The notes under the pieces are model-generated. The model was not told where the DNA came from. It worked only from the letters and a program-made list of their open reading frames with translations, and ran no database searches. From the NCBI GenBank assembly GCA_016763075.1, contig JAESUM010000013.1:1-37895 (forward strand): a stretch of DNA of 37,895 nt, in the 5' to 3' direction. This document shows, piece by piece, positions 1 through 37,895 of the stretch (the stretch's first letter is position 1; every line of letters begins with the position of its first letter). Position numbers and translations under genes: made by a program. Source of the stretch: Pseudomonadales bacterium. GTDB taxonomy: Bacteria > Pseudomonadota > Gammaproteobacteria > Pseudomonadales > JAHRWD01.

Positions 1-2599
1 GCCATTGGTCTACGTCGATCCTGGCTATTTTTATAATATCCGCCGCGGTGCCTTGCATTGGCGCGTTGATCGCGGCGCGCGCTGCAGCTTGCTTGCGCAT
101 ATGGTTACGCGACTGGATTTCTGGCAGGTAAAGCCGCCGGCCAAACAGGGTTTCAACATACCCTTGCTGCTCTGCAGTTTCGCGAATGCGCTCCATATAT
201 TCCCGCACACCGGTGTAACGCTCGAAATATTGATCCATATATTGCTGAGCAAGATTACGCGAAATATCCAGCTGGTTACCCAGTCCAAAGGCCGACATGC
301 CATACATCAAACCGAAGTTAATCGCTTTAGCGCTGCGCCGTTGGTCGTTATCTACTTCGTCAATATCAACATCAAATACTTCAGCTGCAGTGGCTTTGTG
401 AATATCTAACCCCGCACTAAAGGCGTTGATTAACCCTGGGTCTGCAGACAAGTGCGCCATGATTCGCAGTTCAATTTGGGAGTAATCCGCCGCTACCAAT
501 TTATAACCTTCCGGCGCAATAAATGCTTGGCGAATACGCCGGCCTTCCTGGGTCCGAACCGGTATATTTTGCAAATTCGGGCCGGTTGAAGAAAGCCTGC
601 CAGTTGCCGTTACTGCTTGGTGGTACGAGGTATGTACCCGTCCAGTTTTAGGGCAAACCTGCTCGGGCAGCCTGTCGGTGTAAGTCGACTTCAACTTAGC
701 TAGTGAGCGGTATTCTAAAATCACTTTGGGTAGCGGATAGTCTTGAGCCAGCTCTTTTAATACTGGCTCTGCGGTGGAGGGTTGGCCCTTGGGGGTTTTC
801 TTAATAATGGGCAGTTTTAGTTTCTCGAAAAAGATTTCCTGTAGCTGTTTTGGCGAGCCCAAATTAAACGGCTGGCCGGCTAAGTCGTGCGCTTCGCTTT
901 CTAACTCGATTAAACGCAGCCCCAGCTCATTGCTTTGGGTTGCTAACAGGCCGCTGTCTATCAACGCGCCGTTTCGTTCAATCCGGCTCAGCACACTCAG
1001 CAATGGCATCTCTATCGCTTCGAATACGCTTTTGGGGCCTTCCTGCTCTTTTAGCTGCGCCCATATCACCTCATCAAGCGCCAGGGTGACATCGGCATCT
1101 TCTGCGGCGTACGGCCCTGCTTGCTCTAACGGCACTTGGCTAAAGCCAATATGCTTGGCGCCTTTGCCGGCCACATCTTCATAATGAATGGTGGTTCGAT
1201 CCAAGTGGCGCAGCGCCAAAGAATCCATATCGTGGCGGCCAGCGGTGCTGTTAAGCATGTAAGATTCGAGCATGGTGTCCCGCACGATACCCTCAAGGCA
1301 GATGTCGTAATTGGCCAACACGCTTTTGTCGTATTTTAGGTTCTGGCCGATTTTGGCTTTATTAGGGTCTTCAAGTAACGGCTTTAGCTGGGCGAGCACC
1401 CAGTCGCGCTCGAGCTGTTCCGGCACACCGACATAATCATGCGCGACTGGAACATAAGCCGCTTCGCCAGGTTTTACTGAGAACGACAGGCCAACGATCT
1501 CGGCCGTCATGTAATCAAGGCTGGTGGTTTCGGTATCCACCGAAATAAGATCCGCAGCATGCAAACGATCCAGCCAAAGCAAAAATGCTTCTTTGGTCAT
1601 GACCGTTTCATAATTGCCATTGGGCTTGGCTGTGGGTTCTGTCGATTCGTCGCTTTCGCTTTCATCAGCGGGAGCAGACGTCACCGTTCCCGGAGTTGAG
1701 GTCAGCACCAAAGTTTGGTCGTTTAGCTCGTTAACCCAACCTTTAAACTCCAGCTCAGTGAACAGCTCCAAAAGCGCAGCATTGTCTGCGGGTACGTGCA
1801 GCAGCTCGTTGGGTTGCTGCTCTAATTCAACGTCACATTTAATGGTTACCAGCTCACGTGAGAGCGGGATTTGGTCCAATTGGTTACGCAGTTTTTCGCC
1901 AATTTTTCCTTTGATATCGTCGGCGTGTTCTACCAACTGGTCGATATCACCGTAAGTTGCCAGCCATTTCACTGCGGTTTTTGGGCCTACTCCAGCCACC
2001 CCAGGCACGTTATCGGATTTATCGCCCATCAGCGCAAGGTAATCGATAATTTGATCAGGCCGCACACCAAATTTGGCCTCCACACCAGCCTCATCAAGGC
2101 GGCTGTTGTCCATGGTGTTGATTAAGCTAATATGCTGGTTCACCAACTGCGCCATGTCTTTGTCGCCGGTTGATATCACTGCATCCATTTTTAGCTGGGT
2201 AGCCTGAACCGCCAGGGTTCCAATGACGTCGTCGGCTTCTACTCCTTCTACCATCAGCAGCGGTAAACCCATGGCTTTAATAATTTGATGAATCGGCTCA
2301 ATTTGAGGGCGCAAATCATCGGGCATGGGTGGCCGGTTGGCTTTGTATTCTTTGTACATATCGTGGCGAAAGGTTTTGCCTTTTGCATCAAACACCACAG
2401 CTACCGGACTGCCGGGGTAATCTGCAATCAAGCGCCGAATCATATTGATCACCCCTTTCACCGCGCCGGTTTGCATGCCCTTAGAGGTCATCAGTGGCGG
2501 CAATGCGTGAAAGGCTCTATACAGATAAGAGGAGCCATCAACCAACAATAGTGGTAGTTGTGCAGGGGTCGTATTTTCAGGTGTAGAAGAAGTCGGCAT
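1..2599 (-). CDS. polA: DNA polymerase I, partial (C-terminus beyond window)
   Basis: DNA polymerase I, used for Okazaki fragment processing and excision repair. About 866 residues are visible from an ATG at 2599; the reading frame runs off the window at position 2. The N-terminal 5'-nuclease domain begins LLVDGSSYLYRAFHA. The 3'-5' exonuclease domain keeps its acidic motifs (DTETTSL, GQNLKYDKS, YAAEDADVTL), so proofreading should be active. The polymerase domain shows motif A (DYSQIELRI) and motif B (RRSAKAINFGLMYG). Judged against E. coli PolA, roughly 60 residues are missing, including the VHDE-type motif C. The start has no strong Shine-Dalgarno sequence. The gene is divergent from thrB across about 250 bases. 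Identity is certain; only the start codon is open to doubt. Confidence 0.97.
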   Translation of the reverse strand, partial: MPTSSTPENTTPAQLPLLLVDGSSYLYRAFHALPPLMTSKGMQTGAVKGVINMIRRLIADYPGSPVAVVFDAKGKTFRHDMYKEYKANRPPMPDDLRPQIEPIHQIIKAMGLPLLMVEGVEADDVIGTLAVQATQLKMDAVISTGDKDMAQLVNQHISLINTMDNSRLDEAGVEAKFGVRPDQIIDYLALMGDKSDNVPGVAGVGPKTAVKWLATYGDIDQLVEHADDIKGKIGEKLRNQLDQIPLSRELVTIKCDVELEQQPNELLHVPADNAALLELFTELEFKGWVNELNDQTLVLTSTPGTVTSAPADESESDESTEPTAKPNGNYETVMTKEAFLLWLDRLHAADLISVDTETTSLDYMTAEIVGLSFSVKPGEAAYVPVAHDYVGVPEQLERDWVLAQLKPLLEDPNKAKIGQNLKYDKSVLANYDICLEGIVRDTMLESYMLNSTAGRHDMDSLALRHLDRTTIHYEDVAGKGAKHIGFSQVPLEQAGPYAAEDADVTLALDEVIWAQLKEQEGPKSVFEAIEMPLLSVLSRIERNGALIDSGLLATQSNELGLRLIELESEAHDLAGQPFNLGSPKQLQEIFFEKLKLPIIKKTPKGQPSTAEPVLKELAQDYPLPKVILEYRSLAKLKSTYTDRLPEQVCPKTGRVHTSYHQAVTATGRLSSTGPNLQNIPVRTQEGRRIRQAFIAPEGYKLVAADYSQIELRIMAHLSADPGLINAFSAGLDIHKATAAEVFDVDIDEVDNDQRRSAKAINFGLMYGMSAFGLGNQLDISRNLAQQYMDQYFERYTGVREYMERIRETAEQQGYVETLFGRRLYLPEIQSRNHMRKQAAARAAINAPMQGTAADIIKIARIDVDQW

Positions 2600-2850
2600 A
2601 GGGAGATCAGTAGGGGGTTTAATAGGATTCGCCGCAGCGGCGCTATACTTATAAAATCATCGGAACTGTACAGGATGAATTATCAAAAAGCGATTGATCT
2701 GCGCCCCAAGCAGCACTGTTTATGGCGCCAATATCAAGGCCACCCATTAGGCTGATCGATGCACTTATCCCGTACCATTTAACCAATATCATTTGGTCAT
2801 AACGAACAGCACATCACATTTGAGCCTTCACCCACTAAGCGAGTATTTAT

Positions 2851-3861
2851 TTGGCTATCATCACCCCACTTAGCCGCAAGCAGGTGCAACTATTTTTGCT
2901 GGACTACCCGCGCCTTGGCCAGCTAGTAGACCTGCAACCCACCGAGCACGGCATAGAAAACACCAACTACTTTGTGAGTCTGCAGCGCCAAGGGCACAAA
3001 CCTGCGCGCTACGTGCTTACCTTATTTGAACAACTCACAGCCCTGCAATGGCCCTTCTACAACCAGCTATTACAAACACTGGCAGCTCATGGGTTGCCAG
3101 TGCCGGCGCCCATGCCCAGCCAGCAAGATGCAATTTACACCTCTGTTAACCATAAACCGATGCTGCTTTTCCCGCGGTTCACAGGCAAACACCCTGGTCA
3201 CGTAAACACCCAACATTGCGAAGAAATCGGTTTATTTTTAGGTCACATGCACGGCATCACCAGCACGCTTAATATCCACAAACAAAACTCCAGCAACCTC
3301 GATTGGATGCACAAATGCCATACACAATTAAGGCACCATTTGAGCGCCATAGACTTACAATTGCTTGAATCAGAAATAGCGGTTTATCATGCCGCGCGCA
3401 CCAAATTTGGTGCGTTACCTGCTGGAATCATCCATGCTGATCTGTTTCGTGATAACGCCTTGTTTGAAGGCAACACACTCACTGGCGTGATAGATTTCTA
3501 CAACGCCTGCAGTGCGCCGCTGCTTTATGACTTGGCCGTAGTGGCCAATGATTGGTGCCGTTTAGCGCCCAAAACAGTGCCGACAGCAGCACCAAAAAAA
3601 GCGCCCTTAGAGAGCGCCACTTTTGAGTTCTCCCCGCAACTTACTACTTCACTGCTAAAAGCCTATTCGCAGCAACGAAGCATTACAGAGATAGAAAAAC
3701 AAGCCTGGCCACTGATGTGCCGGTTTGCGGCATGCCGGTTTTGGTTATCGCGCTTATTAAGCCACTACTTTGCAGAACCCGGCAAACCCAGCAAAGACCC
3801 TGCTGAGTTTCGGCGCATTCTACTTGAGCGCATTGAAACCCCTGCTCGGTTTGTTGAGTAA
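2851..3861 (+). CDS. thrB: Homoserine kinase (ThrB, APH-fold type)
   Basis: Homoserine kinase phosphorylates homoserine with ATP in threonine biosynthesis in the cytoplasm. The 336-residue protein belongs to the aminoglycoside-phosphotransferase-fold form found in pseudomonads, not the GHMP-kinase form of E. coli. Diagnostic segments are GIENTNYFV near the N-terminus, the catalytic loop IIHADLFRDNALF (about residue 192) and the metal-binding VIDFYNAC. An in-frame stop at 2836-2838 leaves a TTG at 2851 as the only usual start codon; an AGCGAG-like ribosome site lies upstream. It is slightly longer than the roughly 316-residue family norm because of an Ala/Pro/Lys-rich insert near residues 235-255. 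Its last 97 bases overlap the convergent gene on the other strand. Confidence 0.93.
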   Translation: MAIITPLSRKQVQLFLLDYPRLGQLVDLQPTEHGIENTNYFVSLQRQGHKPARYVLTLFEQLTALQWPFYNQLLQTLAAHGLPVPAPMPSQQDAIYTSVNHKPMLLFPRFTGKHPGHVNTQHCEEIGLFLGHMHGITSTLNIHKQNSSNLDWMHKCHTQLRHHLSAIDLQLLESEIAVYHAARTKFGALPAGIIHADLFRDNALFEGNTLTGVIDFYNACSAPLLYDLAVVANDWCRLAPKTVPTAAPKKAPLESATFEFSPQLTTSLLKAYSQQRSITEIEKQAWPLMCRFAACRFWLSRLLSHYFAEPGKPSKDPAEFRRILLERIETPARFVE

Positions 3862-4733
3862 CCGCTGAGCACTAACAAAGCCAAACCAGTTACAAATATT
3901 AACCCCGGCTCCGAAAGAACTATCGCCCGGCTGTTGGTGCCGGAGGTATCGACCACCGTAATGTTATCAATGGCGAATTCATCGCGAGAACCTGATCCCG
4001 CCAAATCATCAAACGACCAGCGTAAAAACAATGGGTCTGCCGCGGCCCAATTGATCGACGATAACGAAATAGATTCCAACACTCCGGCCCAACTGGCATT
4101 CGCATCTGCTGCTTCGTTGCTGTTAAAAACGGCTAACGAGTTATAGCTGTTTTCATCACCCATCGCATATTCAAACTCAACCACCGACGAACGGCCGGCG
4201 TTGTTTAGCTCAAACAGATCAAACTGAATATCTATTGAATGAATCGTCGCAGAGGACTGATTGATGATTCGTAATGAAATATCGCCAGGGGTTAAGTCCG
4301 AGCTGGTTTGCTGAATACCCAGCGCGACATTAGGTGAACCGTTACCATTGCTGATATCAAAGGCATATACCCCGCCGGTTGTTACACCGCCGTTGGAACT
4401 ACCACGTGCGAAATCACCTATGTCATAAGTTGCCGCAAATGTGCCGTCGCCATGAGATAACCCGGTCACACGAAACACCTCCGAATGTAGCTGGCCAGTA
4501 TTAGGGTTAATTGCAAACCCTGAGCCATCAAAACCAGAAAAGTTTTCGGAATATATGGTAGTGGCTAACGCCGGATAAGCACTTAATGCAAGCACGCTAA
4601 ACAGCGCGCAACGCCGAATGTTAAACAAATTTTTAGCGCACAAAGAAACAAGCGGTTTGATACTTTTTTCAAACCGCCGCTGAAAAATCCGAAGGGTACA
4701 AACGGCAGATCGTATACTGGGGAAACGTAGCAT
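3765..4733 (-). CDS. Exported PEP-CTERM-like protein of unknown function
   Basis: About 322 residues from an ATG at 4733, preceded by AAAGGAG 11 bases upstream; a GTG at 4763 would add ten residues. A long basic N-terminal stretch of about 45 residues precedes a signal-like hydrophobic core ending YPALA. The mature part is rich in Ser, Asn, Gly and Asp and looks like a beta-sandwich surface protein. Near the C-terminus there is SEPG, a hydrophobic helix (LIFVTGLALLVLSGY) and basic residues, which is the layout of a PEP-CTERM sorting signal. About 25 more residues follow, encoded opposite the end of thrB. Such a tail is unusual, because these signals normally end a few residues after the helix. 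The true function is unknown. A decayed PEP-CTERM gene lies just upstream. Confidence 0.7.
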   Translation of the reverse strand: MLRFPSIRSAVCTLRIFQRRFEKSIKPLVSLCAKNLFNIRRCALFSVLALSAYPALATTIYSENFSGFDGSGFAINPNTGQLHSEVFRVTGLSHGDGTFAATYDIGDFARGSSNGGVTTGGVYAFDISNGNGSPNVALGIQQTSSDLTPGDISLRIINQSSATIHSIDIQFDLFELNNAGRSSVVEFEYAMGDENSYNSLAVFNSNEAADANASWAGVLESISLSSINWAAADPLFLRWSFDDLAGSGSRDEFAIDNITVVDTSGTNSRAIVLSEPGLIFVTGLALLVLSGYSTNRAGVSMRSSRMRRNSAGSLLGLPGSAK

Positions 4734-4882
4734 CTTAGAAATCACTCCTTTGATATACAACACCGCGCATCCTGTGCAGTGGCGATTCCAACACTGGAAC
4801 CAAGTAGAAAACTTTACATTAACTGTCTGGTTTTATCACAGGTTATTTTTAAGCCTTGTAAAGCTTAAGCAAATTTTAATAC

Positions 4883-4918
4883 AAAAAAAGCCCGCCCTTG
4901 TTACAAAACAGGCTTTTT
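4883..4918 (-). terminator. Rho-independent terminator after PEP-CTERM pseudogene
   Basis: On the minus strand AAAGCC and GGGCTTTTTTT flank an inner TGTT/AACA pairing, giving a hairpin followed by a seven-T run. It lies about 70 bases past the stop of the PEP-CTERM remnant and would end its transcription. The plus strand also ends in five T residues, so it may work in both directions. Confidence 0.6.
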
Positions 4919-4989
4919 AAAACTAGTCTTTGAAGCTAAACAGTCGCTATATCTTATATAGAAAATAACACAGCAAACTACCTAAAAAA

Positions 4990-5437
4990 CTACTGCTCGA
5001 ATTTCTTTTTGCGCATGTATCCAAAGCCGACTAGACCTAACGCAAACAACGCAATAGATGCAGGCTCCGGTACGTCAGTGCTTCCACCGCCTACCAAATA
5101 CACCGGATGCATTTAAGATCACGGTTGGTGATGCTGGGATGGCAATACCCTCAAGTCCAAAAGCACCAATACTTATGATATTGCTAGGGTCAATTCCAAA
5201 GCTGTTTACATCATCAGTAAAAAACAAAGCGAAACGGTCAACACAAGAGGCCAATGGCAAGAAATGCATTCCAGTCAAAGCCGAAAGAGGTTTCCCGCAT
5301 CGTCGCTCCACTGTGATCCACTACCTGTTCGAACAGCCCACCCTTGATAATGTGAATAAGCAGTCCAGCCCTCTCCTATCTCACCGCCAATATAGCCAAT
5401 TGCAAAAGAAGAGATATGGGGCAGTTTTATAACACGT
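4990..5437 (-). pseudogene. Decayed PEP-CTERM sorting-domain protein
   Basis: The 3' end encodes a textbook PEP-CTERM tail from about 5073 to a TAG at 4990-4992: VPEPASIALFALGLVGFGY, then MRKKKFEQ. Upstream, secreted-protein-like sequence continues only by changing frame three times. From 5' to 3' the pieces are YIGGEIGEGWTAYSHYQGW (about 5400-5280), SFGFDWNAFLAIG (about 5285-5240), DRFALFFTDDVNSFGIDPSN with a following stretch (about 5240-5100), and the tail. All three shifts have the same sense, each as if one base had been gained or two lost, so the first and last pieces share a frame. No signal peptide or start could be found. It is most likely a pseudogene. Clustered sequencing indels are a weaker alternative, because neighbouring genes are intact. 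Confidence 0.75.
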
Positions 5438-5552
5438 TCTTTTTATTAGGTTTTATGGTTAGCCTTAACTTTGACAAGCTAAAACCGTAAAAAAAGCTGA
5501 CACCCCACACTTCGTAATTTTCTAATCACCGAACCCTTTATAGCGCTCAATA

Positions 5553-5584
5553 AAAACCCGCACTCAACTAAGAACGCGGGTTTT
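5553..5584 (-). terminator. Rho-independent terminator after SDR gene
   Basis: A perfect nine-base stem, AAAACCCGC with GCGGGTTTT, encloses a 14-base loop and ends in a T run on the minus strand. It sits 40 bases past the stop codon of the short-chain dehydrogenase. Confidence 0.8.
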
Positions 5585-5624
5585 AATTTACTTAGAGACT
5601 GCCCTCAAAAGAGGGTTTAAAGCT

Positions 5625-6179
5625 CTATTTTTTAGCTGGGTTTAGAACCAACTTGTCTTCTGGCTTACGTGTTCCAACATTACTCATGTCAGAAATTTGT
5701 GCCCAGTTAGCCGCGACGTCTTCAACCGTAACGTTTTTGCCAAGATCAATTTTTTCGTTTTGCATCATCTCTGCAACACCAAAAGAACCGCCCTGCGCCT
5801 GAATGATGACGCCATTTGGCGCATCGTCGCAAACCATGTATAGCGCACCAGGAGTAACTAGCTCAGGAGGCATTTGCTCAGCAACTTCACCAGGAAGTAG
5901 GTCTTCAGTCATACGTGTTAGCGCAGCTGGAGCCAATGAGTTGGTGTGAACGTTGTATTTTGCGCCTTCTAATTTTGCAGAGTTCATGAAACCAACCATG
6001 CCCAATTTAGCTGCAGAGTAGTTAGTTTGTCCGAAGTTACCGAACAATCCAGAACCAGAAGTAGTCATTAGGATACGACCATACTTTTGAGCTTTCATGA
6101 TATCCCAGCACGCTTTAGCCACGTTTACTGCGCCGATTAGGTGAACGTCACAAACCAGCTCAAAATCGTCCAGAGTCAT
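5625..6179 (-). CDS. SDR / 3-hydroxyacyl-CoA dehydrogenase-like, 3' part of frameshifted gene
   Basis: This 184-residue frame is the C-terminal part of a classical short-chain dehydrogenase resembling the (3R)-hydroxyacyl-CoA dehydrogenase domain of MFE-2 (HSD17B4 type). It begins MTLDDFELVCDVHLIGAVNV and carries the catalytic Ser (TTSGSG, about 41-43), Tyr54 and Lys58 (NYSAAK). The N-terminal cofactor-binding part lies in the frame ending at 6176. The two overlap by four bases (ATGA). A single minus-one shift on the AAA codon before the TGA would join them into a 295-residue protein, the family's usual size. Independent re-initiation at the ATG is possible but would give a fragment without the Rossmann glycine motif. 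The cause may be a real mutation, programmed slippage or an assembly error. Confidence 0.85.
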   Translation of the reverse strand: MTLDDFELVCDVHLIGAVNVAKACWDIMKAQKYGRILMTTSGSGLFGNFGQTNYSAAKLGMVGFMNSAKLEGAKYNVHTNSLAPAALTRMTEDLLPGEVAEQMPPELVTPGALYMVCDDAPNGVIIQAQGGSFGVAEMMQNEKIDLGKNVTVEDVAANWAQISDMSNVGTRKPEDKLVLNPAKK

Positions 6180-6511
6180 TTTGAGAAGCTTTTGTCACGC
6201 AGGATACCGGCGTTGTTAATCAAAATATGAACGGTGCCGAAAGCTTTAACCGCGTCGTCAACAATGCTTTGTGCGCCGGCACGGTCAGAAACTGAACCAC
6301 CGTTTGCAATGGCTTCGCCGCCAGCTGCTTTAATTTCAGCAACAACCGCATCAGCAGCTGCACTTGAACCGCCAGTACCATCTACTGAACCACCAAGGTC
6401 ATTCACAACTACTTTTGCGCCACGACGAGCAAGTTCAAGTGCGTGTGCTTTACCTAATCCATTTCCGCCACCGGTTACGATTGCGACTTTGCCTTCAAAA
6501 CTAATTGTCAT
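6176..6511 (-). CDS. SDR / 3-hydroxyacyl-CoA dehydrogenase-like, 5' part of frameshifted gene
   Basis: The N-terminal 111 residues of the same short-chain dehydrogenase. The ATG at 6511 is preceded by AAAGGA eight bases upstream, which decides the start over an in-frame extension to 6616. The NAD(P)-binding TGGGNGLG motif is at residues 13-20 and NNAG at 99-102. The frame ends in DKSFSK followed by TGA. Family members continue directly into a segment like KMTLDDFEL, which is exactly what the overlapping downstream frame encodes. Alone, this piece lacks the catalytic Tyr and Lys and cannot be an active enzyme. A likely role, if joined, is oxidation of a (3R)-hydroxyacyl-CoA or hydroxysteroid-CoA intermediate. 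The gene is divergent from murJ across about 260 bases in which I saw no other gene. Confidence 0.85.
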   Translation of the reverse strand: MTISFEGKVAIVTGGGNGLGKAHALELARRGAKVVVNDLGGSVDGTGGSSAAADAVVAEIKAAGGEAIANGGSVSDRAGAQSIVDDAVKAFGTVHILINNAGILRDKSFSK

Positions 6512-6772
6512 TAGAAATTTCCTTTGTGTGTATTGAACGTAGATCGAACCTAGCTTCGGCCAATAGGCAAGCCTAATGTGCTGACATAAGACGCCAAAAT
6601 AGTTAAACGTCGGCATGCTTGCATCGAAGAGGTAAGATGATTTTTATTGTAAATGACCGAGCCAAACCACACGAAAATGAGCGGCTTGCTGCGGGAGAGA
6701 AGTCGGCAGGCTATACCTGCTGGTCTTATCAGGTGATAATTCTAGGGAAATTAACTCCAAATTGGAATATGA

Positions 6773-8335
6773 ATGCAGCAAGATAGCAACAATAAGCGCC
6801 GTTCTTTACTGAAATCCGGCCTTGTAGTCTCCTTTTTCACTATGTTGTCGCGTGTTTTTGGTTTAACGCGAGATATTGTCATCGCAAACTTTATCGGTGC
6901 CAGTGCTGGTGCGGATGCCTTTTTTGTCGCTTTTAAGATCCCTAACTTCCTAAGAAGGCTATTTGCCGAGGGTGCTTTTGCGCAGGCTTTTGTGCCGGTA
7001 TTGTCGGAATACCGTGAATCGGGCGACCCCAAAAAACTTCGCGAGCTCATCAACCATGTAGCCGGTGTATTGGGGTTGGTGTTGTTGGTTATCACCGTTA
7101 TTGCAATGCTAGCTGCGCCGCTATTAGCTTGGTTGTTTGCGCCAGGGTTTTACGCTGATTCGGCCAAAATGGCGCTCACCACCGACATGCTGCGCATCAC
7201 TTTTCCGTACCTTATTTTAATCTCACTTACCGGCTTTGCTGGCAGTATTTTAAACAGCTTTGGGCGCTTTGCCGCGCCGGCCTTCACCCCCATTTTGCTT
7301 AATATATCGCTCATCGGTTGTGCGCTGTTCGCTGCACCGCTTTTAGAGCAACCGGTAATGGCGCTGGCTTGGGGGGTGTTGCTTGCTGGGTTCTTGCAGC
7401 TGTTGTTTCAACTGCCGTTTTTATATGCCATTGGCATGGTGCCCAAACCACGCTTTAAGCCGCAAGACGAAGGCGTTAAAAAGGTTGCCAAGCTCATGAT
7501 TCCGGCTTTGTTTGGGGTTTCAGTTAGCCAGATCAACCTGTTGCTAGATACCATTTTGGCGTCTTTTTTGATCACTGGTAGTGTTTCGTGGCTCTACTAT
7601 TCCGACCGTTTGGTAGAACTGCCTCTGGGGGTGATTGGCATTGCCATTGCTACGGTAATTTTGCCGAGCCTTTCGCGCATTCATGCCCGCAAACAAGGCG
7701 ACCATTTTTCATCAACACTGGACTGGGCGTTACGGCTCATTGTGCTGATTGGAATTCCGGCGGCCACCGCGCTGGTGGTACTGGCTAAACCTTTGATCAC
7801 CACTTTGTTCCAATACGGTGAGATGACCAGTAACGATGTCGAGAAAATTTCCGGCAGCCTACAAGCGTACTCGCTTGGGTTGCTCGCCTTTATGCTGATT
7901 AAGGTTTTGGCACCGGGCTATTTTTCACGTCAAGATACCAAGACACCGGTGAAAATTGGTATTAAAGCGATGGTTGCCAACATGGTGTTTAACTTGGCGC
8001 TGATTGTTCCTTTTGCCCATGTTGGCTTAGCGTTAGCGACCTCTTTATCGGCTTGGCTAAACGCGTACTGGCTGTACGCTGGCCTGCGCAAACAGGGGGT
8101 GTACAACCCTGCAGCTGACTGGGTTTCTATTTTGTGCAAAATAGCACTCGCTACCTTGGCAATGGGCTTTGTGCTCTGGTTTGGTAGTCACGAAATGGGG
8201 GACTGGCAAGCCTGGTCTTGGTTTGAACGCAGTTGGCGGCTTGCGGTGCTGTGCTGCAGCGGGCTGGGTGTTTATTTGCTGGTGCTGCTGGCAACAGGAG
8301 TTCGTCCGCATCAATTTGTACAACAAACACACTGA
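6773..8335 (+). CDS. murJ: Lipid II flippase MurJ
   Basis: MurJ (MviN) moves the peptidoglycan precursor lipid II across the inner membrane. The 520-residue protein is almost wholly hydrophobic, with about 14 predicted membrane segments. Family-typical sequence is found throughout: LKSGLVVSFFTMLSRVFGLTRD at the start is followed by ADAFFVAFKIPNFLRRLFAE and EGAFAQAFVPVLSEY, which carry conserved Arg and Glu residues of the transport cavity. Length matches the family. The ATG at 6773 has only a weak ribosome site. The downstream DUF1415 gene starts 10 bases after the stop and its ribosome site (GAGGG) overlaps the stop, so the two are probably cotranscribed. In many gammaproteobacteria murJ is followed by ribF instead. 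Confidence 0.96.
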   Translation: MQQDSNNKRRSLLKSGLVVSFFTMLSRVFGLTRDIVIANFIGASAGADAFFVAFKIPNFLRRLFAEGAFAQAFVPVLSEYRESGDPKKLRELINHVAGVLGLVLLVITVIAMLAAPLLAWLFAPGFYADSAKMALTTDMLRITFPYLILISLTGFAGSILNSFGRFAAPAFTPILLNISLIGCALFAAPLLEQPVMALAWGVLLAGFLQLLFQLPFLYAIGMVPKPRFKPQDEGVKKVAKLMIPALFGVSVSQINLLLDTILASFLITGSVSWLYYSDRLVELPLGVIGIAIATVILPSLSRIHARKQGDHFSSTLDWALRLIVLIGIPAATALVVLAKPLITTLFQYGEMTSNDVEKISGSLQAYSLGLLAFMLIKVLAPGYFSRQDTKTPVKIGIKAMVANMVFNLALIVPFAHVGLALATSLSAWLNAYWLYAGLRKQGVYNPAADWVSILCKIALATLAMGFVLWFGSHEMGDWQAWSWFERSWRLAVLCCSGLGVYLLVLLATGVRPHQFVQQTH

Positions 8336-8345
8336 GGGCGTAACC

Positions 8346-8930
8346 ATGATCAAAATCCCTACTCCTGCTCACGCAGTATCTGCGACACAAGCCTGGGTCC
8401 AATCGGTTGTGGTTGGGCTCAACTTTTGCCCCTTCGCCGGCAAAGAGCTTGCGAATAATCGGATTCGTTATGAGCTTAGCGATGCAACGGACATGCAGGC
8501 AGCGCTCGAGTTACTGGTTGTTGAATTAGAGCAGCTTGATCAGCACTCGGATATCGAAACCACGCTGATTATATTCACCCAGGGCTTTGCCCAATTTCAC
8601 CCGTTTCTCGACCTTCTCGATGTTGCAAACCAGCTCATTAGTGACCAAGACTACGAAGGTATTTACCAGCTCGCAAGCTTTCACCCAAACTACTGCTTTG
8701 CCGATGCCACTGCTGATGACCCCAGTAACTTTACCAATCGCTCGCCTTACCCGATGCTGCACATTATTCGCGAGCATAGCCTTGAACAAGCCCTTGAGCG
8801 CACCACAAACCCAGAGCAAATACCGCAACGCAATATCCAGCTAGCCCGCGAAGTGGGTACACCAAAGCTCCAACAATTGCTTGATGCGTGCACAAATACC
8901 GAAACAAAAGCACCGGATACTGGAGCGTAG
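8346..8930 (+). CDS. DUF1415 family protein
   Basis: A 194-residue cytoplasmic protein that I recognise as DUF1415. Markers are WVQSVVVGLNFCPFAGKEL near residue 20, a middle ETTLIIF segment, and the conserved block from LASFHPNYCFAD to NRSPYPMLHIIRE. The function of the family is not established; the conserved Cys, His, Asp and Arg residues suggest an enzyme or metal site, but that is inference. Its start codon lies 10 bases after the murJ stop, and the hydratase gene pair follows after about 70 bases. No membrane segment or signal peptide is visible. Confidence 0.88.
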   Translation: MIKIPTPAHAVSATQAWVQSVVVGLNFCPFAGKELANNRIRYELSDATDMQAALELLVVELEQLDQHSDIETTLIIFTQGFAQFHPFLDLLDVANQLISDQDYEGIYQLASFHPNYCFADATADDPSNFTNRSPYPMLHIIREHSLEQALERTTNPEQIPQRNIQLAREVGTPKLQQLLDACTNTETKAPDTGA

Positions 8931-9001
8931 AGAGATGCGCCAAGGCGTGCTTACAATGCTTTCATACAACTCTAACAATAATAACGATCAAAGGAGTGAA
9001 C

Positions 9002-9517
9002 ATGCCTGAACCGAAAGTACTGACCGATGAACTGATGGCCTGGGTTGGCCGTGAGTCTGCCCCGAAAACCGCACAGGTTACCGAGCGAGACCTGCGCCGC
9101 TTTGCCACCGCCCACACATTGTGGGAGCCCAACCCGCTGCATTTTGATAAAGATGCCGCCGCCAAAACACCCTTTGGTGGAACCATCGCACCATTTTTAA
9201 GCTACGGTAATTCGTTTTCCGAATTCCCCCATGTTTCGGTATTGGGTGGCGATGGCCACTCTAGAAAAGTCGCACCCAAACAGCCAACCCTCACACCGCC
9301 TTTGCCACTGCCGCGCGCTATGGCAGGCGGAACCGAGGTCGAATACATTCGGCCAATCCGCGCAGGCGACACCATCACCCAACAATCAAAACTGGTTGAA
9401 CTGACTGAAAAGCTTGGCAAAAGTGGCCCGCTGGTATTTGTAACCACTGCCACCACGTACAGCAACCAAAATGGCAACCCCGCCGTCATCGTCAAAATGA
9501 CACTTATTTACCGCTAG
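9002..9517 (+). CDS. MaoC-like dehydratase subunit (FAS1-like N-terminal type)
   Basis: A 171-residue hot-dog-fold protein of the MaoC N-terminal / FAS1-like dehydratase group. A strong AAAGGAG precedes the ATG at 9002. The segment TLWEPNPLHFDKDAAAK is a variant of the hydratase-2 motif with a conserved His, and VEYIRPIRAGDTIT is typical of MaoC proteins. The gene lies nine bases upstream of a second MaoC gene, so the two probably form a heteromeric (R)-specific 2-enoyl-CoA hydratase like the ChsH1-ChsH2 pairs of steroid degraders. The substrate is not readable from sequence; a branched or steroid-type acyl-CoA is plausible. Together with the upstream SDR this resembles the two activities of peroxisomal MFE-2 carried on separate proteins. 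Confidence 0.85.
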   Translation: MPEPKVLTDELMAWVGRESAPKTAQVTERDLRRFATAHTLWEPNPLHFDKDAAAKTPFGGTIAPFLSYGNSFSEFPHVSVLGGDGHSRKVAPKQPTLTPPLPLPRAMAGGTEVEYIRPIRAGDTITQQSKLVELTEKLGKSGPLVFVTTATTYSNQNGNPAVIVKMTLIYR

Positions 9518-9526
9518 GAGGGCAAC

Positions 9527-9979
9527 ATGAGCACAGTTTATTGGGAAGACGTATCTGAAGGTCAGGAGATCCCCTCCAAAAGTATCGCTATTGGCGCTGC
9601 GCAGTTGTTCCAAGTGTCTGCCGCAACCTGCAATACCCACCGTATACATTTCGATACGCTTTGGGCGCAACATGAGGGCTACGAAGAACGTGTGATTCAC
9701 GGCCCTCTTCAAGGCGAAATTTTAGTGCAAACACTGGAAAGCTGGATTGGCACTACCGGCTGGCTACGAAAAATAAACTACAGCAACCGGCGCTACGCCG
9801 TGGTCGATGAAAACCTTACAGGCAAAGGCCGCGTCACCCACGTGTACCAAGACAATGGCCAATCCTTTGCTGATCTAGAAATATGGGTGGAAAAAGATTC
9901 CGGCGAAGTTACCGTACCGGGTACCGCAACGGTAGAATTGCCAACCCGTGAAAGGGCCATACAAGTACCCAAAGACTAG
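9527..9979 (+). CDS. MaoC-like dehydratase, second subunit
   Basis: A 150-residue hot-dog-fold protein, started by an ATG at 9527 with GGAGGG just upstream, nine bases after the previous stop. The segment TCNTHRIHFDTLWAQ corresponds to the hydratase-2 active-site motif, but the usual Asp-x-Asn pattern is altered to Asn-x-His while the His is kept. It is followed by the conserved VIHGPLQGEILVQ helix. It most likely forms a complex with the preceding gene product as an enoyl-CoA hydratase. A tandem repeat and a good terminator follow, marking the end of this transcription unit. Confidence 0.86.
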   Translation: MSTVYWEDVSEGQEIPSKSIAIGAAQLFQVSAATCNTHRIHFDTLWAQHEGYEERVIHGPLQGEILVQTLESWIGTTGWLRKINYSNRRYAVVDENLTGKGRVTHVYQDNGQSFADLEIWVEKDSGEVTVPGTATVELPTRERAIQVPKD

Positions 9980-9996
9980 CCAGCAATCTGCCGGCT

Positions 9997-10034
9997 TAGT
10001 GCAGAGGCGTAGTGCAGAGGCCTTAGTGCAGTGG
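9997..10034. repeat. Three tandem copies of a TAGTGCAG unit (13-14 bp period)
   Basis: TAGTGCAGAGGC occurs at 9997 and 10010, and a third, diverged copy (TAGTGCAGTGG) starts at 10024. The last copy forms the left arm of the downstream terminator, so the repeat may have arisen by duplication of the terminator arm. Confidence 0.6.
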
Positions 10035-10062
10035 TTTGGTGCAATACCAAGCCACTGTTTTT
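10029..10062 (+). terminator. Rho-independent terminator after MaoC pair
   Basis: CAGTGG-T-TTGGT and ACCAA-G-CCACTG form an 11-pair stem with one central mismatch around a GCAAT loop. It is followed by five T residues, about 50 bases after the second MaoC stop. Confidence 0.85.
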
Positions 10063-10118
10063 AAACGGATTTAAAAGCGCGCTTGCGCAGCCACCTCTTA
10101 ACAACAATGACCACTGGG

Positions 10119-10499
10119 TTATCTGGCGTTCTTTGCTGCTATTAAAGCTCCAGAAAAAAACCAAGTAATAAATCCTGCAATAACGAACCCGCACAAAACT
10201 CCAGTGGTATTCGCAAGTAAATCCAACCACTCGCCATAACGATTTGCGTAAGGCTGTATTAGCTCGATTGCCCCGCCGTACACAATAAAACTCAAACCAA
10301 ATAAGACCCACTTATCTGGTTTTCGCAGCGCAGTCGGAAATACCAAAATCGTATATGCAATAACATGATGAAGTTTATCTGTGCCTGGTACATCGGGAAG
10401 GTGTTCTGCTGGCCAAAGAGACGATGCCGTAACCCCCGCCAATGAAAACAAAGTGATAGCGACCCAGTTTTTTTGCACGAACAGAATTAGTTGAATCAT
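10119..10499 (-). CDS. VanZ-like membrane protein
   Basis: A 126-residue inner-membrane protein with about four hydrophobic segments. VanZ-family signatures are present: DKLHHVIAY near residue 41, GGAIELIQP near residue 75, and RYGEWLDLLANTTG near residue 90. These conserved Asp, His, Glu and Arg positions define the family, whose biochemical role outside teicoplanin resistance is not known. The ATG at 10499 has no strong ribosome site. It is convergent with the MaoC genes across the terminator and stands alone, with about 190 AT-rich bases separating it from the acyl-CoA ligase. Confidence 0.8.
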   Translation of the reverse strand: MIQLILFVQKNWVAITLFSLAGVTASSLWPAEHLPDVPGTDKLHHVIAYTILVFPTALRKPDKWVLFGLSFIVYGGAIELIQPYANRYGEWLDLLANTTGVLCGFVIAGFITWFFSGALIAAKNAR

Positions 10500-10688
10500 T
10501 AATTTGTTACGATTAAATATTTTGAAAGAGCCCGTCGCGCTTGTTCCACGATCTCTAAATAAAAAAACAGCTCAATAGAGACCTGAATCAATACTGCGGT
10601 AAACAATATTATTTATACAAAAATATTACGCTAGATATTTCGCCTTGTTTCCATGAACTCAATATGCGCTTACGCGCCCAAACCTACA

Positions 10689-12146
10689 TTACAACCGATC
10701 TTCCCGCAATTGTTTGCGCCGCGATTTACCAGCATCGTCGCGCAGTGGCTGCGTTACAAATTCGATGGTTCTGGGGATTTTGTAGCGCACCAATCGTTCT
10801 TTGAGGTAATCGAGCAACTCCTGTTCGCTAATACCACCGGGGGCATCGACGATGGCATGTACCATATTACCCATCTCTTCATCGGGCAAACCGATCACCG
10901 CTGAACTGCGCACAGGGCCGTAGCCATCAATCGCCGCCTCGATTTCTGCAGGGTAAATGTTGGCGCCGCCGGATAGAATCATATCGGTATTACGATCCGC
11001 CAAATAGAGATAACCGTCCTCATCTATACGGCCCAGATCCCCCAGGCTTTCCCAACCATCACCCAACATCTTTGCATCTGCACCAACGTATCGGTAGGTT
11101 GAACCGGGGCCGCTGGCTGGGCGCATATAGAGTTCACCGATTTCATTCGGCGGTAGCCTTTCGCCATTCTCGCCGACAATTTTCATCTCACATGATTCAT
11201 CAGGCTTACCGACAGAACCCCGATGAGCAAGCCATTCAGTACCGTTGATAATGGTTGAGCCAATACCTTCGGTGCCCCCGTACAGCTCCCAAATAACATC
11301 CGCCCCAAGCCACTCAATAAACCGATCCTTTAGCCATTCAGGGCAGGGAGATGCGAGATGCCAAAGGGCGCGCAGGCTCGACATATCGTATTTGGTGCGA
11401 ATATCTTCGGGCAGCTTCCAGATGCGCTGCATCATCGTCGGCACCATATACACCACATCGATGCGATACTGCTCAATGATCGACAGAGTTTGTTCCGCAT
11501 CAAAACGTGTGGTAACCACAACGGTGTTGCCCTTAAACAGCGCTGACATTCCCCACATAAATGGCCCATTGTGGTACATCGGCCCAGGGATCAACATTGC
11601 ACCCTGCTGGTGAATCTCCAGCATTTCGCCATCAATATCCCAGACCGCAGGAATAGAAGAAACAATCAGCTTGGGACGACCGGTGCTGCCGCCAGATGTC
11701 ATCGCTTTTAATGAGTCTGCAGTAGCTTCTGGCAACTGCTCTGCTGAGAGAACATGGTCTTTTATCACGGTTTTCGTATAACCAACCGGAACAGAAGTGA
11801 CATTGGGATAATCCTCATCCGCAACGCCAACCACCAAACCCGGTGCGGCTAATTCGATCAGCTGATCAAGCTCAAATTTAGGCAATTTAGCAGAAACCGG
11901 CTGCGGCGTTGCCCCCAACTTCCACGCCGCAAGGCTAGCCTGGAAAAATTCAACACCATTGGGTAAGGCAATGGTCACGAAATCATTTTGATTCACCCCA
12001 AGCGCTTGGTACGCGCGGGCAAGTTGATTGGTGGTTTGCTCTAAAGTTTTCCAATCTAGTTTTTCATCTTCATGAACTAACGCAATCGCATCTGGCTGGA
12101 TCTCAGCCCAATAAGCAACAACACGAGAGATGGGGATTATGTGCAT
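10689..12146 (-). CDS. AMP-forming acyl-CoA synthetase (bile-acid/fatty-acid CoA ligase type)
   Basis: A 485-residue member of the acyl-adenylate-forming family, which activates a carboxylic acid to its CoA thioester with ATP. The P-loop is MTSGGSTGRPK (about residue 150) and the second core motif is ELYGGTEGIG. The hinge region runs GDLGRIDEDGYLYLADR, followed by DMILSGGANIYPAEIEA. The catalytic C-terminal Lys is in DDAGKSRRK. The start is an ATG at 12146 with AGGA eight bases upstream. It is rather short and most like the acid-CoA ligases of steroid and bile-acid pathways, but the substrate cannot be fixed from sequence. It could feed the nearby SDR and MaoC enzymes, although it lies in a separate transcription unit. 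Confidence 0.9.
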   Translation of the reverse strand: MHIIPISRVVAYWAEIQPDAIALVHEDEKLDWKTLEQTTNQLARAYQALGVNQNDFVTIALPNGVEFFQASLAAWKLGATPQPVSAKLPKFELDQLIELAAPGLVVGVADEDYPNVTSVPVGYTKTVIKDHVLSAEQLPEATADSLKAMTSGGSTGRPKLIVSSIPAVWDIDGEMLEIHQQGAMLIPGPMYHNGPFMWGMSALFKGNTVVVTTRFDAEQTLSIIEQYRIDVVYMVPTMMQRIWKLPEDIRTKYDMSSLRALWHLASPCPEWLKDRFIEWLGADVIWELYGGTEGIGSTIINGTEWLAHRGSVGKPDESCEMKIVGENGERLPPNEIGELYMRPASGPGSTYRYVGADAKMLGDGWESLGDLGRIDEDGYLYLADRNTDMILSGGANIYPAEIEAAIDGYGPVRSSAVIGLPDEEMGNMVHAIVDAPGGISEQELLDYLKERLVRYKIPRTIEFVTQPLRDDAGKSRRKQLREDRL

Positions 12147-12246
12147 AACAATTTCCTGACTGTTTTTATTTTTATGGGAATTCGGGCTATGTGGCTCCGC
12201 CTATCTATTATCTTATCTATCTAGAATTTTCCGTTGCCGAAAGCCC

Positions 12247-12378
12247 CTAACCTATTGCTGGGTTTGAGATTTTAGCTGGATATATTTTCTTGGATTGACG
12301 GCACTCACCGAGTGCTTCATCTGCGGTTTCGATACCCTTAAGCAATGTGTAAATCTGGTTTTTTATTTTTGAATTCAT
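12247..12378 (-). CDS. Possible small protein, 43 residues, unrecognised
   Basis: An ATG at 12378 opens a 43-residue frame starting MNSKIKNQIYTLLKGIETAD, rich in Lys, Glu and Ala and likely helical, ending at a TAG at 12247. Composition is protein-like, with no rare-codon clustering. However, the ribosome site is weak and no family is recognised. It may be a real small protein or chance. Confidence 0.3.
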   Translation of the reverse strand: MNSKIKNQIYTLLKGIETADEALGECRQSKKIYPAKISNPAIG

Positions 12379-12396
12379 GGGTGTTTCATTTCTTTC

Positions 12397-12423
12397 TTAG
12401 CATCCTTAGCATCCTTAGCATCC
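12397..12423. repeat. Perfect 3 x 9-bp tandem repeat
   Basis: TTAGCATCC is repeated three times without mismatch. On the minus strand one frame through it reads Asp-Ala-Lys repeated three times, just upstream of the possible small gene. A slippage-prone microsatellite is the simplest reading. Confidence 0.75.
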
Positions 12424-12562
12424 GGCAACTTAGAACGCAGCGAAAAACTGACCCGCGTGCTTGCGCACGTTAATTTTTATACCGTCAGATAACAGCATTT
12501 TTTACATTTAGCACCGCTACCGTAAACGTCGCACCTTCCCATACGCAATAACCCGATGCCAA

Positions 12563-13132
12563 TTACCTGTCACCCATCAATTTAACCCGCAACAACGCAG
12601 CCACACTAATCGCATCTGTAATCCCTCCTTCCATCGCCATTTCTATCGCTTCCGCCAACGGCAATTTGTAGACTTTAAGCTGCTCGGTAGATTCATGGTT
12701 GGTTTCGCAAAACTGCAAATCTTTCGCTACAAACACTTGTGCATATTCGTCGGTAACTGAGTTGCTGGTGTGCAGCTCCATCAATAACTCCCAATGGTTT
12801 GCGGTTATTCCAGCTTCTTCTTTTAGCTCTCGTTTTGCGCCATTTAATGGTGACTCGCCCACTGGCGAACCACCCATGGGTATCTCCCAAAAGTACTTTC
12901 CTAGCGCATACCGGTATTGGCCAATTAACCAAGTGTTGCCTTGATCGTCTATTGGAATAATCCCGATGGCATAATTTTTCATATGCACGAGGCCGTATAT
13001 TCCCGGGTTTCCGGAAGGGTCGGTAACTTGATGCTCGGTAACGCTTATCCACGGATTGTCGTATATTTTTGTTTTAGACAACGTGCGCCAGGGCGATACT
13101 TGTTGTGATGAATCCTGCGGTAATTTGCTCAT
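12563..13132 (-). CDS. NUDIX hydrolase (ADP-ribose pyrophosphatase-like)
   Basis: A 189-residue NUDIX enzyme that should cleave a nucleoside diphosphate linked to another group. The NUDIX box is complete: GGSPVGE, seven residues, then RELKEEAGI, matching G-x5-E-x7-REU-x-EE-x-GU around residue 90-112. The upstream IGQYRYALGKYFWEIPMGG segment resembles ADP-ribose/GDP-mannose pyrophosphatases (NudF/NudK group). The exact substrate is open. The ATG at 13132 is divergent from marR; the intervening 169 bases carry the marR promoter and operator, so this gene could share the control. Confidence 0.9.
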   Translation of the reverse strand: MSKLPQDSSQQVSPWRTLSKTKIYDNPWISVTEHQVTDPSGNPGIYGLVHMKNYAIGIIPIDDQGNTWLIGQYRYALGKYFWEIPMGGSPVGESPLNGAKRELKEEAGITANHWELLMELHTSNSVTDEYAQVFVAKDLQFCETNHESTEQLKVYKLPLAEAIEMAMEGGITDAISVAALLRVKLMGDR

Positions 13133-13173
13133 ATTGCGTCCATTTTACCCGATTAATCTCGGCAATATCGTGG

Positions 13174-13203
13174 TTGACAAGCAGCCTATTCAGCGCCTCT
13201 AAT
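13174..13203 (+). promoter_or_regulatory. Sigma-70 promoter for the marR-emrAB operon
   Basis: TTGACA at 13174-13179 and TCTAAT at 13198-13203 are separated by 18 bases. The match is six of six for the -35 and five of six for the -10. It would start transcription about 90 bases before marR and overlaps the operator-like palindrome. Confidence 0.6.
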
Positions 13204-13215
13204 AGTGTACTATTA
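13200..13215. promoter_or_regulatory. Probable MarR-family operator
   Basis: TAATAGT-GT-ACTATTA is a perfect 16-bp inverted repeat overlapping the -10 box and likely start site of the marR promoter. Size and position match autoregulatory MarR operators, where binding blocks RNA polymerase. Confidence 0.6.
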
Positions 13216-13301
13216 AGTAGCGCCCTAATTAGAATAATAAAGCTACAAAATAGCACTGCTCTATCTAATTTTATATTCTCAATCTACACACATGGTTACC
13301 G

Positions 13302-13766
13302 ATGGACTCAAAAATTAGTACCGAAGAATCCCGCATTCAGGAGGAGTTTGGCTTCGCACTGATTCGACTTGCGCGCCGCTGGCGTATGCGGCTTGACCGG
13401 CAAATGAAGACGGAAGGGTTAACCGAATCCCAATGGAATACGTTGGTGTACTTAGCTCGCGGTGGCAATGGCAAACTGCAAAAAGACCTGGCAAACTCCA
13501 TTGGCATTGAAGGCCCAACCTTGGTCCGGCTACTGGATAACCTTGAAGAAAAAGGTTTGGTTGAACGGCGTGCCTCGGCAACAGACCGGCGCGGCAAAAC
13601 CGTACACCTTGGTGCGGATACAAGCCTGCTACTTGAAAATTTTAGTAACACCGCACTTACGCTTAGAGCGCAACTGTTGAGGGGCGTGCCAGCTGAATCG
13701 CTTCAGCAGTGCCTAGATGTATTTGACCTCATTATTGAAAACGCACGTTCTTTGGAAAAAACATGA
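13302..13766 (+). CDS. MarR/SlyA-family transcriptional regulator
   Basis: A 154-residue winged-helix regulator. The DNA-binding part shows the recognition-helix region NSIGIEGPTLVRLLDNLEEKG followed by the wing (RRASATDRRGKTVHL), as in SlyA-like MarR proteins that bind palindromes and respond to small ligands. It is the first gene of an operon with a membrane fusion protein and an EmrB-type transporter. The next gene begins at 13763, so stop and start overlap as ATGA, implying translational coupling. It most likely represses its own operon through the palindrome at 13200-13215 and is released by a transported compound. The start is an ATG at 13302 without a strong ribosome site. Confidence 0.92.
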   Translation: MDSKISTEESRIQEEFGFALIRLARRWRMRLDRQMKTEGLTESQWNTLVYLARGGNGKLQKDLANSIGIEGPTLVRLLDNLEEKGLVERRASATDRRGKTVHLGADTSLLLENFSNTALTLRAQLLRGVPAESLQQCLDVFDLIIENARSLEKT

Positions 13767-14875
13767 GTACGGAACCCACTGACACAGAAGTCACTGATAG
13801 CGACGAGGGTAATAGTAAAAACCTGATCATTCTGATTTTGACGGTCGTTATTTTGGCCGCCAGTAGCTATTGGGGGTACCAGCGTTATACCCATGTTTAT
13901 ATTAGCGATGCACGCATCAGTGCTTCGATGATTGCAGTGGGCAGCCGTGTTCCGGGCTGGGTTTCGCAGTTTGATGTCAGCAGCAATGATCGACTAGAAA
14001 AAGGCCAGCCTATTATTAGCATTGATTCCCGCGACGCTGCGCTGCGACTCAAAGAACTAGACGCTCAAGTGGCTGCAACTCGTGCAGAAATGAGCCGCCT
14101 CACCGCTCAAAAAAACATGGTGGACTTACAAACCGGTAGCCGACAAAAAGCTGCGCAGTCGCGTTTGTCTGAGGCTCGCTCGGGCTTGACCTCTAGCCAA
14201 GTTAAGCTTGATTTTTCCTTTCAGGACCTTCAACGCGCAACCAAACTGCGCAACAAAAACCTGATTGCTCAACACCAGTGGGACCGTAAAAAATCAATTT
14301 TTGACCAAGCCAAGCAAGCCCAGGCTGGCTGGAGCGCGAAGATAAACACTGCTCAGGCTGCGGTATCTGAAGCTCAAGCCAACCGTAACCAAATGATCGT
14401 ATTGGAGAGCCAGCAACTTAAAATTTCCCACCAGTTGCAACAAATGCAAGCCAGCCGTGACCGACAAGCGCTTAAGGTTGCGGACCATACGATCCCAAGC
14501 CCTATTTCCGGCGTAGTCGACGAAACCTTTGTCGATGCTGGTGAATATATTGGCGCGGGGCAACGTATTTTACTGATGCACGACCCCGAAAAAATTTGGA
14601 TTAAAGCCAACGTAAAAGAAACCGAAATCCGCTACATTGAAGTGGGTACGCGCGCCGTCATTGTTGTAGATGCTTACCCCGATCTCAAACTGATTGGCGA
14701 AGTTTCGCGTATTGGCAGCTCAGCCACCAGCCAGTTTTCGCTGCTGCCCAACGCCAACCCCAGCGGCAATTTCACCAAAATCACTCAGCGTATTCCCGTT
14801 TGGATATCGTTCTCTCAATACGACCCACGTTTACGTCCTGGCATGATGGTTGAGGTGGGGCTTGAGATCCGATAA
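13763..14875 (+). CDS. HlyD/EmrA-family membrane fusion protein
   Basis: The periplasmic adaptor of a tripartite drug efflux pump, 370 residues. One N-terminal membrane anchor (LIILILTVVILAASSYWGY, about residues 22-41) is followed by the first half of the lipoyl domain (SRVPGWVSQFDV). A long Gln/Ala-rich coiled-coil hairpin spans about residues 90-220, then the second lipoyl half (HTIPSPISGVVDETFVDAGE) and a beta-barrel domain (IWIKANVKETEIRYI). The ATG overlaps the marR stop. It should connect the adjacent inner-membrane transporter to a TolC-type outer-membrane channel, which is not encoded in this window. Confidence 0.93.
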   Translation: MSTEPTDTEVTDSDEGNSKNLIILILTVVILAASSYWGYQRYTHVYISDARISASMIAVGSRVPGWVSQFDVSSNDRLEKGQPIISIDSRDAALRLKELDAQVAATRAEMSRLTAQKNMVDLQTGSRQKAAQSRLSEARSGLTSSQVKLDFSFQDLQRATKLRNKNLIAQHQWDRKKSIFDQAKQAQAGWSAKINTAQAAVSEAQANRNQMIVLESQQLKISHQLQQMQASRDRQALKVADHTIPSPISGVVDETFVDAGEYIGAGQRILLMHDPEKIWIKANVKETEIRYIEVGTRAVIVVDAYPDLKLIGEVSRIGSSATSQFSLLPNANPSGNFTKITQRIPVWISFSQYDPRLRPGMMVEVGLEIR

Positions 14876-16478
14876 CTGGACAGTTCCTGACGATATAATC
14901 GCAGGGCCTAAAGTAAGAGAGCTCTATCAACGAATAGGGCCGGCTTATCGCTGGCTGGTCATTGCTACGGTGATGATTGGCTCCTTCACCACGCTGCTTA
15001 CTGGCACCATTATAAACGTTGCCATCCCCAGTATTATGGGTGCGTTTGGCATGGGTGCCGATCAAGTGCAATGGGTTTCTACCGGCTACCTTGCTGCCAC
15101 CACCAGCTTTATGTTGGTTACCGCATGGGCGATTGAGGCCTTTGGAATGCAGGCAACGTATATCACCGCGATGGTGGTGTTTTTGCTGGGTTCTGTGCTT
15201 GGCGGCATTGCCATTAGCTCTGAGCAGCTGATTCTATCTCGCCTTATTCAAGGCATGGCTGCTGGGCTGGTTCAGCCTGCGGCGATGCTTATCATCATTC
15301 AGGTTTTCCCGCTCAGCCGGCGCGGCATGGCCATGGGCATATTCAGCATTGGCGTGGTGCTGGCACCAGCGATGGGCCCTACCGTTGGTGGCTTGCTGGT
15401 TGATAACCTGTCCTGGCGTTATGTTTTTATGATTCAACTGCCACTGGCGCTGGCTACCATTCCGCTGGCGATGCTGTTTTTACCCACGCGTGAAGCCACT
15501 GGGCCGCGTACTCCGTTTGATTGGCTTGGGCTGATTTTGCTGTCGTTATTTACCGCCGCATTCCTATACGGGTTAACCAACGGTCAACGCTTTGGCTGGA
15601 GTTCCGATAAAACCGTCCTGATCTTCGCGCTGGCCCTAACCTCGGGGGTTTCTTTTGTTTACTGGGAAAGTAAAACCGCCAACCCATTAATGGACCTTTC
15701 GATCTTTAAAGTACCGGCTTTCGTGGCCGCTGCAACGGTGACGTTTGTACTGGGCATTGGTCTGTTTGGCTCCACCTATTTGATCCCGCTGTTTTTACAA
15801 ACTGTGATGGGCGTAAGCCCTACCGACGCCGGTTTGCTGCTAATGCCTGCCGGTTTAGCCATGGCTGCTATGAACCCTGTTTCTGGGTTTTTAAGCGATA
15901 AAACCTCACCGCGTCTGATGATCATCATCGGGCTTAATGTCTTCGCATTTTCGTCATTTTTGTATTCTGGCATCGATCTGAACACCGGCTTTGTCACCCT
16001 TATTTGGTGGACCATTATCGGCCGTGTCGGAATGTCGTGTATTTTCCCCAGCCTTAACGCCGCCGCATTAAAAGCATTGCCCTTTAGCCAGATGGGGCAA
16101 GGTTCTGGTGTGATCAATTTCCTACGCCAATTGGGCGGGGCCTTCGGCGTGAACCTGCTAACCATCTTGCTGCAGCGCCGCATCAGCTTTTATTCAGATG
16201 CGTTTATCTCTACTCAAACCGCCTCCAACCTTGCCACTGAAGACACCATTGCATCGGTACGCGAAACCCTGGCCCAGGGCGGTGTTGCTGCCGCTCACCA
16301 AACCCCAATGGCGATGCAATATTTGGCCCAGACTATTCACTACCAAGCCAGTGTTTTGAGCTACCGCGACATGTTTTTGATGATCGTGTTTATCTTCTTC
16401 CTATCGATGATTCCTGCCTGGTTTATGGGTGGTAAAGAAGATCCACAAATGCCTCCGGGGCCGCCACCTGGTAAATAG
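14850..16478 (+). CDS. EmrB/QacA-family (DHA2) multidrug efflux transporter
   Basis: A major-facilitator proton antiporter with about 14 membrane segments and 542 residues. Typical features are GTIINVAIPSIMGAFGM in the first helix region, the loop DQVQWVSTGYLAATTSFML, and the antiporter motif C region (GVVLAPAMGPTVGGLLVD). The hydrophilic C-terminus is rich in Pro and Gly. There is no early ATG. A TTG at 14850 overlaps the previous gene by 26 bases, and a second in-frame TTG at 14862 follows GAGGTGGGG closely, so the start is uncertain. It is the last gene of the marR-emrA-emrB operon and probably exports a toxic hydrophobic compound. Confidence 0.93.
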   Translation: MRWGLRSDNWTVPDDIIAGPKVRELYQRIGPAYRWLVIATVMIGSFTTLLTGTIINVAIPSIMGAFGMGADQVQWVSTGYLAATTSFMLVTAWAIEAFGMQATYITAMVVFLLGSVLGGIAISSEQLILSRLIQGMAAGLVQPAAMLIIIQVFPLSRRGMAMGIFSIGVVLAPAMGPTVGGLLVDNLSWRYVFMIQLPLALATIPLAMLFLPTREATGPRTPFDWLGLILLSLFTAAFLYGLTNGQRFGWSSDKTVLIFALALTSGVSFVYWESKTANPLMDLSIFKVPAFVAAATVTFVLGIGLFGSTYLIPLFLQTVMGVSPTDAGLLLMPAGLAMAAMNPVSGFLSDKTSPRLMIIIGLNVFAFSSFLYSGIDLNTGFVTLIWWTIIGRVGMSCIFPSLNAAALKALPFSQMGQGSGVINFLRQLGGAFGVNLLTILLQRRISFYSDAFISTQTASNLATEDTIASVRETLAQGGVAAAHQTPMAMQYLAQTIHYQASVLSYRDMFLMIVFIFFLSMIPAWFMGGKEDPQMPPGPPPGK

Positions 16479-16572
16479 CGGCTGTTAGGTTAGCGCTTAA
16501 TCTTGTTACACTGCTTTGACCGCCTGCCATTGGCTGCGTAATGGATACTAATAACAATAAGAGGATGTCAGC

Positions 16573-17664
16573 ATGAAAATCAAAGCCGTTGTAATGACTG
16601 CATTAAACGAAATTTCAGTCGAAGAAGTTGAGCTCGATCCACCTAAGGCCGGAGAAATCCGAGTCAAAATGGTCGCCACCGGCGTATGCCATTCAGATCT
16701 ATCTGTCGTGAACGGCACATTGCCTTTCCCTCCACCGGTTGTATTGGGCCACGAAGGCTCAGGTATTGTTGAAGAAATCGGCGACGGCGTCACCAATGTT
16801 AAAGTTGGCGATCATGTCATCACTACTTTTGTACCGATGTGTGGTGAATGCTTTAACTGCCTGCATCACGAGCCCTGGTTGTGCACCGTTTTACAGGATA
16901 AAGGAGGCAACCAGCTAGACGGTACTAGCCGTGTGAGCTGGAAAGGTAAGCCAATTACTGTGATGGCAGCGCTGGGTAATATGGCCGAGCAGATTGTCTG
17001 TCCTGCTATCAGTGTTGTTCCGATCAAAAAGCACTACAACCTCGAAGCGGCTGCTTTGGTCGGCTGTGGCGTAATGACCGGTGCAGGCGCAGCAATCAAT
17101 ACTGCAGCGGTTGAACCCGGTTCCAGCGTAGCTGTATTTGGTTGTGGCGGAGTTGGAATATCCGCCATTCAGGGCGCACGTATTTCCGGCGCTAACCCCA
17201 TTATTGCTGTCGATCTTAGCGATGAAAAACTGGCTGCAGCGAAGAATTTTGGTGCAACCCATACGGTTAACGCATCTACTGATCCTGTTGCTCAAATCAT
17301 GGAATTAACGGGTGGCATCGGTGTTGATTATGCCTTTGAAGTGATCGGCATACCGGCAGTGATGCAGCAAACCATCGACTCGGCCCGTCGTGGCGGAACC
17401 GCCATAATGGTAGGCGTCGGTAGCCCGATGGCGAACATTGAAATCAGCTCTGCAATGTTACCGCTGACGGGTAAATCAGTCATCGGGTGCCTGTACGGTA
17501 GCTGCAACGCCAAGGTTGATTTCCCACGTTTGATGGCGCTTTACGAAGAAGGCAAACTCGATCTCGACGGTATGCAAAGCCGTACCTATTCAATCGACGA
17601 AGCGCCACAGGCTTTTGAAGACTTGAAGAGCGGTAAAAATGTAAGGGGTGTGATTGTTTTTTAA
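16573..17664 (+). CDS. Zinc-dependent alcohol dehydrogenase
   Basis: A 363-residue medium-chain dehydrogenase that should oxidise an alcohol with NAD+ or NADP+. Catalytic zinc ligands are Cys39 (GVCHSD) and His60-Glu61 (LGHEG). The structural zinc site is intact with Cys90, Cys93, Cys96 and Cys104. The Rossmann motif GCGGVG lies near residue 190. The overall pattern resembles class III-type and aryl/aliphatic alcohol dehydrogenases. AAGAGGATG gives a ribosome site before the ATG at 16573. The substrate is unknown; the gene is followed by the palindromic element and then a soluble-sugar-dehydrogenase-like protein. Confidence 0.93.
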
Positions 17665-17669
17665 CAGGC

Positions 17670-17810
17670 TGAGGCCTATGCACGAGAGCCATTTTGCTCC
17701 CATGCTGCGTTGAAAATGTGCTCAAACGGTCACTTACAATTGTAAGGTCCCTCTCTGCGCGAATTTTCGCCTTGCCTGAAAGCAAAATCATCTCCCGTGC
17801 ATAGGCCTCA
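17670..17810. repeat. 141-bp imperfect palindromic element (MITE-like)
   Basis: The intergenic space is almost filled by one large inverted repeat. Its ends are a perfect 15-bp pair, TGAGGCCTATGCACG at 17670-17684 and its complement at 17796-17810. Inner arms pair as ATTTTGCT/AGCAAAAT, and the centre is the 14-bp palindrome CTTACAATTGTAAG at 17733-17746. The right end runs into the start codon of the next gene. It could be a miniature inverted-repeat element, a repetitive intergenic palindrome or a large cruciform/RNA hairpin. No clear target-site duplication and no second copy in this window were seen. Confidence 0.75.
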
Positions 17811-19315
17811 TGATGAAATATTTACGTAGATTCTTCTACTTTCTGATTGGATTGTTTGTACTGATAGCGCTGCTACTAGTATGGGCAACCCAGTTTGCCC
17901 CCGCTCGTTTTCGAGTCAACATACCCATTCAATCTATCCTTGGCGGAATCGATGCCAATGAACAGCAAGTCAAACAACGCCTTTCCGCCCCCGCAGGTTT
18001 TAGTATTTCTTTATACGCCAGCGGCGTAACCAACGCGCGTGTTTTACGCTTCAGCAACACAGGCGATTTACTGGTTTCAACACCGCGCACGGGGCAAATT
18101 ATTCTGCTCAAAAAAGACGCCAATGGCGATGGCCGGGCCGATGAATCCCGCGTGCTAATTGAGGGGCTAAACCGCCCCCACGGCATCGATTTTTATAAAG
18201 ACTGGCTTTATATAGCAGAATCTAATGGTTTTGGCCGAATCCGATTCGACCACCAAAATGGTAAAACCATCGGCGATTACCAGAGGCTGGTCACCGATAT
18301 TCCCGATGCCGGCAACCATTGGACACGCACACTGCGCATTGGCCCAAACCAAAAAATCTATGTAAGCGTTGGCTCTTCCTGCAACGTATGCAAAGAACCG
18401 GATACCCGACGCGCGACCATGCTGAGATATGAACTGGACGGCAGCGGCTTTGAAATATTTGCCAGCGGCCTTAGGAATTCAGTGGGGTTCGACTGGTCAC
18501 CGATCGACGGCAAGCTCTACGCAACCGACAACGCCCGCGACTTACTCGGCGATGATTTCCCACCCGATGAGCTGAACCAAGTTGAGCGTGGTAAATTTTA
18601 CGGCTGGCCCTACGCCCACGGGAACCGTGTGGCCGACCCTGAATTTGGGCCAAAAAATGCTGAAATCATTGCCAACTCCACCACACCGGCACACCATTTT
18701 CGTGCTCACAATGCACCATTAGGCATGGGCTTTTTAACCGATAAACGGCTGCCTTCGCAATATCAAAATATTGCATTAGTCGCCCTGCATGGTTCATGGA
18801 ACCGAACCACTAAAGACGGCTACAAAGTGGTTGCGCTTAGTTGGAGCAACCACGGACAAATAACAGAACAGCCTTTTGTCACCGGTTTCGAACAAGACGG
18901 CCATGTCGTTGGCCGACCTGCGGATGTACTCCAAGGCCCTGATTCAGCCATCTATATTTCCGATGATTTTGCCCATGCGGTTTATCGTGTTTCTTGGGGT
19001 GAACAACCGCGCAGCACTGGTTTAACTCAAACCAAAACGCATGCTAAAACCATCACGCCTGAGCTAAGTCTCAACAATGAAGACACTCTTGCAGATTACC
19101 GCGCTGGCCAAAATTTGTACCAACAGCACCGCTGCGCACGGTGTCATGAAAGCGCTGAGCAGCCAACGGCCATTGCGTTAAAACAGCTATCGGCTCGCTA
19201 TGATTTGGCATCGATGGAGCAAATGTTACAAACACCAACCCCGCCAATGCCGACGTTTTCGCTATCTTCTGATCAACGGCGGCAACTGACTACCTTTCTA
19301 TTGTTAGAATATTGA
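17810..19315 (+). CDS. Sorbosone/glucose-dehydrogenase-like protein with C-terminal cytochrome c domain
   Basis: A 501-residue membrane-anchored oxidoreductase. The N-terminal hydrophobic segment (about residues 9-27) is uncleaved-signal-like. A six-bladed propeller of the PQQ-dependent soluble glucose/L-sorbosone dehydrogenase family follows. Markers are NRPHGIDFY, a conserved cysteine pair (SSCNVCK), GLRNSVGFDWSPIDG and VALHGSWNRTTKDGYK. Near residue 440 the C-terminal domain has a heme-c site, CARCH, and a later PPMPTF that could supply the axial Met. Periplasmic oxidation of a sugar or aldehyde with electron transfer to the fused heme is likely; PQQ use is inferred from the family. The start may be the ATG at 17810 or the adjacent one at 17813. 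The first lies at the end of the palindromic element. Confidence 0.88.
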   Translation: MMKYLRRFFYFLIGLFVLIALLLVWATQFAPARFRVNIPIQSILGGIDANEQQVKQRLSAPAGFSISLYASGVTNARVLRFSNTGDLLVSTPRTGQIILLKKDANGDGRADESRVLIEGLNRPHGIDFYKDWLYIAESNGFGRIRFDHQNGKTIGDYQRLVTDIPDAGNHWTRTLRIGPNQKIYVSVGSSCNVCKEPDTRRATMLRYELDGSGFEIFASGLRNSVGFDWSPIDGKLYATDNARDLLGDDFPPDELNQVERGKFYGWPYAHGNRVADPEFGPKNAEIIANSTTPAHHFRAHNAPLGMGFLTDKRLPSQYQNIALVALHGSWNRTTKDGYKVVALSWSNHGQITEQPFVTGFEQDGHVVGRPADVLQGPDSAIYISDDFAHAVYRVSWGEQPRSTGLTQTKTHAKTITPELSLNNEDTLADYRAGQNLYQQHRCARCHESAEQPTAIALKQLSARYDLASMEQMLQTPTPPMPTFSLSSDQRRQLTTFLLLEY

Positions 19316-19363
19316 CCGTGCGCGTTATACGCTGCCTAAATCAAACCCATTAAGGAATAAAAA

Positions 19364-19705
19364 ATGAGCTGTATTTTTTGCAAAATTGTTGCTGGAGAAA
19401 TTCCAGCAGAGATCATTTATCAGGATGATGACGTGATGTGCTTTAAAGATGTGGCACCACAAGCACCCACTCACTTGTTGGTGATTCCTAAAAAGCATAT
19501 TGGCAGCATCGCTGAACTAAAAGACAGCGATACCAATTTGGCAGGAAAAATATTGGTGACAGCCACTGCGATGGCCAAAGATCAAGGTATTTCAGAAAGC
19601 GGGTATCGAGTGGCGATGAACTGCGGCGACGAAGGTGGCCAAACCGTTGGGCACATTCATATGCATGTGTTGGGCGGCCGTCAGATGGGTTGGCCACCGG
19701 GGTAG
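19364..19705 (+). CDS. hinT: HIT-family nucleotide-binding protein (HinT)
   Basis: A 113-residue purine nucleoside phosphoramidase of the histidine-triad family. The triad HIHMHV lies at residues 97-102 (His97, His99, His101). The N-terminal CIFCKIVAGEIP and the middle VAPQAPTHLLVIPKKH segment are typical of bacterial HinT. Length is the family norm. AAGGAA before the ATG at 19364 is a good ribosome site. It lies about 50 bases after the propeller protein and converges on the PAS-GGDEF gene with only 24 bases between. Confidence 0.95.
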   Translation: MSCIFCKIVAGEIPAEIIYQDDDVMCFKDVAPQAPTHLLVIPKKHIGSIAELKDSDTNLAGKILVTATAMAKDQGISESGYRVAMNCGDEGGQTVGHIHMHVLGGRQMGWPPG

Positions 19706-19729
19706 CAACTAAGGCTCAACAGCCGTTAA

Positions 19730-20698
19730 TTAGTCAACCGGCTCAATAAACTGTTTTACGCAATTCCTGCCGCTACTTTTGGCCAGGTAAAGGGATTGGT
19801 CCGACTGCTCAAGCCACCGGTGGGCAGTTGGTGTATCTCGGTTCAGTTCTGAAACGCCTAAACTAATGGTGTATTTGATTTCGACGTCGTCATATTTGAC
19901 CGTCAGTGCTTCGATTCTTGAGCGCATACGCTCGGCAAAAATAAGCGCATTGTTAACCGGCGTATCAATGAGGATAGCGACAAACTCTTCGCCGCCATAG
20001 CTGCCACAAATATCGGTAGTGCGCGCGGTTTCCATCAGTACTCTGGCGGTCTCACGAATCACTTCATCACCGGCTTGGTGACCATAGGTATCGTTCACTT
20101 TTTTGAAATGATCGATATCAAAGATCACTAACGATGCGACGCGGTCGGTTCGGCAAAAACGCTGAAACTCCTCGTTTAAACGTTCTTCCCAGTGAGCACG
20201 GTTAAATAACTGTGTCAGCCCGTCGGTTCGGCTAATGTTCGTTAGCTGATGATTAACGCTTTCGAGTGCCTGTTTATTGGTCACTGTTTCGGTCAAATCA
20301 TAGATAATAATCGCGATATGGCTGGTCTCACCGCTTGTCCCTGAAATAGGGATAAAAGAAGCGTTTTGGTACATGAAATCGGTCGTACCGGTGATTGGCC
20401 GGTAACTTCTAAACCGAAATACAAAGGGCCGTTGTTCGCAGCTTGAATAGGCTTTATGGCCCAACAAGAACACCGAATCAATGGTGCGGCGCATCCATTC
20501 TAAATCTTGTTCAGGAAATAACTCATAGATCGTGCGGTCAATCACCGTGCCCGGCGACATCCCACTGTGGCTGGCCATAAAGCCATTCCACACCTGTATG
20601 TTTCGGTTACGGTCTATCCCAACCACGCCGACATCAATGCTCTGCAGCGTGTCGAGCAACCAGTGTAACTCTGCAAAATCAGTCTTGTTCTGAATCAC
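19730..20698 (-). CDS. PAS-GGDEF diguanylate cyclase
   Basis: A 322-residue cytoplasmic sensor enzyme making the second messenger c-di-GMP. An N-terminal PAS domain occupies about residues 12-140, then a short linker, then a GGDEF domain from about 155. The active-site motif is GGEEF (235-239), and an inhibitory RxxD I-site (RTTD, 226-229) lies exactly five residues before it, so it should be an active, product-inhibited cyclase. The start is a GTG at 20698, seven bases after the stop of the upstream receiver-CheC gene, implying one transcript. The PAS ligand is unknown. No membrane segment is seen. Confidence 0.93.
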   Translation of the reverse strand: MIQNKTDFAELHWLLDTLQSIDVGVVGIDRNRNIQVWNGFMASHSGMSPGTVIDRTIYELFPEQDLEWMRRTIDSVFLLGHKAYSSCEQRPFVFRFRSYRPITGTTDFMYQNASFIPISGTSGETSHIAIIIYDLTETVTNKQALESVNHQLTNISRTDGLTQLFNRAHWEERLNEEFQRFCRTDRVASLVIFDIDHFKKVNDTYGHQAGDEVIRETARVLMETARTTDICGSYGGEEFVAILIDTPVNNALIFAERMRSRIEALTVKYDDVEIKYTISLGVSELNRDTPTAHRWLEQSDQSLYLAKSSGRNCVKQFIEPVD

Positions 20699-20704
20699 TC
20701 TACT

Positions 20705-21691
20705 CTATTCCGTCAGAAGGGAAGCAAAATCACTAAGGCTCTCAATTGAGTCTTTTGTGAATAACAGCATTAAACTACAGTTAACATCGTGGTCTTCAAC
20801 GGTATAGCTCATTTCCATAATGAGGATTTGGTTTTCATTTCCGTTGGAATTCCCTTCGGCATTACCACCGCCAATCCGAGTCCCCACAACAACGGGGTGA
20901 CCTAAACTAAAATGAATATCGAACTGATTAGCAATGCCGTTTAAACACGGCCCAATCAGAATGCCGGCAACACCCAACAACATATCAAGGTGGGAAGATT
21001 CACCCAGCCCCTGTTGTCCGGATATTTTAGTGAGGTCTTCGTAGCTTGAATCTTTAAGTACCAGCAGTGCTTCACCAGCAATACCTTTTCCAATAAACCC
21101 TTGAGACACCACCGAAATACTGTCGTGTTCATCCATTTGGGTAATGCGTTTTTCAATTTCTCTTTGCGTTGCCATCGATATTTTAGGGATAGGCGCGTGC
21201 ACAAACACCCCCAGCATTTTGGCTAAAAGTTCAGCCGCTTGGCCCATCGCAACGTTTGCAATTTCTTGGTAACTATCCCAAACCGAGACTTCCATATCGA
21301 TCTGTCGGTTGCCCACCGAAGCTTGATCGTGAATCCCGTATTTTTTTAGAATATCTGATATTTTTTCTGGGCTTGCGGGCTTCTTAATAAAGTCCATTGC
21401 GCCAAAGGCAATCACCCTTTCATAGGCTTCGGGTTGTACATCACCGGAGACCACAATAATCATGGTCGATAAATCCATTTCGCGGACAATTTGCAGCACT
21501 TCGTAGCCATCCATTACCGGCATATTAAGGTCAAGAAAAAGCACGTCGGCTTTGCCTTCTTTGATGGCCTCAATACATTCTTCGCCGTTGGCGCTGTAGC
21601 TGATTTCTATGTCCCAATTTTCCGGTAGTGCACGAGCCATTTGCTTTCGCGCAAAACCGGAGTCATCGCATATTAGTACGGGTATGGTCAT
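20705..21691 (-). CDS. Response regulator with C-terminal CheC-like phosphatase domain
   Basis: A 328-residue two-domain protein. The receiver domain (1-120) has a complete phosphorylation site: Asp9-Asp10, phospho-acceptor Asp54 (FLDLNMP), Ser82 and Lys104. The C-terminal part (about 135-328) resembles CheC/CheX phosphatases of phospho-CheY. The first half has the active-site helix QEIANVAMGQAAELL with Glu143 and Asn146, while the second pseudo-repeat (LGVAGILIGPCLNGIANQF) has lost both residues. Phosphorylation of the receiver may therefore control dephosphorylation of another regulator. It sits between a pseudo-receiver protein and a diguanylate cyclase on the same strand, suggesting phosphorelay control of c-di-GMP. 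The start is an ATG at 21691. Confidence 0.88.
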   Translation of the reverse strand: MTIPVLICDDSGFARKQMARALPENWDIEISYSANGEECIEAIKEGKADVLFLDLNMPVMDGYEVLQIVREMDLSTMIIVVSGDVQPEAYERVIAFGAMDFIKKPASPEKISDILKKYGIHDQASVGNRQIDMEVSVWDSYQEIANVAMGQAAELLAKMLGVFVHAPIPKISMATQREIEKRITQMDEHDSISVVSQGFIGKGIAGEALLVLKDSSYEDLTKISGQQGLGESSHLDMLLGVAGILIGPCLNGIANQFDIHFSLGHPVVVGTRIGGGNAEGNSNGNENQILIMEMSYTVEDHDVNCSLMLLFTKDSIESLSDFASLLTE

Positions 21692-21782
21692 TTGTTATAC
21701 ATTTTTGACCTGGCAATTAGAGTTCGAAGAATAGGGCTTGAGTATAGCAGTTGATTTAAGCCGCGATAAAATTCACCGTCCA

Positions 21783-22967
21783 TCAGGTTGTCGAGCGAAG
21801 GGCGCTCAAAATTTCATCGAATTCTGCGTTAAAACTCGCACTATCTTTGTGTGATAGCAGGGTAGTAACACTGTCCATCACCGACCTAAAGTCAGCATCT
21901 ATTCGTAACCCTTGGTTAAAGGTTTTGCTGGTGTCCAATAAGCAGGCATTCGCAATTCCTTCCATTGTTTTTTCTTGCTCTAGCGTCAACGATAAATAGG
22001 TAAGCGCCTCATCGGTTTTTGTCGACATATCTTCCACGCAATCACAGATCGTTCGCATAATATCTTGGTACGAGTGGTCGACATTTTGCATGGTTTCGTT
22101 CATGCGTTCAGTGAGCAACGTAAGTAGCTGTTTTTCCCGCTCAAGCGTTCGCTGGTTATCAAGCGCAATGACCCTTGTATTTAAACCCTGCACCAGAGCA
22201 AACGTATTATCTTTGACCGTTCCGTAACGAGCTTCATCGTCGAGCGGCATATTTTTGATAAGAACCGATACGTTTTCGTAGTTACAAATTGTCCGGCTTC
22301 CGAAGTCAAAATATCGCCCCGAATCTTTTAATTCAGTAAGCAATTTGCTTTCAAGCTGGCGCGCCATTCCGTTAGCTTCCATATTTTTGGTGCCAAATTG
22401 ACTGCGAATTTGGACGCTGCAGTTTAATGAATAATGTTTCGCTGCCTGAAAAAATTGCTGGCCTAACGCATCTATATTTTTAGATGTGCCAGAGGCCAGT
22501 AAAAATTGCACCGTAATACCAAGATCGCTGGTATCCGACATTGCCTGAAACGCCATTTGGTTGGCAGTTTGCAAATTGTTTCGTAGCTGGCCATCGGCAA
22601 TTTTATGAAAAATTTCTTTGTTAATACGCGAGATCAGAACGTCATCGCCGTATTCAAGACTGACCCATTCAGTGCAGCCACTTTGGTAAGCATTCAGGCG
22701 TTGCTCTGTGGTCGCCGTCGTTTGGCTAAGGATAACAACCGGGATATGCTCGCACCCCTCATGCTCCTTAAGCGACTTACAAAGCTCTATGCATTCCTGC
22801 TCGTTGCCTTTCATATAAAGCAAAAAAGCATCCGCACTTGCGATGCCACTGACTTCACTCAGTGGTGTCTCCAAGTCTGCAATACTGCATTCAAACTGTC
22901 CTCCCAACCGACCTTCGATTGTCTGTACGTTTAACTCTTCCTTCGAAAAAAGATGTAGCCGGTACAT
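21783..22967 (-). CDS. Degenerate receiver-domain signalling protein, first gene of cluster
   Basis: A 394-residue cytoplasmic protein of uncertain function. Residues 1-120 have the length and strand/helix rhythm of a receiver domain, including IPVVILSQTTATTEQRLNAY, but the acidic pair, the phospho-Asp and the Lys are missing. It is therefore a pseudo-receiver. The middle part (about 140-280) contains a probable small ligand or GAF-like fold, and residues 270-345 are strongly helical and probably coiled coil. It lies 91 bases upstream of the receiver-CheC gene on the same strand. A scaffold or sensor role for the cluster is an inference. The ATG at 22967 is preceded by a structured 250-base region. 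Confidence 0.75.
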   Translation of the reverse strand: MYRLHLFSKEELNVQTIEGRLGGQFECSIADLETPLSEVSGIASADAFLLYMKGNEQECIELCKSLKEHEGCEHIPVVILSQTTATTEQRLNAYQSGCTEWVSLEYGDDVLISRINKEIFHKIADGQLRNNLQTANQMAFQAMSDTSDLGITVQFLLASGTSKNIDALGQQFFQAAKHYSLNCSVQIRSQFGTKNMEANGMARQLESKLLTELKDSGRYFDFGSRTICNYENVSVLIKNMPLDDEARYGTVKDNTFALVQGLNTRVIALDNQRTLEREKQLLTLLTERMNETMQNVDHSYQDIMRTICDCVEDMSTKTDEALTYLSLTLEQEKTMEGIANACLLDTSKTFNQGLRIDADFRSVMDSVTTLLSHKDSASFNAEFDEILSALRSTT

Positions 22968-23047
22968 ATTTAATATTCTCCAACCATGAAGGTGTATCGA
23001 ATCTCAAGTCAAACTAGTCGCGTCGATTACTTTTGTATTCGTTGCAC

Positions 23048-23086
23048 TTGCATAAACACCCCCGCAGCGGGTGTCATTTCATGCAA
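23048..23086. other. Two-part inverted repeat upstream of signalling cluster
   Basis: TTGCAT/ATGCAA encloses ACACCC/GGGTGT around a seven-base loop, in the divergent-free space between the signalling cluster start (22967) and the mutM stop (23215). There is no T run, so it is not a classical terminator on either strand. The 10-bp direct repeat CAAACTAGTC flanks it at 23010 and 23108. It may be an operator or a leader hairpin. Confidence 0.45.
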
Positions 23087-23214
23087 AATAACAAGCGCAT
23101 ATAGCGACAAACTAGTCCATGGATTATTAAGCATAGATCAAACCATTGAAAAGTGCGAAGCCTCCGAATAATATCTATAAGACATTGATATTAATGATTA
23201 TTATACCCAGTCAT

Positions 23215-24030
23215 TTAACTTTGACAACGTTCACAGAACACAGTTTGTCGCTGACCAATTCGCGCTTCCGCTAGGTTGCGTTGGCATCGGTGGCACGGCT
23301 CACCACTGCGACCATAAACCTGCAACGATTGCTGGAAATACCCTGGTTTACCTTCGTTGCCTAAAAAATCCCTAATACTAGAGCCGCCTTGCTCGATGGC
23401 TTTTTCTAGCGTATTGGTGATTGCAGCCACTAACTTTTGGTAGCGCTTAAGGCTCACCGAACCCGCCTTACGGCTCGGTAAAATGCCGGCAATATGCAGC
23501 GCTTCGTTGGCGTAAATATTCCCAACACCCACCACAACGGCTTGGTCCATAATAAAATTCTTAATCGGCACTGCACGTTTGCGTGAGCGTTCAAAGAGAT
23601 GCTGAGCATTAAACTCTGCCGACAACGGCTCTGGGCCTAGTTTGGCTAACAAAGGGTGTTGCTCAAAAGCGCCCTCTATCCACAGTACAGCGCCAAAACG
23701 TCGAGGATCAGTAAAACGCAAACAGCTGCCGCCTTCGAAGTCGATATCAACATGGTCATGTTTTTGCGCCGTTGTAGCCTCTTGCAACACCCTAAGGTTT
23801 CCAGACATTCCCAAATGAATCAGCAAATGACCGGTATCGAATTCCAACAATAAATATTTACCACGGCGATGAACCTGCTTAAGGCGCTGTCCTTTCGCAA
23901 TTTCAGCCAACCCTTCCGTGATCGGCCAACGCAGTTTTGGTTGGCGTATGGTCACGCGATCGACAGCGCAACCAACGATGTGCGGCTCAATACCGCGACG
24001 GGTAGTTTCAACTTCAGGTAGCTCAGGCAT
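23215..24030 (-). CDS. mutM: Formamidopyrimidine-DNA glycosylase (Fpg)
   Basis: Base-excision repair enzyme that removes 8-oxoguanine and formamidopyrimidines and cuts the abasic site. The 271-residue protein starts MPELPEVETTRRGIEP, giving the catalytic Pro2 and Glu3 after Met removal. The conserved lysine region (HRRGKYLLLEF) follows, and the C-terminus has the zinc finger with Cys pairs CHRC and CERC. The length is the family norm. The ATG at 24030 is divergent from the hydantoinase-like gene, with 73 bases between them. Confidence 0.97.
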   Translation of the reverse strand: MPELPEVETTRRGIEPHIVGCAVDRVTIRQPKLRWPITEGLAEIAKGQRLKQVHRRGKYLLLEFDTGHLLIHLGMSGNLRVLQEATTAQKHDHVDIDFEGGSCLRFTDPRRFGAVLWIEGAFEQHPLLAKLGPEPLSAEFNAQHLFERSRKRAVPIKNFIMDQAVVVGVGNIYANEALHIAGILPSRKAGSVSLKRYQKLVAAITNTLEKAIEQGGSSIRDFLGNEGKPGYFQQSLQVYGRSGEPCHRCQRNLAEARIGQRQTVFCERCQS

Positions 24031-24103
24031 TTACGCTGCACTCGGTAGAAAATATGAGACACTACACTAAAATAAGCATCTTTTATCAGGGCGACCAACC
24101 AGC

Positions 24104-26083
24104 ATGATTTTGGGTATTGATACCGGCGGCACGTTCACTGACTTTGTTTTACTCGATAGAGGTCAAGTCACTATTCACAAAGTGCTTTCTAGCCCCGCTG
24201 CACCTGAGCAAGCCATTCTCGAAGGCATTGCCGACTTGCAGCTACTTGAGCATGTAAAAAATGGCACGCTGCGGGTTATTCACGGCACAACCATCGCCAC
24301 CAATGCGGCATTACAGGGTAAAGGTGTTAAGACCCTGTTCATCACCAACCGCGGTTTTGCAGATATGCTTAGCATTGGCCGTCAAGCCCGCGAGAAACTC
24401 TACGACTTGCAACCCAATCATCAAACCGTCCCTGTGCCGCCAGAGCTATGCCTCGAAATAGATGTTCGAATGGATCACCACGGCAAGGTGTTAAAAGACC
24501 TTGAACCCAAAGATTTAACGGCACTAGTTCAGCAAGTTGAGCAACTTAACCCCGAAGCCGTTGCGATAAACCTTTTGTATTCTTACCGTGATGACAGCCA
24601 CGAAAAGCAGATTCAAGCAGCACTACCAGAACAGCTGTTTGTATCGCGTTCATCACAGGTATTACCCGAATATAAAGAATATGAACGCGGCATGGCAACC
24701 TGGCTCAATGCCTGGCTTGGGCCATTAGTAGAAAAATATTTATCGCAGCTAAAGACTCAGTTAAGCCCAGCAAACATTGCGATTATGCAGTCATCCGGCG
24801 GCACCATAGACATTGACCAAGCCTCCCAACGGGCGGTGAACTTGCTACTTTCTGGGCCAGCAGGCGGCTTAGCAGGCGCTGCGTATATGGGTGAGCAGGT
24901 GAGCAAAAACCAACTCATCACCTTTGATATGGGCGGCACCTCAACCGATGTAGCGCTTATTGACGGTCAAATTAGCCTCACCACTGATTCTAAAATTGGG
25001 CCTTACCCAGTCGCAGTGCCAACGGTAGATATGCACACCATTGGTGCCGGTGGCGGCTCTATTGCTTACCTTGATGACGGTGGTTTATTGCAAGTTGGCC
25101 CGCAATCTGCCGGGGCAATTCCTGGACCGGCTTGTTACGGGAAAGGCGGAGAAAAACCCACCGTAACCGATGCCAACGCGGTGCTTGGGCGTCTACGGCC
25201 CGACGCCTTTCTTGGCGGCCGAATGGCTCTCGATATAGACGCCGCAAAACAAGCCATCAGCAGCCTCGCGCAGCCATTGAAATTCAGTATTGAAGAAACC
25301 GCGCTGGGTATTTTGCAGGTAGCGAACCAGCATATGATACGGGCCCTGCGGGTGATTTCGGTTGAACGTGGGTTAGACCCGAGGAATTTCACGCTATGCT
25401 GCTTTGGCGGAGCCGGTGGCTTGCACGTGTGTGCATTAGCGCAAGCGCTTTCAATTCCTACGGTGCTTGCGCCCATTCACGGCGGAGTACTGTCGGCATT
25501 TGGCATGCTGGTTGCGCCGCCGGAGCGCCAGCTATCGCGCACCTGGCAAGTACTGTTGCATGAAGCCGATCCAAGCACCATTGAGCAAATACTGCTCTCA
25601 ATGAAAACCCAAGGACAACAAGAGCTGATTAACGAAGGCATACCTGCCGAGGCAATTTACGCCTCGCCAAGTCTAGATCTACGCTATGCCGGGCAGTCTT
25701 ATACGCTGAACATGCCCTGGAGCGATTTGCAGGCAACCCAAGCGGCATTTCATCAACTACACCAACAACGCTATGGTCATCAGTTTGAGCTGCCGATAGA
25801 GCTGGTTAATGTTCGCCTTGCGGTGCGGGCTGAACCCCAATCCATTGAGTTGACTAACCCGTCAACTCAAACACAACAACAGCCCGTCACACCCCAACTA
25901 GGCTTAACACTTGCGGGTATCGAGGAGCCTGCGATGGTGATAGAGCGCAGCGCATTGAACGTTGGCAAACGGCTTCGCGGGCCACTGCTGATTACCGAGC
26001 AAACCGCTACAACATTGGTTGCGCCCAATTGGTGGGTAGAGCTCGACGAAAGAGGTAATTTATTACTGACATTTGAGGGGTAG
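24104..26083 (+). CDS. Hydantoinase/oxoprolinase A-like protein (HyuA family)
   Basis: A 659-residue protein with the ASKHA-type ATP-binding fold of the hydantoinase A/5-oxoprolinase/acetone-carboxylase group. The N-terminal GIDTGGTFTDFVLLD phosphate loop, GTTIATNAALQGKG, and the second DMGGTSTDVALIDG motif are intact, as is GAGGGSIAYLDDGGLLQVGP. Such proteins phosphorylate a cyclic amide or ketone with ATP and normally need a HyuB partner for hydrolysis or carboxylation. No HyuB is encoded here: the next gene is psd on the opposite strand, 60 bases away. Either the partner is elsewhere or the protein acts alone. The substrate is unknown. Confidence 0.88.
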   Translation: MILGIDTGGTFTDFVLLDRGQVTIHKVLSSPAAPEQAILEGIADLQLLEHVKNGTLRVIHGTTIATNAALQGKGVKTLFITNRGFADMLSIGRQAREKLYDLQPNHQTVPVPPELCLEIDVRMDHHGKVLKDLEPKDLTALVQQVEQLNPEAVAINLLYSYRDDSHEKQIQAALPEQLFVSRSSQVLPEYKEYERGMATWLNAWLGPLVEKYLSQLKTQLSPANIAIMQSSGGTIDIDQASQRAVNLLLSGPAGGLAGAAYMGEQVSKNQLITFDMGGTSTDVALIDGQISLTTDSKIGPYPVAVPTVDMHTIGAGGGSIAYLDDGGLLQVGPQSAGAIPGPACYGKGGEKPTVTDANAVLGRLRPDAFLGGRMALDIDAAKQAISSLAQPLKFSIEETALGILQVANQHMIRALRVISVERGLDPRNFTLCCFGGAGGLHVCALAQALSIPTVLAPIHGGVLSAFGMLVAPPERQLSRTWQVLLHEADPSTIEQILLSMKTQGQQELINEGIPAEAIYASPSLDLRYAGQSYTLNMPWSDLQATQAAFHQLHQQRYGHQFELPIELVNVRLAVRAEPQSIELTNPSTQTQQQPVTPQLGLTLAGIEEPAMVIERSALNVGKRLRGPLLITEQTATTLVAPNWWVELDERGNLLLTFEG

Positions 26084-26143
26084 AACACTCCTCTGGTTTT
26101 GGTACAAGCTATGCTTGAACTGTGCTCGATAGAGCCGCTCTAT

Positions 26144-27031
26144 TCAGCTTTGTGATGAGCACAACTCTCCAATTTTTTGCCCTAACTGGACATCGGACAA
26201 CGTATCTAAATTAGCGTCCCATTGCACCGCGTCTTTTCCAAATAATACAATTGCGGTAGAACCCATCTTGAAGCACCCAAGTTCTGCGCCTTTTTCCAAC
26301 GTCACCGGCTGTGGTGGCTGTTTATAGTTAACCCGCGTCAGCTGGCGTTTAGGTGGTGCTATCTGCCCCGCCCATACCGTTTCGATACTACCAACAATCA
26401 TCGCGCCAACAAGGATGACAACCATAGGCCCAATATCGGTTTCGAAACTACAAACCACTCGTTCATTGCGGGCAAACAATCCGTCCACCTGCTCGCTGGT
26501 GGTTTGATTCACCGAAAACAACGCACCGGGTACGTAAGTCATGGCCTGTAACGTACCCGCCCAAGGCATGTGAACCCGGTGATAATCTTTTGGTGACAAA
26601 TAAACCGTCATAAAACAGCCGTCTGAAAAGGCCTCGGTCAGTGCTGTATCATCACCCAAAAGCTGATTGAGGCTAAAAGATTTACCCTTAGCTTGCAGTA
26701 GCTGGCCCTGCTCTATATTGCCCATTTGGCTAATTTGACCATCCGCCGGCGACACCACACTGCTCGGCGCTTCATCAACTGGGCGTGCGCCGTCGGCCAG
26801 TGCACGGGTGAAAAAGGCATTAAACGTGGGGTAGTTTTGCGGGTTGGGGTCTGCGGCTTCCGACATATTAACGTGGAAGGTTTTGATGGCTTTGTTGATC
26901 AGATAGCTCTTTAACCAAGGGATACGGCTTTGTGTTAGCACCCCTGCAATACGCGACACCAAATGCTGCGGCACTAGGTATTGGAGGAAAATGAAAAGCT
27001 TTTGTTTGATGTCTGTTTTTGTCACAACCAC
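26144..27031 (-). CDS. psd: Phosphatidylserine decarboxylase
   Basis: Makes phosphatidylethanolamine at the inner membrane. The 295-residue proenzyme shows YPTFNAFFTR, VSPADGQIS, YLSPKDYHRVHMPW and VPGALFSVN, all diagnostic. Autocleavage to the pyruvoyl enzyme should occur at the Ser of the GST motif near residue 255, here MGST where E. coli has LGST. The start is a GTG at 27031 or a second GTG two codons on. The order rsgA, HDOD gene, psd on one strand with orn divergent matches the common gammaproteobacterial orn-rsgA-psd neighbourhood, with the HDOD gene inserted between. Confidence 0.95.
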   Translation of the reverse strand: MVVTKTDIKQKLFIFLQYLVPQHLVSRIAGVLTQSRIPWLKSYLINKAIKTFHVNMSEAADPNPQNYPTFNAFFTRALADGARPVDEAPSSVVSPADGQISQMGNIEQGQLLQAKGKSFSLNQLLGDDTALTEAFSDGCFMTVYLSPKDYHRVHMPWAGTLQAMTYVPGALFSVNQTTSEQVDGLFARNERVVCSFETDIGPMVVILVGAMIVGSIETVWAGQIAPPKRQLTRVNYKQPPQPVTLEKGAELGCFKMGSTAIVLFGKDAVQWDANLDTLSDVQLGQKIGELCSSQS

Positions 27032-27156
27032 GGTTACCTGAAATCTAATTCCTGAAATCTGCCGCCTCTAGAGCCACGCGCAGCGGCATTGTAGCAAATA
27101 CCGCGGTGATCGAATGCAAATCAGATTGGATACGTTTTTTGGAGGCAACCACTGGC

Positions 27157-28743
27157 TTAGGTTCTTTCGTTTTTGGGGCGCGATGCTAACGAATCGAATA
27201 CAAAGCGCGAACTGCGGCAAATGCGTTTAAACAGCAGGTATTTTTCTTCGGTCAGTGCTTGCCCGTTAATGCCATTATCGAGATAACAAATACCAATTGG
27301 CCGCTTGCCAGAAAACAACGATGACATAAAAAATTCGTTTGATCCGCGAATGCTGTCTACAAAATTACCGGGTAAACGTTCAATCATGTCGGCTTTGTCT
27401 TCTGGCTTAACCCAAATATTACGCTGAGTTTTGATCATTTGCGCCATTAATTCCGATTTCAAATAATCAAAATGCAGCCCTTTCATGCCGCTAAGCTCAG
27501 GTGGGCTAAAGCAATGGGAGATTCTTACTGAAGCTCGCCTTGGGTCGCGCAAACCAATGGCCACTCGCTTCACACCCAGCTCGCGCTTTAAGGTCATGCC
27601 TAGGGTATAAAACAACTGCTGTAAGTCTTGAATACTCTCTGGCTTAGTTTCGAACTGGGCAATGAGTTGCTCAAGATCCTTCTCCAAACCTTTTGGTTGC
27701 AGCAGGGATTTTCGTTTAACCGGTGATTTTACACCTACTTTGACACCAGAAATTTTGGCCAGTACTGGCCGTGCTGAGTCGGGTGCTGGACGCGGCCAAG
27801 TATTAAAAAGGTATGCCGCAGATGGGCGAACACCAGGTATTAAATAATTTTGAGAATGATCCAATATTCCAGCTTGGGTTACATTTACCGTGGCCAACAA
27901 GGTGCTGCGAAGGTGTCCGGCAACCTGCCCCAAGGTTTGAGCGGCATATTCGCCTTGCCATTGGCTTTGCAGAATATCGACCATTTGATGCGCCAATACG
28001 ATGGTGGCGCTGGCTGAATTAATTTGCCGGTTAAGCTTGGCTTGTTCGGGGGCTGGGTTTACTTCTAAATCTGATACGCCGGCGGAGAACTCGGTGAGCA
28101 AGTTTGCATCGGGGTATTGGGCCTGTTCTATCGCTGGACTAGCGATGCTTGGTGCATTCCAGAAATCCCGCAATACTTCGCAGATATCTAGAATCGGGCA
28201 ACCAAAAATGTCTCGTTCTGCGCTAAACCTAACTTCAGGATCGGCAGAAAACGCCAACACCAGCCTCTGCATTTTTTCTGGTTCAATGCCCCACAACGCC
28301 CAGTGCCCAGCACGATAAAACAACGAAACCCAAAACAGTTCGTCCGGTGGGTAATGGTGCTTTAGCTCAGCCCAATGCCGCGTTAGCGTTGCTGCTAATA
28401 AACTTCGATTCAGCGCCCGCAAATAACCGCCGCTTTCAACAGGATCAACCTCTTTGGCTGAAACCACGATCGACTCCAACACCTCTAAGCCAACCAGAGA
28501 AATTGCACGCGCGAGTGTTTTGATTTCGGCGGCCCCGCCACCTTCAACCGCAACGCGCATAAACACCAGTAAAGAAAGTGCGGGATCTTGGGATATGAGC
28601 CGCTCAAGGGAGTTAAAATTAACGCTTCCTTGGGACAATAGTTCGAGCACCTTTGCCCGTGTTCCCGGTAGAATCGGCATTGGCGTCTTAATGATTTTTT
28701 CTGCCCAGATTTGCTCTGGAGCCTGTAACTTTGGGCTTTCCAT
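27157..28743 (-). CDS. HDOD-domain protein
   Basis: A 528-residue cytoplasmic protein. The N-terminal half is an HDOD domain (LISQDPALSLLVFMRVA near residue 50, then ARAISLVGLEVLESIVVS), an HD-related helical domain that has lost the metal-binding HD residues. The C-terminal third, after a basic Lys-rich linker near 345, looks like a GAF-type ligand or protein-interaction domain (KRVAIGLRDPRRA, ICYLDNGIN). HDOD proteins often act in signalling, motility or stress control without catalytic activity. It lies between rsgA and psd on the same strand, with about 125-150 bases on either side. The specific role is unknown. Confidence 0.85.
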   Translation of the reverse strand: MESPKLQAPEQIWAEKIIKTPMPILPGTRAKVLELLSQGSVNFNSLERLISQDPALSLLVFMRVAVEGGGAAEIKTLARAISLVGLEVLESIVVSAKEVDPVESGGYLRALNRSLLAATLTRHWAELKHHYPPDELFWVSLFYRAGHWALWGIEPEKMQRLVLAFSADPEVRFSAERDIFGCPILDICEVLRDFWNAPSIASPAIEQAQYPDANLLTEFSAGVSDLEVNPAPEQAKLNRQINSASATIVLAHQMVDILQSQWQGEYAAQTLGQVAGHLRSTLLATVNVTQAGILDHSQNYLIPGVRPSAAYLFNTWPRPAPDSARPVLAKISGVKVGVKSPVKRKSLLQPKGLEKDLEQLIAQFETKPESIQDLQQLFYTLGMTLKRELGVKRVAIGLRDPRRASVRISHCFSPPELSGMKGLHFDYLKSELMAQMIKTQRNIWVKPEDKADMIERLPGNFVDSIRGSNEFFMSSLFSGKRPIGICYLDNGINGQALTEEKYLLFKRICRSSRFVFDSLASRPKNERT

Positions 28744-28893
28744 GTGGGGTATTTTCTGCCATTCCGTACGATAGAGTTATCGCTAAGTTTAGCAGTTGGT
28801 TGAAAAACCACCGGAATCTAACCGAGAACGGTATAGCAAAGCTCGCCAATCATACTTAAAAATTGGCGTAACTAGCGTCTAAGCAGAGCGAAG

Positions 28894-29958
28894 TTAGTCC
28901 TCTATTTCGTGCAGAATACGGCGATAGCTGTGCAGCCGAGAAGGGTGTAAGTCGCCTTTCTCTTCTGCTTCAAGCAGTGCGCAGCGCGGCTCTTTTAAAT
29001 GCTTACAATCCCTAAAATGGCACAAACCAACATAAGGCCGGAATTCACAAAAGCCATCGGTGACTTGGCGCCGGGTGAGGTGGGTTAAACCAAATTCGCG
29101 GATACCCGGTGAGTCGATAAGGCTACCGCCACTACTAAAGTGATACAGCCGTGCGGTGCTGGTGGTATGCCGGCCGCGCAAATTGGCGCTGGATACCGCT
29201 GCGGTTTTCAGCTCTTCTGATGGCAACAGGGTTTGTATCAGTGATGATTTTCCAACACCGGATTGCCCGACAAAAATGCTGGTGTGCTTATCCAACGCCC
29301 TCGCGAGTTTATCCATACCAAACTCGGAGTAACTGGAGACCTCTAATACGGAGTACCCAATATTGCTGTAAATGCTCAGCAGGTCATCCATCTCTTTGCG
29401 GTTTTGATCATCAATCAAATCACTTTTGTTGAGCACCAGTACCGGCTCAAGTTCCAGCCGCTCCGCTTCAACCAAGTAGCGGTCTATTAGAATTTCCAAT
29501 GGCGCGGGCAATGAACAGATCACAATGAAGATGCGGTCTATATTGGCGGCAACCGCTTTGAGTTGCCCACGGCTGTCTGGCCGCGATAGCTCGGTTCCGC
29601 GTGGTTTGATCGCTTCTATCACACCGCCGTTTTGGTTATTAGGGCGCCAAATGACTTCATCGCCCACCACAATATGGCCTAAGTTTGGCCTAAAGTGACA
29701 ACGTGAGGTGGGAGGGTTTTCTGGAGGCTGATCTGTTGACGGCTCTAGCGGCAGCTCTTTGCTCGCCGTATCCATAGCTTCAATTTCAACCAAGGTTCCA
29801 TAGTGGGCAATCACTCGGCCAGATTGCTCCACCCCCAGCGAGTCGTCGGCGAATAGCTCGTCAACCTGTGCGCTTTTGTTTTCTGCGCGGCGGGTTTTTT
29901 CCTGTTGGACCTTTTCGATCCGCCAGGCTTGGCGGCGGGTTAGCTTTCGTTTGCTCAC
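28894..29958 (-). CDS. rsgA: Ribosome small subunit-dependent GTPase A
   Basis: RsgA (YjeQ) checks late 30S ribosome maturation using GTP. The 354-residue protein has a basic N-terminal extension, an OB-fold region, then a circularly permuted GTPase domain. There the NKSD motif (VLNKSDLID) precedes the P-loop (GQSGVGKSSL) and DSPGIREF. The C-terminal zinc site is CEFRPYVGLCHFRDCKH with following Cys. The start is a GTG at 29958. It is divergent from orn. Confidence 0.97.
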   Translation of the reverse strand: MSKRKLTRRQAWRIEKVQQEKTRRAENKSAQVDELFADDSLGVEQSGRVIAHYGTLVEIEAMDTASKELPLEPSTDQPPENPPTSRCHFRPNLGHIVVGDEVIWRPNNQNGGVIEAIKPRGTELSRPDSRGQLKAVAANIDRIFIVICSLPAPLEILIDRYLVEAERLELEPVLVLNKSDLIDDQNRKEMDDLLSIYSNIGYSVLEVSSYSEFGMDKLARALDKHTSIFVGQSGVGKSSLIQTLLPSEELKTAAVSSANLRGRHTTSTARLYHFSSGGSLIDSPGIREFGLTHLTRRQVTDGFCEFRPYVGLCHFRDCKHLKEPRCALLEAEEKGDLHPSRLHSYRRILHEIED

Positions 29959-30134
29959 AGACGAGAATTCTCAATACCAGCGGTTAATAAATGGTTCATA
30001 TTTTACTTGTCTATTCCTTCGTTTCACGGTGCAAACCAACATAACCAATGAGTTAAAACTGCTACAATAATTGCTTGTCTTATTGCGGTTTAATCTACGA
30101 TTTAACAACCGCTTTTAACTCTTGGAGAACCTAC

Positions 30135-30680
30135 ATGTCTAGCCATGGAAACCTGATCTGGATTGATCTCGAGATGACCGGTCTGGAACCTAAAAACGAT
30201 CGAATCATCGAATTAGCCATCATTGTCACCGATTCTGATCTTAATTTCATCGCTGAAGGCCCAGTGATCGCCATACACCAGCCAGAATCAGCACTGGAAG
30301 CAATGGACGAATGGAACACTCGGACCCATGGTAATTCGGGCCTGACTGAACGGGTTCGCAAAAGCGGTATATCTGAGCGCAACGCAGAAAACATGACATT
30401 AGAGTTTCTACGTGAGCACCTGGAAGAAGGCCAGTCGCCCATGTGTGGCAATAGTATCGGCCAAGACCGCCGCTTTTTGGTCAAATATATGCCTCAACTC
30501 GAAGCGTTTTTCCATTATCGCAACCTTGATGTTAGCTCAATCAAAGAGCTAGCTAAGCGCTGGCGGCCCGATATCGCCAAAGGTTTTCACAAAAAAAACA
30601 CACATCAGGCCCTCGATGACATTCAAGAATCTATCGCTGAGCTGAGTTACTACCGCGAGCACTTTTTCAAAATGAGCTAA
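30135..30680 (+). CDS. orn: Oligoribonuclease
   Basis: Degrades short RNA oligonucleotides, including the pGpG released from c-di-GMP, to mononucleotides. The 181-residue protein is a DEDDh exonuclease with Asp11 and Glu13 ([11 protein letters not shown]), a [11 protein letters not shown] segment and the [10 protein letters not shown] motif supplying His and Asp. The ATG at 30135 with TTGGAG upstream gives the standard [16 protein letters not shown] start, in preference to an in-frame extension to 30075. It ends four bases from the convergent MFS gene. Confidence 0.97.
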
Positions 30681-30684
30681 TTGG

Positions 30685-31944
30685 CTATTTACCTGCAGCC
30701 ACTTCTTTGGAAATAACAGGTGGCTTAAGGAAGATCACAAGCACAATAGCAAAGGCTGCAAGCCCGATATAACCTATAAATATTGGGCCATAAGAGTGAA
30801 ATTCATCAAATATATAACCTGCCGCTACCGGTACTGTAGCGGATAAACAGGTGGTTGAAAGCCCCCGTACAGCATATAAAGAGGCGTAATTCAGACTGCC
30901 AAAATAGTTGGCCATGATGGTCGGCGTGGTCACGAGTGCCAGTCCGTTGCCAAGCCCAAATACGCAAGCAAAAGTGTAAATGGCAATGGGGGTGGTGGCG
31001 GTACTTAGCAGCACCATTCCAACCAACAGCATGAATAGGCCCAGCCCCATCAGGTATTTGGGCTCTAAGTAGTCGCCCAATGCGCCTGAAACCAAACGCC
31101 CGCCGGTACTCAAAAACCCGATCAAACCAATGGCCGATGCCGCGGTTACTTTGTCGAAGCCAATATCATGGAGGTGCAACAAACCTTGGCTATTAATCAA
31201 TGTCCCGCCCATAACGGCAATCGCTGAGCAGCCCACTAACATCCAAAACGAACTGGTTTTAAGCGCAGGCTTAACTGGCCAGTCAACTTCTGTTTGAAAT
31301 ACTTTGGAGTTACGTGACTCTTCCTCCTCTTCGCCATCGGCGGTATCGTCTGCACCATCAACGTTGAGTCCCATTTCTTGAGGGCTGTTTTTCACCATCA
31401 AAAAGGCCAAAAATGAAGCTGCCAGGGTGCAGCCAGCCATGATCAACCAAATGATTCTCCAGTCGCCGGTTTGCTCGATGATCAGTGCAAATAATGGTGT
31501 GATGATTGCCCGGCCTAAACCACCGGAGGCCATGAAAAGGCCTATCGCCATTGCTCGGCGTTTTTTGAACCAATTGGAAACCAGGTGCGTGCCGGGGATG
31601 ATTGTTTGAAGACCAATACCAATGCCAAGAAGTGGTGCGGTACCCAAGTAAAACTGCAGCAACGTGTCGGCAAAATACATGTTTACGCCACCAGCCGCTG
31701 CAATGATTCCGCCCAGCATAATGGAGAAACGTGCTCCAACTCGGGAGATCACCCAAGCAATCAAGGGGCCAGAAAGACCCATCGAAAGGGTCATGATAGA
31801 GAAGCCCAAACCGACCTCACTGCGAGACCAGCCAAAGGTGTCGATCATTTCTGGAAGCGTAACCGCGAACCCATAAAACACCGTTCCGATCGATAAAAAA
31901 TAGATCGAACCCAGTACACCAAGCAGCTTCCAGCCGTAATACAT
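30685..31944 (-). CDS. MFS transporter (monocarboxylate/oxalate-type)
   Basis: A 12-helix major-facilitator transporter of about 419 residues. The start MYYGWKLLGVLGSIYFLSIG and the following FGWSRSEVGLGFS segment resemble the OFA/monocarboxylate porter branch. A hydrophilic acidic loop near the middle (DDTADGEEEEESRN) separates the two six-helix halves. The ATG at 31944 matches the family start; an in-frame ATG at 32049 would add a hydrophilic 35-residue extension. The substrate is probably an organic acid, but it cannot be assigned. It is convergent with orn. Confidence 0.88.
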   Translation of the reverse strand: MYYGWKLLGVLGSIYFLSIGTVFYGFAVTLPEMIDTFGWSRSEVGLGFSIMTLSMGLSGPLIAWVISRVGARFSIMLGGIIAAAGGVNMYFADTLLQFYLGTAPLLGIGIGLQTIIPGTHLVSNWFKKRRAMAIGLFMASGGLGRAIITPLFALIIEQTGDWRIIWLIMAGCTLAASFLAFLMVKNSPQEMGLNVDGADDTADGEEEEESRNSKVFQTEVDWPVKPALKTSSFWMLVGCSAIAVMGGTLINSQGLLHLHDIGFDKVTAASAIGLIGFLSTGGRLVSGALGDYLEPKYLMGLGLFMLLVGMVLLSTATTPIAIYTFACVFGLGNGLALVTTPTIMANYFGSLNYASLYAVRGLSTTCLSATVPVAAGYIFDEFHSYGPIFIGYIGLAAFAIVLVIFLKPPVISKEVAAGK

Positions 31945-32224
31945 CGAATTGTGTCCGTTTGATGGAGTAGTGAACAACGCTACCCATTGAAGTTTGTTCG
32001 CTGATTTGCCTGCGAATTGAGCGTGCCTGCTTTTATCAAAAGCTATCAATGTTATCGAACAGGCAAGATTACGCGGCTAACGTGAAGTGAAACGTGGCTT
32101 AAAGCGTGCAAATCGGTTGCCGGGGTATTGCGTAATTCTCGCGCTTAGCAAGTACTGGCAACGGCCCCAACGCGCGACATCCTAGCAAATTCAGTGGGGT
32201 TTTTCACTGAGCGCAAGCGGCTGG

Positions 32225-33163
32225 CTAACAGGCCTGGAAAACTCCTGGCTCAACTTCTTGCAATTGCTCAGCCTTCAACAAGCGTTCAACATGTTGCGTT
32301 AACATCCAATGTTCGCTGCGGTCATTGGACGCGCCAACGTCAGATTTACGGTAAATAATGCGGTGCTCAACAGCTTGATTGATGGTTCGCGGAGTCTTCA
32401 TGTAGTCGAGTAATTTTTGTTCTCTATAGCCAATCATGCCTTGGTATTGTGCCGAGCGCTTTAGAAAGGCTTCTTTATCCAACACACCAAGGTGATGGAA
32501 CGTGCAAAACCAAGGGATATCCATTGAACGGACTAAATCTAACGATTGGTCAAATTGTTCGAGGTTGGAATTGACCCCACCGTAGTACGGGCCAAAACCA
32601 GAAAGTTCGATATCCGCTAGAAACAACAGGTCATCTTTACGGTGTTTACCGCGTACCAATAAACAGCTGTGGCCGTGAGTATGGCCGGGGGTGAAAACCA
32701 CCTCTACCGTAACGTCACCGCCCAAATCAAAGATGTCGCCGTCTTTGTAACCTACGGTGTCGGTCCGTGGGCTAAAACTAAAATGCTCCAGTACGTTGGT
32801 CTCAAATTCGGTGCGCTCGCCTACCGGCACACCGTGCAAATTACACAGCCCATTCATCGATTGAATCGCATCCACTTCATTTTCATGAGCGTGGCAGCTT
32901 GCATCGGGAAACAAATAAACCCCAGCCACGTGATCTTGGTGGCAGTGGCTCAAGATAATACGGTCAATTTTGGGCAGTTGATCGAAATGATTTTTGAAGC
33001 TTTTGGAGGGGTCAATAACGATAGATTCTTCGCTACCTTGTACCAATACGGAGTTCCCGTAGGGGAATTTACCGCCATTTCGGCCAATAAATACGGTGCT
33101 GGCACCAAAGTTTAAAATAGGGCTTTCGGGGGTATCGACGGATTTCTTTAATGCTGAGAGCAT
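32225..33163 (-). CDS. MBL-fold metallo-hydrolase
   Basis: A cytoplasmic metallo-beta-lactamase-fold hydrolase of about 312 residues. The metal motif HCHQDH is at about residues 73-78, followed by the third-ligand region TPGHTHGHS and an Asp in FLADIELSGFG. A C-terminal helical domain of about 100 residues (YREQKLLDYMKTPRTINQA) resembles the winged-helix part of LACTB2-like and related hydrolases. The substrate is unknown. The start is uncertain: ATG at 33163 or an upstream TTG at 33178 with AGGA too close. It follows arsM on the same strand, but a 12-bp hairpin lies between them. Confidence 0.87.
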   Translation of the reverse strand: MLSALKKSVDTPESPILNFGASTVFIGRNGGKFPYGNSVLVQGSEESIVIDPSKSFKNHFDQLPKIDRIILSHCHQDHVAGVYLFPDASCHAHENEVDAIQSMNGLCNLHGVPVGERTEFETNVLEHFSFSPRTDTVGYKDGDIFDLGGDVTVEVVFTPGHTHGHSCLLVRGKHRKDDLLFLADIELSGFGPYYGGVNSNLEQFDQSLDLVRSMDIPWFCTFHHLGVLDKEAFLKRSAQYQGMIGYREQKLLDYMKTPRTINQAVEHRIIYRKSDVGASNDRSEHWMLTQHVERLLKAEQLQEVEPGVFQAC

Positions 33164-33246
33164 GGGCGTTGGCTTCAAATTCCTGATAATTCCAGCAATT
33201 AAACTGCCATTGCTGATGAGAAAACGCGCAATAATACCTGATCGCC

Positions 33247-33274
33247 ACGGTGGGTTAAACCATTAACCCACCGT
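33247..33274 (-). other. Perfect 12-bp hairpin between arsM and the MBL gene
   Basis: ACGGTGGGTTAA and its exact complement flank an ACCA loop about 30 bases past the arsM stop. No T run follows on either strand, so it may stabilise the arsM mRNA end or act as a weak terminator. Confidence 0.6.
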
Positions 33275-33304
33275 TATGGCCCGACATTGAGGGGCGTGCA
33301 GCGA

Positions 33305-34360
33305 TCAGCAGCAACCGCCATCGGCTTCTTCAGTAGCGCTTAGAGCAACTGCATCGTAGGGCAATGAGGTTCCGCAACCTTCGAAGATACCGAAGTGGTT
33401 GTCCCAATTTCCGATGAATTCAAAATGCGGTGCAAAGCGGGTTTCTCGCAACATGTTGTAGGTATTACCACAAACCGCAAAGGTACGGCCGGTTTCAATC
33501 CAATGGTGCTTATCGAGCAACAGCGCTTTTTCGTTGTGTGCAATGGTGCCTTTATAGATGACAGCTTGACCGTAGTCTTCACATGCTGGTTCTAGTTGAT
33601 CTAACTTAAACAGCCGGTAAGTCGCTGAAAAGAAGGAGATGTGGCCAATCTTCTTCTCGATTGCGGCGTTATCGATACCAAGAGGTCGATCTTCAACCAA
33701 ACGCGGGTCTGCAAAACCAACTTTTTTGGCCAGGTTATGAAAGTCATTCCAATACAACGCACCACTTAAGCACTCGCCATATAACACCGGGTCGTCTACT
33801 AGTTCCTGCGGTACGCGGCGATCCGAATATACATCGGAAAAATACAGCTCGCCGCCGGGTTTCAGTAACCGATAGGCTTCACTCAATACTGCCTCTTTAT
33901 CTGGCGATAGGTTGATCACGCAATTGGATACGATGATATCGAAACTGTTGTCTTCCAGGCCCAGTTCATCGAGCTTTTCGATATAACCTTTAATGAACTC
34001 GACATTGGGCTTAGCGTAACCGAATTTCTCGGTGTGGTAATCAATATGGCGGTTTGCAACGTCGAGCTGCTCGACGGTCATATCGACCCCAACTACGTAA
34101 CCATGCTCGCCCACCAATTTGGACAATACGTAAGCATCGCGGCCTGACCCACTACCCAAATCAAGAATTCGTTTGCCTTCAAGCAAGTCTGGCGCAAGCA
34201 AGCCGCAACCGTAATAACGAGTCACCACTTCGTCGTGAATTTGGCCAATGGCTTGTTTCACATAATCTGGAATCTCGGTGCTGGTGGCGCAGGCATCGGT
34301 CTTTAGATCTGCGGAGCCTTGGAGGGTTTTCCCGTAATATTCTTTAACGGATTCTTTCAT
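33305..34360 (-). CDS. arsM: Arsenite S-adenosylmethionine methyltransferase
   Basis: A 351-residue SAM-dependent methyltransferase that should convert As(III) to methylated, more volatile forms. The SAM motif is LDLGSGSGRDAYVLS (about residue 66). The four cysteines that define functional ArsM are all there: Cys24, Cys52, Cys147 (SNCVINL) and Cys197 (YGECLSGALYW). The spacing closely follows the algal CmArsM pattern. The C-terminus ends in GGCC, a possible extra thiol metal site common in the family. The ATG at 34360 lacks a strong ribosome site. No arsR repressor or ars efflux gene is nearby, so control is unknown. Confidence 0.9.
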   Translation of the reverse strand: MKESVKEYYGKTLQGSADLKTDACATSTEIPDYVKQAIGQIHDEVVTRYYGCGLLAPDLLEGKRILDLGSGSGRDAYVLSKLVGEHGYVVGVDMTVEQLDVANRHIDYHTEKFGYAKPNVEFIKGYIEKLDELGLEDNSFDIIVSNCVINLSPDKEAVLSEAYRLLKPGGELYFSDVYSDRRVPQELVDDPVLYGECLSGALYWNDFHNLAKKVGFADPRLVEDRPLGIDNAAIEKKIGHISFFSATYRLFKLDQLEPACEDYGQAVIYKGTIAHNEKALLLDKHHWIETGRTFAVCGNTYNMLRETRFAPHFEFIGNWDNHFGIFEGCGTSLPYDAVALSATEEADGGCC

Positions 34361-34513
34361 ATCAACGGCCTGTATTGGGTTGAAGCAAATTTATCATGGG
34401 TTTGTTAGAGCCCTGCCAGCTATAAAAGTTAGCATTTATTGACTACACGCATGTTACACGCATTCAATGTCTGACCCTCTTAGCTACACACTAGCCACGC
34501 ACTATCCTATGCG

Positions 34514-35227
34514 TTAGCTGCATAGACTGACCACAATCGGTAAAAAAATTGCGGTAATGGTTCCGGTCAAGCTTAGCGCTAAGCTTGAAAAAGCACCGGC
34601 TAATTCGCTGTATTCAAAGGCTTTTGCGGTGCCTACACCATGGGCATTTAAGCCCAAAGTAAAACCCCGCACTCTGTCATCTTCGACGTTACATAGTTTA
34701 AAGATCAGCGGCGCAAAAATTGCACCAACCACCCCGGTGGTAATTACGATACCAGCGGCCAATATGGGCACGCCGCCGATAGAATCTGCCAATGCCATTG
34801 AAATAGGGGTGGTCACTGACTTTGCCGACAGCGTGAGTACGGTGGATAACTGAAGATCGAGCCAATAACCCATCAATACACCAATGGCGGAGGCTGCAAC
34901 GGCACCAATAATAAGTGTCACGATAATTGGCGCAACGACTGGCCGAATCAAATATAACTGGTTATATAGCGGCACCGCCAACGCAACGGTAGCGGGCCCC
35001 AGCAAAAAGTGAATGGGGTAGCTCTCCATTCGGTACTGGCCGTAATCTAATGGATAAAACTGCAAAAACAGCGCTATCGGAAACACCCCCAAAATAACCG
35101 GATGCAGCCAAGATTTTTGCTTCGACTTTCGGTAAATAAAGAACCCCAGCAAGTAACCTGCAATGGTCACTAACATGGCTAAGGGGTGTTGAAACGCCAA
35201 CATGAATGGCTCAAATACGGCGGCCAT
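34514..35227 (-). CDS. LrgB/CidB-family membrane protein
   Basis: A 237-residue inner-membrane protein of the LrgB family, partners of LrgA/CidA. About seven or eight hydrophobic segments are seen. The family block LSAKSVTTPISMALADSIGG and the later GLNAHGVGTAKAFE are intact. The ATG at 35227 overlaps the lrgA stop as TGATG, so the two are translationally coupled. LrgAB-type pairs have been linked to murein hydrolase control in Gram-positive bacteria and to glycolate or pyruvate transport. Which applies here is unknown. Confidence 0.9.
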   Translation of the reverse strand: MAAVFEPFMLAFQHPLAMLVTIAGYLLGFFIYRKSKQKSWLHPVILGVFPIALFLQFYPLDYGQYRMESYPIHFLLGPATVALAVPLYNQLYLIRPVVAPIIVTLIIGAVAASAIGVLMGYWLDLQLSTVLTLSAKSVTTPISMALADSIGGVPILAAGIVITTGVVGAIFAPLIFKLCNVEDDRVRGFTLGLNAHGVGTAKAFEYSELAGAFSSLALSLTGTITAIFLPIVVSLCS

Positions 35228-35637
35228 CAATCTAGCCCTTTTGTAACGTCTGCGTTCAGCGGTGTTTTACGAATCAAGCGGCTCATGCAGTACGCGGTGA
35301 TGACCATCGCTAGAGTAGTGCTTACCACTAATATCAGCATGATGGCGGGCAATTCTTTATTGATGGCTGCGCCTAAAAAGAATATTCCCGTTGCTGCGGG
35401 CAAAAAGAACAATGACAGATGTTTGATCAATGTGGCGCTGGTGTCCAACAACACCTTTGGTGTTTTTTTGAATAGCGTAAGCGCAACAAACAATAACAAC
35501 ATGCCTATCACTGGGCCGGGCAGAGTCAGTTCGAACAGATCGGTGATCGACTGTCCAGCAAACTGGAAGCACAGCAATATGCCAATGCCGGCGCTCAAAT
35601 CCAACAGCTTTTTCGACGATTTTTTAATGATGCTCAT
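35227..35637 (-). CDS. LrgA/CidA-family membrane protein
   Basis: A 136-residue holin-like membrane protein with four hydrophobic segments. The family core LPGPVIGMLLLFVAL and the following LSLFFLPAATGIFF are present. The ATG at 35637 overlaps the dsbB stop as TGATG, favouring it over a longer frame reaching 35730. Its stop overlaps the lrgB start in the same way. It probably forms a complex with LrgB in the inner membrane; export or regulation of small acids, or of cell lysis, is the usual proposal for the family. Confidence 0.9.
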   Translation of the reverse strand: MSIIKKSSKKLLDLSAGIGILLCFQFAGQSITDLFELTLPGPVIGMLLLFVALTLFKKTPKVLLDTSATLIKHLSLFFLPAATGIFFLGAAINKELPAIMLILVVSTTLAMVITAYCMSRLIRKTPLNADVTKGLD

Positions 35638-36122
35638 CACCGCCGCATCAACTGCGCCATGCCAGCAAAAGTAAGTACTACGAAGCAGATCAAAGCCCAG
35701 CCCGGAATACTGAGCCCTAGCATGCTCCACGCAACTTCCGCGCAGTTGCCATCACCGCTAAGAACCACCTGCAATACTTCAGTAAACGGCAACACTTCAA
35801 GCATGTAATCTAAGCTGGGCGGGCAAGTTGGTACGTTTTCAGGGGGTAATTGCTGCAACCAAAGTTGCCGAATCGCCAAGGCTGCGCCGATGTCTGAAAA
35901 CAACAGTACAAGCACCGCATATAGGCGCCGGCCAACGGCTCCAACATTTTGAATGGCCCCAGCCAGCGTGACCAATGCCGCCCCAATGAACATCACACGC
36001 TGGAATACGCACATTGAGCAGGGCTCTAATTCATATTGATGCTCTATAAAAACACCCGCTAACAGCGCGCCGGCGGAAAACAAAAACATCGCCAAAAACA
36101 GCATTCTAGAGTTTGGAAGCAT
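35637..36122 (-). CDS. dsbB: Disulfide bond formation protein DsbB
   Basis: Inner-membrane quinone reductase that reoxidises DsbA. The 161-residue protein has four membrane helices and both required periplasmic Cys pairs: Cys35-Cys38 (EPCSMCVFQR) and Cys100/Cys127 (PTCPPSLDYML and GDGNCAEV). The ATG at 36122 is preceded by AAGGTG, which fits the family start better than an upstream extension to 36197. Its TGA overlaps the lrgA ATG, making it the first gene of a three-gene overlapping operon. It is divergent from rpoD across about 500 bases. Confidence 0.94.
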   Translation of the reverse strand: MLPNSRMLFLAMFLFSAGALLAGVFIEHQYELEPCSMCVFQRVMFIGAALVTLAGAIQNVGAVGRRLYAVLVLLFSDIGAALAIRQLWLQQLPPENVPTCPPSLDYMLEVLPFTEVLQVVLSGDGNCAEVAWSMLGLSIPGWALICFVVLTFAGMAQLMRR

Positions 36123-36264
36123 GAAGGCACCTTGAGAGCTATGTATTGAATATCGACACGAAAAAACAGCCCGACAGTTTGCCACAAAACCGCTCATTGA
36201 GCTTGAATAAGGTAAGCGTTTGAAACATATGATGCAGAAAAATCTTGAAACGCAACTTTACGAC

Positions 36265-36292
36265 CTTGCAAATTTGCGTCGCGGCCCAATAT
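36265..36292 (+). promoter_or_regulatory. Possible sigma-32 (heat-shock) promoter of rpoD
   Basis: CTTGCAA at 36265-36271, a 13-base spacer and CCCAATAT at 36285-36292 closely match the heat-shock consensus CTTGAAA/CCCCATnT. E. coli rpoD also has a heat-shock promoter, which supports the idea, but this is sequence matching only. Confidence 0.4.
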
Positions 36293-36316
36293 TGAGAGGC
36301 AGGTTTAAAACGGCGG

Positions 36317-36373
36317 TTGACAGGGATAAGAATCGCAATATTAACTGGCTGGTTTGAGTATCCCTGTTATAAT
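36317..36373 (+). promoter_or_regulatory. Tandem sigma-70 promoter elements upstream of rpoD
   Basis: A TTGACA at 36317-36322 with a 16-base spacer to TATTAA (36339-36344) forms one promoter. About 30 bases on, TGtTATAAT at 36365-36373 is a perfect extended -10 element, which does not need a good -35. Both read towards rpoD. Confidence 0.55.
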
Positions 36374-36379
36374 AGCCTG

Positions 36380-36627
36380 TTCATTATTAGTACGCGCCGG
36401 AGCGTATGCACGGGTCTTATCGAACATTTGATGCCTCGATGAGGCCGAACGTTCTGCATTGAAGCCTCTCTAACTGAGCTGCATTCAATTCATTTAACGT
36501 TGTAATTACGCTAAACACTGATGTTCACACTTAGCCTTTAGCTAAATCAGTCGATGAACACAGCTACCGGATACCGCAGGCTGCCATTTATTGCAGCAAT
36601 AGACAATCCTCAGCATATAGGGAACGC
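36380..36627 (+). other. Long structured leader of rpoD
   Basis: About 250 bases separate the extended -10 from the rpoD start, with no gene. Several small hairpins are visible: TACGC/GCGTA (36392 on), GCCTC/GAGGC, ATTGAA/TTCAAT, a nested TGTTCA/TGAACA enclosing TTAGC/GCTAA, and GCTGC/GCAGC just before the ribosome site. With the upstream promoters and the dsbB leader, the whole gene-free stretch is 36123-36627. A regulatory 5' leader is possible. Confidence 0.4.
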
Positions 36628-37895
36628 ATGTCCTCAACCGCTTCACAACAGTCACGATTAAAAGTACTTATCGCCCGTGGGCGCGAACAAGGCTACCTGA
36701 CCTACGCCGAAGTCAACGATCACTTACCTGAAAATATCTCCGACCCGGATCAAGTCGAAGATATCATTCAAATGATCAACGATTTGGGCATCAAAGTCTG
36801 CGAAGCTGCTCCCGATGCAGACAGCTTGATCATGAGCGGTAGTGATTCTACCGACGAAATCGCCGTAGCCGAAGCCACCGCTGCATTGGCAGCCGTTGAA
36901 ACGGATATTGGCCGCACCACCGACCCAGTGCGCATGTATATGCGCGAAATGGGCACCGTCGAGCTACTCACACGTGAAGGCGAAATCAAAATTGCCAAGC
37001 GTATTGAGGAAGGCATTCGCGAGCAATTAGCTGCACTGGCATTCTTCCCTGGCTCAGTGTCGATGATTCTCGACGAATACGACAACTATAAAAAAGGTGA
37101 ACGCCGACTGGATGAAATCATCAGCGGCTACCTCAACCCCGTTGAACACGTGCCTTCTGCTGCTCAAAAAACAGCAGGCCAAGCCAAAGATGACGACGAC
37201 GAAAAAGACACCGGGCCTGATCCGGTTGAAGCCGAAAAACGCTTCTCAGCACTGAGAAAGCAGTACAACAAAACCGCTAAGTCTGTAGAAAAACTTGGCC
37301 GTAGCGATCCAAAAACCATCGCTGAATATGAAAAGCTTGCTGAACTCTTCAAATATTTGAAGCTAATTCCTCGACGCTTTGACCCGTTAACTGCACGGTT
37401 TCGGTCTGTTTCTAACCGAGTCCGCGAGCACGAACGTAATGTAATGAATATCTGCGTTCGTTCAGCCGGCATGCCGCGCCGCGAGTTCATCCGAGCATTC
37501 TCTGGCAGCGAAGCCAGTGCCGCCTTCGTTGACGCACAAGTCGATAAGAACGTTGAATACTCTGCAGGTATGGCCAAAGCCAAAGAAGATATCCAGCGCG
37601 TTCAAAGTAAACTTCAGTTATTAGAAGAAAACCACTCGATTACGGTTGGCGAGATCAAAGAAATTTCTCGTAAGTTAGCGCTGGGCGATGCCCGGTCACG
37701 CTACGCCAAAAAAGAGATGGTTGAAGCCAACCTTCGTTTGGTTATCTCTATCGCTAAAAAATATACAAATCGTGGGTTACAGTTTTTAGATCTTATTCAA
37801 GAGGGTAACATTGGTTTGATGAAGGCCGTTGATAAGTTCGAGTATCGTCGTGGTTACAAATTCTCGACCTACGCGACTTGGTGGATTCGTCAGGC
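36628..37895 (+). CDS. rpoD: RNA polymerase sigma factor RpoD (sigma-70), partial
   Basis: The primary sigma factor, directing RNA polymerase to housekeeping promoters. About 422 residues are seen from an ATG at 36628 (GGGAACGC upstream); a full protein is near 610. Region 1.1 ([22 protein letters not shown]) starts the protein, region 1.2 has [16 protein letters not shown], and an acidic non-conserved region follows. Region 2 ends the window with [19 protein letters not shown] and [37 protein letters not shown] in two adjoining segments, including the -10 recognition helix. Regions 3 and 4 lie outside. The usual upstream partner dnaG is absent from the window, and rpoD appears to have its own promoters. 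Confidence 0.97.

Follow-up and report, generated by a model that had tools for sequence, protein, structure and literature searches.

An SDR gene split at an AAAATGA junction in a draft genome is a single continuous frame in its same-genus relative

Introduction

When a conserved SDR gene ends at a possible slip site and restarts one base back, is it recoded, divided into two proteins, freshly mutated or wrongly recorded? The question is raised by the window analysed here, a stretch of 37,895 nucleotides that corresponds to contig C89 in a draft genome of 2.65 Mb (95 contigs, 95.33% complete). Four readings were listed in the original prediction for this locus, i.e., programmed frameshifting, a split enzyme made by re-initiation, a recent loss of one base from a run of five A and a sequencing error. 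Below, the split gene is described and compared with its relatives, and the readings are weighed in turn.

Results

The split, the -1 relation between the two frames and the ATGA overlap all exist in the given sequence. On the minus strand the junction reads ...AGC TTC TCA AAA TGA CTC TGG..., and its parts are as follows.

6179..6511, minus strand: upstream SDR piece of 111 residues, the cofactor-binding half (translation, Pfam match)
5625..6179, minus strand: downstream SDR piece of 184 residues plus stop, with the Ser/Tyr/Lys region, in the -1 frame (translation, Pfam match)
6176..6184, minus strand: junction TCA AAA TGA with the overlapping ATGA; the run of four A lies at 6182-6179
6184-6182, minus strand: TCA codon (sequence)
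6181-6179, minus strand: AAA codon (sequence)
6178-6176, minus strand: TGA, stop of the upstream frame (sequence)
6179-6177, minus strand: ATG opening the downstream frame, in -1 relation to the upstream frame (ATGA stop-start overlap)

The upstream frame opens with the ATG at 6511 and encodes 111 residues, the last four being SFSK, and the downstream frame gives 184 residues beginning with MTLDDFEL; the sum, 295 residues, is the length of the intact protein in the same-genus genome described below (G001). The original prediction had described a frame ending in TCA AAA TGA on the minus strand, a -1 restart at ATG and a 295-residue sum, all of which are borne out by the sequence and the translations, and the coupled ATGA stop-start overlap that it had pointed out is indeed found at 6179. 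The upstream half matches positions 1-93 of the 195 in the adh_short profile (PF00106) and the downstream half positions 97-188, i.e., the break falls within a single adh_short domain, after NNAGILRDKSFSK, with the cofactor motifs confined to the upstream piece and the Ser/Tyr/Lys region to the downstream piece. Neither half reached a curated NCBIfam cut-off among the 25 models listed for each, of 168 and 109 matched, respectively, as is expected because they are fragments.

The intact G001 protein carries TGGGNGLG at residue 13, NNAG at 99, TTSGSG at 150 and YSAAK at 165, which we take to be the Rossmann glycine motif, the NNAG motif and the Ser/Tyr-x3-Lys of a (3R)-hydroxyacyl-CoA dehydrogenase type SDR. 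Its residues 3-285 of 295, C-terminal extension included, align to PDB 2et6 (whole-sequence E 8.5e-124 over two SDR units; best unit 2.6e-72), and other structure matches are 1gz6 (9e-76) and 3oml (4.8e-73). On these similarities the intact protein is predicted to be an SDR of the (3R)-hydroxyacyl-CoA dehydrogenase type. Three neighbours, named from reading their translations, are found in the window.

8999-9517, strand not given: MaoC-like
9527-9979, strand not given: MaoC-like
10689-12146, strand not given: AMP-dependent ligase-like

MaoC-like and AMP-dependent ligase neighbours would fit a role in acyl-CoA metabolism.

A DNA search of 56 genomes, the window's own included, gave one same-genus genome, G001, and a family search covered these same two genomes. 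The G001 orthologue reads TCA AAA ATG ACC at the site, with five A in a single 295-codon frame. Five A and one continuous frame in close relatives had been named in the original prediction as the finding that would speak against its slip site, and this is what the single same-genus genome has. The break is absent from this one close relative and lies inside one conserved domain, a combination expected of an indel or a sequencing error in a functional gene. Among homologous loci the gene is continuous through the site in 80/80 and split there in none (best 80 of 513 confirmed related stretches); the downstream half served as query, so that these 80 are not a random sample, yet a split gene could have been found in this way too, and the 80 include L034 (JARGPR010000004.1), which is the same record as G001 and counts once. 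A conserved stop/start overlap of two genes, as in a translationally coupled pair, was likewise seen in 0/80 of the best of 513. AAA ATG A was found in 2 and AAG ATG A in 18 of these 80 loci, and the five-A run itself was seen only in G001/L034 among the loci inspected; judged from these sequences, the A-run site is not conserved in homologues generally.

Both halves of the gene are under strong purifying constraint when compared with G001. In the N-terminal half (110 codons) 30 synonymous and 1 nonsynonymous changes were counted (dS 0.476, dN 0.0041; dN/dS about 0.009), and in the C-terminal half (184 codons) 58 and 3 (dS 0.717, dN 0.0071; dN/dS about 0.010). The constraint is equally strong on the two halves, and neither side of the break has decayed. 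The analyst picked 34 window frames from the list of open reading frames and ranked them by identity to G001; the two SDR pieces lead (99.1% and 98.4%), and the frame in third place has 92.8%. With the halves equally constrained and at the top of this ranking, the break would appear to be either very recent or not real, and we infer that the SDR probably worked as a single unit until very recently, or still does. At the DNA level the SDR is 89% identical to G001 (290/294 residues), and the other aligned window blocks lie at about 66-84%, the SDR itself being contained in a 78% block. High expression or recent exchange could be the cause of this far stronger conservation of the SDR. The lowest identity of the 34 frames (50% to G001) belongs to a frame at 3765-4763, which overlaps the end of the gene at 2851-3861 and whose product, to judge from the translation, resembles an exported protein anchored in the membrane by its C terminus.

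The coincidence of slip site, stop and restart has a simple origin. Loss of one A from AAA ATG A necessarily gives both TCA AAA TGA and ATGA, and since all three features arise from a single base loss they represent one event, not three. When the loss of one A was simulated in the 64 coding A runs of at least five in the 27 other window genes, a stop followed within four codons in 7/64 and the exact AAAATGA arose in 0/64. The configuration is uncommon, but it is a single event and was noticed post hoc. A general caution follows for similar loci, as a one-base loss at Lys-Met before A mimics a slip site, stop codon and coupled restart all together, and these by-product signs are not independent evidence for recoding.

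A frame-break scan, which is blind to breaks close to the ends of genes and in genes of low conservation, was made with 381,969 bases of the window's own genome (G000) against 1,073,994 bases of G001. In the forward direction ortholog-like matches in the sample were obtained for 128 of 926 G001 ORFs (34 of these matches lie in the window), and two frame breaks in G000 were found among these 128 matches, one in the SDR, the only window gene flagged, and one in an xdhC-like gene.

C56 about 24,105-24,120, strand not given: frame break in the xdhC-like gene, a net one base relative to G001

The xdhC-like gene (L144:8686-9767; G000:C56 about 23,686-24,767) is broken between its XdhC_CoxI and XdhC_C domains. 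There is no long homopolymer at the site, and this break therefore gives no pointer to a homopolymer error process. In the reverse direction, with G000 ORFs placed onto G001, 128 of 356 ORFs matched and one candidate appeared; it was rejected as spurious, its upstream piece reading antisense to the start of another SDR-like gene (letters read by eye). Gaps in the window DNA alignment that are not multiples of three were also rejected as frame breaks and taken as noise in diverged or non-coding stretches, because 34/34 window frames match G001 at the protein level and the SDR is the sole flagged gene.

Sequence permitting -1 re-pairing is present at the junction (A_AAA), as a tetramer only. No Shine-Dalgarno-like stimulator was seen by eye just upstream of the junction. 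A downstream stimulatory structure was not found in the 100 nt from the ATG, the one stretch folded, with pseudoknot-free models, where the minimum free energy was -22.6 against a shuffled mean of -22.7 (z 0.03) and 97/200 shuffles fold at least as well.

Discussion

The explanation that best accommodates these results is that the gene encodes, in one continuous frame, an ordinary SDR of 295 residues, presumably of the (3R)-hydroxyacyl-CoA dehydrogenase type, and that the given sequence would be one A short in a five-A run, with the slip site, the stop and the coupled restart as automatic by-products. The missing A would most likely stem from a consensus (sequencing or assembly) error in the 95-contig draft, an origin that is slightly favoured over fresh mutation and that we consider probable on balance. 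With the two SDR pieces heading the 34 window frames in conservation, a fixed null allele would be surprising. The second frame break of the draft, in the xdhC-like gene, set against a reverse scan whose one candidate was spurious, counts on the side of error as well. In the accessible part of PMC3711429, isolated frameshifts validated by BLASTp are expected to be sequencing errors rather than genuine indels, and those also confirmed by Pfam may be errors or indels in pseudogenes. On the other hand, the 27 other window genes carry 64 A and 56 T runs of at least five (120 in all, up to A8 and T7), and one single-frame G001 match spans 88% or more of each of their proteins, a result that speaks against systematic trouble with homopolymers. 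One break each way among the sampled genes offers little ground for judging the assembly to be poor, and the difference between two breaks and none is too small to prove it.

It is also quite conceivable, if short of probable, that a real and very recent one-base deletion in the A run has left the sampled population with a null or nearly null allele. Both halves are constrained alike, as they would be after an event too recent for decay, the unbroken homopolymer-bearing genes of the window weaken the case for systematic error, the xdhC-like gene is broken as well, and replication slippage in A runs is ordinary. The genome has further SDR-like DNA matches at C56:23120, C49:36570 and C56:41368, which are 65-70% identical to parts of the gene, and such paralogues might partly cover the lost function. 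Against a fresh deletion, loss of so conserved a frame should be selected against, and the substitution pattern has no sign of decay. Two of the four readings originally listed, one-base loss from five A and sequencing error, thus fit the evidence and are inseparable here, while programmed frameshifting and a re-initiated split enzyme are left unsupported by the continuity of 80/80 loci (best of 513) and the five A of G001.

It is unlikely that lysyl-tRNA, slipping spontaneously by -1 at a low rate on A_AAA before TGA, partly masks a real deletion and yields traces of full-length enzyme ("compensatory" frameshifting). Cognate AAA re-pairing is possible in the -1 frame and compensatory frameshifting is a class described in the available part of PMC5009743. 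The same part also reports that polymerase slips efficiently on nine consecutive A or T, a run much longer than that of the SDR. Against such masking, E. coli Z_ZZN tetramer constructs lacking a stimulator averaged 0.147% and those lacking a motif 0.112% in the available part of PMC4066793, and A_AA.A was the weakest of six motifs clearly responding with a pseudoknot; because no stop codon followed the motif immediately in these constructs, their fit to A_AAA TGA is inexact. The unremarkable fold of the 100 nt from the ATG also speaks against such masking. A gene that was truly broken yet compensated would help to show what level of spontaneous slippage is enough to sustain a conserved enzyme. 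Still less likely is the lineage-specific variant in which the species truly carries four A and slippage on A_AAA before UGA, with no stimulator, keeps the enzyme working.

Programmed -1 ribosomal frameshifting yielding two products is very improbable. A_AAA does adjoin the stop codon in the right frame relation, but the site is not conserved, the G001 orthologue and the 80 loci (best of 513) being continuous, the shorter product would be without the Ser/Tyr/Lys region, and no unusual fold was found in the one stretch tested. Least credible of all is a split enzyme assembled from two polypeptides made by termination-reinitiation at ATGA, as the overlap that suggests it is automatic from the base loss, the cut lies inside one adh_short domain and parts the cofactor motifs from the Ser/Tyr/Lys region, and 0/80 loci (best of 513) are split at the site.

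With regard to known systems, the predicted enzyme shares its SDR unit and C-terminal extension with the peroxisomal multifunctional enzyme type 2 (2et6; 1gz6 and 1zbq, i.e., 17-beta-HSD type 4; 3oml), and differs from it in being a stand-alone single unit with an interrupted frame. With bacterial -1 programmed frameshifting at A-rich sites, as described for dnaX and the IS3 family in the parts of PMC4066793 and PMC3711429 consulted, the junction has the A run and the -1 direction in common, whereas the SDR site is a tetramer and not a heptamer, is not conserved and has no stimulator that was found. There is a further resemblance to the singleton frameshifts of GeneTack, ascribed to indel or sequencing error in the available text of PMC3711429, which like the SDR break occur in one genome and not in the relatives examined, and with which the SDR shares homology across the break inside one Pfam domain; as far as that text describes the class, the SDR departs from it in that its stop and downstream start overlap, an arrangement that can mimic translational coupling.
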